NCBI RefSeq assembly: GCF_018524365.1
Contig: NZ_JAEKFT010000004.1
Coordinates: forward strand, 124,001 to 188,000
Direction: 5' to 3'
Length of the DNA: 64,000 bases
From: Denitromonas iodatirespirans
GTDB taxonomy: Bacteria > Pseudomonadota > Gammaproteobacteria > Burkholderiales > Rhodocyclaceae
Every line of letters begins with the position of its first letter. Position 1 is the stretch's first letter. Under the pieces are notes generated by a model that worked only from the letters and a program-made list of their open reading frames with translations, had not been told where the DNA came from and ran no database searches. Below, one piece after another: positions 1 through 64,000 of the stretch. Made by a program: the position numbers and the translations under genes.

Positions 1-365
1 GGCGGCGGCACGTCGTAGGAGCGGCGCCACTGCAGCACCTGGTCGTCGCCATATTTGGCGGCGGTCTCGGCCTTGTTCAGCCCTTGCAGCGCGCCATAGT
101 GACGCTCGTTGAGCCGCCACGAATGCTCGACCGGCAACCACAGCGCATCCATGCGCTCGAGCACCAGATTCAGCGTCTTGTTCGCCCGCTTGAGCACCGA
201 GGTAAAAGCCACGTCGAAGGCAAAGCCCTTCTCGCGCAACAGGTCGCCGGCGACGCGCGCCTCCTCCACGCCTTTTTCGGTCAGATCAACGTCGGTCCAG
301 CCGGTAAACCGGTTTTCCTTGTTCCAGGTGGACTCTCCGTGGCGAAGCAATACGATCTTGTACAT
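1..365 (-). CDS. gpmA: 2,3-bisphosphoglycerate-dependent phosphoglycerate mutase (partial, C-terminus outside window)
   Basis: Glycolytic enzyme that interconverts 3- and 2-phosphoglycerate. The visible N-terminal ~121 residues begin [20 protein letters not shown], with the phosphohistidine motif RHGES and the substrate loop NRFTGW. Further on come the family blocks TSVLKRA and [14 protein letters not shown]. The start ATG is at 365 on the minus strand, and the rest of the gene runs off the left edge. It is divergent from the ArsR-type gene. Assignment is secure from these motifs. Confidence 0.95.
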
Positions 366-481
366 GAGGGGCTATCAACTCGCTAGGGTGGTTAAGACGG
401 GTTCTTGCGTCGCGCCAAGTCGCCGCTACGGCAAAAAATGGTATTTTATTACATTCATCTTTGTCGAATCGATCGCCGATC

Positions 482-811
482 GTGAATAGTCATCCCATTG
501 TTGATCTGATCGGCAAGACCGAGCAGATCGAAACCGCCGCACGGGCCCTCAAGGCCATCTCCCACCCGCTCAGGCTCAAGATCCTGTGCGTGATCGGTGA
601 AGGAGAGGTCTGCGTCCAGGACATCGTCGAGGCCGTCGGCACCTCCCAGAGCAACATTTCCCAGCACCTGGCCATTTTGCGTGACAAGGGTGTCTTGCTC
701 ACGCGCAAGGACGCCAACCGTGTTTACTACCGGGTCGGCGATCAGCGCACCTTGCAGCTGATCGTCCTGATGCGCGAAGTCTTCTGCGGCGAAGCGCCGG
801 CCCAATCCTGA
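482..811 (+). CDS. ArsR-family winged-helix transcriptional regulator
   Basis: Small DNA-binding repressor of about 109 residues. The recognition region reads SHPLRLKILCVIGEGEVCV, then GTSQSNISQHLAILRDKGVL, typical of ArsR helix-turn-helix proteins, and ends with a VYYRV wing. The start is uncertain: GTG at 482 gives MNSHPIVDLIG, and an in-frame TTG at 461 would add seven residues. Neither has a strong ribosome binding site. Cysteines at CVIGEGEVCV could serve a metal or redox sensor, but this is not shown. It lies just upstream of a rhodanese and a glutaredoxin, so a thiol or sulfur stress role is possible. Confidence 0.85.
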   Translation: MNSHPIVDLIGKTEQIETAARALKAISHPLRLKILCVIGEGEVCVQDIVEAVGTSQSNISQHLAILRDKGVLLTRKDANRVYYRVGDQRTLQLIVLMREVFCGEAPAQS

Positions 812-832
812 CATTTCGAGAAGGAAATTTCC

Positions 833-1249
833 GTGGAGTTTTTGCAGCAAAATTGGTACTGGGCAGCCCTCGCGGTCGCCAGCGGCGCCTTCCTGGTGAT
901 CGAGACCCTGCGCCAGCGCGGCGACAGCAGCAGCCTGTCACCGGTGCAGGCTACCCTGATGATCAACCGCGAAGACGCCACCGTGATCGACGTGCGCGAG
1001 CAGAACGAGTTCATCCAGGGCCACATCCCGAACGCCCGCCACATCCCTCTCTCCGCCCTGGACAAGCGGACGGCCGAACTGGAAAAACTGAAACAACAAC
1101 CGATCATCGTATGCTGCGCGTCCGGCGCACGCTCGAGTGCGGCCATGGCCACACTGCGCAAGCTCGGCTGCGAAAAAGTGTTCAACCTCCGCGGTGGCAT
1201 TGCCGGCTGGCAGCAAGCGGGCCAACCCGTCTCGCGCAAGAGGAAATAA
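833..1249 (+). CDS. Membrane-anchored rhodanese-like sulfurtransferase
   Basis: 138 residues. An N-terminal hydrophobic segment (about residues 8-25) is followed by one rhodanese domain. The landmarks are VIDVREQNEF, GHIPNARHIPL and the active-site loop with its catalytic cysteine in CCASGARSS, then FNLRGGIAGW. The GTG start at 833 is chosen because a GAAGGA Shine-Dalgarno lies just upstream. It is followed after one base by grxC, and this rhodanese-grxC-secB order is common in betaproteobacteria. The sulfur acceptor is unknown. Confidence 0.9.
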   Translation: MEFLQQNWYWAALAVASGAFLVIETLRQRGDSSSLSPVQATLMINREDATVIDVREQNEFIQGHIPNARHIPLSALDKRTAELEKLKQQPIIVCCASGARSSAAMATLRKLGCEKVFNLRGGIAGWQQAGQPVSRKRK

Positions 1250-1250
1250 C

Positions 1251-1520
1251 ATGGTCGCTCGCATCCGCATGTACGCCACGCTCGGCTGCCCCTACTGCGT
1301 GCGTGCCGAAGCCCTGCTCAACCGCAAGGGCGTCACCGACATCGAAAAGATCCGTGTCGATCTCGATCCGGCTCGTCGGCAGGAAATGATGATGATCACC
1401 GGCCGGCGCACCGTGCCGCAGATCTTCATCGACGACATGCACGTGGGCGGCTGCGACGAGCTCCATGCGCTCGACCAGGCAGGCAAGCTCGATCCGCTTC
1501 TGAATGCCGAAGCGGCCTGA
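1251..1520 (+). CDS. grxC: Glutaredoxin 3
   Basis: 89-residue dithiol glutaredoxin that reduces disulfides with glutathione. The active site CPYC occurs in YATLGCPYCVRAEALL. The cis-proline segment TVPQIFIDD and the glutathione-binding GGCDELHAL are also present. The start ATG lies one base after the rhodanese stop codon, so the two are probably co-transcribed with secB downstream. Confidence 0.95.
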   Translation: MVARIRMYATLGCPYCVRAEALLNRKGVTDIEKIRVDLDPARRQEMMMITGRRTVPQIFIDDMHVGGCDELHALDQAGKLDPLLNAEAA

Positions 1521-1553
1521 ACGATTCATTCCAATCTGACACAAGGCAGAACC

Positions 1554-2015
1554 ATGACCGAAAACACCCAACCCGTCTTCACCATCGAAAAGCTCTACAT
1601 CCGCGACCTGTCGGTCGAAGTGCCCAACGCACCGACGATCTTCCTGGATCGCGAAACACCGCAGATCAATGTGCAGCTGCGCACCGACAGCAAGGGCATC
1701 GACGAAGGCGTGTACGAAGTGGTCCTGACCGTCACGGTGACCGCCAAGATCGGTGAAGAGAAAACCGTGTTCCTGGTCGAAGCCGCCCAGGCCGGTATTT
1801 TCCAGATCCGCAACGTGCCCGAGTCCGATGTCGAACCGATCATGATGATCGGCTGCGCCAACATCCTGTTCCCCTACGCCCGCGAAGCGATCTCCGACGC
1901 CGTCACCCGCGCCGGCTTCCAGCCGGTGCTGCTGGCTCCGGTCAACTTCGAGGCAATCTACCAGGCCCGTCAGCAGGAACAGCAGAACGCCGGCCAGGAC
2001 GTACCGGTCCAGTGA
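1554..2015 (+). CDS. secB: Protein-export chaperone SecB
   Basis: 153 residues, the usual SecB length. It opens with FTIEKLYIRDLSVEVPNAP, includes the family segment YEVVLTVTVTAKI and ends with the ILFPYARE block followed by a glutamine-rich tail. SecB holds preproteins unfolded for SecA. The gene order grxC-secB-gpsA is conserved in many proteobacteria. Confidence 0.97.
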   Translation: MTENTQPVFTIEKLYIRDLSVEVPNAPTIFLDRETPQINVQLRTDSKGIDEGVYEVVLTVTVTAKIGEEKTVFLVEAAQAGIFQIRNVPESDVEPIMMIGCANILFPYAREAISDAVTRAGFQPVLLAPVNFEAIYQARQQEQQNAGQDVPVQ

Positions 2016-2017
2016 GC

Positions 2018-2458
2018 ATGCGCGCCCACCGTCTCTTCGCGCTGATCCTGGCCGGTGCCGCGTGCGCGCCGGCCATGGCGCTCGATTTCCGGTCGACGGC
2101 GGGCCCGGCCATCCTGTACGACACCCCGTCGGCCCAAGGCAAGCGGGTCTTCGTGGTGTCGGCAGGCAGCCCGCTGGAAGTCATCGTGACGCTCGAAAAG
2201 TGGGTCAAGGTGCGCGACCGCGAAGGCCACCTGGCCTGGATCGAGCGCAGCGCCCTGGCCGACGGGCAAACCGTTGTGGTGACCGCCGAGCGCGCGGTCG
2301 TCCATCAGCAGGCCGCCACCGATGCGCCGAAGAGCTTCGAAGCCTCGCGCGGCGTCATCCTCAACGTATCCGGCCCGGCCACGGGCACCTGGCTGCCGGT
2401 TCGCCATGCCGACGGCGATCGCGGATTCATCCGTCGGGTCGACGTCTGGGGCCACTAG
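2018..2458 (+). CDS. Secreted SH3-domain protein
   Basis: 146 residues with a clear Sec signal peptide (MRAHRLFALILAGAACAPAMA, cleavage probably before LDF). One or two bacterial SH3-like repeats follow, seen as ILYDTPSAQGKRVFVVSAGS, VKVRDREGHLAWIERSAL and a second copy ending WLPVRHADGDRGFIRRVDVWG. The ATG at 2018 is preferred; a GTG at 2012 overlaps the secB stop. It sits between secB and gpsA. Likely periplasmic; exact role unknown. Confidence 0.8.
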   Translation: MRAHRLFALILAGAACAPAMALDFRSTAGPAILYDTPSAQGKRVFVVSAGSPLEVIVTLEKWVKVRDREGHLAWIERSALADGQTVVVTAERAVVHQQAATDAPKSFEASRGVILNVSGPATGTWLPVRHADGDRGFIRRVDVWGH

Positions 2459-2518
2459 CATTCGCGGTCGGGCGGCGTTCGCGGCCCGGCCTCTTCGCAA
2501 TCAGACACCGGGGTGAAC

Positions 2519-3502
2519 ATGCAGATCACGGTCTATGGCGCCGGCGCCTGGGGCACGGCTCTGGCAATCGCCTACGCCAATTCGCACCAGGTGACCCTTT
2601 GGGGGCGCGACACCGAGGCGTTGGCACGCTGCGCCATCGAACGCACCAACCACGCCCTGCTGCCGGACGCGCCCTTTCCCGACGCGCTGGTGCTCGAGCC
2701 CGATCTGCACCGCGCCGGCCAGGGGGCGGACCTGCACCTGGTCGTCACGCCCGTGGCCGGCCTGCGCGCCGTTGCCCGGCATCTTGCGGCCGAAAAGGTC
2801 ACCGCCCCGCTGATCTGGGCCTGCAAGGGCTTCGAATCCGGCACCGGCAAGCTCCCGCATCAAGTCGTCGACGACGAGTTGGGCACCGAGTACCCCTGTG
2901 GCGTGCTGACCGGCCCGAGCTTTGCCGCCGAAGTCGCTGCCGGCCTGCCTACCGCCATCACCCTGGCCGCCCGTGACACGACCCAGGCGGCCGCCTGGGT
3001 GGCCGAACTGCACCAGCCGCGCCTGCGCTTGTACGACAACGACGACCTGATCGGTGCCGAGGTCGGCGGTGCGGTCAAGAACGTGATGGCCATCGCTGCG
3101 GGCGTCTCGGACGGTCTCGGCTTCGGCCTGAACAGCCGCGCCGCGCTGATCACCCGCGGTCTGGCCGAAATGGCGCGCCTGGGCGTTGCGCTCGGCGCCC
3201 GCCAGGAAACCTTCATGGGACTGGCCGGCATGGGCGACCTAGTGCTGACCTGCACCGGCGATCTGTCGCGCAACCGCCGCGTCGGCCTCGCACTGGCCGA
3301 AGGCAAGCCGTTGGCGCAGATTCTGCACGATCTGGGCCATGTCGCCGAAGGCGTGCTGACCACGCGCGAGACGGTCGCTCTGGCACATCGCCATCAGGTG
3401 GAAATGCCGATCACCGAAGGGGTCGACGCCCTGCTCTCGGGTACCTTGAGCGCGCGCGAAGCGGTCGAACGCCTGCTCGCCCGCGATCCGCGCAGCGAGT
3501 GA
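2519..3502 (+). CDS. gpsA: Glycerol-3-phosphate dehydrogenase [NAD(P)+]
   Basis: 327 residues. Makes sn-glycerol-3-phosphate from dihydroxyacetone phosphate for phospholipid synthesis. The N-terminal Rossmann motif is VYGAGAWGTALA, followed by VVTPVAGLRAV, the catalytic-domain blocks GPSFAAEVAAGLPTA and EVGGAVKNVMAIAAG, and LAGMGDLVLTCTG. The ATG at 2519 has a GGGGTG Shine-Dalgarno upstream. Confidence 0.97.
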   Translation: MQITVYGAGAWGTALAIAYANSHQVTLWGRDTEALARCAIERTNHALLPDAPFPDALVLEPDLHRAGQGADLHLVVTPVAGLRAVARHLAAEKVTAPLIWACKGFESGTGKLPHQVVDDELGTEYPCGVLTGPSFAAEVAAGLPTAITLAARDTTQAAAWVAELHQPRLRLYDNDDLIGAEVGGAVKNVMAIAAGVSDGLGFGLNSRAALITRGLAEMARLGVALGARQETFMGLAGMGDLVLTCTGDLSRNRRVGLALAEGKPLAQILHDLGHVAEGVLTTRETVALAHRHQVEMPITEGVDALLSGTLSAREAVERLLARDPRSE

Positions 3503-3515
3503 CGGGCCAGGGTGT

Positions 3516-3980
3516 CTACACGCCGCCCTCGAACCCCTGTTGACGCCAGGCTTCGTAGGCCACCACCGCCACCGCGTTAGACAAGTTAAGACTGCGGTTG
3601 CCGGCGCGCATCGGGATGCGTACCCGCTGCTCGTCGGACAGCATGGCGAGCATGTCCTCGGGCAGGCCGCGCGTTTCGCAACCGAACAGCAACACGTCGC
3701 CCGGCACGTAGCGCACCTCGCCGAACCAGCGGCCACCGCGGGTGGTCAGGGCGTGAAGCTGGCCGCCGGGAACGCATGCACGAAACGCGGCCCAGTCGGC
3801 ATGGGTCTGCACATGTGTGAGCTGGTGATAGTCGAGCCCGGCCCGCGCCAGCGCCTTGTCGGACATGTCGAAGCCGAGTGGCTCGATCAAATGCAGGCGC
3901 GCGCCGACATTGGCACTGAGGCGAATGACGTTGCCTGTATTGGGCGGAATTTCCGGCTGATAGAGAACGATATGGAACAT
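3516..3980 (-). CDS. trmL: tRNA (cytidine(34)-2'-O)-methyltransferase (SPOUT family)
   Basis: 154 residues. Methylates the wobble ribose in certain leucine tRNAs. The start is MFHIVLYQPEIPPNTGNVIR, the hallmark N-terminus of TrmL. The knotted SAM site shows LLFGCETRGLPEDML, then RIPM and RSLNLSNAVAVVAYE. It converges on gpsA and is followed upstream on the same strand by comF. Confidence 0.95.
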   Translation of the reverse strand: MFHIVLYQPEIPPNTGNVIRLSANVGARLHLIEPLGFDMSDKALARAGLDYHQLTHVQTHADWAAFRACVPGGQLHALTTRGGRWFGEVRYVPGDVLLFGCETRGLPEDMLAMLSDEQRVRIPMRAGNRSLNLSNAVAVVAYEAWRQQGFEGGV

Positions 3981-4013
3981 GGGGCGGCATTGTGCCCGCA
4001 GCGCCTGCACGGA

Positions 4014-4730
4014 TCAACGCAAGGGCGTGCGGGCGATCACCAGATTGCACACCGATGCGGCGCCGGCCCGCTTCAGGCACAGCGCCAGCGCGTCGAGCGT
4101 GGCGCCGGTGGTCATCACATCGTCGATGATCAGCACGCGCGCGCCGTCGAGCTTCGCCTCGCAGGAGAAGGCATGCCGCAGGTTCTTCCGGCGTGCTGAC
4201 AGCGCAAGCCCCACCTGGTCATCGGTGCGGCGCAGGCGGGCAACGCCGCGCGTCACCAGCGCAATTTCCCAGGCCTGGGCCAGCGGGCGGGCGATTTCCA
4301 CCGCCTGATTGAAGCCCCGCTCCGCCAGCCGCGCCGGATGCAGCGGCACCGGCACGATCACATCGACCGATGGCCGCGCCACCGCACCGACGACATACTG
4401 CGCCAGCGCATCCGCGACGCCGAAATCGCTGGCGTACTTGAGCCGCTGAATGAGACGGTCGACGGGATAGTCGTAGCTGAACAGTGCCGTGGTGCCGTCG
4501 AACGCCGGGGGCCGCTTCAGACACCGCCCGCAAGTCTCACCACCGGTACCGGGCAATGCGCAGCGAGGACACGCCGACAGGCACATCGGCAGATCGCGGC
4601 GGCAGCCCGCGCACAGCCCTTCCGGGTGTCGCGTGCTGGCGCACAGCACACACTGTCGTGGCCACCATCGCTGCACGATGCCACCGATTTGACGCCGCCA
4701 CCGCCCCACCCGGTTCGAGACAGCCTTCAT
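4014..4730 (-). CDS. comF: ComF-family phosphoribosyltransferase-like protein
   Basis: About 238 residues. An N-terminal zinc-ribbon type cysteine cluster (CVLCASTRHPEGLCAGC, then CPRCALPG and CGRC) is followed by a phosphoribosyltransferase domain with the PRPP loop VLIIDDVMTTGATL. The role is DNA uptake or DNA metabolism by family analogy. The start at 4730 (MKAVSNRVGRW) is preferred because GAGG lies five bases upstream; an ATG at 4757 is an alternative. It is the last housekeeping gene before the nif island. Confidence 0.88.
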   Translation of the reverse strand: MKAVSNRVGRWRRQIGGIVQRWWPRQCVLCASTRHPEGLCAGCRRDLPMCLSACPRCALPGTGGETCGRCLKRPPAFDGTTALFSYDYPVDRLIQRLKYASDFGVADALAQYVVGAVARPSVDVIVPVPLHPARLAERGFNQAVEIARPLAQAWEIALVTRGVARLRRTDDQVGLALSARRKNLRHAFSCEAKLDGARVLIIDDVMTTGATLDALALCLKRAGAASVCNLVIARTPLR

Positions 4731-4880
4731 CAATCCTCGCGCACTCACGGCCACCATGACTCGAAGTGCGCCATTCTCGCCGAAGATCAAGCGATTTGCA
4801 TATTGACGCCCTCCCGGCACGGCGGGCGCAAAGTATCGTTGTCCCCGCGCGGGCAGTCCTCGCTCGGCATCGCAACATGC

Positions 4881-5723
4881 TCAAGGAACCTCAGCCACCT
4901 CCGCCGCATCACACGCTGACAGACTGCGCAACCACGCCCGGCAGTTGCTCTCCCGGCGCCGTTCCGTCAGCGCGGCGACGATGCGTGGCGCCACCTCGTC
5001 GAACGGGACCGGACCCCACGGGAGAATCTCGTCACAGCGCACCACGTGCAGCCCGACCGGAGACTCGACGATGTCGCTCAGCTGGTCCTGCGCCAGGGCG
5101 AAGGCCACCGCCTCGATGTCAGGGAAAAGCTGACCCCGGCGGACGGTCCCCAGCGAGCCAGCCTGCATGGCGGTCGGGCAATGCGAGTACTGAAGCGCAG
5201 CCTCGCCGAACCGAGCGGACGAAAGTGCCTGCGAACGCACGTGGGACAGTACCTTGCACGCGGTGACGCGTTCGGCGGCCGTATCGTAGGTCACCAGCAC
5301 ATGGCTCAGCCGGCGGGCTTCCGGTCGGTCGAACGAGGCCGGATGCGCACGGTAGTAGAGCTCGGCATCGACCAGACTGGCAGGGGGCGTGCGGGCCGCG
5401 ACTTTCTCGATCACGGCTTCCACCCGCAACTCTCGGTACAGGGCGTCATGGACCATCGCTTCGTCCAGCCCATTGTCGGCCAGATCGGCATGGAACTCGT
5501 CCCCCACGGCGTAGCGACTCCGGATCTGCGCGAAATGCTCCTGCACCACGCGGTCGGGCACCACCACGCCCGCGGCCTCCATCGTGTTGAGGACCTGTTG
5601 CTCCAAGTCTGCCTGGCGACGGGCAACGCACTGCACGCGCTCGCTCTCGACCTCGGAGAGCCCACTCGGCGGCTTGCGAAAAAGCCGCCAGGCCAGTTTG
5701 AATTGCAGGTAGGCGATGCCCAT
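4881..5723 (-). CDS. nifM: NifM, parvulin-type peptidyl-prolyl isomerase for nitrogenase iron protein maturation
   Basis: 280 residues. The N-terminal helical half (MGIAYLQFKLAWRLFRKPPS) precedes a PpiC/parvulin domain at roughly residues 140-250. Landmarks are RRLSHVLVTYD, AGSLGTVRRGQLFPDIEAVAF and the terminal GLHVVRCDEILPWG. NifM is needed in several diazotrophs to obtain active NifH. The start is ATG at 5723 with a GCGGAGG site that overlaps the end of nifZ. Last gene of the nifV-cysE-nifW-nifZ-nifM block. Confidence 0.93.
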   Translation of the reverse strand: MGIAYLQFKLAWRLFRKPPSGLSEVESERVQCVARRQADLEQQVLNTMEAAGVVVPDRVVQEHFAQIRSRYAVGDEFHADLADNGLDEAMVHDALYRELRVEAVIEKVAARTPPASLVDAELYYRAHPASFDRPEARRLSHVLVTYDTAAERVTACKVLSHVRSQALSSARFGEAALQYSHCPTAMQAGSLGTVRRGQLFPDIEAVAFALAQDQLSDIVESPVGLHVVRCDEILPWGPVPFDEVAPRIVAALTERRRESNCRAWLRSLSACDAAEVAEVP

Positions 5724-5727
5724 CGTA

Positions 5728-6198
5728 TCAATCCTCCGCGGGAGCGCCAGCCGACGCCGGTTGAAGCAGGTCTTCGGAAATCTGCAGCACGCGACCGGCC
5801 AGGACATCGAAATGCACGTGGTAGGCCACGCCCCCGGGCGCATCGCGCAGCACCTTGACGACTTCCCCGACGGCCTGTCGGGGCACCAGCACGGCCCCAT
5901 TGATCGACAAGCCCTTGGCCGCAAGCACCTTGTCGCGGAACTCGAAACGCGAGGGCGTCCATGGATCGTCGGCGTCGATCAGTTCTTCCTCGCGACAGCC
6001 GACGATGCGGCCTTCATCGAGGAAGTTCACCGAGTAGATGACCTGATCCTGCAGGAAGGTACCCACATCGACGACGTAGCCGACACTGCCCCGGCGCACC
6101 AGCGGCGCGCCCGGATCGAGCCCCGGAAACGTGCCGTCGTTGCGGACGTTGCGGGTCAGTCGCACGGCCGCCCCATAGTCCCATCGCGCGTTCAGCAT
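5728..6198 (-). CDS. nifZ: NifZ, nitrogenase P-cluster maturation protein
   Basis: 156 residues. The conserved NifZ domain begins WDYGAAVRLTRNVRNDGTFP and continues with VRRGSVGYVVDVGTFLQDQ, YSVNFLDEGRIVGCREEEL. NifZ assists formation of the second P-cluster in the MoFe protein in species where it has been tested. It overlaps the ribosome binding site of nifM and follows nifW by nine bases, so the three are surely one transcript. Confidence 0.93.
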   Translation of the reverse strand: MLNARWDYGAAVRLTRNVRNDGTFPGLDPGAPLVRRGSVGYVVDVGTFLQDQVIYSVNFLDEGRIVGCREEELIDADDPWTPSRFEFRDKVLAAKGLSINGAVLVPRQAVGEVVKVLRDAPGGVAYHVHFDVLAGRVLQISEDLLQPASAGAPAED

Positions 6199-6207
6199 GT
6201 CGCCCCC

Positions 6208-6549
6208 TCAGGCCTGAAATACCTTGTCGATGGAGACGAACGACGTGGTACCGCCCGACGCGTTCGGCGCATGCTGGAACACGGCGAAAACCTTCTCGGT
6301 CTGGGCATCGGAGACCACGAAATCCTGATAGGCGCGTGCCAGCCACCCGGCGTACACGGCGCGTGCCGCCGCGTCGTCGTCGGGCATCTGCGGCACATGG
6401 CGGGTCAGGTAGTCGTGAAAGCGCTGCAGAATGTGCAGCCGGTTGACCTGCACCACCGCAGGCTCGTAGGGCACCTCGAAATAGGCGAGAAAGTCCTCGG
6501 CAGAACTCAGTTCGTCAAAGGCTTCGTCGAGACTCAGCGTGTTCTCCAT
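6208..6549 (-). CDS. nifW: NifW, nitrogenase stabilising/protective protein
   Basis: 113 residues, normal NifW size. The N-terminus is MENTLSLDEAFDELSSAEDF, then FEVPYEPAVVQVNRLHILQ and a helical tail with VFQHAPNASGGTTSFVSI. NifW associates with the MoFe protein and has been linked to protection from oxygen or to maturation. A GGAGC ribosome binding site lies upstream of the ATG at 6549. Confidence 0.93.
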   Translation of the reverse strand: MENTLSLDEAFDELSSAEDFLAYFEVPYEPAVVQVNRLHILQRFHDYLTRHVPQMPDDDAAARAVYAGWLARAYQDFVVSDAQTEKVFAVFQHAPNASGGTTSFVSIDKVFQA

Positions 6550-6559
6550 GGGGGGCTCC

Positions 6560-7096
6560 TCAGGCGGCGATCTTGGCCGGTTCGTGCTCGGCCGGGGCGG
6601 ACGGGTTCTGGAACTCGTCGATGACTTCGAGCAACCGGGCAACGCCAAGCTGGTCGCGCGACTCGAAACTGGCCAGTTTGGCGAGCCGGGCGCGCGATTC
6701 ATCCACGCGGCGCAGGCGCAGCAACACCACGCTGGCAGCCTTCAAGGCAAACAGATAGAAACGCAGCAGGCCAAAGGAACGCTGCGCGGCAGTGCCGAAG
6801 TGCGCGTCGTCGAAAGCCCGCCAGTCGGTCGGCAGTCCCAGCTGTCGGCCCGACACGTTCATCGCCCGCTCGGCCACCAGCAGTGCGTCGTCGAGCCGGT
6901 GTTGGTAGAAGTAGTAGCGGTACAAGCCCACCAGCACGGTGAGATTTTCAGGCACTTCCAGATGCGCTCTGAGCAGGGCAATCTCGGCACTGTCTTGCCC
7001 GTATTCGCGCGCGGCCTGGTTCAGCAAGGCTTCGGCGCGCGCAGGAAGCGGGTCCTCGAAATAGAGCGTGCAGTCGGTGAAATCGAGTAGATCCAT
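6560..7096 (-). CDS. Conserved nif-linked protein of unknown function, probably TPR-like helical
   Basis: 178 residues, not assignable to a named nif gene. It is rich in helix-forming Ala/Leu/Glu with TPR-like spacing: AEALLNQAAREYGQDSAEIA, then LVGLYRYYFYQHRLDDALLV and ASVVLLRLRRVDESRARLAK. There is no signal peptide, no membrane segment and only one cysteine. The ATG at 7096 follows cysE by ten bases and the stop precedes nifW by ten, so it is embedded in the nifV operon. A protein-interaction or assembly role during nitrogenase maturation is a guess from fold and context. Confidence 0.7.
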   Translation of the reverse strand: MDLLDFTDCTLYFEDPLPARAEALLNQAAREYGQDSAEIALLRAHLEVPENLTVLVGLYRYYFYQHRLDDALLVAERAMNVSGRQLGLPTDWRAFDDAHFGTAAQRSFGLLRFYLFALKAASVVLLRLRRVDESRARLAKLASFESRDQLGVARLLEVIDEFQNPSAPAEHEPAKIAA

Positions 7097-7106
7097 GGGG
7101 GTTGCC

Positions 7107-7904
7107 TCACATGATCGCTTCGTCTTGGGGATGCCGGGTGTCGCTCTCGCAACACAACTCGCCGGCCGAGCACACAGCGCACTCTTCGTGGCGGCCGGGC
7201 AGCGGTTCATGGCGCAGCGCAGCCAGTTCGCCCTCCAGCGTTTCGATGCGCTCAAGGAGGCACGACAGGGATTTGGCGACCGGATCGGGCATCAGGTGAT
7301 GATTGAGATCGATGCCGTCGTCACGGGTATCGGCACGGCGCGTTTCGACGATGCGGCCAGGAATCCCGACCACCGTCCGTTCGGCCGGGACGTCCTTGAT
7401 GACCACCGAGTTGGCGCCCACCCGCACCCGCTCGCCAACGCGGATCGGACCCAGTACCTTTGCCCCGGCGCCGACCACCACACCGTCGGCAAGCGTCGGG
7501 TGGCGCTTGCCCCGCCTCGACGAAGTGCCGCCGAGGGTGACGCCGTGGTAGAGCGTCACATCGTTGCCCACCTCGGCGGTTTCCCCAATCACCACCCCGG
7601 CGCCATGATCGATGAAAAGGCGCCGACCGATGACGGCCCCCGGATGGATGTCCACATTGGTCACCGCGCGCGCCAGAAAGGCCAGGAAGCGGGCACCGAA
7701 CCGCCATCCGGAGCGCCACAGGCGATGCGACAGCCGATGGGCGAGAACGGCATGCACGCCCGGATAGGTCACGAGCACCTCGACGGTCGAGCGCGCCGCC
7801 GGGTCTCGTTCGAACACACAGGCAAGGTCCTCTCTCAGCGTGGCCCACAGACCGACTGCCGGCCCCTCCGCTGTCTTGCTGTCCGCGGTCAATGTATCGA
7901 GCAT
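7107..7904 (-). CDS. cysE: Serine O-acetyltransferase, nif-linked
   Basis: 265 residues. Makes O-acetylserine for cysteine synthesis. The left-handed beta-helix hexapeptide region includes [40 protein letters not shown] and [17 protein letters not shown]. It starts inside the nifV stop (ATGA overlap). Its placement suggests a nif-dedicated copy feeding cysteine to NifS for Fe-S cluster work, as in Azotobacter. The extra C-terminal tail of about 50 residues carries four cysteines ([13 protein letters not shown]), unusual for CysE. Confidence 0.93.
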
Positions 7905-9028
7905 CAGGACACCTCGGCGAGCAGGTGGAACAAATCGGCGTTGTCCGGCGCGTGCTTGTGGTGGGTCACGAAGCTGCGCACCCGCGGCAGCAAGCGGATC
8001 GCATCGGCATCGTCGAGGCTCACCCCGAGACCCGCATACACCACCTGCACGGCATGCGCGCCCGAGTGCTTGCCGAGCACGATGCGATGGGCCTGCCCGA
8101 CTTCGGCGGGATCGAATCCCTGATAGTTGTCGGGATGCTTCAGCAGGCCGTCCACATGGATACCGGCCTCATGGGTAAAGGCCCCGGCGCCGACGATGCT
8201 CTTGTGCCAGGGGACGGCGCGGCCCGACGCATGGGCGACACAGGCCGACAGTGCCGGAAAGGCGCGCAGGTCGACCCCGGTATTGCGCCCATACAACTTG
8301 GCCAGGGTCAGCACCACCTCCTCCAGCGGGGCGTTACCGGCCCGCTCGCCGAGACCGTTGACCGTGGTGTTCACATGGGTCGCGCCGGCCATGCATGCCG
8401 CCAGCGTGTTGGCCGTCGCCAGCCCCATGTCGTCATGGGCGTGCATCTCGATTTCCAGATCGGTGGACGCGCGCAACCGGCCGATGCGCGCATGGGTCGA
8501 AAACGGTTCCAGAATGCCGAGGGTGTCGGCAAAGCGCAGCCGCCGCGCGCCCGCCCGCTGGGCGGTCTCGGCCAATTGGCACAGAAAGTCGACATCCGCA
8601 CGCGACGCGTCTTCACAGCCCAGCCCGACGTCCAGCCCCAGCGCCCGCGCGGTGGCAATGGTGCGAGGCAGGGCATCGAGCAACCACTGCCGGTCGCGGT
8701 GCAGTTTGTGCGCCAGGTGCTGGTCGGAGGCGGGAACGGAGATATCCACCATATGCACGCCGAGCCCGGCGCAGGCGGCCAGATCGTCCTCGCGCATGCG
8801 ACTCCACACCATCAAGCGCACCGGCAGGCCCAGCTCGGCGACGGCACGGATCCCCGCTCGTTCTTCCTCGCCCATGGCGGGGATGCCGACTTCCAGCTCC
8901 GGCACGCCGATGGCCGCCAGCTGGCGCGCGATCTCCAGCTTTTCATCGAGTGAAAACGCCACCCCGGCCGACTGTTCGCCGTCGCGCAGGGTCGTGTCAT
9001 TGACGATGATGTCGATAGCCGGGGTCAT
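7904..9028 (-). CDS. nifV: Homocitrate synthase
   Basis: 374 residues. Condenses acetyl-CoA and 2-oxoglutarate to homocitrate, the organic ligand of FeMo-co. N-terminal [16 protein letters not shown] is the LeuA/NifV TIM-barrel signature. Also seen are [20 protein letters not shown] with the metal-binding histidines, and [20 protein letters not shown]. First gene of a six-gene minus-strand operon behind a sigma-54 promoter at 9052-9067. Confidence 0.96.
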
Positions 9029-9051
9029 GGCATCCTCCTTGCCCGTTCCTT

Positions 9052-9067
9052 AGCAAGGCCGATGCCA
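9052..9067 (-). promoter_or_regulatory. Sigma-54 promoter of the nifV operon
   Basis: On the minus strand it reads TGGCAT-CGGCC-TTGCT, matching the -24/-12 consensus TGGCAC-N5-TTGCW with one change. It ends 24 bases from the nifV start. A near-consensus IHF site on the plus strand at 9073-9085 (CAA-N4-TTGTTA, one mismatch) lies between it and the NifA site. Confidence 0.85.
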
Positions 9068-9129
9068 CTCCACAAGTCTTTGTTAAATAGACGCTTTACT
9101 GCCGACCCTTGGTGAATTGTCGGGTCGTT

Positions 9130-9145
9130 TGTGGCAAACCCGACA
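9130..9145 (-). promoter_or_regulatory. NifA upstream activator sequence for nifV
   Basis: Perfect TGT-N10-ACA (TGTGGCAAACCCGACA). It sits about 77 bases upstream of the sigma-54 promoter and is embedded in a longer inverted repeat that starts with TGTCGGGT at 9118. Confidence 0.8.
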
Positions 9146-9186
9146 AGCGTCTGTCCCTTGTCCGGTAGCCGGCGCGGCTGCGGCGC

Positions 9187-10155
9187 TCACACGCCGTAGG
9201 GCGAATGCAGCCACCCGCGCACCACCTCGATGTCCCGATCCGGCAGATAGGCAAAGCCGGAAAGCATGTCTTCAACCACGCTTCGGGCCACCCAGTGCGG
9301 CACCGCCTTGGTGGTCAGCATGTGGAAGTACCAGGCCATGGGATAGCCGACCGCACGGTCGAAGCGGGTCAGCGCGCCGGCCAGGTCGACGCCGGAGGCC
9401 TGCGGATCGGCTTCGAAATCGGGCGGCTCACCGGCCATCGCAGGGATCGGCCGGGCGCGGAAGACCGGCTGATGATAGTGGTCGACATGTTCGCGGGTAC
9501 TGACCACCCAATGATTGGAGAAACAGGTGGCGCCATCGGCACTGCTACCGGCCCAGTCGATCAGCATGCGCTCGATGCCGGAAGGCTGGCTGCTGCGTGA
9601 GCGCATGCGCTCGAAAAAGGCGCCGATATGCTGGAGGCGGCGAAACTGAAAGCATGGCAAGCCGATCGGCACCAGACCCGGCGCACCGTCGCGCGGATCA
9701 ACGATCTCGTCGACGGTTGACGGGTGCGAGGCGAACAACCGATGGGCGCGCATTTCCTGCAACTCTTCCACTTCGAGTTGCAGGAAGGCGTCCGGATCGC
9801 CGCCGGCCGGAGCGACGAAGTAGTGGGTCTTTCCGGTCAGCCGGGTTGCATAGAGCGGCCGGCCGTCCTGGGCGTCTTCGAACGCACCCGCATCGCCGTT
9901 GCATGCGTCCAGCCCGGCCTGCGCCCATGCTTCCAGGTCGTGCATCACGGACTGTCCGTCGGCATCCACCACCCCGCCGAGACGGTACCAGCCACCACGT
10001 GTCAGCGCATGGCGGAAGCGCCATTCGGGCAACGCCGCCGCGAAAGCCTTGAGGAGCCCTGCCTCGCCCTTGCTGACCGGCGTTCTCAAGCAGCTCTCGA
10101 CAATTGCGGGCGATAGCGATTTACAGTATTCCGGCCAAGCCAGCGGTGATTTCAT
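9187..10155 (-). CDS. Conserved nif-cluster protein of unknown function
   Basis: 322 residues, no recognised domain. It begins MKSPLAWPEYCKSLSPAIVE. Histidine-rich stretches such as STREHVDHYHQPVFRARPIP and MAWYFHMLTTKAVPHWVARS could bind metal, but no known motif is met. No signal peptide or membrane helix. The start overlaps the LRV gene stop (ATGA), placing it last in the nifH operon, so it is probably NifA-regulated. Confidence 0.65.
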   Translation of the reverse strand: MKSPLAWPEYCKSLSPAIVESCLRTPVSKGEAGLLKAFAAALPEWRFRHALTRGGWYRLGGVVDADGQSVMHDLEAWAQAGLDACNGDAGAFEDAQDGRPLYATRLTGKTHYFVAPAGGDPDAFLQLEVEELQEMRAHRLFASHPSTVDEIVDPRDGAPGLVPIGLPCFQFRRLQHIGAFFERMRSRSSQPSGIERMLIDWAGSSADGATCFSNHWVVSTREHVDHYHQPVFRARPIPAMAGEPPDFEADPQASGVDLAGALTRFDRAVGYPMAWYFHMLTTKAVPHWVARSVVEDMLSGFAYLPDRDIEVVRGWLHSPYGV

Positions 10156-10931
10156 GATGAGCTTCCTCGGGGGTGACCATGCGCCGGATCGCACAGGCGG
10201 GCCGCCGCCGCATCGCGCACCTCGGGTTCGGGGTCGGTGGCGGCGACGCGGGCCAGTGCCTCCGGTAGTGCGTTGGCCACTGCCGCCAGGCGGACCCACC
10301 ATTCGGCGTCCTCCAGCATGCGCTCGGCCAGACCGGGCAGCGCCCGCTCGGCGACGATGGCCCGCACTTCGGGCGCACTGTCGCCGGCCAAGCGGCTCAG
10401 GGCGAATGCCGGCAGGCGCGCTGCGACGACCTTGCGGACTTCGCGGTCGGGGTCGCGCACCAAAGCCATCAGCTGCCCGTGCGGCAGGCGCCTGGCCACC
10501 GTGGCCCGAATGACATAGTCGGGGTCGTACATCATGCGCGGAAGCAACGGCACCGGCACCCGCGCGGCCACGGACTGGCGCACCTCTCGGTCGGGGTCGC
10601 CGATCATGCCGGCCAGCGCATCCTCGGGCAGGCGCAGGGCAACGGTGCGGCGCACGACTTCGTCCGGATCGTCCTTGAGGCGCATGACCTCGGTGAGCGG
10701 TGCGTAGCGTGCGGCGATGGCGCGACGCTCCCAGAAGATGTCGTCCAGATACGCCCCCGCCTCTTCCGGATTTGCCCGCAGAAACCGGTCGATCTGGCGC
10801 CCGCTGTGGGCCCGGATGCAGGTATCGCCCGGGATGCATCGCCCGACGTTCAGCAAGGCGGGCAGGTACACGCAGCCGGCACACAGCCCGCCGCCACGCG
10901 CCCCCTCGACGGACCCGACATCGGCGGCCAT
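10152..10931 (-). CDS. 4Fe-4S / leucine-rich-repeat-variant (LRV) protein
   Basis: 259 residues. The N-terminal cysteine cluster (CAGC at about 17-20, then C and C in GRCIPGDTC) fits the 4Fe-4S site known from the Azotobacter nif-region LRV protein. At least seven LRV repeats follow, for example DPDREVRQSVAARVPVPLL, DPDREVRKVVAARLPAFAL and DPEPEVRDAAAARL. The fold is a right-handed helical superhelix; the function in nitrogen fixation is unknown. The start MAADVGSVEG at 10931 has GAGG upstream; MRCERMAADV at 10946 is the alternative. Confidence 0.85.
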   Translation of the reverse strand: MAADVGSVEGARGGGLCAGCVYLPALLNVGRCIPGDTCIRAHSGRQIDRFLRANPEEAGAYLDDIFWERRAIAARYAPLTEVMRLKDDPDEVVRRTVALRLPEDALAGMIGDPDREVRQSVAARVPVPLLPRMMYDPDYVIRATVARRLPHGQLMALVRDPDREVRKVVAARLPAFALSRLAGDSAPEVRAIVAERALPGLAERMLEDAEWWVRLAAVANALPEALARVAATDPEPEVRDAAAARLCDPAHGHPRGSSS

Positions 10932-10935
10932 ACGC

Positions 10936-11199
10936 TCACACCTCATCGACCTTGTCGGCGATGAGGATGCCGGTGGCGACGGCGGGGTCATGGGTCAGGG
11001 TCAGGCAATGGCCGGACGCACCGGCGATCAGGTACAGGCGGTGCTCGTCCAGTGCGAGTGCGGCAGTGAAGCGCGGCGACACATCGTCATCCGAGCAGGA
11101 CGAAAAGTGCAAGGCCGGAAACCGTTCGCGCAGATCGGCGATCGACGCCTTGGCGGCCAGCGCTGCGCCCACCTCGGCCAGTTGTCGCGGGTCGATCAT
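10936..11199 (-). CDS. Small conserved nif-operon protein of unknown function
   Basis: 87 residues beginning MIDPRQLAEVGAALAAKASI, with the conserved-looking middle LRERFPALHFSSCSDDDVS and a C-terminal ILIADKVDEV. It resembles small uncharacterised proteins seen in other nif operons (possibly DUF6129, from memory, not checked). Its start overlaps the nifY stop (ATGA), and the LRV gene start lies five bases past its stop. Translational coupling suggests a fixed ratio with NifY. Confidence 0.7.
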   Translation of the reverse strand: MIDPRQLAEVGAALAAKASIADLRERFPALHFSSCSDDDVSPRFTAALALDEHRLYLIAGASGHCLTLTHDPAVATGILIADKVDEV

Positions 11200-11930
11200 G
11201 ACGACGATGCCTCGGCCTCGAGCCCGGCCGCGAAACGGGCCAGCGAGGTCGCCGGCACACCCATGATCTGGGCCAGCCAGGGCGGCGGACTGGCCAGGCG
11301 ACCCTGCAACTCGATCAACACCTCGCGCGCGGCACCTCCATCTGCCTTCTTGACCGGATGCACGCCGGCACGCACCGCCTTGGCCGCGGCCGGCCCGCCG
11401 ATGGATTGCACATAGACCAGCTGGCAATCGCCGATCAGGGCGGCGCGCGCCGCATTCTTGTCGTCGGCCGCGTCGGTGTCGGTGGTGCTGCGCACGTCGA
11501 CCAGCCGGATCTCCGCCATGCCCACCTGATAGATGAGGAAGCGATCGCAGGAGCCAAAATGCCCGTCCAGGTTCTCGCCGCGGTTGGCGGCAACGGCCAC
11601 CCGCAGCGAACCGGGCATGTCGCCGTCGGCATACGGCTGGACGACCGGAAAGTCACGGGCCTCGACGCCTTCGCCCCACAGCAGACGCACGGCGCGTTTG
11701 AGCTGCTCGTGATTCGCACTCACATGGCAGCCCTGTTCGGCGAAATCGCCGGCGAGCAGCTCACGCAAGGTATCGACCGTCACGCCGGCGAGTTTCCGCT
11801 CGGTCAACGGCGCCGCCAGGGTGTCGACCAGCGCGTCGACGAAAGCGCGGATCTCCAGGCCGTCCAGGGCGCGGGCAGCCAGCGCGATGCGCAGCGCCGC
11901 CTCGCGCGAAGCAATGGGGGTGTCGGACAT
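11196..11930 (-). CDS. nifY: NifY/NafY-type FeMo-cofactor binding protein
   Basis: 244 residues. The N-terminal helical domain resembles NafY. The C-terminal dinitrogenase iron-molybdenum cofactor domain starts at about residue 108: SLRVAVAANRGENLDGHFG, SCDRFLIYQVG, then QLVYVQSIGGPAAAKAVRAG. The histidine in DGHFGSCD corresponds to the cofactor-binding region of NifX/NafY proteins. Its job is probably to bind apo-nitrogenase or FeMo-co during insertion. It could equally be named nafY. Confidence 0.85.
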   Translation of the reverse strand: MSDTPIASREAALRIALAARALDGLEIRAFVDALVDTLAAPLTERKLAGVTVDTLRELLAGDFAEQGCHVSANHEQLKRAVRLLWGEGVEARDFPVVQPYADGDMPGSLRVAVAANRGENLDGHFGSCDRFLIYQVGMAEIRLVDVRSTTDTDAADDKNAARAALIGDCQLVYVQSIGGPAAAKAVRAGVHPVKKADGGAAREVLIELQGRLASPPPWLAQIMGVPATSLARFAAGLEAEASSS

Positions 11931-11996
11931 GATTCGCTCCTGCCAAGTGGGCTCAATGGAGCGCCGGTGCGGCGACCGGCGCTCGGTTGAACCCGC

Positions 11997-12188
11997 TTAC
12001 GCGGGGCCGATACAGCCCGACGGACAGACGTCCACACACAACGGCGAATCGGCATGACCGTCGCACTCGGTGCAGGTCGCTGCGTCAATGGTGTAGAAAA
12101 TCTTGCCCTTGTGGATGGACTTGGTCGGACACACCGGGCGACAGTCGTCGCAGGCGGTGCACATGTCGGGATCGATGGTCATTGCCAT
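11997..12188 (-). CDS. 2[4Fe-4S] ferredoxin, nif-linked
   Basis: 63 residues with two cluster motifs: CTACDDCRPVCP and CTECDGHADSPLCVDVCP. The second has the C-x2-C-x8-C-x3-CP spacing of FdxN/YfhL-type ferredoxins. The ATG at 12188 has a GGAGGAG site. It lies between nifT and nifY in the nifHDK operon and probably carries electrons for nitrogenase or cofactor assembly. Confidence 0.9.
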   Translation of the reverse strand: MAMTIDPDMCTACDDCRPVCPTKSIHKGKIFYTIDAATCTECDGHADSPLCVDVCPSGCIGPA

Positions 12189-12205
12189 GGTGGACTCCTC
12201 CTGAT

Positions 12206-12433
12206 TCAGTCCTCGGCGGCGCCGAGGCGACGAGCACGCAGGGAGATGGGCAGGCGCGGGGGGCGGGCGATGGGCTCGATGTAATAGGCACCGCCGTTGT
12301 CGAGCTTCAGTTCGCCGCCCCACTTCTCCGGGGTATCGAACTCGATCGACTCGATGCTCGCCTCGAGGTCGCGCTTGGGCAGGTAGAAGCTCAGACCGCC
12401 GTGCTCAGCCTGTCGGATCATGATGTTGGCCAT
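12206..12433 (-). CDS. nifT: NifT/FixU protein
   Basis: 75 residues, the usual size. MANIMIRQAEHGGLSFYLPK, then DLEASIESIEFDTPEKWGGE and YYIEPIARPPRLPISLRARR are typical. It immediately follows nifK in most diazotrophs. The function is undefined, and nifT is often dispensable in mutants of other species. Confidence 0.94.
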   Translation of the reverse strand: MANIMIRQAEHGGLSFYLPKRDLEASIESIEFDTPEKWGGELKLDNGGAYYIEPIARPPRLPISLRARRLGAAED

Positions 12434-12464
12434 GGTGGGCTCCTGGGTCGTGGCGGGTGGTGGC

Positions 12465-12532
12465 TTGGCCGGCCAAAGCCCGCCCTGCGAGTGACGACGT
12501 GCGCCTTTCGCCGGGCCGGCTTCAGCCGCCAA
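12465..12532. repeat. Diverged REP-like palindromic repeat between nifT and nifK
   Basis: Contains GGCCGGCCAAAGCCCGCCC and, about 30 bases on, GGGCCGGCTTCAGCCGCC. These are decayed halves of the element present intact at 14171-14227. Confidence 0.5.
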
Positions 12533-12542
12533 TGCCAGCCGA

Positions 12543-14111
12543 TCAACGAATGAGGTCGAAGTTGTAGTCCGTCGTCCCCATGCCGATGGTTTCCTTGTCG
12601 AGTTGCTCGAGCACGGCGTTGGTCAGCGTGGTGACGACCTGGATCATGCCCTCGTAGCCCATCGTCGTCTGGCGGTGCAGATGATGGCGGTCGAACAGCG
12701 GGAAGCCCAGGCGGATCAACGGCACTTCGAACGCCTCCCCCTTGTAGCGGGTGTCGCGCTGGATGTACTTGCCGTAGGAGTTGCCGATCAGGAAATCGGG
12801 CTTGTCGGTGAAGCACAAGCTGCGCAGATGCCACAGGTCGTTGCCCACATAGACCTTGCCATTGACGCCGAAGGGGCTATCGTCGAGGAGCTTCTGCATC
12901 GCCTTGCCCCAGCGCTTGTTGGCGTTGTTCGACAGGATGTGCGTGGGCTCGGCGCCGCATTCGAGCAGGATCTTGACCAGGCCCATGACGAAGTCCGGAT
13001 CGCCGTAGAGCGCGAACTTCTTGCCGTGCAGCCAGGCATGGCTGTCGGCGAGCACGTCCATGGCCCGGCCGCGCTCCTTCTCCAGCGACTCGGGGATCGC
13101 CTTGCCAGTGATCTCCGACACTTTCATCAAGAACGCGTCGGTCCAGTCGATCCCCATCGGAATGTTGAGCTTGGGGACTTCGTGGTTCCACGTGTTCTCG
13201 ACGAACTTGCGGGTCTTCTCCAGTTGAGTCGGTTGCATCAGGAAGGTGGTGCAGGCGTTCGGCGCATCCTTGATTTCGTCGATGGTGGTCCCGCCGGAAT
13301 ACATCCGGAATTCACCATCGGACGGGGTATCGAAGACTTCCGACGGATCCGACAGCAGCGTGTGGCCGACCCCCATCTCGCTCAGCATGCGCTTGATGAC
13401 GCGGTAGTTGCCCAGATAGGTCTCGAAACCCGGCACGATGTTGACCTTGCCGTTCGAGCCGACCTTCTTGTCCTCCATGCTGTTGAGCGTGAAGGAGCGC
13501 AGGATGCCCTCCTCCATGTTGTCCCAGCCGGTGGTGTGGGAGCCGACGAAGGACGGCGTATGGGCGAAGGGCACCGGATAGTCCTGCGGGATGTGCCCCT
13601 CCTTCTTCGAGTTGTTGATGAAGGCGTTGAGGTCGTCGCCGATGACCTCGGCCATGCAGGTGGTGGACACCGCGATCATGTCCGGCTGGTAGAGCGCCTT
13701 GGCGTTGGCCAGACCGTCGAACATGTTCTTCTGGCCGCCGAACACCGCGGCGTCTTCCGTCATCGAGTCGGACACACAGGAGCACGGCTCCTTGAAGTGG
13801 CGGTTGAAGTAGGTACGGAAGTAGGCCACGCAACCTTGCGAACCATGCACGTAGGGCAGGGTCTTGTGGAAACCCGAGGCGCACAGCACGGCGCCCAGCG
13901 GCTGGCAGGCCTTGGCCGGATCGACGGTCAGCGCCTCGCGCTGGAAGTTGAGGTCCTGGTACTCGGCGGTGGTGGTCCACATGAAGGTTTCCCACACCGT
14001 GTCCGCGGCGTGGCCTTCCTCGAAAGCGGCCTTCTTGTTGCCGAGCGATTCCTTGTAGTCGTCGTCGCGGAACAGCGGGTAGCAGGGCTTGATGGTGTCT
14101 GCGGTTTGCAT
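12543..14111 (-). CDS. nifK: Nitrogenase MoFe protein beta subunit
   Basis: 522 residues, full length. P-cluster ligands are Cys69 (AKACQPLGAVL), Cys94 (GSQGCVAYFRTYFNRHFKEP) and Cys152 (STTCMAEVIGDD). C-terminal blocks include FLIGNSYGKYIQRDTRYKG and LIRLGFPLFDRHHLHRQTT. It pairs with NifD in the alpha2beta2 tetramer that reduces N2. A 118-base gap with a REP-like palindrome separates it from nifD. Confidence 0.98.
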   Translation of the reverse strand: MQTADTIKPCYPLFRDDDYKESLGNKKAAFEEGHAADTVWETFMWTTTAEYQDLNFQREALTVDPAKACQPLGAVLCASGFHKTLPYVHGSQGCVAYFRTYFNRHFKEPCSCVSDSMTEDAAVFGGQKNMFDGLANAKALYQPDMIAVSTTCMAEVIGDDLNAFINNSKKEGHIPQDYPVPFAHTPSFVGSHTTGWDNMEEGILRSFTLNSMEDKKVGSNGKVNIVPGFETYLGNYRVIKRMLSEMGVGHTLLSDPSEVFDTPSDGEFRMYSGGTTIDEIKDAPNACTTFLMQPTQLEKTRKFVENTWNHEVPKLNIPMGIDWTDAFLMKVSEITGKAIPESLEKERGRAMDVLADSHAWLHGKKFALYGDPDFVMGLVKILLECGAEPTHILSNNANKRWGKAMQKLLDDSPFGVNGKVYVGNDLWHLRSLCFTDKPDFLIGNSYGKYIQRDTRYKGEAFEVPLIRLGFPLFDRHHLHRQTTMGYEGMIQVVTTLTNAVLEQLDKETIGMGTTDYNFDLIR

Positions 14112-14170
14112 TGCATATCTCCTTGCCCGCGCCGCTCATCCGCGGCGCCGGGCGCAAGAATGGGGTACCC

Positions 14171-14227
14171 GTAGGGCCGGCTTCAGCCGGCCTCCCACGT
14201 TGCTTGGCGGGTTGAAACCCGCCCTAC
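14171..14227. repeat. REP-like palindromic element in the nifD-nifK gap
   Basis: 57 bases flanked by GTAGGGC and GCCCTAC. It holds two hairpins: GGCCGGCTTCAGCCGGCC and GCGGGTTGAAACCCGC. The extragenic position and the related copies at 12465-12532 and 20266-20334 mark it as an interspersed repeat. It could influence mRNA stability between nifD and nifK. Confidence 0.75.
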
Positions 14228-14229
14228 GG

Positions 14230-15705
14230 TCAGGCAGCGATGGCCTCGTTCTCCGCGTCGCTCGTCTTCTTCCAGGGCGGCGTCATGTTGTGCCACACCG
14301 GATTGGCCAGCGCGATGTCCATGTCGCGGGCGAAGATGGCGAAGCCGTCATAGCCGTGGTAGGGGCCGGAGTAATCCCAGGAGTGCATCTGGCGCAGGGG
14401 AATGCCCATCTTCTGAAAGATGTACTTCTCCTTGATGCCGGAGCCGACCATGTCGGGTTTCAGCCGCTTGACGAACTCCTCGAGCTCGAAGCCGGTGACG
14501 TCGTCATACAGCAGGGTGGCGTCGCCCATCTCCTTGATCGTGCGGTCGTAGTCATCGTTGTGACCGAACTCGTAGCCGGTGCCGATCACCTCCATGCCGA
14601 GGTCCTCGTAGGCGCCGATGACATGGCGCGGGCGCAGGCCGCCGACGTAGAGCATCACCTTCTTGCCTTCCAGGCGCGGGCGGTACTTGGCGATGATCTC
14701 GTCCATCATCGGCTGGTAGCGCGCGATCACCTGTTCGCACTTTTCCTTGATGGAATCGTCGAAGAAGGCCGCGATCTTGCGCAGCGACTCAATGATCTTG
14801 GTCGGCCCGAAGAAGTTGTATTCCATGTAGGGAATGCCGTACTTCTCTTCCATGTGCCGACTGATGTAGTTCATCGAGCGGTAGCAGTGCAGCAGGTTGA
14901 GCTTGACCTTGGGCGTGTTCATCATCTCGGCGAGCGTGCCGTCACCCGACCACTGCGCCACCACCCGCAGGCCCATTTCCTCGAGCAGGATGCGGGTCGC
15001 CCAGGCGTCGCCACCGATGTTGTAGTCGCCGATGATCGCCACGTCGTAGGGCGTGCTCTCGTGAGGCTGCCCGTCGCGCTTGTCGAGCACCCAGTCACGG
15101 ATCGCGTCGTTGGCGATGTGGTGGCCGAGCGACTGCGACACGCCACGGAAACCTTCGCAACGCACCGGCACCACCGGCTTGTCGAAAGAGGCCGAGGCCT
15201 TCTTCGAGACCGCCTCGATGTCGTCGCCGATCAGACCGATCGGGCACTCCGACTGCACCGAGATACCCTTGTTGAGCGGGAACAGGCCCTCGATCTCCTC
15301 GATCAGCTTGGCCAGCTTCTTGTCGCCGCCGAAGACGATGTCCTTCTCCTGGAAATCCGAGGTGAAGTTCATCGTGCCGAAGCTGTCCACACCGGTCGTC
15401 CCGACGTAGTAGTTCCGGCGCCCGGCGCGGGAATACTGGCCGCAGCCGACCGGGCCGTGGGAGATGTGGATCATGTCCTTGATCGGGCCCCATACCACCC
15501 CTTTTGAACCGGCATAGGCACAACCGCGGATGGTCATCACCCCCGGCAGCGACTTGCGGTTCGAGGTGATGCACTTCTTCGATTGCTCGACACTCTGGTC
15601 ATTGACGGCCAAGTGCTTGGCACGGTCCTTCTTTGCTTTTTCGGGATAAACCTCCAGCACCTCGGCAATGAGGGCGTCGGTTTCGTCTCGGGTCAATACC
15701 GCCAT
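14230..15705 (-). CDS. nifD: Nitrogenase MoFe protein alpha subunit
   Basis: 491 residues. FeMo-co ligands are Cys274 ([16 protein letters not shown]) and His441 ([16 protein letters not shown]). P-cluster ligands are Cys62, Cys88 ([10 protein letters not shown]) and Cys154 ([11 protein letters not shown]). His195 near the cofactor appears in [16 protein letters not shown]. The start at 15705 ([10 protein letters not shown]) has an AAGGAGAA site. The 174-base gap to nifH contains a small inverted repeat (TGCGCAGATGAGCGCA) close to this site. Confidence 0.98.
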
Positions 15706-15879
15706 TTCAGTTCTCCTTCGACATCTGCGCTCATCTGCGCAAGACACCAAAAAACGTGACTTCGATTTCGGGCGAGGCTTGGGATGAGTGCGTGCAAAAC
15801 CCCACAGGCAACATGGCGGGTTCGCACGCCGATCGGCAGGCGTCTCTCGCGCCCAACCCAAGCGACGGATTCGCCCAGA

Positions 15880-16785
<906 letters not shown>

Positions 16786-16828
16786 TCAGTCGGTTTGCAG
16801 GAATTCATGAGTGTCGCGACTCACGTTC

Positions 16829-16844
16829 TGCACGTTGCGTGCCA
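16829..16844 (-). promoter_or_regulatory. Sigma-54 promoter of the nifHDK operon
   Basis: On the minus strand: TGGCAC-GCAAC-GTGCA, a perfect -24 half and GG-N10-GC spacing, one change in the -12 half. A near-consensus IHF site (CAA-N4-TTGAAT, one mismatch) lies at 16862-16874 between it and the NifA site. Confidence 0.88.
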
Positions 16845-16879
16845 GATCGACCGACAGCACACAAGCCGTTGAATTACCA

Positions 16880-17779
16880 ATGCAAAAAGAAAATTCGCCG
16901 GTTTCCCCCGGCGCGGCGAGGTCCGACAAAACCCCCACGCCTTGTCGGGGTACCGACAAAAGCACCCTGCCGCGCGATGCCCGCCTGCCCATCAACCGCT
17001 GCAACCTGCCGGCCGTCATCCTCGGCAGCCTGACCTACCAGCGACATCCCGCCCCGCTGCGGATCGACGGCGTCGAGCAGCTGCACCGGGATCTGTTCCG
17101 ACGGCTAGACGCCGCCCCGCCCGCCGCGCGCGCCGACGTCTTTCGCGACTACATGACCGTCGTATTCCGTCTGCAGCACCCCGAAGACATCGGCTACACC
17201 GGCAACACCGGGCGCGAAGGGCATGGCGGCCGCATCCGCGCCACCTGGGATCGCCTCCTGCGCGGCTGGAGTTTCGATGCCGACCGTCAGGAAGGCGCCG
17301 TGCTCAAGGCCTGGGTCGAGTCGCGCTTCGGCCTCGTGCCACGCTTCCATGGCGCGCCGCTGCGCGATCCGAACGGCGAGGCCTACCGCCGCTATCAAGA
17401 GATGCGCGCCCGCGGCCTGTACGGCACCAATGCCCTCGAAGCCCAACTCGACCTGGTCTATGCCTTTTGCCAGCATGCGCAGGCCAGCCGCCACCGGGCG
17501 ACCCGCTCCATCACGCTCTACCGGGGCATCAACCAGCTGGCCGACCACGAAGTGCTCGACACCGGAGCCAATGGTCACCGTCGCGTGTTGCTCAACAACC
17601 TCAACTCGTTCACCGACAACCGGGATCGCGCGGGCGAATTCGGCGACTACATCCTCACCGCCGACATCCCGGTGCCGAAGCTCCTGTTCCATGACGGGCT
17701 GATGCCGGGCGTCCTGCAAGGCGAGGGAGAGTACTTGGTGATTGGCGGCGTGATCGAGGCCAAGATCACCACCTGGTGA
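16880..17779 (+). CDS. draT: NAD+-dinitrogenase-reductase ADP-ribosyltransferase
   Basis: 299 residues. Inactivates NifH by ADP-ribosylating its arginine using NAD+. Core family blocks are INRCNLPAVILGSLTYQRHP, then SITLYRGINQLADHEVL, LLNNLNSFTDNRDRAGEFGD and GEGEYLVIGGVIEAKI, the last carrying the likely catalytic glutamate. ATG 16880 (MQKENSPVSPG) is the only ATG in this frame upstream of the conserved core that gives a normal length. The choice puts the nifH NifA site inside the draT coding region. Confidence 0.93.
   Translation: MQKENSPVSPGAARSDKTPTPCRGTDKSTLPRDARLPINRCNLPAVILGSLTYQRHPAPLRIDGVEQLHRDLFRRLDAAPPAARADVFRDYMTVVFRLQHPEDIGYTGNTGREGHGGRIRATWDRLLRGWSFDADRQEGAVLKAWVESRFGLVPRFHGAPLRDPNGEAYRRYQEMRARGLYGTNALEAQLDLVYAFCQHAQASRHRATRSITLYRGINQLADHEVLDTGANGHRRVLLNNLNSFTDNRDRAGEFGDYILTADIPVPKLLFHDGLMPGVLQGEGEYLVIGGVIEAKITTW
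16943..16958 (-). promoter_or_regulatory. NifA upstream activator sequence for nifH, inside draT
   Basis: Perfect palindromic TGT-N10-ACA (TGTCGGGGTACCGACA). It lies about 114 bases upstream of the nifH sigma-54 promoter and within codons 22-27 of draT. A second CGACAAAA / CTTGTCGG inverted pair overlaps it. Confidence 0.82.
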
Positions 17780-17806
17780 GCCGCGTGTGAGGATGCCCAC
17801 CCGCGC

Positions 17807-17822
17807 TGTGGCAAACCCCACA
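17807..17822 (+). promoter_or_regulatory. NifA upstream activator sequence for the SIR2-like gene
   Basis: Perfect TGT-N10-ACA (TGTGGCAAACCCCACA), nearly identical to the nifV site. It lies 28 bases after the draT stop. A near-consensus IHF site (CAA-N4-TTGGTT, one mismatch) follows at 17844-17856. Confidence 0.78.
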
Positions 17823-17873
17823 ATGCGGGCCACCACGACACAGCAACCCATTGGTTTACCTGGCTTTCGCCTT

Positions 17874-17889
17874 GGGCCCGGATTTTGCT
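17874..17889 (+). promoter_or_regulatory. Sigma-54 promoter of the SIR2-like / hemerythrin unit
   Basis: GGGCCC-GGATT-TTGCT: perfect -12 half, GG-N10-GC spacing, weaker -24 half. It ends 36 bases before the start codon. An alternative at TGGCTTTCGCCTTGGG lacks the essential GC at -12. Confidence 0.65.
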
Positions 17890-17925
17890 CCTTAGGCACC
17901 ACGCATCTCTTGTGGAGCCAAACCC

Positions 17926-18792
17926 ATGCCCCCCGACCTCTACGACACCCTGCAGGCCGGCCTGGCCGACGGCAGCATCGTGCCCTACCTGGGGCCCGGC
18001 GTTCTTGCCGACGTCACCCAGGTCGACAGCGCGGTCCGCATCCCCGCCGACAGCGATTCGTTGATCCTGGCCATGAACGATGGCCGCCCGATGGCCCCGA
18101 AGTTGATGTACGAATTTCCACGCGCCGCGATGAACATCGAACTCAAGCGCGGGCGCAGCGCCGTGACCCGCTTTCTGACACGCACCTACGGCGAAACCGC
18201 CTGGACCCGCGGCGCCGTGCATGAGTGGCTCAAGGCCCTCGCCCCGCGCTACGTGGTCGACATCAACCGCGACACCCAGCTGCAGGACAGCTACGCGCAC
18301 ACCCCGCACAACCTGATCGTCGGCATCGCCCGCATGGCCGGCACCGCCTTCCGCTACAAGCTCTACCGCTGGGACGGCAGCGCCTACCACCCGACCGAAG
18401 CGCTCGACCTGGCGCTGCCGATCCTCTTCAAGCCCATGGGCACCCCGCAGCCGGAGGCCAGCTACATCGCCTCCGACGCCGACTATGTCGACTACATCAC
18501 CGAGCTCATGGGCGGCTTCGCCATTCCGCCGCAGCTCAAGGCCTTGCGCGCCGGCAAACGCTACCTGCTGATGGGTTTGCGCCTGAACCGGGACACCGAG
18601 CGCATGGTGATGGCCGATATCGTCTACAACGCCGGCACCCCGACCGGCTGGATCCTGCTGCCGGACGCCAACGCCAAGGAACGGCGGTTCTGCCAGAAGC
18701 TCGGCCTGCAGATCATCGACAGCGACATCTTCACCTTCATCGCGGGCACCCAAACGGCCCGCCCCGCGCTTGCGCAGGTCCATCCATGCTGA
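17926..18792 (+). CDS. SIR2-like (NAD-binding fold) protein, probably catalytically degenerate
   Basis: 288 residues. Landmarks match the bacterial SIR2-2 fold. IVPYLGPGVL (18-27) corresponds to the nucleotide-binding GAG loop. APRYVVDINRD (106-116) corresponds to the TTNYD strand. LFKPMGTP (167-174) corresponds to the K-L-H-G catalytic segment, followed by SDADYVDYITEL. YLLMGLRLNRD (213-223) matches the FLGYSLxD block. The expected catalytic histidine is Met171, so NAD binding without hydrolysis is likely. A GGAG site precedes ATG 17926. It follows draT and overlaps the hemerythrin gene. Role unknown; a link to the NAD-using DraT switch is inference. Confidence 0.75.
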   Translation: MPPDLYDTLQAGLADGSIVPYLGPGVLADVTQVDSAVRIPADSDSLILAMNDGRPMAPKLMYEFPRAAMNIELKRGRSAVTRFLTRTYGETAWTRGAVHEWLKALAPRYVVDINRDTQLQDSYAHTPHNLIVGIARMAGTAFRYKLYRWDGSAYHPTEALDLALPILFKPMGTPQPEASYIASDADYVDYITELMGGFAIPPQLKALRAGKRYLLMGLRLNRDTERMVMADIVYNAGTPTGWILLPDANAKERRFCQKLGLQIIDSDIFTFIAGTQTARPALAQVHPC

Positions 18793-19187
18793 CCGCAACC
18801 GACAGGGCCGGGCATGCCCTCGGCGTGACGGAAATGGATGACACGCACCGGACCTTCGTCGGCTACCTTGACGCGCTGGCCAAGGCTTCCGAGGCGGACT
18901 TTCCGGGTCTCTTCCACCAGCTGCTCGGCCACACTCGCAAGCACTTCGAGCGCGAAACGCAGCTCATGCACGAATGCAGCTTTCCGGCCATCGCCGAGCA
19001 TGGCGCCGAACACGCCCGCGTACTGGCCGACCTCACGCACCTTGCGATCCGGGTTCAGCAAGGCAACCTCGTGATGGCCCGCACCTATGTCTCTGGCCTG
19101 CCGGACTGGTTTCGACACCACCTCGCCACCATGGATTCGGCCCTCGCCGCCCGACTCAAGGCACACGCGACGCACCAGGTTCCGTGA
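18786..19187 (+). CDS. Bacteriohemerythrin
   Basis: 133 residues. All likely di-iron ligands are visible: His21 (MDDTHRTF), His53 and Glu57 (HFERE), His72 and His76 (EHGAEH), His112 and Asp117 (HLATMD). Such proteins bind O2 reversibly. It overlaps the SIR2-like gene by seven bases, so the two are co-translated and share the NifA/sigma-54 promoter. A role in sensing, buffering or delivering oxygen near nitrogenase is plausible. Confidence 0.88.
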   Translation: MLTATDRAGHALGVTEMDDTHRTFVGYLDALAKASEADFPGLFHQLLGHTRKHFERETQLMHECSFPAIAEHGAEHARVLADLTHLAIRVQQGNLVMARTYVSGLPDWFRHHLATMDSALAARLKAHATHQVP

Positions 19188-19235
19188 TCGCAGCCGGGCA
19201 CCGCGTATCGATGCTAGGCGTGGTGACGGGTGGGC

Positions 19236-20153
19236 TTAGCGCCGCGACACGCACGATGCCAGGCGGATGGCCTGCAGGCGACAAGCGGCGTGGGTCGCCG
19301 GGTCGAGCGCGGCAAGCCAGCGTTGGGGAATGCCACGGCGGCCGATGCGCGCCCCCATCAGCATGCCGACGATGGCACCGGTGGTGTCGGCGTCGCCGCC
19401 GCGATTGACCACGTCCACCAACCCCGCTTCGAAATCGTCGTGTTCGCCCAGGGTCTGCACCACGGCGTGCACGGTGTCGACGATGTAAGCGCTCGGATTG
19501 TCGACACGCCGCTCGGGCGGCACGAATACCGGGTGGCGGGTGAACAACATGTCGATGGCGCGAAGGGCGTCTGTCGGCCGACCGGCAAGGCCGGCATGGA
19601 TGAGCGCAATGAGGCACTCGCAGGCGGCGTCGGACAGCCGGTTGTGATGGGTGACATGCGCCTGGGCGCGATTGGCCGCGGCAATGGCCTCAGGCGGCAG
19701 GCCAAAGGTGGCCAGGGCCACCGGCAGCAGGCGCATGGCGGCGCCGTTGCCGGCATCGTGTTCGGATTCGGGTGCGACCGGGTCGCCGGTACGTCGCCAG
19801 GCGATGAGGTTGCGGCGCACGGTGTTGCCGATGTCCACCGGCTTGGCGCGCATCCAGGCGTCGAAGGCGCGGGCGCAGGCCTCGGGCACCACCTGGCCGT
19901 CATGGGCGAGAATGGCCTCGCCGAGCGCGAGGGTCATGGTGGTGTCGTCGGTGACCGCGCCGGCCTTGAGCTTCAACCAACCGCCGCCGACGATGTGCTT
20001 GTGCACGCCGTATCGGTCTGCGATCTCGCGTGGCGTCATGAACTCGACCGTAGCGCCCAGCGCATCGCCGACCGCCAGGCCGAGATAGGCGCCGACGGCG
20101 CGGTCGCGCAAGGTGTCAGGGTGTCTGCCCGGAGCTGTCGGGTGCGTGGACAT
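19236..20153 (-). CDS. draG: ADP-ribosyl-dinitrogenase-reductase glycohydrolase
   Basis: 305 residues. Removes ADP-ribose from NifH and restores activity. Di-manganese site residues are in AVTDDTTMTL and RGGDADTTGAIVGML. N-terminal GAYLGLAVGDALGATVEF is the ADP-ribosylglycohydrolase signature. It converges on the hemerythrin gene from the opposite strand. No sigma-54 promoter was found upstream; the preceding gap holds REP-like repeats. Confidence 0.95.
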   Translation of the reverse strand: MSTHPTAPGRHPDTLRDRAVGAYLGLAVGDALGATVEFMTPREIADRYGVHKHIVGGGWLKLKAGAVTDDTTMTLALGEAILAHDGQVVPEACARAFDAWMRAKPVDIGNTVRRNLIAWRRTGDPVAPESEHDAGNGAAMRLLPVALATFGLPPEAIAAANRAQAHVTHHNRLSDAACECLIALIHAGLAGRPTDALRAIDMLFTRHPVFVPPERRVDNPSAYIVDTVHAVVQTLGEHDDFEAGLVDVVNRGGDADTTGAIVGMLMGARIGRRGIPQRWLAALDPATHAACRLQAIRLASCVSRR

Positions 20154-20214
20154 TTATCCGATGGACCGTGTTGAGGCCGGGAGCGCACGCAACGGCACCC
20201 CATCCCCCTCCCGG

Positions 20215-20235
20215 CCTCCCCCTTGAAGGGGGAGG
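20215..20235. repeat. Perfect hairpin CCTCCCCCTT-G-AAGGGGGAGG
   Basis: A 10-base-pair stem with a one-base loop in the gap between nifQ and draG. It may act as a terminator downstream of the nifB-nifQ operon, although no T-run follows on either strand. Short copies of this type recur between betaproteobacterial genes. Confidence 0.55.
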
Positions 20236-20265
20236 TGATCGGTCATGCGCCTATCCACCGTCGGC

Positions 20266-20334
20266 GGCCGGATGAATCCGGCCTTACGCGTGGGTAGGCT
20301 TCGGCGGCATTCGTAGGGCCGGATTCATCCGGCC
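20266..20334. repeat. Pair of REP-like palindromes downstream of nifQ
   Basis: GGCCGGATGAATCCGGCC at 20266-20283 and GGCCGGATTCATCCGGCC at 20317-20334, about 33 bases apart. They are inverted relative to each other and flanked by TTACG and CGTAGG. Same family as the nifD-nifK element. The whole gap 20154-20361 holds only repeats. Confidence 0.75.
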
Positions 20335-20361
20335 AGCGTTGGTCAGCGTCCACTTGAGCCT

Positions 20362-20934
20362 TCACGCTTCAGGTCCGAAGCACTTGGCGTAGTCCGCGCA
20401 CTCGCCGCAGGACGGCGCGGGGCACACGTAAATGCCTTCGGCCGCGCAGAACTGGCGGTAGAGGAACTTCTTCCACTTCATGTCGCCGCTGTTCTGCCCG
20501 GCCAGCGCCGGGAAGTTGTGCGTGAGCAGGAGGGACAGTTCGCCGCGATCCGCCAGGCCGAGGTCCTGCCACAGGTGGTCGCGTCCGGCGCAGGCGGTGG
20601 CGACGATGTCGGCCATCCATAGCTCGGCACGATGTTGGTTGGCGCGGTGCGTGAGCAACAGCTTTTGCAGATCCTCCCACTCGGGAATGTCTTCGACTTC
20701 GCGGCCCAGGGTGCGCGGCACCGGGCCGGGGAAGAAGTGGTTGAGCATACGCACGAAGGCAACCGTGCCCAGGCCGAGGTCGGCCGGCAGACAGCCGAAG
20801 CCGGCGCTCTGGCCGGCGACCATGCTGGCAAAGACGCGCCGGTTGGGGTCTTGGGCGACGGCGGTGTCGACCGGTCGGCGCAGCAGCTCGGCATGCAGAT
20901 TGGCACGCATGGCGATGGGGTCGGTGGCGTTCAT
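20362..20934 (-). CDS. nifQ: NifQ, molybdenum donor for FeMo-co synthesis
   Basis: 190 residues. The C-terminal metal-cluster motif C-x4-C-x2-C-x5-C is seen as CPAPSCGECADYAKC. An upstream conserved MKWKKFLYRQFCAAEGIYVC block is also typical. NifQ carries a Mo-Fe-S cluster and passes molybdenum to the NifEN/NifH scaffold. Last gene of the nifB operon. Confidence 0.94.
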   Translation of the reverse strand: MNATDPIAMRANLHAELLRRPVDTAVAQDPNRRVFASMVAGQSAGFGCLPADLGLGTVAFVRMLNHFFPGPVPRTLGREVEDIPEWEDLQKLLLTHRANQHRAELWMADIVATACAGRDHLWQDLGLADRGELSLLLTHNFPALAGQNSGDMKWKKFLYRQFCAAEGIYVCPAPSCGECADYAKCFGPEA

Positions 20935-20992
20935 GGCGCAGCCCTCCGGTGGGGTGCTGCCCGCGGCGCTTGGCGGCGGGCAGCGGTCGCGG

Positions 20993-21358
20993 TCATTTGC
21001 TGGGGTATTCGACCAGCAGGTCTTCGCCGCCGCGCACGATCATCTGGCAGGCCAGACGCCAGTGGTTGGGCGGGATGTCGTCCACATACATTTTGTCGAT
21101 CTCTTCCTGGGTGATCCGGCCCATCTCCTTGAGCACCGCCACTTCGCGCACGTTCAGCGGGCCGCCCATGGGCCGGCGCTTGCCGTCCACCGAGGAGACC
21201 TTGACCAGACAGGTGCCGCAGTCGCCTTCGCCGCAGCCGAAGTCGATGGGGATGTGGTGCTCCTTGGCCAGCGCCAGGATGGTCTGGGTGTGGCTGCCGG
21301 CGACGGCATAGACCGTCTTGTCCTTGTGCAGGGTGCTGCTGAAAGTCACGAGTGACAT
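20993..21358 (-). CDS. 2Fe-2S ferredoxin, nif-linked
   Basis: 121 residues. Plant-type 2Fe-2S ligands occur in FGCGEGDCGTCLVKV plus a distal cysteine in WRLACQMIV. It resembles nif-linked ferredoxins such as FdxD. A C-terminal insert (EEIDKMYVDDIPPNHW) lengthens it relative to the next ferredoxin upstream. Likely an electron carrier for nitrogenase or cofactor assembly; the partner is unknown. Confidence 0.88.
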   Translation of the reverse strand: MSLVTFSSTLHKDKTVYAVAGSHTQTILALAKEHHIPIDFGCGEGDCGTCLVKVSSVDGKRRPMGGPLNVREVAVLKEMGRITQEEIDKMYVDDIPPNHWRLACQMIVRGGEDLLVEYPSK

Positions 21359-21418
21359 GACAAAACCTCCAAATCTTGATGGTTCGAGGGACTCTCTGTT
21401 GCGGTTGTCGGGTAGTGA

Positions 21419-21706
21419 TCAGCCGGGGCGCACGGTGATGTCGCCGCCGAGGACCTGCGCCTGGCAGGCGAGTCGGTGGCCGCGGGGGGCGAGGTTGTCC
21501 TTGAGCACCTGGTCTTCGAGCACCGACGGGTTGGCCAGGTGTTCGCCGCCGGAGACGATCTTCGTCAGACAGGTGCAGCACTCGCCCTCGCGGCAACCGT
21601 AGGTGATGCCGGCACCGACGCGCTCGGACACCTCGATCAGGCGGGTGCCGGCCGGTACGGTGACGGTGACGCCGATGTCTTCGAAGGTGACTTTGGCTTT
21701 GGGCAT
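21419..21706 (-). CDS. 2Fe-2S ferredoxin, nif-linked
   Basis: 95 residues. The cluster motif is YGCREGECCTCLTKI with the fourth ligand in HRLACQAQVLGGDI. It opens MPKAKVTFEDIGVTVTVPAG. The same family as the ferredoxin just downstream, and probably an old duplication. A palindromic repeat (21743-21828) separates it from fprA. Confidence 0.9.
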   Translation of the reverse strand: MPKAKVTFEDIGVTVTVPAGTRLIEVSERVGAGITYGCREGECCTCLTKIVSGGEHLANPSVLEDQVLKDNLAPRGHRLACQAQVLGGDITVRPG

Positions 21707-21742
21707 GGGGGGCCTCAGGCTCGCGGGGAATGGAATGGGGGG

Positions 21743-21828
21743 GTAGGTCGGATAAGCGAAGCGCCATCCGACGTTTGGGGCCGTCGTGAGCTTGCGGTGT
21801 CGGAAGGCGCTTCGCTTTTCCGACCTAC
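21743..21828. repeat. Large imperfect inverted repeat
   Basis: Left arm starts GTAGGTCGGATAAGCGAAGC, right arm ends GCTTCGCTTTTCCGACCTAC. The 30-base arms at 21743-21772 and 21799-21828 flank a 26-base loop. It fits a dispersed extragenic repeat, and could fold strongly within the fprA-ferredoxin mRNA. Confidence 0.75.
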
Positions 21829-21851
21829 GTGCTTGCGAGCATCGTGCGTCT

Positions 21852-23126
21852 TCATCCGACCAGCGCCGACATGTCGATGGCGCGGTGTTCGACCGTGCCG
21901 GTGAGGTGGCGCGCCACGTCCTGGCCCAGCGCCCGGCAGGCGTCCAGCTCGTCGTGGTCGGGCACCAGCTTGACGCGCAGGCCGTCGACCGGCACGCGCA
22001 GCTTGAGCCCGCGCAGGCGGTCCTCGATCAGGCGCACGGCCTCGCCGCTCCAGCCGTAGGAGCCGAAGGCGACGCCGAGCTTGCCCTTGACGTTGACGGA
22101 GGTAAGCGAGGAGAGCAGATCCCAGATGGGCTTGACCGCATCGGCGTTGATGGTGGGGCTGCCGAAGGCGAGGCCGTCGGCCTCCTCGACCAGATCGCAG
22201 AACACATCGGGTTCGCCGCCTTCGAGGTCGTACAGCGAGACGCGCACCCCGCCGACGCGCTCGGCGCCTTCGGCCAGGCATTCGGCCATGCGCCGGGTGT
22301 TGCCGTAGGCGGAGAGGTAAAACACCACCAGGGTCTTTTCGCTGCGCGCCTCGTTGGTCAGGCGCGGCGTGGCCAGCTCGCGGTAGCGATGCACGTAGTC
22401 GCGCGGGCGGTGGCGCAGGATGGGGCCGTGGGCCGGCGCGATGAGGTGGATGGCGAGCGGTTCGATCAGGGCCAGCGCATCGAGTACATGCTCGCGGAAG
22501 GGCCGCATGATGTGCGCGTAGTAGTACTCGAACGAGAAGCGGAAGTCGCCGGCTTGATCGTTGAACAGGCGCGCATCGCAGAAGTGGCAGCCGAACACGT
22601 CGCCGGAGAACAGAAAGCCGTCCTCGACCAGGTAGGTACATTGGGTGTCCGGCCAGTGCAGGTAGGGCGTGTGCAGGAAGCGCAGCGTGCGCCCGCCCAG
22701 GTCCACCTCGTCGCCGGTGCTCACCGGCGTGTAGTCGGGCAGATCGCTCATGGGCGGCTTGAGCAGGGCCTTGAGCATCATCTGCGCGCGGGTGGACAGA
22801 TACACCTTGGCCTGCGGGGCGCGGCGCAGCAGTTCGGGCAATGCGCCGCTGTGATCGGGCTCGAGGTGGTTGAGCACGAGGGTGGAGATCTCGTCATAGC
22901 GGGCCACCGATTCGAGCCGGCGGAAGAACACCTCGGCGTAGTTCTCCTTCACCGTGTCGATCACAGCCACGCCTTGTTCGCCACGCACCACGTAGCTGTT
23001 GTAGCTGGTGCCGTTGGCGGTCTTGAGGATGATGTCGAAGCTGCGCAGATGCGGGTCGAGGGCGCCCACCCAGTGGACGCCCGGGGCCAGCTCGACGGCG
23101 TCGTCGGACAGCCCCCGATCAGCCAT
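21852..23126 (-). CDS. FprA-type diiron flavoprotein (MBL fold plus flavodoxin)
   Basis: 424 residues. The metallo-beta-lactamase part carries the diiron set: NHLEPDHSG (HxExDH), a histidine in PYLHWPDTQ, aspartate in FSGDVFG and histidine in APAHGP. The C-terminal flavodoxin domain starts near residue 255 with the FMN loop YLSAYGNTRRM and shows FGSYGWSGEA. Family members reduce O2 or NO to harmless products. Placement between nifO and ferredoxins suggests oxygen detoxification near nitrogenase. Start at 23126 overlaps nifO by eight bases. Confidence 0.92.
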   Translation of the reverse strand: MADRGLSDDAVELAPGVHWVGALDPHLRSFDIILKTANGTSYNSYVVRGEQGVAVIDTVKENYAEVFFRRLESVARYDEISTLVLNHLEPDHSGALPELLRRAPQAKVYLSTRAQMMLKALLKPPMSDLPDYTPVSTGDEVDLGGRTLRFLHTPYLHWPDTQCTYLVEDGFLFSGDVFGCHFCDARLFNDQAGDFRFSFEYYYAHIMRPFREHVLDALALIEPLAIHLIAPAHGPILRHRPRDYVHRYRELATPRLTNEARSEKTLVVFYLSAYGNTRRMAECLAEGAERVGGVRVSLYDLEGGEPDVFCDLVEEADGLAFGSPTINADAVKPIWDLLSSLTSVNVKGKLGVAFGSYGWSGEAVRLIEDRLRGLKLRVPVDGLRVKLVPDHDELDACRALGQDVARHLTGTVEHRAIDMSALVG

Positions 23127-23565
23127 GGGTCGCCCCCTTGGGATCGGGGCAGGCCGCGTGCGGCACATCGCCCTTGACGCAGCCTTCCATGTTGCGTTCG
23201 GGCACCGCCACGTCGACCAGCCCGATCCAGGCATCGACCGCGAAGGTGTCGAAACCGACCAGGCGGGTGCCGTCGACCGCCATCAACGGGCGGCGGATGA
23301 GCAGGGGGTCTTCGAGCAGCAAGGCCATGGCCTGCGCGGCGTCGAGCCGCTCGGGCACGATGGCGCCATCGCGCACGGCCGGTGCGCTGCGGTTGAACCA
23401 CTCGCTCACCGGCAGGGGGGCGAGGAAGGCGCTCAGGCTGTCCGCGGTCCACGGCTCGGCCAGCAGGCTGCGCACCTCTAGGGTGTGGCCCGCCGCTGCG
23501 AGCAGTGCCTTTTGTTGCGCATTGCCTGCGCAGCCGGGCTTTTCGAAGAAGATGACGTGGGCCAT
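23119..23565 (-). CDS. nifO: NifO, ArsC/Spx-like nitrogenase-associated protein
   Basis: 148 residues. Thioredoxin-fold start MAHVIFFEKPGCAGNAQQKA is typical of the nitrogenase-associated ArsC-like family. Also present are LLIRRPLMAVDGTRLVGFD and a C-terminal cysteine pair (MEGCVKG and HAACPDP). In Azotobacter nifO lies beside nifB and nifQ and has been linked to molybdenum use. The first of the CxxC cysteines is retained but the second is not (GCAGN). Confidence 0.88.
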   Translation of the reverse strand: MAHVIFFEKPGCAGNAQQKALLAAAGHTLEVRSLLAEPWTADSLSAFLAPLPVSEWFNRSAPAVRDGAIVPERLDAAQAMALLLEDPLLIRRPLMAVDGTRLVGFDTFAVDAWIGLVDVAVPERNMEGCVKGDVPHAACPDPKGATHG

Positions 23566-23585
23566 GGCGTATTCCCCCTTCGGGA

Positions 23586-23867
23586 TCAAGCAAACTCCGG
23601 CGGCACCAGCCCGAGCGCGTGCAGCTTCTCGATCGGGATGTTGGTGAGCGATCCGGGGGGATTCAGGGCCTCGCCCAGCTCATCGACGATGGCGCATTCG
23701 ATCGGGCAGATGGCGGCGCACTGCGGGTCCGGGTGGTCGCCCAGGCACTCGGTGCACTTGTCGTCGTCGATGAGAAAGTGCGGCTTGTCGTCATAGATGG
23801 CGTCGTTGGGGCAGACGTCGTAACAGGCCCAGCAATTGACGCATTGGGCGGTGATTTGCAATGCCAT
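23586..23867 (-). CDS. fdxN: 2[4Fe-4S] ferredoxin next to nifB (FdxN type)
   Basis: 93 residues. Motifs CVNCWACYDVCP and CTECLGDHPDPQCAAICP. The second has the eight-residue insert typical of FdxN. It lies ten bases after nifB, the position where FdxN in other diazotrophs supports NifB-co formation. The C-terminal extension ends SLTNIPIEKLHALGLVPPEF. Confidence 0.9.
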   Translation of the reverse strand: MALQITAQCVNCWACYDVCPNDAIYDDKPHFLIDDDKCTECLGDHPDPQCAAICPIECAIVDELGEALNPPGSLTNIPIEKLHALGLVPPEFA

Positions 23868-23877
23868 GTCGCTCTCC

Positions 23878-25389
23878 TCAGGCGGCCTTGCCCGCCGCCA
23901 CCGGCGCAGCAAGCCTGCCGGCGTCGAACATTTCCTTGTACACCGCCATCACGGCGTCCTCGATCGGCGCCATGGCGTGCTCACCGTTGGGCGCGATGCC
24001 CGCCGCTTCGAGCATGCCCCAGGGCTCGTAACCGATCTTGGAACAGAGCACGACTTCGCAGCCCGACAGGGTCTTGATGTTGCGCTCGAGCACCGATTCG
24101 GGTTCGTCCTCGGTGGCCACGCCTCCCTCGCCACAGGTATCCAGGCCGGCGCAGTACAGCTCGGTCTTGCGGTGACCGATGAAGCGCACGCCGTCGGGTG
24201 AGGCCTCGTAGATGAGGAACTCCCTGGCATGACCGAAGTGCTCGGCCACCACGCCGCCCTTGCCGGCCACCGCCATCAGCACCGGCCGGGCATCGGCCGC
24301 GATGGACAGATGCACCGGTACCTTGGTGTTCTTGGCGGCCCGGTCGGCTTCCAGCTTGCTGAGGATGTCGTCGTGCACCACCTTGCGCCGTGCCATCGCG
24401 GCCTCGTAATCCACGTCCATGACGTCGATCTTGTCGAGGGTGAACTCGTCGCCGCGATCCTCGCCCAGCAGGCCGACCGCGTCGGCACGGCACTGGCGGC
24501 AGTGGCGCATCATCGACATGTCGCCCGAGCACTCGTCCTGCAGCGCCTGCAGCTCTTCGTCGGTGGGGCCGCGCTGTGCCATGAGGCCGTAGTAGGTGCC
24601 GTGCTCGGCCTCGGCGATGAGCGGCATCACGTTGTGCAGGAAGGCGCCCTTGGCCTTGACGATCTTCGACACTTCCTTGAGGTGCGCGTCGTTCACGCCC
24701 GGGATCATCACCGAATTGACCTTCACCAGGATGCCGCGCGAAGTCAGCGCCTCCAGGCCCTTCTGCTGTTGCTCGATGAGGATCTTCGCGCCTTCGATAC
24801 CGCGGATGCGCTTGTTCTCCCAGTAGATCCACGGATAGATCTTGGCGCCGATCTCCGGGGCCACACAGTTGATGGTGATGGTCACGTGATCGATGTTGTG
24901 CTTGGCGATCTCGTCCGCGTACTGGGGCAGGTTCAGCCCGTTGGTGGACACGCACAGCTTGATGTCGGGCGTCTGCGCCGAGAGCATGCGGAAGGTCTCG
25001 AAGGTGCGCGCCGGGTTGGCGAGGGGGTCCCCGGGGCCGGCGATGCCCAGCACCGTCATCTGCGGAATCTGTGCCGCCACCGCCTTGATCTTGCGGATCG
25101 CCTGGTCAGGGGTCAGCAGCTCCGACACCACACCCGGACGCGATTCGTTCGAACAGTCGTACTTGCGGTTGCAGTAGTTGCACTGGATGTTGCAGGCCGG
25201 CGCCACCGCCACGTGCATGCGGGCGAAGTAGTGGTGGGCCTCTTCGGAATAACAGGGATGGTCCTGCACCTTGGCGCGGATGTGATCGGGCAGATGCGAC
25301 AGGGCGTCGGGTGCGGTACCGCACCCGCTGGATGCGCAACCGCCTCCCTGGGCGCCGCTTGGAGCATTGCTGATGACCGGCAGTTCCAC
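23878..25389 (-). CDS. nifB: NifB, radical SAM FeMo-cofactor core synthase
   Basis: 503 residues. Builds NifB-co, the 8Fe core of FeMo-co. The radical-SAM motif is APACNIQCNYCNRKYDCSNE. N-terminal ligands for auxiliary clusters lie in GGGCASSGCGT. Other blocks: LGIAGPGDPLANP and MMRHCRQCRADAVGLLG. The last ~110 residues form a NifX-like domain (VAEHFGHAREFLIYEAS). Start is GTG 25389 (VELPVISNAPS) because AGGAAGGAGAGG lies just upstream and no ATG fits. Confidence 0.96.
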   Translation of the reverse strand: MELPVISNAPSGAQGGGCASSGCGTAPDALSHLPDHIRAKVQDHPCYSEEAHHYFARMHVAVAPACNIQCNYCNRKYDCSNESRPGVVSELLTPDQAIRKIKAVAAQIPQMTVLGIAGPGDPLANPARTFETFRMLSAQTPDIKLCVSTNGLNLPQYADEIAKHNIDHVTITINCVAPEIGAKIYPWIYWENKRIRGIEGAKILIEQQQKGLEALTSRGILVKVNSVMIPGVNDAHLKEVSKIVKAKGAFLHNVMPLIAEAEHGTYYGLMAQRGPTDEELQALQDECSGDMSMMRHCRQCRADAVGLLGEDRGDEFTLDKIDVMDVDYEAAMARRKVVHDDILSKLEADRAAKNTKVPVHLSIAADARPVLMAVAGKGGVVAEHFGHAREFLIYEASPDGVRFIGHRKTELYCAGLDTCGEGGVATEDEPESVLERNIKTLSGCEVVLCSKIGYEPWGMLEAAGIAPNGEHAMAPIEDAVMAVYKEMFDAGRLAAPVAAGKAA

Positions 25390-25427
25390 GATGCCTCTCC
25401 TTCCTGATGGGCAGTTGATTGCACTGC

Positions 25428-25443
25428 AGCAATCGTTGTGCCA
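25428..25443 (-). promoter_or_regulatory. Sigma-54 promoter of the nifB operon
   Basis: Perfect consensus on the minus strand: TGGCAC-AACGA-TTGCT, 39 bases before the nifB start. A near-IHF site (AATCAG-N4-TTG, one mismatch) lies at 25461-25473. Confidence 0.93.
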
Positions 25444-25504
25444 GAAGTGAATTCGCTGAAAATCAGCATGTTGCGGCGCTGTTTGCGGCGGCTTGTCGGG
25501 TTTT

Positions 25505-25520
25505 TGTCGCATATGACACA
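25505..25520 (-). promoter_or_regulatory. NifA upstream activator sequence for nifB
   Basis: Perfect TGT-N10-ACA (TGTCGCATATGACACA), about 77 bases upstream of the sigma-54 promoter. Confidence 0.82.
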
Positions 25521-25543
25521 AGCCCGCGGCCGACCGGGATCGC

Positions 25544-25822
25544 TCAACGCGCTGGCCAGTGTTGGCTCAGTTCCTCCGGCAAGACCCCCACCGGATCGCC
25601 GAGCGCACCCTCCGGCCCATTCTCGAAGCGCACCAGGTACACCGTCTGCGAAGGGTCCAGTTCGGCATGCCCGGACTGGACCACCATCCCGCACGTACCG
25701 GCCGGGGCAATCACGGCGTCTTCGGCCAGGCCCGGCATACCGCCGTCGTTCACGATGTCTTCGGCAGCAAACACCCGCTCACCCGCCGCGTACCGGGCTG
25801 CGCCCAAGATCCGCCCGCTCAT
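25544..25822 (-). CDS. Second NifZ-like protein (short form)
   Basis: 92 residues. It resembles the core NifZ domain: YAAGERVFAAEDIVNDGGMP, APAGTCGMVVQSGHAEL and VYLVRFENGPEGALGDPVGV. It is shorter and distinct in sequence from nifZ at 5728-6198. Its start overlaps the preceding ferredoxin gene (ATGA). Short NifZ-domain proteins are known in other nif clusters. The division of labour is unknown. Confidence 0.78.
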   Translation of the reverse strand: MSGRILGAARYAAGERVFAAEDIVNDGGMPGLAEDAVIAPAGTCGMVVQSGHAELDPSQTVYLVRFENGPEGALGDPVGVLPEELSQHWPAR

Positions 25823-26148
25823 GCCCACACCTCTGCCGGCGCCAATAAGCGTTCGACCGGTGTGTCGTTCAGCAGGTGCTGGTCGATCAGCATGGCCACA
25901 TCGTCGGGCTGCACGCCGGTGTACATCACGCCCTCGGGGTAGACCAGCACGCTCGCCCCCAGATGACAGGGGCCGAGACAGCTGGTGTGAGTCAGTTGCA
26001 ACCCCGACTCCCACAGCTTGCGGGCGGCAAAGGCGTCCGAAAACTGCTGCCACACCTGAGCGCAGCCCTTGTCCTGACAAGACCCGCGCGGATGCCCCGG
26101 CGGGCGCCCCTGGACGCAGACCAGGACATGTTTCTTCGGTTTTGCCAT
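25819..26148 (-). CDS. Thioredoxin-like 2Fe-2S ferredoxin (Shethna I type)
   Basis: 109 residues. It starts MAKPKKHVLVCVQGRPPGHP. Cluster ligands are Cys in VCVQG, Cys in GSCQDKGC and the pair in SCLGPCHLG, as in the thioredoxin-fold ferredoxins. The conserved YPEGVMYTGV lies near the C-terminus. It has its own NifA/sigma-54 promoter and is followed by the short nifZ-like gene. Likely role: electron transfer or protection during nitrogenase expression. Confidence 0.88.
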   Translation of the reverse strand: MAKPKKHVLVCVQGRPPGHPRGSCQDKGCAQVWQQFSDAFAARKLWESGLQLTHTSCLGPCHLGASVLVYPEGVMYTGVQPDDVAMLIDQHLLNDTPVERLLAPAEVWA

Positions 26149-26177
26149 AACGTTCTCCTGTGGGACAACGCAGGCAT

Positions 26178-26193
26178 TGCAAGGGAAGTGCCA
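26178..26193 (-). promoter_or_regulatory. Sigma-54 promoter of the ferredoxin-nifZ2 unit
   Basis: Perfect consensus on the minus strand: TGGCAC-TTCCC-TTGCA. A near-IHF site (AATCAG-N4-TTG, one mismatch) lies at 26211-26223. Confidence 0.92.
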
Positions 26194-26237
26194 GATTGAA
26201 AGTCGCTTTGAATCAGCAACTTGCCGGATCGGCGGTC

Positions 26238-26253
26238 TGTCGCCTTTGCGACA
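26238..26253 (-). promoter_or_regulatory. NifA upstream activator sequence for the ferredoxin-nifZ2 unit
   Basis: Perfect palindromic TGT-N10-ACA (TGTCGCCTTTGCGACA), about 60 bases upstream of the promoter. It lies between the nifA stop and the promoter. Confidence 0.82.
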
Positions 26254-26305
26254 AACGGTGGCAGACGTCAGACAGCGGCGGGCCGCAGGGCCCACCCGCC
26301 CTGCC

Positions 26306-27913
26306 TCAGAACTGCTTCACCTCGATGCCCAGTGTCTGGATGCGATAGGCGATCTGGCGTGGCGTCATGTTCAGCAGGCGGGCCGCCTTGGCCTGCACCC
26401 AGCCGGCCTGCTCCAGCGCCACGACGACGCGCTCGCGCTCGGACAAGGCGGGGTCGTCGAGATCCGCCACCGGGGCTTGACCGGGCGCTGGCGACGACGT
26501 CCCGGCGAGCGCGGGAGCGCGGCCGAGCCCACGCTCGCGGATCACGGAGAACTGGATCAGATCCACGTCGATGTTGCCATCCTCGGACAGCACCGCGGCG
26601 CGCTCCAGGCAGTTTTCCAGCTCACGCACATTGCCCGGCCAGGCATGCTTGGCGAGGCGACGGATCGCCATGTCGCTCAGACTCAGGCGGCGCTGCTGAT
26701 CGGTGCCGATCTTGCCCAGCAGGTGGCGGGCGATATCGGGAATGTCTTCAATCCGCTCACGCAGCGGCGGCAGAAACAGCGGCATCACGTTCAGTCGGTA
26801 GAACAGGTCTTCGCGGAAGTCGCCGCTCTCCACGGCGCTTTCGAGGTCGCGGTGAGTGGCGGCAATCACGCGCACATCCACCTTGATCGAGCGGCTGCCA
26901 CCCACGCGCTCGAACTCTCCCTCCTGCAATACGCGCAACAGCTTGGCCTGGAAGGCGGGCGAGATCTCGCCGATCTCGTCGAGAAACAGCGTGCCTCCAT
27001 GGGCCTGCTCGAAGCGGCCCTTGCGGCTTTCGACCGCGCCGGTAAATGCGCCCCGCTCGTGACCGAACAGCTCCGACTCGAGCAGGTTCTCCGGCAGCGC
27101 CGCGCAGTTGAGCCGCACCATCGGATTGCGTGCCCGCGGGGAGTTGTAGTGGATGGCGTTGGCGATCAACTCCTTGCCGGTACCGGTCTCGCCGCGGATG
27201 AGCACGATGGTGTTCCATTTGGCGACCTGACGCGCCTGATCGAACACGCGGCGCATCAGCGCCGAATGGCCGACCATGCTGTCAAAACCATGCTGGTGAC
27301 GCACGGTGCGGCGCAGGGCATCGCGCTCTTCGCGCAGATGGCTCTTCTCCTGCTCGACCTCGGTGGCCAGGCGCAGGTTCTGACCGATCAGATTGGCAAC
27401 CATTTCGACGAACTGCACGCGCTCGTCGAGCAGGCCCTCGTCGGGCGCCTCGGGTTGCACGGCCAGCACGCCCTTGAGGTCGCTGCCGATACGGATCGGC
27501 ACGGCGATGAAGGGCAGTTCGGGCGCATAGACCCCAAGACGGTTCAGGAAGCGCGGTTCATCGGCCACGCGCACCAGCTTGACGGTACGCGGCTTGTCGA
27601 GAATCCGGCCGAGCACCCCTTCCCCCGATGCATAGCGGATGTCCGGCAGCACTTCCGCCTCCGGCAAGTGGGCGGCATGCGCCACCAGATCGCCGCTGTC
27701 AGCGTCGACCACGGCGATCAGGCCGTGCCTGAGCTCCGCCTCCTCGGCAAGCACGCGCAGCACTTCGCTGAGCGTACCGCCGAAATCCAGCGATCGACTC
27801 AGCGCCCGGCTGACCGCATACAGGGCGCCCAGCAACAGGTGATTGAGCTCGTGGGCGCGGCAGAAGCCGGTGGCCGGGTTCAGGTCGAGATGGGCTTTGG
27901 CATGATCGTGCAT
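26306..27913 (-). CDS. nifA: NifA, sigma-54-dependent activator of nif genes
   Basis: 535 residues. N-terminal GAF domain (about 25-185), AAA+ domain with Walker A GETGTGKE, the sigma-54 contact loop GAFTGA and Walker [10 protein letters not shown], then a C-terminal Fis-type helix-turn-helix ([19 protein letters not shown]). The linker before the HTH has no cysteine pair, which fits the NifL-controlled rather than the intrinsically oxygen-sensitive NifA class. Start MHDHAKAH at 27913 is preferred (GGAGGG upstream); MATRSEAE at 27949 would overlap nifL. Confidence 0.96.
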
Positions 27914-27932
27914 GAGCCGCCCACCCTCCGCT

Positions 27933-29465
27933 TCAGATCGGGTCGCCATCGATGCGTAGTTCCACGATCGCCGCGCAGCCGCCTTGCGGGCGCGGATTCA
28001 GATCGATGATGCCACCGTGGTCGGCGACGACATGCAACGCACGCGACAGGCCGGTGCCCAGATGGCGTCCGCCACCCGCCTTGGCGGAAAAGAAGGGCTC
28101 GAAAGCGTGCTGGCGAACCTCGTCCGTCACGCCGGGGCCGGTATCGAGCACGCACACCACGATGCGCTCGTCGGCCGTGCCGCTGGTGATCGACAGCTCG
28201 CGCCGCACCCAGCCCTTGATGTTCATGGCCTCGATCGCGTTGTCGACGAGCGCCTTGAACATCGTGCGCAGTTGCAACGGCCGGCCGGCAATCGCCGGCA
28301 AGGTCGCCGCCGGCCGCCAATCCACGGTAATGCCGGCGGCCAGCAGCCGCGACGTGCTCACCTCGAGCACGTCGCGCAGGATCTCGTTGAGGTTCACGCT
28401 GACCATGATCTCGGGCAGCGCGGGCGGGATCACCTGGCGCAACTGGTCCAGATGTTCGCGACTGGCGGTCAGCGCCTCGTCCAGCACGCTGGCGGCAGCC
28501 GGGTCGCGCCGGCGCAGCACGGCCACCGCCGAGCGCATCATGTTGAGCGGCTCATCCATGCGGAACACCGCCGCCGACAGCCCCTCGCGAATGGCCGCAG
28601 TTCGCTCCTCGTCGATGAGCGTCACCTTGAGCGCGGCGGCACGGGCGCGCTCGCGCTCCTCATGCACGCGGGTAACGTCGGCGATGACCAGCAGCAGTCC
28701 GCTCATGCTACTGACACAGAAGTAGGTGTCAGCGCAGTCGCTCTGCATCTCGATCACCGACGCCGTGATCGACAGCCAGCGCGCCCCGCCGCCGTGGCGA
28801 TCGACCCGCGTTTCGCTGTTGATGAACAATGCCGTGCCCGGCTCGGTGGCCGCCAGCGCGGTGCGCCAGTCGGGCCGTGTGGCGTCGAGCAGGTGTTCCG
28901 CCGGCTCGCTGACGCCCAGATCGGACACCAGCTTCTTGTAGGCCTGATTGTCGAGCATCACGCGGCCGTTCTGGTCGAGCAGCACCAGCGCGACCGGCGC
29001 GGCATCGACGGCCGACTCGATGAGCTTTTTCTGGTTGCGCACGATCCGTTCGAGCCGGTGCAGTTCGGTCACGTCACGGTGGATCCCGAGGAAGTGGGTC
29101 ACCTTGCCCGCCGAGTTGACCACCGGCGAAATCGCCAGATCCGCCAGGTACAGCTCGCCGTTCTTGCGCTTGTTGAGCACCCGCCCGGTCCACGCGCGCC
29201 GCTCGCCCAGGTGCGCCCACATGTCGCGATAGAGCGCCGGCGGCGTGGTGTGGTTGGACAGCAACGACTCGTTGCGTCCCACGACCTCGGCCGCTTCATA
29301 GCCGGTGATGCGGACGAACGCCTCGTTGGCAAACAGGATGTTGGCCTTCGGGTCGGTGATGGAGATGGCGATGTCGGCCTGGTCTACGGCCTGCCGGTAG
29401 ACCTCGGGCGGCAACTCCACCTCCACGCCGGGCTGAAGGGCTTTTCCTTGTGTCGCAGCCGTCAT
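27933..29465 (-). CDS. nifL: NifL, redox/nitrogen-sensing anti-activator of NifA
   Basis: 510 residues. Two PAS domains (PAS1 about 25-135 with [20 protein letters not shown], normally FAD-binding; PAS2 about 150-290) lead into a histidine-kinase-like region. The H box reads [17 protein letters not shown] without a phospho-accepting histidine, as expected for NifL. The GHKL ATPase boxes are [15 protein letters not shown] and GTGLSRAL. It acts by protein contact with NifA. Start MTAATQG at 29465. Confidence 0.94.
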
Positions 29466-29581
29466 GTGTCGGACTCCTCGCATCGGCGATGCCTGAGTCG
29501 AAGCAGGTTTCATGCCGCACCGCAACACACGGGCGTTCTGGCCACAAGGGGGAAATACTGGGGCAAATCCCACGCAGTCTT

Positions 29582-29597
29582 TGTCGGATTTGCCACA
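29582..29597 (+). promoter_or_regulatory. NifA upstream activator sequence for the rnf operon
   Basis: Perfect TGT-N10-ACA (TGTCGGATTTGCCACA) in the nifL-rnfA divergent gap, about 100 bases upstream of the sigma-54 promoter. Confidence 0.8.
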
Positions 29598-29682
29598 AAA
29601 AAGCGCCGCGCCCACGCACCTTTCTGGGGCGCAGGCGCCAAAACCAGCGCAACGTCAGGGCGATGGCGTCGCCGCCGGGCAC

Positions 29683-29698
29683 TGGCACGTCTTGTGCA
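29683..29698 (+). promoter_or_regulatory. Sigma-54 promoter of the rnf operon
   Basis: TGGCAC-GTCTT-GTGCA: perfect -24 half, GG-N10-GC spacing, one change in the -12 half, the same variant as at nifH. It ends 33 bases before the rnfA start. Confidence 0.87.
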
Positions 29699-29731
29699 AT
29701 GCGGTATGCAACACCCCGAGCGTGGAATGTC

Positions 29732-30310
29732 ATGAAGGAAATCCTCCTCCTGCTGCTGAGCACGGCACTGGTCAACAACGTCGTACTGATCAAGTTTCTC
29801 GGCTTGTGCCCGGTGATGGGCGTGTCGAAAAGCACCGACAGTGCCTTGGGGATGGGAATGGCCACCACCTTCGTGCTGACGCTCGCCTCGGCCGCCTCAT
29901 GGATGCTCGACAACTGGCTGCTGCAGCCGCTGGGGCTGGGCTACCTGCGCATTCTCACCTTCATTCTGGTGATTGCCTCGGTGGTGCAATTCACCGAGAT
30001 GTTCGTCCGCAAGCGCTCGCCCGCGCTCTACCAGTCGCTGGGCATCTATCTGCCGCTGATCACCACCAACTGCGCCGTCCTCGGCGTCGCCCTGCTCAAC
30101 GTCGAGCAGCAGTTCGGGCTCTTCAAGAGCTTGCTCTACGGCTTCGGCTCGGCGCTCGGCTTCACCCTGGTGCTGCTGATCTTTGCCGGGCTGCGCGAGC
30201 GCATCGCGCTTGCGCAGGTGCCCGCCGCGTTCACCGGCGCGCCGATCGCCTTCATCACCATCAGCCTGCTGGCCCTGGCCTTCATGGGCTTCTCGGGCCT
30301 CAACGTCTAA
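29732..30310 (+). CDS. rnfA: Rnf electron transport complex subunit A
   Basis: 192 residues, six predicted membrane helices. [20 protein letters not shown], then [13 protein letters not shown] and [17 protein letters not shown] are RnfA/NqrE signatures; the cysteines in LCPVMG and TNCAVLG are the conserved Fe-S ligands between RnfA and RnfE. First gene of the seven-gene rnf operon. Confidence 0.96.
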
Positions 30311-30322
30311 GGAGATTTGCTC

Positions 30323-30871
30323 ATGCTTGCCGCTGTCTCCAGCCTCGCGCTCCTGGGTGCCGCCCTCGGCCTCTTGCTGGGCGCCGCCAGTCGCTGGCTG
30401 CGTGTCGAGGGCAATCCGATCGTCGATGAGCTGACCGACATGATGCCCGGCTCCAACTGCGGGCAATGCGGCTTTCCTGGCTGCGGCAAGGCCGCCGAAG
30501 CGATCATCGACGGCACGGCGCCGCCGACCTGCTGCCCACCCGGCGGCAAGCCGCTGGCCGCGGCCATCGCGGCCAAACTGGGCCTGACGCTCGATCTGAC
30601 AACCGTGGCCGACGAGGGGCCGAAAGTGGCCGTGGTCGCCGAGGAGCTGTGCATCGGCTGCTGCCGCTGCAGCAAGGTGTGCCCCACCGACGCGATCATC
30701 GGCGCAGCCAAACAGATCCACAACGTCATGCGCGACGCCTGTACCGGCTGCAGCAACTGCATTGAAAAATGCCCCACCGACGCGCTGGCGATGCGCCCGA
30801 CGCCGATCACTCTGCAGCACTGGGTGATGCCCAAGCCCGCCCTGCACTATCGGGGGATGCCATGCGCCTGA
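30323..30871 (+). CDS. rnfB: Rnf complex ferredoxin-like subunit B
   Basis: 182 residues. An N-terminal membrane anchor is followed by a four-cysteine cluster (SNCGQCGFPGCGKAAEA) and two ferredoxin motifs (CIGCCRCSKVCP and CTGCSNCIEKCP). Entry or exit point for ferredoxin electrons. ATG at 30323 with GGAG upstream; its end overlaps the rnfC start by ten bases. Confidence 0.95.
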   Translation: MLAAVSSLALLGAALGLLLGAASRWLRVEGNPIVDELTDMMPGSNCGQCGFPGCGKAAEAIIDGTAPPTCCPPGGKPLAAAIAAKLGLTLDLTTVADEGPKVAVVAEELCIGCCRCSKVCPTDAIIGAAKQIHNVMRDACTGCSNCIEKCPTDALAMRPTPITLQHWVMPKPALHYRGMPCA

Positions 30872-32373
30872 CCCGCCTGCTCAAGCCATTTTCCGGTCGT
30901 GACTGGGGCATCCACCCGGACGACCACAAACGCCCGGCGGCCGACGCCCCGCTGCGCGTGATGCCCCTCCCCGCGCGACTGTACCTGCCAGTGCAGCAGC
31001 ACTTGGGTGGCGCCGCGCGGCCGACGGTCGTGGTCGGCCAGAAGGTCCGCAAGGGCGAACGGATCGCGGACGCGCAAGGCATGGTGTCGGCACCGATCCA
31101 TGCCCCCACCTCCGGCACCGTCGTGGCCGTCACCGACATCACCGCACCGCACCCCTCGGGACTGAGCCTGCCGGCCATCGTCATCGAGGCCGACGGCGAC
31201 GATGTCTGGGGCACCCTGAGCCCCTGTCCGCGTCCGTTCGAGCTCGCCCCCCAGACCATCAGCGAACGGGTCTACGCGGCCGGCATCGTCGGCATGGGCG
31301 GTGCCGCATTTCCCGCCGCGGTGAAGCTCGACGGCGCGGCACGCGCACGGGTCGACACGCTGGTGATCAACGGCGGCGAGTGCGAACCCTACCTGTCCTG
31401 CGACGACCGCCAGATGCGCGACTTCGCCGACGAAGTGGTCGAGGGCATCCGGCTGATGCTGCGCGCCACCGGCGCCACCTCGGCCCTGGTCGGCATCGAG
31501 GACAACAAGCCGGAAGCCATCGCGGCCATGCGCACGGCCGCCGCAGGGCACGACTGCGTGCGCATCCGGCCGGTACCCGCCCGCTATCCGATGGGCTCCG
31601 AAAAACAGCTGGTGCAGGTATTGACCGGCGTGGAAGTGCCGGCGGAGGGCCTGCCGGCCGACATCGGCGTGGTGGTGCATAACGTCGGTACGGCGCGAGC
31701 GGTGCGCGCGGCCGTCGTCGAGGGCAAGCCGCTGGTGTCGCGTCTGGTCACGCTCAACGGCAATTGCATGAATGCGCCGGGCAACGTCGAAGTGCGCCTG
31801 GGGACGCTGGCCGAAGACGTCATCGCTTTCGCCGGCGGCCTCAAGGGCGATGGGCTCGGCCTGGCGCGGCGGGTGCTCGGCGGGCCGATGATGGGCCTGC
31901 AGGTCCCGCACTGGCGCGTACCGGTGGTCAAAGGGACCAGTGGCATTCTGGCGCTCGACGCCGACGAGGCGGCCGCCCGCCAGAGCCACCCGTGCATCCG
32001 CTGCGGCCGCTGCGTGCAGGCCTGCCCGATGGGCTTGCTACCCCTCGAGATGAGCGCGCGCATCCGCAACGATGCGCTCACCGACGCGGTCGACCTGGGC
32101 TTGAAGGACTGCATCGCCTGCGGCTGTTGCGCCTATGTCTGCCCCTCGCGCATTCCGCTGGTGCAGTACTTCGTGCATGCCAAGGGCGAGCTGTCCCGGC
32201 AGGACCGCAACCGCCTGCGCAACGAAGCCACCAAACGGCTCGCCCAGCAGCGTACCGACCGGCTGGCGCGCGAGGCCCGTGAAAAAGCCGAGGCCGCCGC
32301 CCGGCGGCGCGCCGAACGCGAAGCCAAGGCAGCCGCCAAGACCGACACCGCCACCGCGGGAGAGTCCGCATGA
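30862..32373 (+). CDS. rnfC: Rnf complex subunit C
   Basis: 503 residues. NADH- and FMN-binding flavoprotein with barrel-sandwich N-terminus, GIVGMGGAAFPAAVKL and INGGECEPYLSCDDR blocks, and two 4Fe-4S motifs (CIRCGRCVQACPMG and CIACGCCAYVCPSR). A charged Ala/Arg/Lys-rich C-terminal tail follows. It is thought to exchange electrons with NADH on the cytoplasmic side. Confidence 0.95.
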   Translation: MRLTRLLKPFSGRDWGIHPDDHKRPAADAPLRVMPLPARLYLPVQQHLGGAARPTVVVGQKVRKGERIADAQGMVSAPIHAPTSGTVVAVTDITAPHPSGLSLPAIVIEADGDDVWGTLSPCPRPFELAPQTISERVYAAGIVGMGGAAFPAAVKLDGAARARVDTLVINGGECEPYLSCDDRQMRDFADEVVEGIRLMLRATGATSALVGIEDNKPEAIAAMRTAAAGHDCVRIRPVPARYPMGSEKQLVQVLTGVEVPAEGLPADIGVVVHNVGTARAVRAAVVEGKPLVSRLVTLNGNCMNAPGNVEVRLGTLAEDVIAFAGGLKGDGLGLARRVLGGPMMGLQVPHWRVPVVKGTSGILALDADEAAARQSHPCIRCGRCVQACPMGLLPLEMSARIRNDALTDAVDLGLKDCIACGCCAYVCPSRIPLVQYFVHAKGELSRQDRNRLRNEATKRLAQQRTDRLAREAREKAEAAARRRAEREAKAAAKTDTATAGESA

Positions 32374-33464
32374 ATCCGCTCACCCAGGGCGCCGCCACGG
32401 TCGCCTCCCCGCATGCCCACGGGGGCAATTCGGTCGCCCGTTGCATGCTCGACGTGCAGCTGGCGCTCACCCCCGCCACGCTGTTCGGCTTCTGGCTCTA
32501 TGGCTGGCCGGCGTTCATCTTGTGGGTGGGCACCATCGCCGCCTGCCTGTTCTGGGAAGCGGTCTGCCTGCGCCTGCAGGGCGTCGGCCGTGTGCGCGAG
32601 ACGCTGTTCGACGGTTCGGCCGCGCTCACCGGCTGGCTGCTGGCAATGACCCTGCCGCCGTGGGCCCCATGGTGGCTGGCGGTGGTGGGCGGTTTCATCG
32701 CCATCGTCATCGGCAAACAGGTCTTCGGCGGTCTCGGGCAGAACGTCTTCAACCCGGCCATGGTGGCGCGGGTCGCCCTGTTGGTGTCCTTCCCGTTGCC
32801 CATGACGGCATGGATCAGCCCGTTGCCGCTCCACGCACTGCCGGCACCGGAGCTGCTCGACAGCCTGCGGATCTTCCTTGGCGCGCCGATCCCCGATGCG
32901 ATGACCAGTGCGACATGGTTGGGCCACGCCAAGACCGAACTGATGCGCGGCGTGGATCTGCTGCAGGTGACGGGCAGCGACACCGCCCCGCCCCTGCCCT
33001 GGACCGGGCTGCGCGCCGGCAGCCTCGGCGAATCGTCGGCCGTCCTGCTGCTCGCCGGCGGTCTATACCTGATCGTCCGTGGTGTGATCAGCTGGCATGC
33101 GCCCCTGGCGTTGCTGGCCGGGCTGGCCTTGCCGGCGCTCATCGGTCACAGCCTCGATCCGGCCCGCTACCTGGCCCCGTCGGTACACCTGCTCGGCGGC
33201 GGCGCCATGCTCGGCGCCTTCTTCATCGCCACCGACTATGTCACGTCGCCCAACACGCGCAGCGGGCAGCTAGTCTTCGGCTTCGGCATCGGCCTGATCG
33301 CCTGGATCATCCGCAGTTGGGGCGGATACCCCGAAGGCATGGGCTTCGCCGTGCTGCTGATGAACGCGCTCACGCCGATCCTCGATCGCTTCGTGAAACC
33401 GCGCGTGCTGGGGCGCGACCGCCGCGGCCGTCCGCTCGACCTGCCCGAACGGGAGGGCACCTGA
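32370..33464 (+). CDS. rnfD: Rnf complex membrane subunit D
   Basis: 364 residues, many membrane helices. Family blocks: GKQVFGGLGQNVFNPAMVAR and the FATDYVTSP-like FIATDYVTSPNT. In RnfD an FMN is covalently bound to a threonine; the region AGSLGESSA suggests the family S/T-rich site, although the exact residue is not certain here. Overlaps rnfC by four bases (ATGA). Confidence 0.95.
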   Translation: MNPLTQGAATVASPHAHGGNSVARCMLDVQLALTPATLFGFWLYGWPAFILWVGTIAACLFWEAVCLRLQGVGRVRETLFDGSAALTGWLLAMTLPPWAPWWLAVVGGFIAIVIGKQVFGGLGQNVFNPAMVARVALLVSFPLPMTAWISPLPLHALPAPELLDSLRIFLGAPIPDAMTSATWLGHAKTELMRGVDLLQVTGSDTAPPLPWTGLRAGSLGESSAVLLLAGGLYLIVRGVISWHAPLALLAGLALPALIGHSLDPARYLAPSVHLLGGGAMLGAFFIATDYVTSPNTRSGQLVFGFGIGLIAWIIRSWGGYPEGMGFAVLLMNALTPILDRFVKPRVLGRDRRGRPLDLPEREGT

Positions 33465-33465
33465 C

Positions 33466-34137
33466 ATGCGCCACGACAGCCCTGCGACACCGGAGCCGAT
33501 GACCGCCGCCGGCGCCGACGCAGCCCCAGGCGCCGGATTTCGCGAGCGAATCGGCTACCAGCCGGTGTTGCTCGGGGTGGTTGCTCTGCTCGCCAGCGGG
33601 GCCCTGGCGCTGGCCTCGCTGCTCACCCACGACGCCATTGCCGCCGCCGAAGCGCGCGACTTGCGCGAGTCGCTCACCCGAGTCCTGCCCGAGGGGCTGG
33701 CCGACAACGACATCCTGACCGATGTCATCGAGATCCCGCGGGGCGACACGTCGGTCACCGTCTACCGGGCGCGCCGCAACGGCCGCGTGAGCGCCGTCGT
33801 GTTCCAGGTGTCCGAACGCGGCTATGCCGCGCAGATCCAGCTGCTGATGGCGGTCGACGCCGATGGCCGGACCCTCGGCGTGCGCATCATCAAGCACAGC
33901 GAGACCCCCGGGCTGGGCGACAAGATCGAGCCCGCCAAATCGGACTGGGCGCAGGGCTTCGCCGGCAGGTCGCTGGACGATCCGGCCCCCGCGCAGTGGG
34001 CCGTCAAAAAGGATGGCGGCGTCTTCGACCAGTTTGCCGGCGCCACCGTCACGCCGCGCGCCGTGGTCCGCGCGGTGAAGGGTGGCCTGGATTTTTTCGC
34101 CGCACATCGCGAACAGATGTTGGGAGATGGGTCATGA
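33466..34137 (+). CDS. rnfG: Rnf complex subunit G with covalent FMN
   Basis: 223 residues. One N-terminal membrane helix, then a periplasmic FMN-binding domain. The acceptor threonine is in FAGATVTPRAVV. HSETPGLGDKIE is the conserved flavin-domain block. It overlaps rnfE (ATGA). Confidence 0.95.
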   Translation: MRHDSPATPEPMTAAGADAAPGAGFRERIGYQPVLLGVVALLASGALALASLLTHDAIAAAEARDLRESLTRVLPEGLADNDILTDVIEIPRGDTSVTVYRARRNGRVSAVVFQVSERGYAAQIQLLMAVDADGRTLGVRIIKHSETPGLGDKIEPAKSDWAQGFAGRSLDDPAPAQWAVKKDGGVFDQFAGATVTPRAVVRAVKGGLDFFAAHREQMLGDGS

Positions 34138-34817
34138 GCACACGCTACGGGGAAATCGTCAAAGCGGGTCTGTGGGACCAGAACGTGGTCCTCACCCAGA
34201 TGCTGGCGCTGTGCCCGGCCATGGCGGTGACCACCAGCGGCACCAACGGCCTCGGCATGGGGCTGGCCACCACCGCCGTGCTGGTGCTGTCCAACATGGC
34301 GGTCTCCTCGATCCGCAAGCTGCTCAGTCCCCAGGTGCGCATCCCGGTCTTCGTGGTCATCATCGCCTCGCTGGTCACATTGGTGGATATGACCATGCGC
34401 GCCTACCTGCACGATCTGCACAAGGTGCTCGGCCTGTTCATTGCGCTCATCGTGGTCAACTGCGCCATCCTCGGCCGGGCGGAGTCCTTTGCCGCCAGGT
34501 CGGCGATCCTGCCGTCGGCGGTCGACGGGCTGGCCATGGGGTTGGGCTTTACCGGTGCGCTGACCGCGATCGGCCTGGTTCGCGAATTCCTCGGCGCCGG
34601 CACCCTGTTTGCTCAGGCCTCCAGCCTGCTCGGGCCAGGCTTTGCGTTTCTGGAGCTCACGCTGCCCGGCGTCGGCGGCGCACTGCTGGTCATCCTGCCG
34701 CCGGGCGGCTTTGCGGTGCTCGGCTTCATGCTGGCCGGCAAGCGCCTGCTGGAAAACCGTCGCAGCGACGCACCGACCCCGACGGTGGCGACCGACTCGC
34801 CCCCGGTCACGGCCTGA
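34134..34817 (+). CDS. rnfE: Rnf complex membrane subunit E
   Basis: 227 residues, about six helices. Related to RnfA in inverted topology: QMLALCPAMAVTTSGTNG and LFIALIVVNCAILGRAESF carry the conserved cysteines. A short polar tail follows the last helix. Confidence 0.95.
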   Translation: MSTRYGEIVKAGLWDQNVVLTQMLALCPAMAVTTSGTNGLGMGLATTAVLVLSNMAVSSIRKLLSPQVRIPVFVVIIASLVTLVDMTMRAYLHDLHKVLGLFIALIVVNCAILGRAESFAARSAILPSAVDGLAMGLGFTGALTAIGLVREFLGAGTLFAQASSLLGPGFAFLELTLPGVGGALLVILPPGGFAVLGFMLAGKRLLENRRSDAPTPTVATDSPPVTA

Positions 34818-34841
34818 CAACGGAAGCCGGGAGAACATCTG

Positions 34842-35114
34842 ATGCAGATTGGCGTGGCCTACTCCGAGCCCGGCCAACAGGTATGGCTCAACATCGAGGT
34901 GCCGGACGCGTCGACCGTACGCGACGCGATCGAGCGTTCGGGCATTCTCAAGCAATTCCCGCATATCGATCTGGATACGCAGAAGGTCGGCGTCTTCGGT
35001 CGCATGGTGAAGCTCGATGCCCCCCTGAGCGCCGGCGACCGGGTCGAGATCTACCGCGGCATCATCGCCGATCCAGCCACCATCCGGCGCAAGGACATCG
35101 ACGAGGCGGATTGA
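34842..35114 (+). CDS. rnfH: RnfH-like ubiquitin-fold protein
   Basis: 90 residues. Beta-grasp protein (MQIGVAYSEPGQQVWLNIEV and AGDRVEIYRGIIADPATIRR). RnfH often ends nif-type rnf operons; its exact function is unclear. Confidence 0.9.
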   Translation: MQIGVAYSEPGQQVWLNIEVPDASTVRDAIERSGILKQFPHIDLDTQKVGVFGRMVKLDAPLSAGDRVEIYRGIIADPATIRRKDIDEAD

Positions 35115-35164
35115 GCCGGCCCCCGGACGTCGCCCCGTGGCGAATGTCGGACCTCCCCCTAAGT

Positions 35165-35180
35165 TGTCGTATTCACGACA
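35165..35180 (+). promoter_or_regulatory. NifA upstream activator sequence for nifEN
   Basis: Perfect TGT-N10-ACA (TGTCGTATTCACGACA), about 58 bases upstream of the sigma-54 promoter. Confidence 0.85.
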
Positions 35181-35205
35181 CGTGGCACCACGCAACATCG
35201 TTGAT

Positions 35206-35218
35206 TATCAAAGCCTTG
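35206..35218 (+). promoter_or_regulatory. IHF binding site in the nifE promoter
   Basis: TATCAA-AGCC-TTG matches the WATCAA-N4-TTR consensus exactly. It lies between the NifA site and the sigma-54 promoter, where IHF would bend DNA to bring NifA to the polymerase. Confidence 0.75.
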
Positions 35219-35222
35219 CACC

Positions 35223-35238
35223 TGGCACTCAACTTGCT
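35223..35238 (+). promoter_or_regulatory. Sigma-54 promoter of the nifENX operon
   Basis: Perfect consensus TGGCAC-TCAAC-TTGCT, 30 bases before the nifE start. Confidence 0.94.
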
Positions 35239-35267
35239 GAATCGTCATCGAGACCGTGGAGAACGCC

Positions 35268-36665
35268 ATGAAGACCAGCGAGATCCAGGCCCTGCTCGAC
35301 GAGCCGGCCTGTCACCACAACAGCAAGGAAAAATCGGGTTGCGCGCGCCCCAAGCCCGGCGCTGCAGCCGGTGGCTGCGCCTTCGACGGCGCCCAGATCG
35401 CGCTGCTCCCCATCGCCGACGTGGCGCACATCGTGCACGGCCCCATCGCCTGCGCCGGATCGAGCTGGGACAATCGGGGCACACGCGCTTCCGGCCCCGC
35501 GCTGTTCCGCATCGGCATGACGACCGACCTGTCGGAAACCGACGTGATCATGGGCCGCGGGGAAAAGCGCCTGTTCCATGCCATCAAGCAAGCCATCGAT
35601 TCCTACTCGCCCGCGGCCGTGTTTGTGTACAACACCTGCGTCACGGCACTGATCGGCGATGACGTGGAGGCGGCCTGCCGGGCAGCCACCGCACACTGGG
35701 GCACACCCGTCGTCCCGGTCGATGCCGCCGGTTTCTACGGCACCAAGAATCTGGGCAACCGCCTGGCTGGCGAAGCGATGTTCAAGCACGTGATCGGCAC
35801 GCGCGAACCGGACACCGCACCCGCCCGCCCCGACGGCCTCCCGACGTGGGACATCAACCTCATCGGTGAGTACAACATCGCCGGCGAGTTCTGGCATGTG
35901 CTGCCGCTGCTCGACGCGCTGGGCTACCGGGTGCTGTGCACCCTCTCGGGCGATGCGCGTTTCGCCGAGGTGCAGACCATGCACCGCGCGCAGGCGACCA
36001 TGGTGGTTTGCGCCAAGGCACTGCTCAACGTGGCGCGCAAGCTCGAGGAGCAATACGGCATCCCGTACTTCGAGGGCAGCTTCTACGGCGTCGAGGACAT
36101 GAACAACGCACTGCGCGATCTGTCCCGCCTGATCGGCGATGCCGATCTGGCCGCCCGCACCGAAGCGCTCATCGCACGCGAGCAGGCCCGTGCCGACGCC
36201 GCCCTGGCGCCGTGGCGCGAGCGCCTGCGCGGCAAACGGGTGCTGCTCTATACCGGCGGGGTGAAGTCCTGGTCGATCGTCTCGGCGCTCCAGGATCTGG
36301 GCATGAAGGTGGTCGCCACTGGCACCAAGAAGTCGACCGAAGAAGACAAGGCGCGCATCCGCGAACTGATGGGCGACGACACCCGGATGATCGACGACGG
36401 CAGCCCCAAGGCGCTGCTCTCGGTCTATCACGAGTACCGCGCCGACATCCTGATCGCCGGCGGCCGCAACCTGTACACCGCGCTCAAGGCCAGGATCCCC
36501 TTTCTGGATATCAACCAGGAGCGCGAATTCGCCTACGCCGGTTACACCGGCATGGTCGAGCTGGCACGGCAGATGGCCTTGTCGATCGAGAGCCCGGTGT
36601 GGGACGCAGTCCGCCGCCCGGCGCCCTGGGCGCAACCGGTCAGCGGCACCCTGATGAGCGTGTAA
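35268..36665 (+). CDS. nifE: NifE, FeMo-co scaffold alpha-like subunit
   Basis: 465 residues. NifD homologue forming NifE2N2, on which NifB-co matures. Cluster-region cysteines are in GGCAFDGAQ and [14 protein letters not shown], and [12 protein letters not shown] is conserved. LFYTGG-like [20 protein letters not shown] and [15 protein letters not shown] are NifE hallmarks. ATG 35268 is preferred to an in-frame GTG at 35256. Confidence 0.97.
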
Positions 36666-36675
36666 GGAATCCGCC

Positions 36676-38070
36676 ATGGCACACATCGTCCATTCAAAAA
36701 AAGCACTGGCGGTCAGCCCGCTCAAGGTCAGCCAGACCGTCGGGGCCTCGCTGGCCTTCCTCGGGCTGGCACGCGCCCTGCCGCTGATGCATGGCTCGCA
36801 AGGATGTACCGCCTTCGGCAAGGTCTTTTTCGTGCGCCACTTCCGCGAACCGATCCCGCTGCAGACGACGGCCATGGATCAGGTCTCGAGCATCATGGGC
36901 GCCGACGACAACATCGTCGAGGCGCTGCACACGCTGTGCGACAAGAGTGCGCCGGACGTGATCGGCCTGGTCACCACCGGCCTGTCGGAGACCCAGGGGA
37001 CGGACATTCTCCGCGCGGTACGCGAATTCCGCGCCCAATGCCCGCAGTTCGCCGGGGTGACCGTGGTGCCGGTGAACACGCCGGACTACGTCGGCTGCCT
37101 GGAATCGGGCCATGCGCTGGCGGTCGAAGCGATCATCAACACCCTGGTGCCCGAAGGCACCGCAGGCGGTCGCCGGCCGCGGCAGGTCAACGTGCTGGCC
37201 TCGGCCATGCTGACGCCCGGTGACATCGAAGCGATCCGCGAGTGGGCCGAGGCCTTCGGTCTGCGCGCCGTGGTGCTGCCGGACATTGGCGATGCACTGG
37301 ACGGCCATCTCACCGAGGCACAGTACTCGGCCCTGACCCTCGGCGGGACGCCCCGCGCCGAGATTGCCATCATGGGCGAATCGGCGGCCACGCTGGTGAT
37401 CGGACCGTCGCTGTACGCCGCAGCCGACACGCTGCGGGCGCGCACCGGCGTGCCGGACTATCGTTTCGACAGCCTGATGGGGCTGGACGCCTGCGACGCC
37501 TTCACCCAGGCGCTGGCCACCATCTCCGGCCGGCCGGTCCCCGAGCGCATCGAACGCCATCGCGCCCAGTTGCAGGACGCCATGGTGGACAGCCACTTCA
37601 TGCTCGGCTTCGCGCCGGTCGCCCTGGCCGCCGACCCCGACGTGCTCGGCCAGCTGTCACGCTTCCTGCTCGGCATGGGCGCGGAGATCGTCAGCGCCGT
37701 CACACCGGCCAAGGGCCCGGCGCTGACCCATCTGCCGCTCGCCGAGGTCGTGGTGGGCGACCTCGAAGACCTCGAAATCGCCGCCCGCCGCGGCGGCGCA
37801 CATCTGCTCATCGCCAATTCCCACGCCGCCGAAACCGCACGCCGCCTCAACCTGCCGCTGCTGCGAGCGGGGTTTCCGCAGTACGACCTGGTGGGCGGCT
37901 ACGCGCGGACCTGGGTGGGCTACCGCGGCTCGCGGCAGGCCCTGTTCGACCTCGCCAACCTGCTTTTGGGAGCACACCATGACATCGAACCCTATCAGCC
38001 CTCCTATCGGACAGGTGCAGCCGACGCCGAGGCCCCCCACGCGCCGGATGCAACTGGCCTGGTCCATTAA
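36676..38070 (+). CDS. nifN: NifN, FeMo-co scaffold beta-like subunit
   Basis: 464 residues. NifK homologue. N-terminal [20 protein letters not shown] and [20 protein letters not shown], then [11 protein letters not shown] and the C-terminal [20 protein letters not shown]. The final ~30 residues overlap nifX by 92 bases. Confidence 0.97.
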
Positions 38071-38506
38071 GCAGGCGCCGTCCACCGTGCTGCGCATCGC
38101 GTTCGCGACGACCGATCGTCAGCGCGTCAATCAGCACTTCGGGGCCGCGGAGGCCTTCGCCATCTACGAGGTGGCACCGGGCCGGGCTTCGTTTGTCGCG
38201 CTCGGCGAGTTCGCCGCGGAGGCCATGGATGGCAACGAAGGGAAGCTGGCCGCCAAGGTGGATTTTCTCGCCGGCTGCCACGCCGTCTACACCATGGCGA
38301 TCGGCGCCTCGGCGATCAAGCAACTGCTCTCCCGCGGCATCCAGCCGATCCGCATTGGCGAACTCGACGCCATCCCGGTCCTGCTCGAGGAGCTGTCGGA
38401 CGCGATGCGCGACGGCGGCGTGGCCTGGGTGGATAAAGCCATGGCGGCCCAGCGGCGCAGCGACGACCGCTTCAGCGCGATGGAAGACGAGGGCTGGGAC
38501 GGATGA
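37979..38506 (+). CDS. nifX: NifX, FeMo-co precursor carrier
   Basis: 175 residues from ATG 37979, chosen for its GGGAG site, giving a 92-base overlap with nifN. A later start at 38048 (MQLAWSIKQ) would match the usual NifX length more closely. Conserved core: [27 protein letters not shown] and [14 protein letters not shown]. Binds NifB-co or VK-cluster and exchanges them with NifEN. Confidence 0.93.
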
Positions 38507-38937
38507 GCGCCGACACCATCGAGCACCGCGGCGTGGTCGTCCGGATCGACGGCGGGGACGCCTTGGTGAGCGTCGAGACCGGCGGTTGCCGCAGTTGCGG
38601 CCACGGCAGCCACTGCGGGATCGCCCGGTCGGCCGCCGGGCGCCCGGCCACGATACTGCGCCTGGCGACGGTCGACGGCGTCCGCACCGGCGAGCCGGTG
38701 ATGGTGCGCCTGACGGCGCGCGCGCTGGTGCTCAACGCGGTGCTCGGCTACCTGCTCCCGGCACTGGCCCTGCTGATCGGCGCCGGCATCGGGCATGCCA
38801 GCGGCGGCAACCTGGGCGCGGCGCTCGGCGCGGCGACCGGTTTCGCGGTCGCGGTTCGGCTCGGGCGGACACTGAGCGCACGCATCCCCGGGCTCACACC
38901 GACACCGACACTGTCGCGCCTGACGCCGACTTCCTGA
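38503..38937 (+). CDS. RseC/MucC-family membrane protein (SoxR-reducing type)
   Basis: 144 residues. N-terminal beta domain with cysteine cluster GGCRSCGHGSHCGIA, then two membrane helices (ALVLNAVLGYLLPALALLIG and LGAALGAATGFAVAV). RseC proteins accompany Rnf/Rsx or sigma-E systems elsewhere. Here it is translationally coupled to nifX (ATGA overlap). A redox role linking Rnf and cofactor assembly is an inference. Confidence 0.82.
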   Translation: MSADTIEHRGVVVRIDGGDALVSVETGGCRSCGHGSHCGIARSAAGRPATILRLATVDGVRTGEPVMVRLTARALVLNAVLGYLLPALALLIGAGIGHASGGNLGAALGAATGFAVAVRLGRTLSARIPGLTPTPTLSRLTPTS

Positions 38938-38959
38938 TTCTTGACCGAGGAGTTCCACC

Positions 38960-39421
38960 ATGACTGAAACGATTGCCGCCGATCCCATCCTGGAGACGGA
39001 TTTCATCAAGGAGATGTCGCGCCAGACACGGGCGCTCGACACCTACGGCACCTACGCCGGGTACGGGATCGAGAAGTTGCTCGATCCCTTCGTGCTCACC
39101 AAGGAGCGCAAGGCACAGATTCCGCTGGTCGGCGACCCGGACGAGGAAACCCTGTCTCGGGTCAAAGCGTTCTACAACGCCATCGCCGTGCTCATCGAGA
39201 AGGAGTGCAAGCAGCTGGCCGTTCCGCTGATCCATCTGACCCACGAGGGCTTCGGACGGGCGCTGATCACGGTGGGCCGTCTGGTGGTCGTGGACAAGAC
39301 CCTGCGCGACGTCCATCGCTTCGGGTTTGCCAGCCTGTCGAAGATGAAGGACGAAGCCGACAAGCTCTTGTCGGTCGCCATCGAACGCATCGGCCAGCAT
39401 CCCGATGTGGCCGGCATGTAA
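38960..39421 (+). CDS. NifX-associated protein (DUF269)
   Basis: 153 residues. DUF269 blocks: DFIKEMSRQTRALDTYGTYA, LVGDPDEETLSRVKAFYNAI, then LTHEGFGRALITVGRLVVVD and HRFGFASLSKMKDEADKL. Found downstream of nifX in most diazotrophs; function undefined. Confidence 0.94.
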   Translation: MTETIAADPILETDFIKEMSRQTRALDTYGTYAGYGIEKLLDPFVLTKERKAQIPLVGDPDEETLSRVKAFYNAIAVLIEKECKQLAVPLIHLTHEGFGRALITVGRLVVVDKTLRDVHRFGFASLSKMKDEADKLLSVAIERIGQHPDVAGM

Positions 39422-39436
39422 GGGAGGAGCGCTGCC

Positions 39437-39661
39437 ATGACCGATGACGAGCTCAAGCAACTCGACAAGGAAGTCAAGAAGCGCAAGCGTGTTGCCGCCG
39501 AGTGGGCTTCGCAATTGCACGACCTGGTGGAAGATCGCCTGCCGGCGTCCTACCACGAGATTCCCGACATCGCTCAATCCACGTTCGATGCCTGCCAGGC
39601 ATGGGCCGAAGCCAACGCGCGCCTGCAGGCCGCGCATCGGCACACGGCGAGTCCATCATGA
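39437..39661 (+). CDS. Small nif-linked helical protein (DUF683 / CCE_0567 family)
   Basis: 74 residues: MTDDELKQLDKEVKKRKRVA followed by HDLVEDRLPASYHEIPDIAQ. A cyanobacterial homologue forms a metal-binding helical hairpin. Its stop overlaps the fdxB start (ATGA). Confidence 0.9.
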   Translation: MTDDELKQLDKEVKKRKRVAAEWASQLHDLVEDRLPASYHEIPDIAQSTFDACQAWAEANARLQAAHRHTASPS

Positions 39662-39927
39662 TCACCGGGCTGACCCGTGGCGGCGCGGAATGGACGCCGC
39701 ACTTCGTCACCGATCTGGATCAGACCCGGTGCATCGGCTGTGGGCGTTGCTACAAGGTGTGCCCGCGCAATGTGCTCGATCTGGTCGAGCGCGAACTCGA
39801 CGAGGATGAGGACGACGACGAAGACAACATGATGGTGATGGCCATTGCCAACGCCATGGACTGCATTGGTTGCGGCGCCTGCGGTCGTGTCTGCCCGAAG
39901 AACTGCTACCGCTACGCACCGGCATGA
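39658..39927 (+). CDS. fdxB: Ferredoxin III, nif-specific
   Basis: 89 residues. Two 4Fe-4S motifs (CIGCGRCYKVCP and CIGCGACGRVCP) separated by an acidic stretch DEDEDDDEDN, typical of nif-specific ferredoxin III. Supplies electrons for nitrogen fixation or cofactor assembly. Confidence 0.94.
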   Translation: MITGLTRGGAEWTPHFVTDLDQTRCIGCGRCYKVCPRNVLDLVERELDEDEDDDEDNMMVMAIANAMDCIGCGACGRVCPKNCYRYAPA

Positions 39928-40274
39928 GCGCCGCCCTGCCCCCGACCGAGGCGTTCGGCCGTGCGGTGTGCTCCGCGCTGCGCGCGCAGGCGGCAAAGAT
40001 CGGCATCTGCCTCGGCAACGAACCCACCTGGCCGGCCACCACGTCCGAAACGCGGGAGGATCCCTTTTCCCGCGCACCGGCCGTGGTGGTGACCTGGCGC
40101 GGCGGCCCGCGTTTTGGCACAGCCACGTTCTTTGCCGACGGTCGCGTGTTCGCCGACTACCAGGTGCTCGCCGCCCACCCGACCCGCCCCGACTACTATG
40201 TCGAGGCGGTGCAGGTATGGGGGAGCGCAGACGCGCTGCGCGGCGATGCGGTGATCGTGGCACAACCCGCTTGA
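39924..40274 (+). CDS. Conserved nif-operon protein of unknown function
   Basis: 116 residues, start overlapping fdxB (ATGA). Core: VVVTWRGGPRFGTATFFADG, VFADYQVLAAHPTRPDYYVE and the terminal VIVAQPA, suggesting a compact beta-rich fold. No known motif, signal or membrane segment. Position downstream of fdxB implies NifA control. Confidence 0.65.
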   Translation: MSAALPPTEAFGRAVCSALRAQAAKIGICLGNEPTWPATTSETREDPFSRAPAVVVTWRGGPRFGTATFFADGRVFADYQVLAAHPTRPDYYVEAVQVWGSADALRGDAVIVAQPA

Positions 40275-40279
40275 GTCCC

Positions 40280-40699
40280 ATGCCACCCCCGGAAACACGC
40301 CTCGTGCTGCTGCACAAACAAGCCACCAGTGCCCGCGTGCGATTTCTGTGCGGTACCCACGGCGTTGTCGGGTTTTCCCCGCTTCCCCCCCATGCCCGCC
40401 TGCGCCCACCGGACGAGGCGCCTCCGGTGTCCATTCACCCGGCCGCCGCACTCCGCCAGGCCGTCGCGCACTTGGCGCTAGCCCCGGACGCACTCGTCGC
40501 CGACACCGGCTTTCACGCCTGGGCGGACACCCCGACCTGCAAGATCCTCATCGGCCTGGCCCGATTCACCACCATCGACCCCCCGTTTGCGGCCGCGGAG
40601 CGGGTCGGCGCACATTTCATCGCCCTCACCGAGGCACGCGCCCTGTCCCCGATCGAGCGCTTGTTGCTGGGACGTGTCTACGAGCACGCCATGGGCTGA
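40280..40699 (+). CDS. Conserved nif-operon protein of unknown function
   Basis: 139 residues from ATG 40280, five bases after the previous stop. N-terminal basic part (MPPPETRLVLLHKQATSARV) and a C-terminal helix ALSPIERLLLGRVYEHAMG. Single conserved-looking cysteine in DTPTCKILIGLARFTTIDPP. Last gene of the nifE operon. No functional assignment. Confidence 0.6.
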   Translation: MPPPETRLVLLHKQATSARVRFLCGTHGVVGFSPLPPHARLRPPDEAPPVSIHPAAALRQAVAHLALAPDALVADTGFHAWADTPTCKILIGLARFTTIDPPFAAAERVGAHFIALTEARALSPIERLLLGRVYEHAMG

Positions 40700-40702
40700 C
40701 AT

Positions 40703-40718
40703 TGTCGTAAACATGACA
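40703..40718 (+). promoter_or_regulatory. NifA upstream activator sequence for iscA-nifUS
   Basis: Perfect TGT-N10-ACA (TGTCGTAAACATGACA), starting four bases after the stop codon of the preceding gene and about 72 bases upstream of the promoter. Confidence 0.85.
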
Positions 40719-40745
40719 ACATGCCGCAATGCAACAATCACTTCT

Positions 40746-40758
40746 TATCAAACACTTA
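40746..40758 (+). promoter_or_regulatory. IHF binding site in the iscA-nifUS promoter
   Basis: TATCAA-ACAC-TTA, an exact match to WATCAA-N4-TTR, placed between the NifA site and the sigma-54 promoter. Confidence 0.75.
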
Positions 40759-40774
40759 CAACACTTTTCAGGGG

Positions 40775-40790
40775 TGGCACAGGGATTGCA
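40775..40790 (+). promoter_or_regulatory. Sigma-54 promoter of iscA-nifUS
   Basis: Perfect consensus TGGCAC-AGGGA-TTGCA, 32 bases before the iscA start. Confidence 0.94.
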
Positions 40791-40822
40791 CATATCTGCT
40801 CGTCAATCCTTGGAGACCGATC

Positions 40823-41146
40823 ATGATCACCCTCACCCCTGCAGCCATCCAGGCCGTCGAACGCTTCATCCGTGGTTCCGAGACTCCCGTGGCCGGCCTG
40901 CGTCTGGTCGTCTCCGGCGGGGGATGTTCGGGGCTGCAATATGGCATGAAGCTCGAAGCGCAGAAGGACGCCGATGACTGGGAAATGGACATCGACGGCA
41001 TCACGCTGCTGGTCGACCCGATGACCTTGCCAATGATCGACAACGTCACTATCGACTTCATCGACACCCTCACGCACACCGGATTCAAGTTCGACAACCC
41101 CAACGCGGCCGGCAGCTGTGCCTGCGGCCAGTCCTTCACCGTCTGA
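40823..41146 (+). CDS. IscA/HesB-type Fe-S carrier, nif-specific
   Basis: 107 residues. The three conserved cysteines are in GGGCSGLQYGM and GSCACGQSFTV. Often called nif-IscA when it lies before nifU. Likely stores or transfers iron or Fe-S units from NifU. Confidence 0.93.
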   Translation: MITLTPAAIQAVERFIRGSETPVAGLRLVVSGGGCSGLQYGMKLEAQKDADDWEMDIDGITLLVDPMTLPMIDNVTIDFIDTLTHTGFKFDNPNAAGSCACGQSFTV

Positions 41147-41158
41147 TTGGAGAGCGCC

Positions 41159-42052
41159 ATGTGGGAATACTCAGACAAGGTGCGCGAGCACTTCTACAAC
41201 CCGCGCAATTCCGGCCCTCTGGACGCCGCCAACGGCATCGGCGACGTGGGCTCCATCCAGTGTGGTGACGCGCTGCGCCTGATGCTCAAGGTCGACCCGC
41301 AGTCCGAGGTGATCCTGGACGCGCATTTCCAAACCTTCGGTTGCGGGTCAGCCATCGCCTCGTCATCAGCGCTGACCGAAATCATCAAGGGCATGACGCT
41401 CGACGAGGCCCTGAACGTGTCGAACCAGGACATCGCCGACTATCTCGACGGCCTGCCGCCGGAGAAGATGCACTGCTCAGTGATGGGCCGGGAAGCCCTG
41501 CAGGCGGCAGTGGCCAACTACCGGGGAGAAGAATGGAGCGACGACCACGAGGAAGGCGCGCTGATCTGCAAGTGCTTTGCCATCGACGCCGTGATGATCG
41601 AGGAGGTGATCCGCGCCAACAACCTGACGACCGTCCAGGACGTCACCTTCTATACCAAAGCCGGCGGCGGCTGCGCCGCCTGTCATGAAGGCATCGAAGA
41701 CATCCTCGCCAAGGTGCTGACCGAACACGCCAGCGATGGCGAGGCTCCGCCGCCACGCCCAGCCGGGAACACCGCCGAGGCGCCGGCACCCGCGGCAAAA
41801 ATGACGCTGGTACAGAAGATCCACAAGATCGAGGAAGTGCTCGAATCGGTGCGCCCGATGCTCCAGCGCGATCACGGCGACGTGGCGCTGGCCGATGTGC
41901 AGGGCAAGAAGATCTACGTGCATCTGACCGGTGCCTGCGCCGGCTGCATGATGGAAGCGGCCACCCTCGGCGGCATTCAGCAAAAGATGATCGAAGCGCT
42001 CGGCGAACTGGTTCAGGTCCTGCCGGCCTCGCACATGCCGGTCGACGTCTGA
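41159..42052 (+). CDS. nifU: NifU, Fe-S cluster assembly scaffold
   Basis: 297 residues, three domains. IscU-like N-terminus with Cys35 (IQCGDALRL), Cys62 ([11 protein letters not shown]) and Cys106 (KMHCSVMG). Central BFD-like 2Fe-2S domain (CKCF, then [10 protein letters not shown]). C-terminal Nfu domain with CxxC in [11 protein letters not shown]. Receives sulfur from NifS for NifH and NifB clusters. ATG 41159 with GAGAG upstream. Confidence 0.97.
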
Positions 42053-42086
42053 CCCCCGCCCCGACAGGTTTGAGAGGAGTCGCCCC

Positions 42087-43295
42087 ATGAAACCCATCTA
42101 TCTGGACAACAACGCCACCACCCGCGTGGACCCGGCGGTGGTCGAGGCCATGCTGCCCTTCTTCACCGAGCACTTCGGCAACGCCTCGTCCATGCACGCG
42201 TTCGGCAGTCAGGTGGGGCGCGCGTTGAAGACCGCGCGCGCCCAGGTGCAGGCGCTGATCGGCGCCGAGCATGAATCCGAGATCATCTTCACCTCCTGCG
42301 GGACCGAGTCCGACGCCACCGCCATCCTCTCCGCGCTCAAAGCCCAGCCCGAGCGCAACACGGTCATCATCACGGCGGTGGAGCACCCGGCCATCCTCAG
42401 TCTCGGCGAGTGGCTGGAAAAAGAAGGCTACATCGTGCACACACTCAAGGTGGACAAGCGCGGACGCATCGATCTGGATGAGTACAAATCGATGCTGCAC
42501 GAGCGCGTTGCCGTCGTCTCCGCCATGTGGGCCAACAACGAAACCGGCACCCTCTTTCCGGTCGAGGAAATGGCCGAGATCGCCGCAGCGAAAGGCATCA
42601 TGTTTCACACCGACGCCGTACAGGCCGTGGGCAAGATCCCGATCGATCTGAAGCGGACAAAAATCGACATGCTCTCGCTATCGGGCCACAAACTCCATGC
42701 GCCCAAAGGCATCGGCGCACTCTATCTGCGCCGGGGCTGCCGTTTCCGCCCCCTCCTGCGCGGCGGCCACCAGGAGCGCGGTCGGCGGGCCGGCACCGAA
42801 AACTCGGCCGCCATCGTCGGCCTCGGCAAAGCCTGCGAACTCGCCCTGGAGCATCTGTCCACCGAAAACACCCAGGTACGCGGGCTGCGCGATCAGCTCG
42901 AGCAGGGCCTGCTGAGCCAGATCACCCATTGCTTCGCCACCGGCGACACCCGCCATCGCCTGCCCAACACCAGCAACATCGCCTTCGAATACATCGAAGG
43001 CGAAGCCATCCTGTTGCTGCTCAACAAACTGGGCATCGCGGCCAGCTCCGGCTCGGCATGCACCTCGGGCTCGCTCGAACCGTCCCATGTCATGCGCGCG
43101 ATGGGCATTCCCTACACCGCCGCCCACGGCACCATCCGCTTCTCGCTGTCGCGCTGGAACACGGCCGAAGAAATCCAGCACGTAATTTCCGCCACCCCGC
43201 CCATCATCGAGCAGCTGCGCAAACTCTCGCCCTACTGGAGCAACAACGGACCGAGCGAATCGCTGGGCACCGGCTTTTCACCAACCTACGCGTAG
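42087..43295 (+). CDS. nifS: Cysteine desulfurase NifS
   Basis: 402 residues. PLP enzyme releasing sulfur from cysteine. PLP lysine in LSLSGHKLHAPKGIGALY; the sulfur-carrying cysteine is in SSGSACTSGSLEPSHVM. The start YLDNNATTRVDP is universal in the family. Last gene of the nif island on the right. Confidence 0.98.
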   Translation: MKPIYLDNNATTRVDPAVVEAMLPFFTEHFGNASSMHAFGSQVGRALKTARAQVQALIGAEHESEIIFTSCGTESDATAILSALKAQPERNTVIITAVEHPAILSLGEWLEKEGYIVHTLKVDKRGRIDLDEYKSMLHERVAVVSAMWANNETGTLFPVEEMAEIAAAKGIMFHTDAVQAVGKIPIDLKRTKIDMLSLSGHKLHAPKGIGALYLRRGCRFRPLLRGGHQERGRRAGTENSAAIVGLGKACELALEHLSTENTQVRGLRDQLEQGLLSQITHCFATGDTRHRLPNTSNIAFEYIEGEAILLLLNKLGIAASSGSACTSGSLEPSHVMRAMGIPYTAAHGTIRFSLSRWNTAEEIQHVISATPPIIEQLRKLSPYWSNNGPSESLGTGFSPTYA

Positions 43296-43305
43296 CGACC
43301 TGCGG

Positions 43306-43344
43306 CGGTTGCAGAAGGGCATCGTCGATGCCCGTCCGCAACCG
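43306..43344 (+). terminator. Strong stem-loop after nifS
   Basis: Outer arms CGGTTGC / GCAACCG enclose a perfect GGGCATCG-T-CGATGCCC hairpin, starting 10 bases after the nifS stop. No T-run follows, so it may be a factor-dependent terminator or a 3' mRNA stabiliser. Confidence 0.5.
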
Positions 43345-43808
43345 CCCGCCCTTGGTCGAAGCCTCTGGACACACCCCGGTCCCGCGCCAACGAAGACGGT
43401 AGGCAGCCCCGCGCGAATCTGCTCGGCCCGATGCAAGCCGTCGCACCTCCGAACGCAGGCCGACGTACCGACACGCCCCTTTCTGCCGCTCGAAGGCTCG
43501 GGGCGAGCGCGGCGAGAAGCGCCCGCCCGCAGCGCCACCGACACAACTGCCCGCAGCACGATGAGCCGCGATACCTGCTAGCGCCGGACGACAGCTCTGG
43601 CCGGATGCCTTCCACCATGAAAATTCCGCCCCCGGGTTGAGTCCGGACGAAAAACGGTCTGCCATACGGGGCATGTCCACCAGCGATGCCCCGCTTGCAG
43701 TCCATCCCAGACAATGCGCGTGACCCGGTATCGGGACACAGCAGACCGCAGGGCGCCGTCGGCGCAGCGCGGTGCACCACAATCCAACCCAATCCCGGAA
43801 CGAGCCTC
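43345..43808. other. Gene-poor gap between nifS and bioB
   Basis: About 460 bases with no recognisable gene on either strand. Open minus-strand frames exist but their translations are Arg/Gly/Ala-rich without motifs or a ribosome binding site. It marks the right edge of the nif island. Confidence 0.5.
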
Positions 43809-43814
43809 TATAAT
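43809..43814 (+). promoter_or_regulatory. bioB: Probable -10 element of the bioB promoter
   Basis: Perfect TATAAT in an AT-rich pocket 58 bases upstream of bioB. No clear -35 was found at the expected distance. Confidence 0.45.
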
Positions 43815-43871
43815 GAAAAAATTTTTCGGCTCACCTCTCCCTAATTCTTAATTACAGAAACTCCCCACGCC

Positions 43872-44861
43872 ATGACAATGACTTCTCAACAAGCAGCCCC
43901 CCAAACGGCAAATGCCGCCACGCCCGCGGCTCGCAAGTGGCAGGTCGCTGAAATCGAGGCGCTGTTCGAGCTACCCTTCAACGATCTGCTGTTCCGGGCA
44001 CAGCAAGTGCACCGTGAGCACTTCGACCCGAACGCCGTCCAGCGCTCCACGCTGCTGTCGATCAAGACCGGCGGCTGCTCCGAAGACTGCGGCTACTGCT
44101 CGCAATCGGCCCGCTACGATACCGGCCTGGAGCGCGAACGTCTGCTGCCGCTCGACGAAGTGCTGGAAAACGCCCGCGCCGCCAAGGCCAAGGGCTCGAG
44201 CCGCTTCTGCATGGGCGCGGCCTGGCGCGGCCCGAAAGACAAAGACCTCGAACCGGTGATCGACATGATCCGCGAGGTCAAGGCCCTGGGGCTGGAGACC
44301 TGCGTCACCCTCGGCATGCTCAAGGACGGTCAGGCCGAAAAACTGCGCGACGCCGGCCTCGACTACTACAACCACAACATCGATACCGCGCCCGAGTTCT
44401 ACGGCCAAGTGATCACCACCCACACCTTCCAAGACCGCCTCGACACCCTCGACCGGGTACGCAACGCCGGCATCAACGTGTGCTGCGGCGGCATCATCGG
44501 CATGGGCGAACGGCGCCGCAGCCGCGCCGCCATGATCGCCCAGCTGGCCAACATGAACCCGCCGCCCGAGTCGGTGCCCATCAACAACCTGGTGGCGATC
44601 GAAGGCACGCCGATGGCCGAGAGCGAACAGGTCGATCCGATCGAGTTCGTGCGCACCATCGCCGCTGCGCGCATCACCATGCCGAAGAGCTTCGTGCGCC
44701 TGTCGGCCGGTCGCCAGCAGATGAGCGACGAGATGCAGGCGCTGTGCTTCTTCGCCGGTGCCAACTCGATGTTCTACGGCGAGCGCCTGCTGACCACCGA
44801 CAATCCGGACACCGATCGCGACGAACAGCTCTTCGCCAAACTCGGACTGAAGGCCATCTAA
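43872..44861 (+). CDS. bioB: Biotin synthase
   Basis: 329 residues. Radical SAM enzyme inserting sulfur into dethiobiotin. The motif is [18 protein letters not shown]. Also [20 protein letters not shown] and [18 protein letters not shown]. Start ATG 43872; an alternative ATG lies two codons downstream. Confidence 0.97.
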
Positions 44862-44868
44862 GCACTCG

Positions 44869-45753
44869 ATGGCGGGCGACTTTCATCTCGAAGCCGGTTG
44901 CATCCGGCGGCACTTCGACGCCGCCGCCGACAGCTACGACGGCGTCGATGCGCTGGCACGCGCTGTCGCGCAGCAGATGGACGAGCGCCTCGAAGGCATC
45001 CTCCACCAGCCCGACGCCATTCTCGATCTGGGCTGCGGCACCGGCCGCGACCTGCGCCGGCTTGCCGAGCGCTACCCCAAGGCGCTGCGCATCGGGGCCG
45101 ACATCGCGCCGGCCATGCTGCGCAAGGCGACCCCACCGGTCGGCCGCGTCCAGCGCCTGCTCGGGCGCGGTAGCCGGCCACAGCTCGCGGCCGCCGACGC
45201 TGCCGCCCTGCCCTTTGCCCACGGCCGCTTCGACATGCTGTGGTCGAACCTGATGCTCAACTGGCTCGACGACCCGGCCCCGGCCCTCAAGGAAATGGCG
45301 CGGGTGATGAAGGTCGGCGGCATGTTGATGTTCGCCACCCTCGGCCCCGACACCTTGCGCGAGCTGCGCGACGCCTTCGCCGATGCCGAGGGCCAGCGCG
45401 TGCACCGCTTCATCGACATGCACGACATCGGCGACGCCTTGGTGGCGGCCGGTTTCAGCGATCCGGTGATGGACATGGACCGGCTGACCCTGACCTACAC
45501 CGATCTCGACAGCCTGTTCGCCGACCTGCGCCAATCCGGCAGCGCCAACGCCAGCGCAGCGCGCCCGCGCGGCCTGAGCGGAAAATCCGCCTGGCAACGG
45601 GCACGCGCGCGCTATGAGGCGCGCCGAACCGATGGCCGGCTGCCGGCCACCTTCGAGATCGTCTACGGCCACGCCTGGAAGCCCGAACCGCGCACCACCG
45701 CCGACGGCCACGCGATCGTCCATTTCCAGCCGCGCCGGGGCGGGCCGCGATGA
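44869..45753 (+). CDS. bioC: Malonyl-ACP O-methyltransferase
   Basis: 294 residues. SAM motif I is ILDLGCGTGRDLRRLAERYP; RRHFDAAADSYDG opens the protein and WSNLMLNWLDDPAPAL is the BioC-type block. Starts pimelate synthesis by disguising malonyl-ACP. Seven bases after bioB, which supports the role. Confidence 0.9.
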   Translation: MAGDFHLEAGCIRRHFDAAADSYDGVDALARAVAQQMDERLEGILHQPDAILDLGCGTGRDLRRLAERYPKALRIGADIAPAMLRKATPPVGRVQRLLGRGSRPQLAAADAAALPFAHGRFDMLWSNLMLNWLDDPAPALKEMARVMKVGGMLMFATLGPDTLRELRDAFADAEGQRVHRFIDMHDIGDALVAAGFSDPVMDMDRLTLTYTDLDSLFADLRQSGSANASAARPRGLSGKSAWQRARARYEARRTDGRLPATFEIVYGHAWKPEPRTTADGHAIVHFQPRRGGPR

Positions 45754-46392
45754 GCCTTGGACCCGTGTGGCTGTTCGATCTGGACGATACGCTGCACACC
45801 GCCAGCGCGCACATCTTTCCGCACATCAACCGCAGCATGACCGAGTACATCATGCGTCATCTGGCGGTGGATGAAGGCGAGGCCAACGCGTTGCGCACCT
45901 GCTACTGGCACCGCTACGGCGCCACGCTGCTGGGCCTGATGCGCCATCACGGCACCGACGCCGCCCATTTCCTGCGCGAGACGCACCGCTTCGACCGGCT
46001 GCATGATCTGGTGGTCTTCGACCGCGCCCTGCGCCATGGCCTCAGGCGCCTGCCGGGGCGGAAGATCGTGTTCTCGAACGGGCCGGCCGACTATGCCAAC
46101 GCGGTGCTGAGCATCATGGGGATTCGACATGCGTTCGATCGCGTGTTCGCCATCGAGCAGATGCGCCTGCAGCCCAAGCCCGGCCATCGCGCCTTCCGCC
46201 ACCTGCTGGCCGACCATCGCCTGCAGCCGTCGCGCTGCATTCTGGTCGAAGACAGTCTGGCCAATCTCAAGGCGGCCAAGCGCCTCGGCATGCGCACGGT
46301 GTGGATCAGCCGCGCCAGCGGCCGGCCAGCCTATGTCGATGTGAAGTTGCCGAGCGTACTGGCGCTGCCGCGCGCCGTCGGACGGCTCGGTA

Positions 46393-46403
<11 letters not shown>
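45750..46403 (+). CDS. HAD-superfamily pyrimidine 5'-nucleotidase
   Basis: 217 residues. HAD motif I FDLDDTLH, motif II VFSNGP, conserved lysine in RLQPKPGHRAF and motif III VEDSLANLKAAK. The SDT1/pyrimidine-nucleotidase subfamily is inferred from the HINRSMTEYIMRHL segment. Overlaps bioC by four bases (ATGA). Confidence 0.85.
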
Positions 46404-47994
<1,591 letters not shown>

Positions 47995-48013
47995 TCAACC
48001 TCCCTGAGCGGGA

Positions 48014-48069
48014 GCCCTGCCGTTCAGGCAGGGCGTTCAGCCCCCGGCTTTCTCCCCTTTGGCCGGGGG
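48014..48069. repeat. Two tandem hairpins between hemB and engB
   Basis: GCCCTGCC-GTTCA-GGCAGGGC (48014-48034) and CCCCCGGC / GCCGGGGG (48041-48069), the latter followed on the plus strand by TTTATTTTT. No plus-strand gene needs this terminator. It may terminate engB on the minus strand or be a remnant of a mobile-element end. Confidence 0.55.
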
Positions 48070-48070
48070 T

Positions 48071-48703
48071 TTATTTTTCACCCTCGCCTTCGGTAGCGTC
48101 CATTGCCGGCAGGGCTTCCAGCCATTGGCCGACGACCTGCTCCACCTCGTCGATTCCGGTCTTCTTGAGACTCGAAAACATCTGCACGCTGACCGCCTCG
48201 CCCCACTCGGCCAGCGCCTTGCGCGTCGCCGCGAGGGTCTTCGCCGCTTCACTGCGGGTGAGCTTGTCGCTCTTGGTCAGCAACACGTGCACCGGTCGGC
48301 CGCTCGGGGCAAACCAGTCGAGCATCTGCCGGTCGAGCGGCGTCAGGGGGCGGCGTGAATCCATGATCAGCACCAGACCGATCAGATTCGGACGCTCACG
48401 CAGATAATTCTCCAGCAACCCTTGCCACTGCCGGCGGATCTTCTCCGGCACCTCGGCATACCCGTAGCCCGGCAAGTCGACCATCACCGCACCGCAGCGC
48501 AAGCGGAAGAAATTGATCAGCTGGGTACGGCCGGGCGTCTTGGAGACGAAGGCCAGACGCGTATGCGCCGCCAGCGTGTTGATGGCGCTGGACTTTCCCG
48601 CATTGGAGCGCCCCGCAAAGGCGATCTCGGCGCCGTTCGGGGGCGGAAGGCCGCGGGGTTCGGCAACGGAAATTTCAAATGCGGCGTGACGGAAGAGGGA
48701 CAT
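48071..48703 (-). CDS. engB: Ribosome biogenesis GTPase EngB (YsxC/YihA)
   Basis: 210 residues. G1 [16 protein letters not shown]2 [13 protein letters not shown]3 [13 protein letters not shown]4 [11 protein letters not shown]5 MFSSLKKTG. Start at 48703 (MSLFRHAAF). Divergent from the cytochrome c gene. Confidence 0.95.
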
Positions 48704-48816
48704 TCGGTGGGCGACTCGGGGAAATGGGGCGGGTGTTGCGTCGCGCAAACCCGGCAAGCTGTTATAGAATATCAGGATTTGAACCACCGACCACGGCACC
48801 CGAGGACATCAAGATC

Positions 48817-49443
48817 ATGCTGAAGCGTTCCCTGCTGCTTTCCCTTTTTCTGGCCGCCGGTAGTGTTCAGGCCGAACAACAAGCTCCCGATCTGGAAAAA
48901 GGCAAGGCGACGGCCGAGGGCATCTGTGCCGGCTGTCACAACCCTGACGGCAACAGCCAGTTGTCTGCCAACCCGAAGCTGGCTGGCCAGATTCCGGAAT
49001 ACTTGGCCAAGCAACTCCATGAATTCCAGTCGACCGACGGCAAACCGCCGGTCCGCGTCAACGCCGTCATGAACGGCATGGCCGCCGCCCTGACCCCGGA
49101 AGACATCGTCAACGTCTCCCACTACTTCGGCAGCCAGACGCTTCAACCCGCCGTGGCCAAGAACGGAGCGACCGTCGAGTGGGGCCAGAAGCTGTGGCGC
49201 GCCGGCGATGCCTCCAAGGGCCTGCCCGCCTGTGCCGCCTGCCATGGCCCGGCCGGCAAAGGCCTGCCGGTCCAGTTCCCGCGCCTGTCCGGCCAGTTTG
49301 TCGAGTACACCGTGGCTCAGCTCAAGGCCTTCCGTGCCGAAGAGCGCACCAACGACCCGAACAAGATGATGCGGATGATCGCGCTCAAGATGACCGACAA
49401 GGAAATCGAGGCCGTCGCGGACTACATCGCCGGGCTGCGCTAA
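48817..49443 (+). CDS. Diheme cytochrome c (c4 type)
   Basis: 208 residues with signal peptide MLKRSLLLSLFLAAGSVQA. Two heme motifs, CAGCH and CAACH, each in a c-type domain, with methionine ligands likely in NGMAAALTPED and NKMMRMIALKMTD. Periplasmic electron carrier toward terminal oxidases. Confidence 0.92.
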   Translation: MLKRSLLLSLFLAAGSVQAEQQAPDLEKGKATAEGICAGCHNPDGNSQLSANPKLAGQIPEYLAKQLHEFQSTDGKPPVRVNAVMNGMAAALTPEDIVNVSHYFGSQTLQPAVAKNGATVEWGQKLWRAGDASKGLPACAACHGPAGKGLPVQFPRLSGQFVEYTVAQLKAFRAEERTNDPNKMMRMIALKMTDKEIEAVADYIAGLR

Positions 49444-49471
49444 GCCGAATTAAGCGTAATCGCAGTGCAAG

Positions 49472-49503
49472 AAAAAGGGAGGTGACATGTCACCTCCCTT
49501 TTT
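49472..49503 (+). terminator. Bidirectional rho-independent terminator
   Basis: GGGAGGTGACATGTCACCTCCC palindrome flanked by A5 and T5, between the cytochrome gene and the convergent ferritin-like gene. Works for both strands. Confidence 0.9.
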
Positions 49504-49572
49504 CTTGGCGGCCCGGATCAAGCGCCGGTTCGCCGGCGGCTTCGCCGCTCGTGGCGCGTCGCGCAGGCAGCC

Positions 49573-50403
49573 TCAGGTCCGACCGCCAGGTCGCGGTGCC
49601 GAGAGCACGACGAGTTCCGCCTCGCTGAAACCGGCACGTCGCCGCGCCGGCAGATTGAGCGGCGGCTTGGGCCAAGGCGCGTTGAATTGTGCGATCAAGT
49701 TCAGATAGGTCGCCTCCGGCGCCAGGCCTTCGAGGCGGCAGAAGTAGCGGAACCAGTGGTCTCCCAGCGCCACATGGCCGACCTCGTCGCGCAGGATGAT
49801 GTCCAGCACCCGGCAGGTGGCCTCGTCACCGATGGCCCGCAGCTTGTCCATGATCGGCGGCGTTGCGTCCAGACCTCGGGCCTCCAGCACGCGCGGCACC
49901 AATGCCATGCGCGCCAGCGGATCGTCGGCGGTCTGAACCGTCATCTCCCACAAACCGTTGTGCGCGGCAAACGCACCGTAGTCGGAGCCCAGGGCCTGCA
50001 GGCGCTCGCGCACCAGCAGGAAATGCGTTGCCTCTTCGGCAGCCACATCGACCCACCCCCGGTAGAAGGCCTCAGGCAGATTACGGAAACGGTAAGCGCA
50101 GTCGAGCGCGAGGTTGATCGCGTTGAATTCGATATGGGCGATGGCATGGAGCAAGGCGGCATGACCATCCGGACTGCCCGGTCGGCGCTTGCGCAGCTTG
50201 TTTGGCGCCACCAGCTCGGGGCGCAGCGGACGACCGCAGTCGACGATCGGCTCGGGCGGCGACGCGTCGCCGAGGCATAAACGCCCGCCGTCGAACGCGG
50301 CCTTGAGCGCATGCACGCGCTCGCACTTCTCTTCGCTGTCGCAGGCCAGCAGCGCGCCGCGCACGGCGTCGAACAGCGACGCCGGCGCCTGGCCAGAGGG
50401 CAT
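49573..50403 (-). CDS. DUF455 ferritin-like protein
   Basis: 276 residues. Ferritin-like helices with metal-binding pattern: HIEFNAINLALD, VAAEEATHFLLVRERL and RDEVGHVALGDHWF. Function unknown; relatives of MiaE-like di-iron proteins. ATG overlaps the ffh stop by one base (TGATG). Confidence 0.88.
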   Translation of the reverse strand: MPSGQAPASLFDAVRGALLACDSEEKCERVHALKAAFDGGRLCLGDASPPEPIVDCGRPLRPELVAPNKLRKRRPGSPDGHAALLHAIAHIEFNAINLALDCAYRFRNLPEAFYRGWVDVAAEEATHFLLVRERLQALGSDYGAFAAHNGLWEMTVQTADDPLARMALVPRVLEARGLDATPPIMDKLRAIGDEATCRVLDIILRDEVGHVALGDHWFRYFCRLEGLAPEATYLNLIAQFNAPWPKPPLNLPARRRAGFSEAELVVLSAPRPGGRT

Positions 50404-51761
50404 CACCGCATCATGCCCGGCAGCATCCCCTTCATGCCGCGCATCATCTTGGCCATGCCGCCCTTGGAGAATTGCTTCATCACCTTTTGCGTCTGCTCGA
50501 ATTGCTTGAGCAGACGATTGACTTCCTGCACCGACACTCCGGCTCCGGCGGCGATACGCCGCTTGCGCGAGGCCTTGAGAAGCTCGGGCTTTGCCCGCTC
50601 GAGCGGGGTCATGGAATTGATGATGCCTTCGACCCGACCGACCATCTTCTCCTCAGCGCCGCCCTGCAACTGGCTAGCCGCTTGGGCAAACTGCGCGGGG
50701 AGCTTGTCCATCATCGAACTCAGCCCGCCCATTTTGCGCATCTGGCCGATCTGCTCCTTGAAGTCGTTGAGGTCAAAGCCTTTGCCGGTCTTGAGCTTCT
50801 GGGCAAAGGCCTTGGCCTTTTCCTCGTCGACATTGCGCCGCGCGTCCTCGACCAGGCCCATGATGTCGCCCATGCCGAGAATCCGAGACGCCATGCGCTC
50901 GGGGAAGAACTCTTCCAGCCCGTCGAGCTTTTCGCCCACACCGGCAAACTTGATCGGCTTGCCGGTGACATGGCGCACCGACAGGGCCGCACCGCCGCGC
51001 GAGTCGCCGTCGAGTTTGGTGAGCACAACGCCGGTCAGGGGCAAGGCCTCGTTGAAGGCCGCCGCGGTATTGACCGCGTCCTGGCCCAGCATGGCATCGA
51101 CCACGAACAGGGTTTCGACCGGCCGGATGGCGGCATGCAGGGCCTTGATCTCGGCCATCATCGCCTCATCGATGGCCAAGCGGCCCGCCGTGTCGACCAG
51201 CAACACATCGATGAAATGCTTGCGGGCATAGTCCAGCGCCGCCAGCGCGATATCGACCGGCTTCTGGGAAATGTCGGAGGGGAAGAACTCGACACCGGCC
51301 TGCCCGGCCACGGTCTTCAACTGCTCGATGGCGGCCGGGCGATAGACGTCGGCCGACACCACCAGCACCTTTTTCTTCTTGCGCTCGCGCAGCAGCTTGC
51401 CCAACTTGCCGGTGGTAGTGGTCTTGCCGGCGCCTTGCAAACCGGCCATCAGCACCACCGCAGGCGGCTGGGCGGCCAGATCCAGGCCTTCGTTCTTCTG
51501 ACCCATCAGCGCGCACAACTCGTCGTGCACCACACCGACCAGGGCCTGCCCCGGCGTGAGCGAGCCGATCACCGCCTGACCGACCGCCTTCTCGCGCACC
51601 CGGGCAACGAAGTCCTTCACCACGGGCAGTGCCACGTCGGCTTCGAGCAAGGCCATGCGCACCTCGCGCATCGCCTCCTGGATGTTGTCTTCGGTCAGCC
51701 GGGCATGGCCGCGAATGGTTTTGACGACCTTGGAAAGCCGTGTGGTCAAATTGTCGAGCAT
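50403..51761 (-). CDS. ffh: Signal recognition particle protein Ffh
   Basis: 452 residues. N domain, GTPase G1 GLQGAGKTTTTGKL, VDTAGRLAIDEAMM and TKLDGDSRGGAAL, then a methionine-rich M domain ending KMMRGMKGMLPGMMR. Targets membrane proteins with 4.5S RNA. Start MLDNLTTRLSK at 51761. Confidence 0.97.
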   Translation of the reverse strand: MLDNLTTRLSKVVKTIRGHARLTEDNIQEAMREVRMALLEADVALPVVKDFVARVREKAVGQAVIGSLTPGQALVGVVHDELCALMGQKNEGLDLAAQPPAVVLMAGLQGAGKTTTTGKLGKLLRERKKKKVLVVSADVYRPAAIEQLKTVAGQAGVEFFPSDISQKPVDIALAALDYARKHFIDVLLVDTAGRLAIDEAMMAEIKALHAAIRPVETLFVVDAMLGQDAVNTAAAFNEALPLTGVVLTKLDGDSRGGAALSVRHVTGKPIKFAGVGEKLDGLEEFFPERMASRILGMGDIMGLVEDARRNVDEEKAKAFAQKLKTGKGFDLNDFKEQIGQMRKMGGLSSMMDKLPAQFAQAASQLQGGAEEKMVGRVEGIINSMTPLERAKPELLKASRKRRIAAGAGVSVQEVNRLLKQFEQTQKVMKQFSKGGMAKMMRGMKGMLPGMMR

Positions 51762-51798
51762 GATGGTCCGGAAATCTGGCTTGGAGTAAACTTGCGGG

Positions 51799-52626
51799 AT
51801 GCCATCGATTCTACTGCATCTGCTGCCCGCCTCCATGTATGCCGCGCTCGGCGTGCATTTCTGGCGCACCCGTTGGCATCCTTCCGGCGACATGCCGCGC
51901 CGCGGCCTGTCGCGCTGGGAACGGATTGCACTGCTGCTCGCCCTGGTGACGCATGGTGTCGTCCTCCACAGCGAGCTGTTTCCCGGAAAGGGCATGCATT
52001 TCGGGTTCGGCACGGCGCTCTCGCTGATGGTGTGGCTGGCAGTGCTGTTCTACTGGATCGAGAATTTCTTCTCCCGGCTCGACGGCCTTCAGACCTTCGT
52101 CATGCCGGCCGCGGCGGTCAGCGCACTGTTGCCGGGGCTTTTCCCGCCGCCGCATCTGCTCGATAAGGCCGGCTCGCCCGCCTTTCGCGCGCATTTCATC
52201 GTCGCCATGCTGGCCTACAGCTTGTTCACGTTGGCCACCTTGCACGCACTGTTGATGGCCATCGCCGAAAAGCGCCTGCATAGCGCCCGCCTGTCCAACG
52301 CCTTCGCCTCGCTGCCGCCGCTGCTGACCATGGAGCATTTGCTGTTCCGCCTGATCCGCATCGCCTTCGTGCTGCTCACCCTGACGCTGATCTCCGGCGT
52401 GGTGTTTTCCGAAGAACTGTTCGGCAAAGCGTTTTCGGTGGATCACAAGACCATCTTCGCAGCCATCTCCTGGCTGCTGTTCGGCGCCCTGTTGGTGGGT
52501 CGGCGGCTGTGGGGCTGGCGCGGCAAGCTGGCCCAGCGCTGGACCATTGCCGGCTTCGCCGCCCTGATGCTGGCTTATGTCGGCAGCCGCTTCGTGCTGG
52601 AAGTCCTGCTGCAGCGCGCGAGCTGA
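51799..52626 (+). CDS. CcsA/YpjD-like cytochrome c assembly family membrane protein
   Basis: 275 residues, about eight helices. Heme-handling landmarks: LVTHGVVLHSEL, MHFGFGTALSLMVWLAVLFY and VDHKTIFAAISWLLFGALL with conserved histidines. Usually divergent from ffh in betaproteobacteria. Its direct role in cytochrome maturation is unproven. Confidence 0.88.
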   Translation: MPSILLHLLPASMYAALGVHFWRTRWHPSGDMPRRGLSRWERIALLLALVTHGVVLHSELFPGKGMHFGFGTALSLMVWLAVLFYWIENFFSRLDGLQTFVMPAAAVSALLPGLFPPPHLLDKAGSPAFRAHFIVAMLAYSLFTLATLHALLMAIAEKRLHSARLSNAFASLPPLLTMEHLLFRLIRIAFVLLTLTLISGVVFSEELFGKAFSVDHKTIFAAISWLLFGALLVGRRLWGWRGKLAQRWTIAGFAALMLAYVGSRFVLEVLLQRAS

Positions 52627-52693
52627 GGTCCTTGCCTTGACATCGTTCCGGCGCGCCGGAATACTCGATTCACCCCGTCCCTCCTAGCAGGCC

Positions 52694-53962
52694 GTGTCCG
52701 ACATTCCCTTATCGGTGCAGATTGCTGCACTTGCCTTGCTGTTGGTGTTTTCCGGCCTGTTCTCGATGGCGGAGACGACCATGATGGTCGCCAATCGCTA
52801 CCGCCTCAAAGCCTTGGCGTCCAGCGGCCACCGCGGCGCCGTCTTGGCGCTGAATCTGTTGGGCCAGACCGAAAAGCTGCTCGGCGTCATCCTGCTGTTC
52901 AACAACCTGGTCAATGCCGCCGCGGCAACGCTGGTGAGCGTCATCACCATCGCGCTGTTCGGCGAAGAGCGCTGGGCGCTGGGACTCGGGACGCTGGCGG
53001 TCACCTTCATGATCCTGGTGTTCTCCGAGATCACCCCAAAGGTCATCGGCGCCCGCTATGCCGACCGCCTGGCGGTGATCTATGCCTTTCCGCTCACCTT
53101 CTTGCTGCGCGCCTCCTACTTTGCGGTCTGGTTCGTCAATCTGTTCGTGGCCGTGTTGCTCCGCGCGCTGCGGCTCCATCCGCAGGGTGGGGATGGCCCG
53201 TCGCACCTGTCGGCGGAGGAATTGCGCAGCATGGTGCTGGAAGCCGGCCATGTGATCCCGTCAAAGCACCGCAGCATCCTGCTGAACATGTTCGAGCTCG
53301 AAGACATCACGGTGGAAGACGTGATGACGCCGCGCGGCGCCATCGAAGGCATCGACCTGTCCGATCCGATCGACGAAATCCGCCAGCAACTGGCCACCAG
53401 CTACCACACCCGCCTGCCGGTCTTCGACGGCGAAGCGGACAACGTGGTCGGCATCCTTCATCTGCGGCGCATGCTCAGCCACACGCTGGAGGACGAGCTG
53501 GACCACGACGTCTTGCGCAAGATGGCCACCAAGACCTATTTCATCCCGGCCGACACACCGGTGTACTCGCAGCTCCAGTTCTTCCAGGAGAACAAGCAGC
53601 GCATGGGCCTGGTGGTCGACGAATACGGCGAATTGCTCGGTCTGGTCACGGTCGAAGACATCATCGAGGAGATGATCGGCAAGTTCACGACCAGCGCCCC
53701 TGCCGGCGGCGATCGTCTGGCCTGGCATGCCAACGACAGCGTGCTCGTCGATGGCGGCCACAATCTGCGCGACCTCAATCGCAAATTAGGGCTCAACCTT
53801 CCGGTAAATGGACCGAAAACAGTGAACGGGCTGATCGTTGAGTACCTCCAAGACATTCCGGAGGCCGGTCTGTCGATACGTATCGGCGATGTGCCCATCG
53901 AAGTGGTGCAAACCCAGGATCGCATGGTGAAAACCGCCCGGCTGTTCAAGCCGAGAACATAA
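52694..53962 (+). CDS. CNNM/CorB-type transporter-associated protein
   Basis: 422 residues from GTG 52694. DUF21 membrane domain (1-180; FSGLFSMAETTMMVANRYRL), two CBS domains (MTPRGAIEGIDLSD and DEYGELLGLVTVEDIIEEMI) and a C-terminal CorC/HlyC domain. Probably Mg2+ or Co2+ efflux. Confidence 0.92.
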   Translation: MSDIPLSVQIAALALLLVFSGLFSMAETTMMVANRYRLKALASSGHRGAVLALNLLGQTEKLLGVILLFNNLVNAAAATLVSVITIALFGEERWALGLGTLAVTFMILVFSEITPKVIGARYADRLAVIYAFPLTFLLRASYFAVWFVNLFVAVLLRALRLHPQGGDGPSHLSAEELRSMVLEAGHVIPSKHRSILLNMFELEDITVEDVMTPRGAIEGIDLSDPIDEIRQQLATSYHTRLPVFDGEADNVVGILHLRRMLSHTLEDELDHDVLRKMATKTYFIPADTPVYSQLQFFQENKQRMGLVVDEYGELLGLVTVEDIIEEMIGKFTTSAPAGGDRLAWHANDSVLVDGGHNLRDLNRKLGLNLPVNGPKTVNGLIVEYLQDIPEAGLSIRIGDVPIEVVQTQDRMVKTARLFKPRT

Positions 53963-54050
53963 AGCCAGTGCTCACAAGGGCTTGCGCCGGAAGCTTTACA
54001 AGCCACATCAAGCGATGCAACATGCTATGTCGGTTCCATAACGGGTGGTC

Positions 54051-55763
54051 ATGGCTGCAAATCCACAAATCGCACTGACGGGTCTGGCGCGCGCGCTGGT
54101 CCAGCAGAACCGCCTGACAGAAGCGGATGCCGTGGCGTGCACCGCCGAACAGCAGAACAAGGTGAACGGCTTCATCCTCGAAGCCGCCCGCCGTGGCCTG
54201 CTCAGCGAGCGGGATGTCGCCCGCTTTGCCGCCGACACCTTCGGCCACCCGGTCCTCGACATCGCGGCCCTCGATCCGAGCACCGTGCTGGCCGATGCGA
54301 TCGACCGCAAGCTGATCGCCAAGCACCATGTGCTGCCCATCGCCAAGCGCGGCAACCGTCTGACCGTCGCCCTCGCCGACCCGACCAACCTGCGTGCGCT
54401 CGACGAAATCCGCTTCCAGAGTGGTCTGTCGGTCGACCCGGTGATTGTCGAGGCCAGCAAGCTGGGCGCCGCCATCGAGAAGAATGGCGAATCCGCCAAA
54501 GAGAGCCTCGAAGCCCTGACCGGCGACGAGTTCAACATGGACATGCTGGAGCAGGACGCGCCCAGCGCCGCCGAGGACGAGGCCCAGGCGGAAGTCGATG
54601 ACGCCCCTGTCGTCCGCTTCATCCAGAAAGTGCTCATCGACGCGATAAACGAAGGGGCGTCGGATATCCACTTCGAGCCCTACGAGAAGTACTACCGCAT
54701 CCGTGTGCGTACCGACGGCACCTTGCGCGAGATCGCCCAGCCCCCACTGATTCTGCGCGAGAAGATCGCCGCCCGCATCAAGGTCATCTCCCGCCTGGAC
54801 ATCTCCGAAAAGCGCGTCCCGCAAGACGGGCGGATGAAGCTCGTGCTGTCGAAGAACAAGGCCATCGACTTCCGCGTTTCCACCTTGCCCACCATCCATG
54901 GCGAAAAGATCGTCATGCGGATCCTGGACCCATCCTCGGCCATGCTCGGCGTGGACGCGCTCGGCTACGACCCCGAACAAAAGGCCGCACTGCTGGCTGC
55001 CATCCAGCGGCCCTACGGCATGATCCTGGTGACCGGCCCGACCGGTAGCGGCAAGACCGTCTCGCTCTACACCTGCCTGAACATCCTCAACAAGGGCGAC
55101 GTCAACATCTCAACCGCCGAGGACCCCGCGGAAATCAACCTGGCCGGCATCAATCAGGTCAACGTCAACGAAAAGGCGGGGCTGACCTTCTCCAATGCCC
55201 TGCGCGCCTTCCTGCGCCAGGATCCGGACGTCATCATGGTCGGTGAGATCCGCGACCTCGAGACTTCCGAAATCTCGATCAAGGCCGCCCAGACCGGCCA
55301 CCTTGTGCTATCGACCCTGCACACCAACGACGCCCCGAGCACACTGGAGCGCCTGCGCAACATGGGTGTCGCGCCCTTCAACATCGCGTCCTCGGTCATC
55401 CTCATCACCGCCCAGCGTCTGGCGCGACGGCTGTGCAGTTGCAAGCAACCCATGGACATCCCGTACGACGTGCTGCTCGAGGCCGGTTTTTCCGAGGCCG
55501 AACTCGACGGTTCCTGGAAGCCCTACGGCCCGATCGGTTGCGACAAGTGCAAAGGCAGCGGCTACAAAGGCCGCGTGGGCATCTACCAGGTGATGCCGAT
55601 CACCGAGGACATTGCCCGTATCATCATGAACAACGGCAACTCTCTGGAGATCGCCGCCCAGGCAGAACTGGACGGCGTCGCCGATCTGCGCCGCTCCGGT
55701 CTGCGCAAGGTCAAGGCCGGCATGACATCCCTCGCCGAAGTCCTGGCCACGACCAACGAATAA
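54051..55763 (+). CDS. pilB: Type IV pilus assembly ATPase
   Basis: 570 residues. N-terminal MshE domain, Walker [14 protein letters not shown], Asp box [15 protein letters not shown], Walker B and His box ([25 protein letters not shown]) and the tetracysteine zinc motif CSCKQ / CDKCKG. Powers pilus extension. Confidence 0.97.
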
Positions 55764-55780
55764 TTCGAGGCACACCACAC

Positions 55781-57016
55781 ATGGCAACCGCAACCCGCTC
55801 GTCCCGACGCCCGACCCACGAGATCAAGGAACACCTCTACGACTGGGAAGGCAAGGACAAGAAAGGCAAGATCGTCCGGGGCGAGGTGCGCGCCGGCGGC
55901 GAAGCCGTCGTGCAGGCCACGCTGCGCCGCCAGGGCATCCTCGTCACCAAGGTCAAGAAACGTCGCCTGGCCCGTGGGCGGCGCATCACGGACAAGGACA
56001 TCGCGCTGTTCACGCGCCAAATGGCCACCATGATGAAATCCGGCGTCCCCCTACTACAGGCCTTCGACATCGGCATCAAGGGTTCGGGCAACCCGTCACT
56101 GGGTCGCCTGCTCAACGACATCCGCAACGACGTGGAAACCGGCAGCAGCCTGTCGCAGGCCTTTCGCAAGCACCCGGTGCATTTCGACCAGTTGTTCTGC
56201 AACCTGGTCGCGGCCGGCGAGCAAGCCGGTATCCTCGACAGCCTGCTCGATCGCCTGGCCACCTACAAGGAAAAGATCCTGGCCATCAAGAGCAAGATCA
56301 AGTCGGCCTTGTTTTATCCGATTGCGGTGGTGGTGGTCGCCGCCCTCGTGATTTCCATCATGATGCTGTTCGTGATTCCCGAGTTCAAGAAGGTGTTCTC
56401 CAGCTTCGGTGCCGACTTGCCGGCCCCGACGCTGATCGTCGTCGCCATGTCCGACTTCTTTGTGGAGAACTGGTACATCGCGCTCGCGCTGATTGTGGCC
56501 CTCGTTGTCGGCCTGAGCATGGCCTACAAGCGCTCGGAGAAGGCGCAGAACACCATGGACCGGCTCATTTTGCAGTTTCCGGTGATCGGCGACGTCATTC
56601 GCAAAGCCACCATCGCCCGCTGGACACGGACCTTGTCCACCATGTTCGCGGCGGGCGTGCCACTGGTCGAAGCCTTGGACTCGGTCGGCGGCGCAGCCGG
56701 CAACCATGTGTATAAAATGGCGACCAAACAGATCCAGGCCGATGTCAGCACCGGCACCAGCTTGACGGTCGCCATGCAGGCGGTGAAGGTCTTTCCGACC
56801 ATGGTGGTACAGATGGTCTCCATCGGCGAGGAATCCGGGCAATTGGACGGGATGCTGGCCAAGGTCGCCGAGTTTTTCGAGCGCGAAGTCGATGACGCGG
56901 TTGCCGCTCTGTCCCAGCTGCTTGAACCGATCATCATGGTCTTCCTCGGCACCGTCATCGGCGGCCTCGTCGTCGCCATGTATCTGCCCATCTTCAAACT
57001 CGGCGCCGTCGTCTAA
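55781..57016 (+). CDS. pilC: Type IV pilus inner-membrane platform protein
   Basis: 411 residues. Two GspF domains with three membrane helices. FTRQMATMMKSGVPLLQAFD and RTLSTMFAAGVPLVEALDSV are the repeated family signatures. Confidence 0.97.
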   Translation: MATATRSSRRPTHEIKEHLYDWEGKDKKGKIVRGEVRAGGEAVVQATLRRQGILVTKVKKRRLARGRRITDKDIALFTRQMATMMKSGVPLLQAFDIGIKGSGNPSLGRLLNDIRNDVETGSSLSQAFRKHPVHFDQLFCNLVAAGEQAGILDSLLDRLATYKEKILAIKSKIKSALFYPIAVVVVAALVISIMMLFVIPEFKKVFSSFGADLPAPTLIVVAMSDFFVENWYIALALIVALVVGLSMAYKRSEKAQNTMDRLILQFPVIGDVIRKATIARWTRTLSTMFAAGVPLVEALDSVGGAAGNHVYKMATKQIQADVSTGTSLTVAMQAVKVFPTMVVQMVSIGEESGQLDGMLAKVAEFFEREVDDAVAALSQLLEPIIMVFLGTVIGGLVVAMYLPIFKLGAVV

Positions 57017-57058
57017 CGCTCCAGGGCGCCTCGGCCGGGCCGAGGCGCAGACGCTCCC

Positions 57059-57910
57059 ATGATCGAACTCCTCAACGAGCCACTCGCGCTCATCACGTTC
57101 GTCGGCCTGCTCGGACTATTCGTCGGCAGCTTCCTGAACGTCGTCATCTATCGCCTGCCGAAGATGATGGAGAACGAGTGGGCGGTACAGGCCGCCGAGC
57201 TGCGTGGCGAGACAGTCGAGCCGCCAGCGCGCTTCAATCTGGCCACGCCGCGCTCCCGCTGTCCGCATTGCGCCACGCCGGTGAGCACCATCGACAACGT
57301 CCCCTTGCTGAGCTACCTCATGCTCCGCGGTCGCTGTCGGCACTGCCAGGCGCCCATCAGCCGCCGCTATCCAGTCGTCGAGCTCGCCACCGCAGTGCTT
57401 TCCGCGCTGGCGGCCTGGAAGTTCGGTAACAGTGCGGCAACGATCGGCGCCGTGCTGTTCATCTGGGCCATGATCGCGCTGGCGGGCATCGATCTGGACA
57501 CCCAGCTGCTGCCAGACGCCATCACCCTGCCGCTGATCTGGCTCGGCCTGCTGTTCAACCTGGGCGGCGTCTTCGCGCCGCTCGCCGACGCGGTCATCGG
57601 CGCCATGGCCGGCTATCTGAGCTTGTGGTCGGTCTTTCATCTGTTCCGGCTGGTCACCGGCAAGGAGGGCATGGGCTACGGCGACTTCAAGCTGTTGGCG
57701 GCCATCGGCGCCTGGCTGGGCTGGCAGATGCTGCCGCTGACGATCCTGCTGTCGTCGGTGGTCGGTGCCGTGGTGGGGGTGGGGCTCATGCTCTTCGCGC
57801 GCCATGGCCGCAACACGCCGATTCCCTTCGGTCCCTACCTGGCCGCGGCCGGCCTGATCGCCCTGTTTGCCGGCGATGCTCTGAACGCTCGCTACCTGCA
57901 ATTGCTCTGA
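57059..57910 (+). CDS. pilD: Prepilin peptidase / N-methyltransferase
   Basis: 283 residues, about eight helices. Zinc-type cysteine pairs CPHC and CRHC; aspartyl protease motifs IDLDTQLLPD and GYGDFKLLA. Completes the pilB-pilC-pilD set. Confidence 0.97.
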   Translation: MIELLNEPLALITFVGLLGLFVGSFLNVVIYRLPKMMENEWAVQAAELRGETVEPPARFNLATPRSRCPHCATPVSTIDNVPLLSYLMLRGRCRHCQAPISRRYPVVELATAVLSALAAWKFGNSAATIGAVLFIWAMIALAGIDLDTQLLPDAITLPLIWLGLLFNLGGVFAPLADAVIGAMAGYLSLWSVFHLFRLVTGKEGMGYGDFKLLAAIGAWLGWQMLPLTILLSSVVGAVVGVGLMLFARHGRNTPIPFGPYLAAAGLIALFAGDALNARYLQLL

Positions 57911-57984
57911 GACGACACGACGCATCGCTTCCCGGGCACAGATCAATACGATAGACTTACGGGCTTGATTTTTCGGAGCTTGTC

Positions 57985-58254
57985 ATGCCGATCTACGCCT
58001 ATCGCTGCACCAATTGCGGTGCCGAAAAAGAACATTTGCAGAAAATGAGTGATGCGCCGCTGACGGTCTGCCCCGCCTGCGGCGCCGAAGCCTACGCCAA
58101 GCAACTGACCGCCGCCGGCTTTCAGCTGAAAGGCTCGGGTTGGTATGCCACCGACTTCAAGAGCGGCAGCAAGGCAACACCGGCCAAGGCCGAATCCACC
58201 GCATCCGCCGGCGCATCCGACGCCGGTTGTGGCGGCGGGTGTGCCTGCCACTGA
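57985..58254 (+). CDS. FmdB-type zinc-ribbon protein
   Basis: 89 residues. MPIYAYRCTNCGAEKEHLQK and TVCPACGAEAY form the zinc ribbon; a Gly/Cys-rich tail (CGGGCACH) follows. Regulatory role unknown. Often upstream of aspS in betaproteobacteria. Confidence 0.92.
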   Translation: MPIYAYRCTNCGAEKEHLQKMSDAPLTVCPACGAEAYAKQLTAAGFQLKGSGWYATDFKSGSKATPAKAESTASAGASDAGCGGGCACH

Positions 58255-58263
58255 CGCCGACGC

Positions 58264-58890
58264 ATGAAAAAATACTTCATCACCGGGTTGCTGATCTGGA
58301 TCCCGCTGGCCATCACCTTCATGGTCATCGCCTGGATCGTCAGCACGCTCGACCGCATCCTGCTGTGGATCCCCGAGCACTGGCAGCCCAAGGTGCTGCT
58401 CGGGCTCGACATTCCCGGCATCGGCGTGGCGGTCACCTTGCTGATCATCCTGCTCACCGGCCTGATCGGCGCCAATGTGCTCGGTCAGCGTCTGGTGCTG
58501 ATCTGGGAATCCCTGCTGGCGCGGATTCCGGTGGTGAAGTCGATCTACTCCAGCGTCAAGCAGGTCTCCGACACGCTGTTTTCCAGTTCCAGCCACGCCT
58601 TCCGCAAGGCCTTGCTGATCCAGTATCCGCGCCAGGGCGCCTGGACCATCGCCTTTCTGACCGGCAAGCCGGGGGGCGACGCGGCACGCCATCTGAGCGG
58701 TGACTACATCAGCGTCTATGTACCGACGACGCCGAACCCGACCTCGGGCTTTTTCCTGATGGTGCCGCGTGGCGACGTCATCGAACTCGAAATGAGCGTC
58801 GACGAGGCCCTCAAGTACATCATCTCCATGGGGGTCGTCACCCCCGGCAAACGGGCCGAAGTGCCCCTGCCGGCCCCTGTCGAAACCTAG
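58264..58890 (+). CDS. DUF502 membrane protein
   Basis: 208 residues with two N-terminal helices. IPVVKSIYSSVKQVSDTLFS and YVPTTPNPTSGFFLMVPRGD are the DUF502 hallmarks. Function unknown. Confidence 0.92.
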   Translation: MKKYFITGLLIWIPLAITFMVIAWIVSTLDRILLWIPEHWQPKVLLGLDIPGIGVAVTLLIILLTGLIGANVLGQRLVLIWESLLARIPVVKSIYSSVKQVSDTLFSSSSHAFRKALLIQYPRQGAWTIAFLTGKPGGDAARHLSGDYISVYVPTTPNPTSGFFLMVPRGDVIELEMSVDEALKYIISMGVVTPGKRAEVPLPAPVET

Positions 58891-58938
58891 CCAGCGGCGG
58901 CAGCGGGCCGTCCGGCGAATCCAAACGGAATCAGAATC

Positions 58939-60735
<1,797 letters not shown>

Positions 60736-60762
60736 ACACGCGTCCTGCGGTAACACCCCGGC

Positions 60763-60795
60763 AACGAGGCGGCTCCGGCCGCCTCGTTTTGTTTT
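60763..60795 (+). terminator. Rho-independent terminator of aspS
   Basis: AACGAGGCGGC-TCCG-GCCGCCTCGTT followed by TTGTTTT, 27 bases after the aspS stop. Confidence 0.92.
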
Positions 60796-60873
60796 CATGG
60801 TACCGCTCAAGATCGCAGCAGGATGGCCGACAATTCAGCTTGACACCCCCTATTTCACGGCGCCTTCGACTCC

Positions 60874-62499
60874 ATGCCTGACCTGTCTGCCGTCACCGCC
60901 CTCGTCATCGAGGCCAACCCCAACATGCGCACCCAGCTGCGCAACATGTTGGGTGAGAGCGGTATCGACAAGGTCCAGCTGGCAGTCTCGGCGGGCGCGG
61001 CGGTGCGCAAGTTGCGCGAAAACACCTTCGACCTGATCCTGTGCGAGTACCACATTGGCGACGGACAGGACGGCCAGCACCTGCTCGAAGACCTGCGCCA
61101 CAACGGCATCATTCCGCTGGCCACGCTGTTCGTCATGGTCACCGGCGAGCGCCAGTACGAAAAGGTCGTCTCCGCAGCCGAACTGGCGCCGAACGACTAC
61201 GTCCTCAAACCGTTTGCCGCCGACACCCTGCACACCCGCATCGTGCGGGCCCTCATCAAACGCGACGCGCTGCTGCCCACCTACACCCTGATCGACGCTG
61301 GCGACACGCAAGGCGCGCTGCGCGCCTGTCTCGAGGGCGAAGCACAACACCCCCAATATCAACTCGACTTTCTTCGGCTGCGCGCCGAGCTGCACATCCT
61401 CTCCGGCGAGGCCGACGAAGCCGAACGGGTCTATCAGCAAGTGCTCGATTTGCGTGCAGTGCCCTGGGCCCGCCTCGGCCTGGCCAAGGCGCTCTACATG
61501 CGCCAGCGCTACTCCGAAGCCGAAGATCTCCTGGCGGGACTGGTCGAGGAGAACGACCAGTTCCTCGATGCCTACGACTGGCTGGCGCGCACCCGCGAAG
61601 CCGCCGGAGAGCTCGGCAAGGCGCGCGACATTCTTGCCCGCGCGGCCGCCGTCTCGCCCCATCGCCTGGGCCGCCTACGCCGTCTCGGCGCCATTGCGCT
61701 CGAAATGGACGATGCCCACACCGCCGAAGCGGTGCTCGGCGAGGTAGTGCGAAAAGGCAAATATTCGGATTTTCGCGACCCGGACGACCATGTCTGGTTG
61801 CTGCAGGCGCAGATCGGCAACAACAAGCTGGAAGACGCCGCGGCCACCTTGCGCGATCTCGACCGGACCATGGCCTCCAGCGAGCGCGGCAAGCTGTGCA
61901 CGGCACTGTCGGCAGCGATGCTGCATGGCAAACTCGGCGACGAAGCCAAGGCCAAAGCGGCCGTCGAGACCGCCCTGAGCGAATCGACCCGCCTCGGCAA
62001 AGTGTCGCTCGGTCTCAAGCAGGAGCTGGCGCGCGCCTGTTTCGACCATGGCATGGAAGACGCCGGCGCCGAAGTCGTCCTCGACATCATGCGCACTGCG
62101 GACACCCCGCGCACCGTCGAAAACACCCGCAAGATGCTCGATGCCCGCGGCTATGCCGCCTTGGCCGAAGACCTCGAAAAGCAGGTCCACCAGGAAGTCC
62201 GCGGACTCGTCGCCACGGGTGCGGAAAAGGCCAAGGCGGGCGATTTCGACGGCGCGGTCCGGGAAATGCTGAGCGCGGTGGGCAAAATGCCGAACAACGT
62301 GCACGTGCTGTTCAACGCGGCACTGGCGCTGTTGCGCCACATCGAGAACCGCGGTTGGAACGACCAGTACGCCGACCAGGCACAGCAACTGATCGACCGC
62401 GTCCGCCGGCAAGACCCCAACAATGCCCGCCTGCCGGCGCTGAAAGACTTCCATGCCACGCTGAAGGCGAAATTCGGAATTCGCGACATCAAGGTCTAA
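60874..62499 (+). CDS. Response-regulator receiver protein with TPR domain
   Basis: 541 residues. N-terminal receiver domain (10-125) and C-terminal TPR array (about 150-530). The phosphoacceptor position reads DLILCEYHIGDG, with Glu instead of Asp, although the MVTGE and VLKPF switch blocks remain. It may signal without phosphorylation. Partner unknown. Confidence 0.85.
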   Translation: MPDLSAVTALVIEANPNMRTQLRNMLGESGIDKVQLAVSAGAAVRKLRENTFDLILCEYHIGDGQDGQHLLEDLRHNGIIPLATLFVMVTGERQYEKVVSAAELAPNDYVLKPFAADTLHTRIVRALIKRDALLPTYTLIDAGDTQGALRACLEGEAQHPQYQLDFLRLRAELHILSGEADEAERVYQQVLDLRAVPWARLGLAKALYMRQRYSEAEDLLAGLVEENDQFLDAYDWLARTREAAGELGKARDILARAAAVSPHRLGRLRRLGAIALEMDDAHTAEAVLGEVVRKGKYSDFRDPDDHVWLLQAQIGNNKLEDAAATLRDLDRTMASSERGKLCTALSAAMLHGKLGDEAKAKAAVETALSESTRLGKVSLGLKQELARACFDHGMEDAGAEVVLDIMRTADTPRTVENTRKMLDARGYAALAEDLEKQVHQEVRGLVATGAEKAKAGDFDGAVREMLSAVGKMPNNVHVLFNAALALLRHIENRGWNDQYADQAQQLIDRVRRQDPNNARLPALKDFHATLKAKFGIRDIKV

Positions 62500-62574
62500 A
62501 CCGGCCCCAGCGCCCACCCGACCGCGGATCCGCAACTGCTACACTCCCGCCATCCCCCGGTTGATCGACTGCGC

Positions 62575-62943
62575 ATGCATCGCCTAGCCCAGCCCCTGCT
62601 GATTGTTCTGCTCGCGCTGTTCGCGCTGCTGCCAGCCTGTTCGCAGGAGCCACCGGCGGCCCACAGCGATATCGATTGGCTGCCCGCCGAAGCGCTCGAC
62701 ACCCTGGCGCGCATCGAACGCGGCGGCCCCTTCCCCTACGCCAAGGACGGCACGATCTTCTTCAATCGCGAGAAGCGCCTGCCCGCCAAGCCACGCGGCT
62801 ACTACCGCGAATACACCGTGCCCACCCCGGGCGAGCGCAGCCGCGGGGCGCGGCGCATCGTTGCAGGCGGCAATCCACCGGACGTTTACTACTACACTGC
62901 AGATCACTACCGCAGTTTTCGACGCATTCCGGAGGCCCGATGA
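62575..62943 (+). CDS. Secreted or lipid-anchored ribonuclease of the barnase/RNase Sa family
   Basis: 122 residues. Signal with possible lipobox LLPAC at 19-23. Catalytic set: Glu in YYREYTVPTPG, Arg in RGARRIVAGG, His in YTADHYRSF. The start overlaps nothing; its stop overlaps the barstar start (ATGA). Works as an RNase; its target is unknown. Confidence 0.9.
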   Translation: MHRLAQPLLIVLLALFALLPACSQEPPAAHSDIDWLPAEALDTLARIERGGPFPYAKDGTIFFNREKRLPAKPRGYYREYTVPTPGERSRGARRIVAGGNPPDVYYYTADHYRSFRRIPEAR

Positions 62944-63368
62944 GCGCATCCCCCCCCACGGGCCACGACCTCGCACTGGATGGCGAAAACCGCCTCCTGC
63001 CCTTGTCGCGAGACGAACTGGGCACACTCGTTGCGACCGCGCAAGCCCGACAGCGCCGGATCTTCGAACTCTCCCTCGCCGGCCTCTCCGACAAGGCGAG
63101 CATCCTCGACGCCCTCGCCCAGTGCTTCGACATGCCCCGCTGGTTCGGCCACAACTGGGACGCGCTCTACGACTGCCTGACCGACCTGTCATGGCTGCCG
63201 GCCAGCGGCTACGTGCTGATCCTGCTGGACGCCGCGCCGGACTCGGACAGCGCCCCGATCCTCACCGACATCCTCACCGACTGCTGCGAACACTGGCAGG
63301 CACAAGGCGTGCCCTTCCATGTCTTCAGCGACGGGGTACACGGCACGGTCATCCCCCGTGAGCACTGA
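62940..63368 (+). CDS. Barstar-family ribonuclease inhibitor
   Basis: 142 residues. WFGHNWDALYDCLTDLSWLP is the barstar hallmark helix. Overlaps the upstream RNase gene, forming a barnase-barstar pair, and its end overlaps the Nudix gene by 11 bases. An N-terminal extension of about 45 residues precedes the fold. Confidence 0.9.
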   Translation: MSASPPTGHDLALDGENRLLPLSRDELGTLVATAQARQRRIFELSLAGLSDKASILDALAQCFDMPRWFGHNWDALYDCLTDLSWLPASGYVLILLDAAPDSDSAPILTDILTDCCEHWQAQGVPFHVFSDGVHGTVIPREH

Positions 63369-63819
63369 TTTCAAGCGCCCCCATTCCGTCCTGGTGGTGA
63401 TCTACACCCCGGCGCGGCAGGTGCTGCTGCTGCACCGGCGCGCGCCCTTCGACTTCTGGCAATCGGTCACCGGCAGCCTGGCGCCCGGCGAGCCCCCCAT
63501 CGACGCCGCCGTCCGCGAGGTTCGCGAGGAAACCGGCCTGTCCATCAACGCCGCCCGGCTCACCGACCATCGACTCGCCAACCGCTTCCCGATTCCCCCG
63601 GCATGGCGTCACCGCTACGCACCGGATGTGGGTCACAACACCGAATCGGTGTTCAGCCTGTGTCTGCCACCCTTCGCCGTCCGGCCGGATCCGCGCGAAC
63701 ACGACGCCGCCGAGTGGGTCTGCGCCGACGAAGCGCTGGCGCGGATCTGGTCATGGACCAACCGGGACGCCCTGCGCCTGTGCCTCTCCGAATCCCTCGC
63801 CCGCCCCCACACCGGCTGA
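63358..63819 (+). CDS. nudB: Nudix hydrolase, likely dihydroneopterin triphosphate diphosphatase
   Basis: 153 residues from GTG 63358. Nudix box: GSLAPGEPPIDAAVREVREE followed by TGL. Downstream of aspS, as nudB often is, so the folate-pathway role is likely but inferred. Confidence 0.8.
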   Translation: MSTDFKRPHSVLVVIYTPARQVLLLHRRAPFDFWQSVTGSLAPGEPPIDAAVREVREETGLSINAARLTDHRLANRFPIPPAWRHRYAPDVGHNTESVFSLCLPPFAVRPDPREHDAAEWVCADEALARIWSWTNRDALRLCLSESLARPHTG

Positions 63820-63866
63820 ACCGCACGCCGCTAGATGCGCGCAGAAACAAGCGCTTGCATCCACGC

Positions 63867-63877
63867 CCCCTTGAAAA
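63867..63877 (+). promoter_or_regulatory. Possible heat-shock (sigma-32) -35 element
   Basis: CCCCTTGAAAA resembles the sigma-32 -35 box, about 60 bases upstream of the Hsp20 start. The -10 match is weak. Confidence 0.35.
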
Positions 63878-63938
63878 CGGCGCTGACGACACTACTTTGG
63901 ATTACGTGAATCGTCACCCATCAGACAAGGAGGATCCC

Positions 63939-64000
63939 ATGAGCAACATCACACGCCACGATCCGTTCGAAGACTTCTTCCGCGGATTTTTCGTACGCCC
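63939..64000 (+). CDS. Small heat-shock protein, Hsp20 family (partial, runs off right edge)
   Basis: Only 20 residues visible, MSNITRHDPFEDFFRGFFVR, behind an AAGGAGG site. The N-terminus is typical of betaproteobacterial Hsp20/alpha-crystallin proteins. The remainder lies outside the window. Confidence 0.7.
   Translation, partial: MSNITRHDPFEDFFRGFFVR

Follow-up and report, generated by a model that had tools for sequence, protein, structure and literature searches.

A nif-linked, catalytically degenerate SIR2-like protein, probably PnfA, in Denitromonas iodatirespirans

The gene at 17926–18792 (plus strand) of the analysed window, a stretch of 64,000 nucleotides from the Denitromonas iodatirespirans genome, encodes a nif-linked, catalytically degenerate SIR2_2 protein of 288 aa (31.9 kDa), which belongs to a branch of relatives called here branch A. 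It is proposed, with moderate confidence, that this protein is the local PnfA, a putative pseudo-sirtuin of the nif regulon that keeps nitrogenase active at a post-transcriptional stage during respiration and outside the DraT/DraG system, perhaps by nucleotide binding. The gene and its phenotype are already published; the reading of the product as a pseudo-sirtuin, and the joining of branch A with a second nif-linked branch, B, did not turn up in a literature search that covered few papers of subscription journals.

The open reading frame placed at these coordinates by the first-pass annotation is real: it runs from ATG to TGA and has a third-position GC of 0.92. An antisense ORF spans the same place. 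In the window, nifKDH are located on the minus strand, followed by draT, the pnfA-like gene, and a bacteriohemerythrin gene on the plus strand, and then by draG and nifQ on the minus strand. The nifH gene (15880–16764, minus strand), the first of the divergent nifHDK, shows 86–100% identity to the same gene in related loci over the matched stretches. The draT (16880–17779, plus strand; PF07357, E 3.3e-93) and draG (19236–20153, minus strand; TIGR02662 over cut-off) genes are considered neighbours and were not judged functional parts. The gene, described earlier as lying directly after draT, begins 146 nt beyond the end of draT. The whole genome, searched with the protein and with PF13289, returned a single match to each.

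Upstream of the gene there is a NifA activator site, TGT-N10-ACA (17807–17822, plus strand), and a sigma-54 promoter core, GG-N10-GC, ending TTTTGC (17875–17888, plus strand). The activator site recurs in 74/79 homologous upstream regions (shuffle mean 3.25) and the core, as GG-N8-T(T/C)GC, in 77/79 (shuffle mean 13.8). The ordered pair is found in 73/79, against a shuffle mean of 0.25; these 79 regions, from the loci among 80 that had enough upstream sequence, are related sequences and not independent tests. The earlier claim that the gene has its own NifA/sigma-54 promoter is thus borne out, and such sites are also a trait of the PnfA family. With this conserved NifA–sigma-54 pair upstream of it, the gene appears to have a promoter separate from that of draT. 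A scan of 17700–19300 for sigma-70 promoters and intrinsic terminators found none.

The bacteriohemerythrin (18786–19187, plus strand; PF01814 E 2.4e-10 and TIGR02481 E 4.6e-18, both over cut-off) had been called fused by overlap to the SIR2-like protein. This description does not hold, since there are two separate ORFs, and the TGA at 18790–18792 and the ATG at 18786–18788 give only a 7-nt overlap. Such an arrangement suggests that the pnfA-like gene is probably co-translated with the oxygen-binding hemerythrin in this genome, and the overlap fits an oxygen-related role. The tie is local, because only 39/73 loci with sufficient flank have a hemerythrin no more than 1.5 kb downstream, and 5 have one at 120 nt or less. 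Other conserved genes were noticed near the relatives. A protein of 185–190 aa, U190 (L034:6861–7430 and counterparts), was matched in 45/80 loci, and in 33 of these it follows the pnfA-like gene at a distance of at most 150 nt. Pfam, NCBIfam, and the fold search (E ≤ 1e-3) returned no match for it, and it thus offers no clue to function; the window, searched for U190, has no match, and the pnfA-like gene overlaps with hemerythrin there instead. A small Rieske-type [2Fe-2S] protein follows hemerythrin at L034:7842–8219, with matches in 12/80 loci.

The SIR2-like character of the protein, proposed earlier from its letters, is supported by several lines of evidence. Pfam SIR2_2 (PF13289) scores 26.9 bits against a gathering cut-off of 24.5, and the same family is matched by 49/49 branch-A (E ≤ 1e-3) and 17/17 branch-B aligned proteins. 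The AlphaFold model built with the 49-row alignment as input has a pLDDT of 91.6 and a pTM of 0.89. The first-pass annotation had recommended a structure prediction against SIR2 proteins, and an unrelated fold was not seen: Foldseek gave 94 PDB matches at E ≤ 1e-3, the top one being the SIR2 domain of DSR2 (E 1.8e-9, TM 0.61). The best 50 of the 94, which include KomC and ThsA, are defence proteins, with no deacetylases among them. Searching the PDB by sequence, with the protein and the profile as queries, returned no hit at E < 0.05, and SIR2 was reached by the fold search only; no match at E ≤ 1e-3 came from the viral fold library. The Pfam score above the gathering cut-off and the SIR2 fold place the protein in the SIR2_2 fold family.

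In defence SIR2 proteins such as DSR2, ThsA, and KomC, an Asn and a His have catalytic roles. PDB titles include an H171A mutant of DSR2. The profile–profile alignment and family-wide residue counts agree with the earlier description of the protein as catalytically degenerate. The degenerate nucleotide loop VPYLGPGV is present as described (residues 19–26; 17980–18003, plus strand), and its G23 is found in 86/86 branch-A and 18/18 branch-B rows. The strand read earlier as VDINRD corresponds to residues 111–116; within DINRD (residues 112–116; 18259–18273, plus strand), N114 aligns with the catalytic Asn and D116 with the Asp of TTN(Y/F)D. The segment KPMG (residues 169–172; 18430–18441, plus strand) aligns with K-x-H-G, so that Met171 stands at the position expected for the catalytic His, as had been claimed. 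The last feature, a terminal block called SLxD-like, has a counterpart to the C-terminal GxS-x-D block in GLRLNRD (residues 217–223; 18574–18594, plus strand) by profile alignment, but the resemblance is weak.

The residue counts cover 86 branch-A rows (84 distinct, one being the copy from the window) and 18 branch-B rows. In branch A the catalytic Asn is kept in 86/86 rows and the His in 0/86 (Met in 82, Leu in 2, Thr in 2), and N114, D116, K169, and G172 are all invariant. In branch B it is the Asn that is replaced, by Trp in 18/18 rows, and His is kept in 8/18. Both residues together occur in 0/104 rows (102 distinct) when the branches are pooled, whereas a loose motif search, counted by hand, found both in 14/19 ordinary SIR2_2 control loci, one of which (L135) had a mis-picked open frame. 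This control consists of the SIR2_2 loci without the hit from the window and three nif-type ones (L133, L136, L141). The 18 canonical SIR2_2 proteins used for the profile alignment and the tree were chosen by motif, and are therefore of no use as a control. Against these 18, hhalign gave E 5.4e-4 but a probability of only 30% for branch A, and E 2.4e-10 with 96.8% for branch B. Conservation is high at the glycines and aspartates of the loop and pocket. The protein has only two Cys, so a four-Cys zinc site is absent. The Asn–His pair of catalytic sirtuins and SIR2 NADases is thus broken in the pnfA-like protein, for which we infer a loss of catalysis, and some branch-B proteins, those with His, could retain chemistry.

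The two branches belong to a single nif-linked clade. Profile alignment of A against B gave E 6.9e-35 over 267 columns with a probability of 99.9%. In a tree of 57 rows, A and B join in a common branch (100/99) that excludes 18 ordinary SIR2_2 proteins, and each also forms a single group (100/98 and 98/98); several of the ordinary proteins are on long branches. The rows were 23 of 81 branch-A proteins, chosen by hand, 16 of 18 branch-B proteins (two near-copies omitted), and the 18 ordinary ones. Of 422 relatives the best 80 were kept, and alignment A1, the profile used in the surveys, combines 48 of these with the window protein. Branch B occurs in sampled genomes and on plasmids, where 72 records were found, 70 of them from Rhizobium, Sinorhizobium, Mesorhizobium, or Bradyrhizobium; all 72 are below 60% identity to the window protein, and the 40 listed are at 26–28%. 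In 13/13 branch-B loci examined in sampled genomes (of 15 carriers), nifT is located upstream on the same strand and nifB lies on that strand too, and nifT and nifB are also upstream in 4/4 annotated plasmid records examined. For branch A, 4 of 5 sampled-genome loci examined show nif genes, and L111 shows only hemerythrin. The branches were never matched in one genome among 21 + 24 carriers in two surveys made with the A1 profile; in the organism's own family, 19 genomes carry A, 5 carry B, and none carries both, which suggests that the branches replace one another. A second piece of the same kind was observed in G166, G748, and G774. The branch-B copy at L154 (G591:C12) contains an in-frame TGA and is possibly decaying, or the TGA is a sequencing fault. 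In an additional sample of 289 genomes of another class (that of G122), branch B was matched in 7, one of them by a weak partial match.

The distribution of the gene follows nitrogen fixation. Among 397 Pseudomonadota genomes, 21 carry it (6 branch A and 15 branch B, assigned by score), and nif genes are present in 21/21 of these, recognised by nifD in 19 and by NifE-level matches in two (G068, G209). The nifD model matched 75/397 genomes at E ≤ 1e-3, 45 of them over the cut-off, and these 45 with G068 and G209 are the 47 nif genomes considered. The organism's own family, with 61 genomes, has 24 carriers (19 A, 5 B) and 26 genomes with nifD matches (25 over the cut-off); 23 have both, that is, 23/24 carriers have nifD and 23/26 nifD genomes have the gene. 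The gene thus shows the nif linkage and confinement to diazotrophs that characterise the PnfA family, with one exception, G780. That assembly, of about 320 contigs, has a pnfA-like gene and no nifD or DraT match; either a nif contig is missing or the gene was kept without nif. The gene is nevertheless dispensable for nitrogen fixation, since 26/47 nif genomes of the phylum sample and 3/26 nifD genomes of the own family are without it.

The first-pass annotation had described the protein as coupled to the DraT nitrogenase switch and had suggested a genome survey of co-occurrence with draT. In this survey DraT was found in 28/47 nif genomes, 9/21 among carriers (3/6 of branch A, 6/15 of branch B) and 19/26 among non-carriers, and is thus missing in 12/21 carriers (3/6 and 9/15, respectively). 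DraT is therefore not enriched among nif-bearing carriers; the association is negative (Fisher p 0.04, uncorrected for kinship). In the own family DraT is present in 21/23 carriers with nifD and in 3/3 nifD genomes without the gene. Branch A of this family goes the other way, with DraT in 18/18 carriers with nifD against 6/8 other nifD genomes, by a hand tally that is too small to decide. Over the phylum, then, the pnfA-like gene follows nif and not draT, and in the own family branch A is found together with draT. At the level of loci, at least one of six nif/dra genes was found in the examined flank in 59 of 80, and none in 21. Among 40 loci whose flank reaches nifH, draT lies between nifH and the pnfA-like gene in 36, in 12 of them less than 300 nt away; it does not in L062, L064, L068, and L076. 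For these four loci and the 21 whose flank shows no nif/dra gene, DraT was found in 20 of the 25 genomes behind them, whose completeness is not given: it is present for L062, L064, and L068, and absent for L076, L015, L029, L044, and L077.

The gene is probably the orthologue of pnfA (PST1325) of Pseudomonas stutzeri A1501, judged by position, size (31.7 vs 31.9 kDa), SIR2 label, and listed homologues. Passages of the original report describe pnfA as divergent from nifH, encoding a 31.7-kDa protein, and dependent on NifA and sigma-54, with homologues only in diazotrophs, Azoarcus and Dechloromonas among them, that form two subfamilies (PMC2820453). According to the same passages, a non-polar mutant retains 23% nitrogenase activity with unchanged nifH transcription and is complemented; its defect is microaerobic, it fixes no nitrogen with nitrate as acceptor, it equals the wild type under plain anaerobic conditions, and it still grows on N-free medium (PMC2820453). 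They also state that the authors did not find DraT and DraG in A1501, and report on-off switching of nitrogenase nonetheless (PMC2820453). In excerpts of later papers, PST_1325 is labelled “SIR2 family protein” in a table (PMC11332353) and PST1325 is among the genes expressed in engineered E. coli (PMC6053447). Other nif-linked genes of SIR2 type appear in further excerpts. Rcc03262 of Rhodobacter capsulatus is the last gene of the nifB1-rcc03265-nifZT-rcc03262 operon, and its product was not found in the nifA mutant proteome (PMC6925177). ZMO1821 of Zymomonas mobilis is an induced gene of the nif island for whose product a deacetylase function was suggested (PMC8600466), and a figure legend shows nifT followed by a SIR2-like protein in Rhodovulum operons (PMC9412634).

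It is proposed that NifA and sigma-54 would switch on the gene from its own promoter; the sites are seen in the window, and dependence is experimental for A1501 pnfA. The product, with its complete SIR2_2 fold and broken Asn–His pair, would act after nif transcription and keep Mo-nitrogenase working during low-oxygen or nitrate respiration, as was shown for its likely orthologue in A1501, and would not act as part of DraT/DraG. In the most likely step, the conserved Rossmann pocket may bind a nucleotide, e.g., NAD(H) or ADP-ribose, and so read out the redox or energy state; through contact between proteins, the bound form might then support nitrogenase or the supply of electrons to it. A broader version can be put forward only tentatively: a dead, nucleotide-sensing pseudo-sirtuin of the proteobacterial nitrogenase, from which two nif-linked branches descend, each having lost a different half of the catalytic pair, would report NAD(H)/ADP-ribose status to nitrogenase or its electron donors as a post-translational layer apart from DraT/DraG.

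Other explanations must be weighed against this proposal. A maturation or scaffold factor, in which the SIR2 fold would merely bind NifH, NifDK, or a cofactor-assembly protein and have no nucleotide ligand, agrees with the constant company of nifT and nifB in the branch-B loci and plasmid records examined, and with the low activity of the A1501 mutant despite normal nifH transcription (passages of PMC2820453). However, the wild-type behaviour of that mutant in plain anaerobiosis, described in the same passages, is unexpected for a general assembly factor, and the high conservation of the loop and pocket glycines and aspartates also counts against it; this explanation is doubtful. It is less probable still, and indeed unlikely, that the protein is an active sirtuin-type deacetylase or NADase that uses another residue and acts on Nif proteins, as proposed for ZMO1821. 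The SIR2 fold, the four invariant branch-A residues, the His of 8/18 branch-B rows, and the induction of ZMO1821 within the nif island argue for it. Against it stand the loss of His throughout branch A and of Asn throughout branch B, the two Cys, the defence proteins that make up the best 50 of 94 structural matches, and the excerpts of PMC8600466, which contain no activity test of ZMO1821.

The model of the first-pass annotation, in which the protein senses NAD or ADP-ribose and tunes DraT and DraG, draws on the position of draT between nifH and the gene in most loci that reach nifH, on draG close by in the window, and on the DraT found in every own-family branch-A carrier with nifD and in 20/25 genomes behind the selected branch-A loci. 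Nevertheless, more than half of the phylum carriers, including half of those of branch A, have no DraT, which is present in 19/26 nif genomes without the gene; the strong phenotype of the likely orthologue arises in A1501, where DraT/DraG were not found according to passages of PMC2820453; and Z. mobilis has a SIR2-like gene in its nif island, whereas draT and draG have not been annotated in that organism according to excerpts of PMC8594446. This sensor model is very improbable, and coupling to DraT as a general explanation is rejected on co-occurrence and on the published phenotype. An anti-phage SIR2 defence system was also considered and rejected, with 0 PADLOC families matched and a nif context.

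If the protein is a nif-regulon pseudo-sirtuin, as is preferred here, a published loss of nitrogenase activity without a mechanism gains a fold and a prediction, namely no sirtuin chemistry and possible ligand binding. What is very likely pnfA would be joined in one clade with the SIR2 genes linked to nifT in rhizobia and other bacteria, and the deacetylase reading of the Z. mobilis gene would be weakened, if that gene belongs to branch B. A candidate is also offered for diazotrophs that switch nitrogenase off without DraT/DraG, although a link of pnfA to the switching in A1501 is only a possibility.

Among known systems, PnfA (PST1325) is the most similar: divergent from nifH, with its own NifA site and sigma-54 promoter, about 32 kDa, diazotroph-only homologues, and a SIR2 label. 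In the window, however, draT sits between nifH and the gene, hemerythrin overlaps the gene, and the passages of the 2010 report point to a resemblance of PnfA to UspA/ETF, not to SIR2 (PMC2820453). The nifT-linked SIR2 proteins (Rcc03262, ZMO1821, and the rhizobial plasmid genes) are likewise nif-cluster SIR2_2 proteins, and the plasmid and sampled-genome examples form the sister branch B; they differ in having Trp for Asn, His in only part of the rows, and a place beside nifT and nifB, and Rcc03262 and ZMO1821 are placed here by their published description. DSR2, ThsA, and KomC share the fold at a TM of about 0.6, but identity is 10–15% among the matches listed, and the pnfA-like protein has no PADLOC match. 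The components of the DraT/DraG switch are encoded by neighbouring genes in many related loci; they belong to other protein families, whereas the pnfA-like gene has promoter sites to itself and is distributed in line with nif and not with draT.
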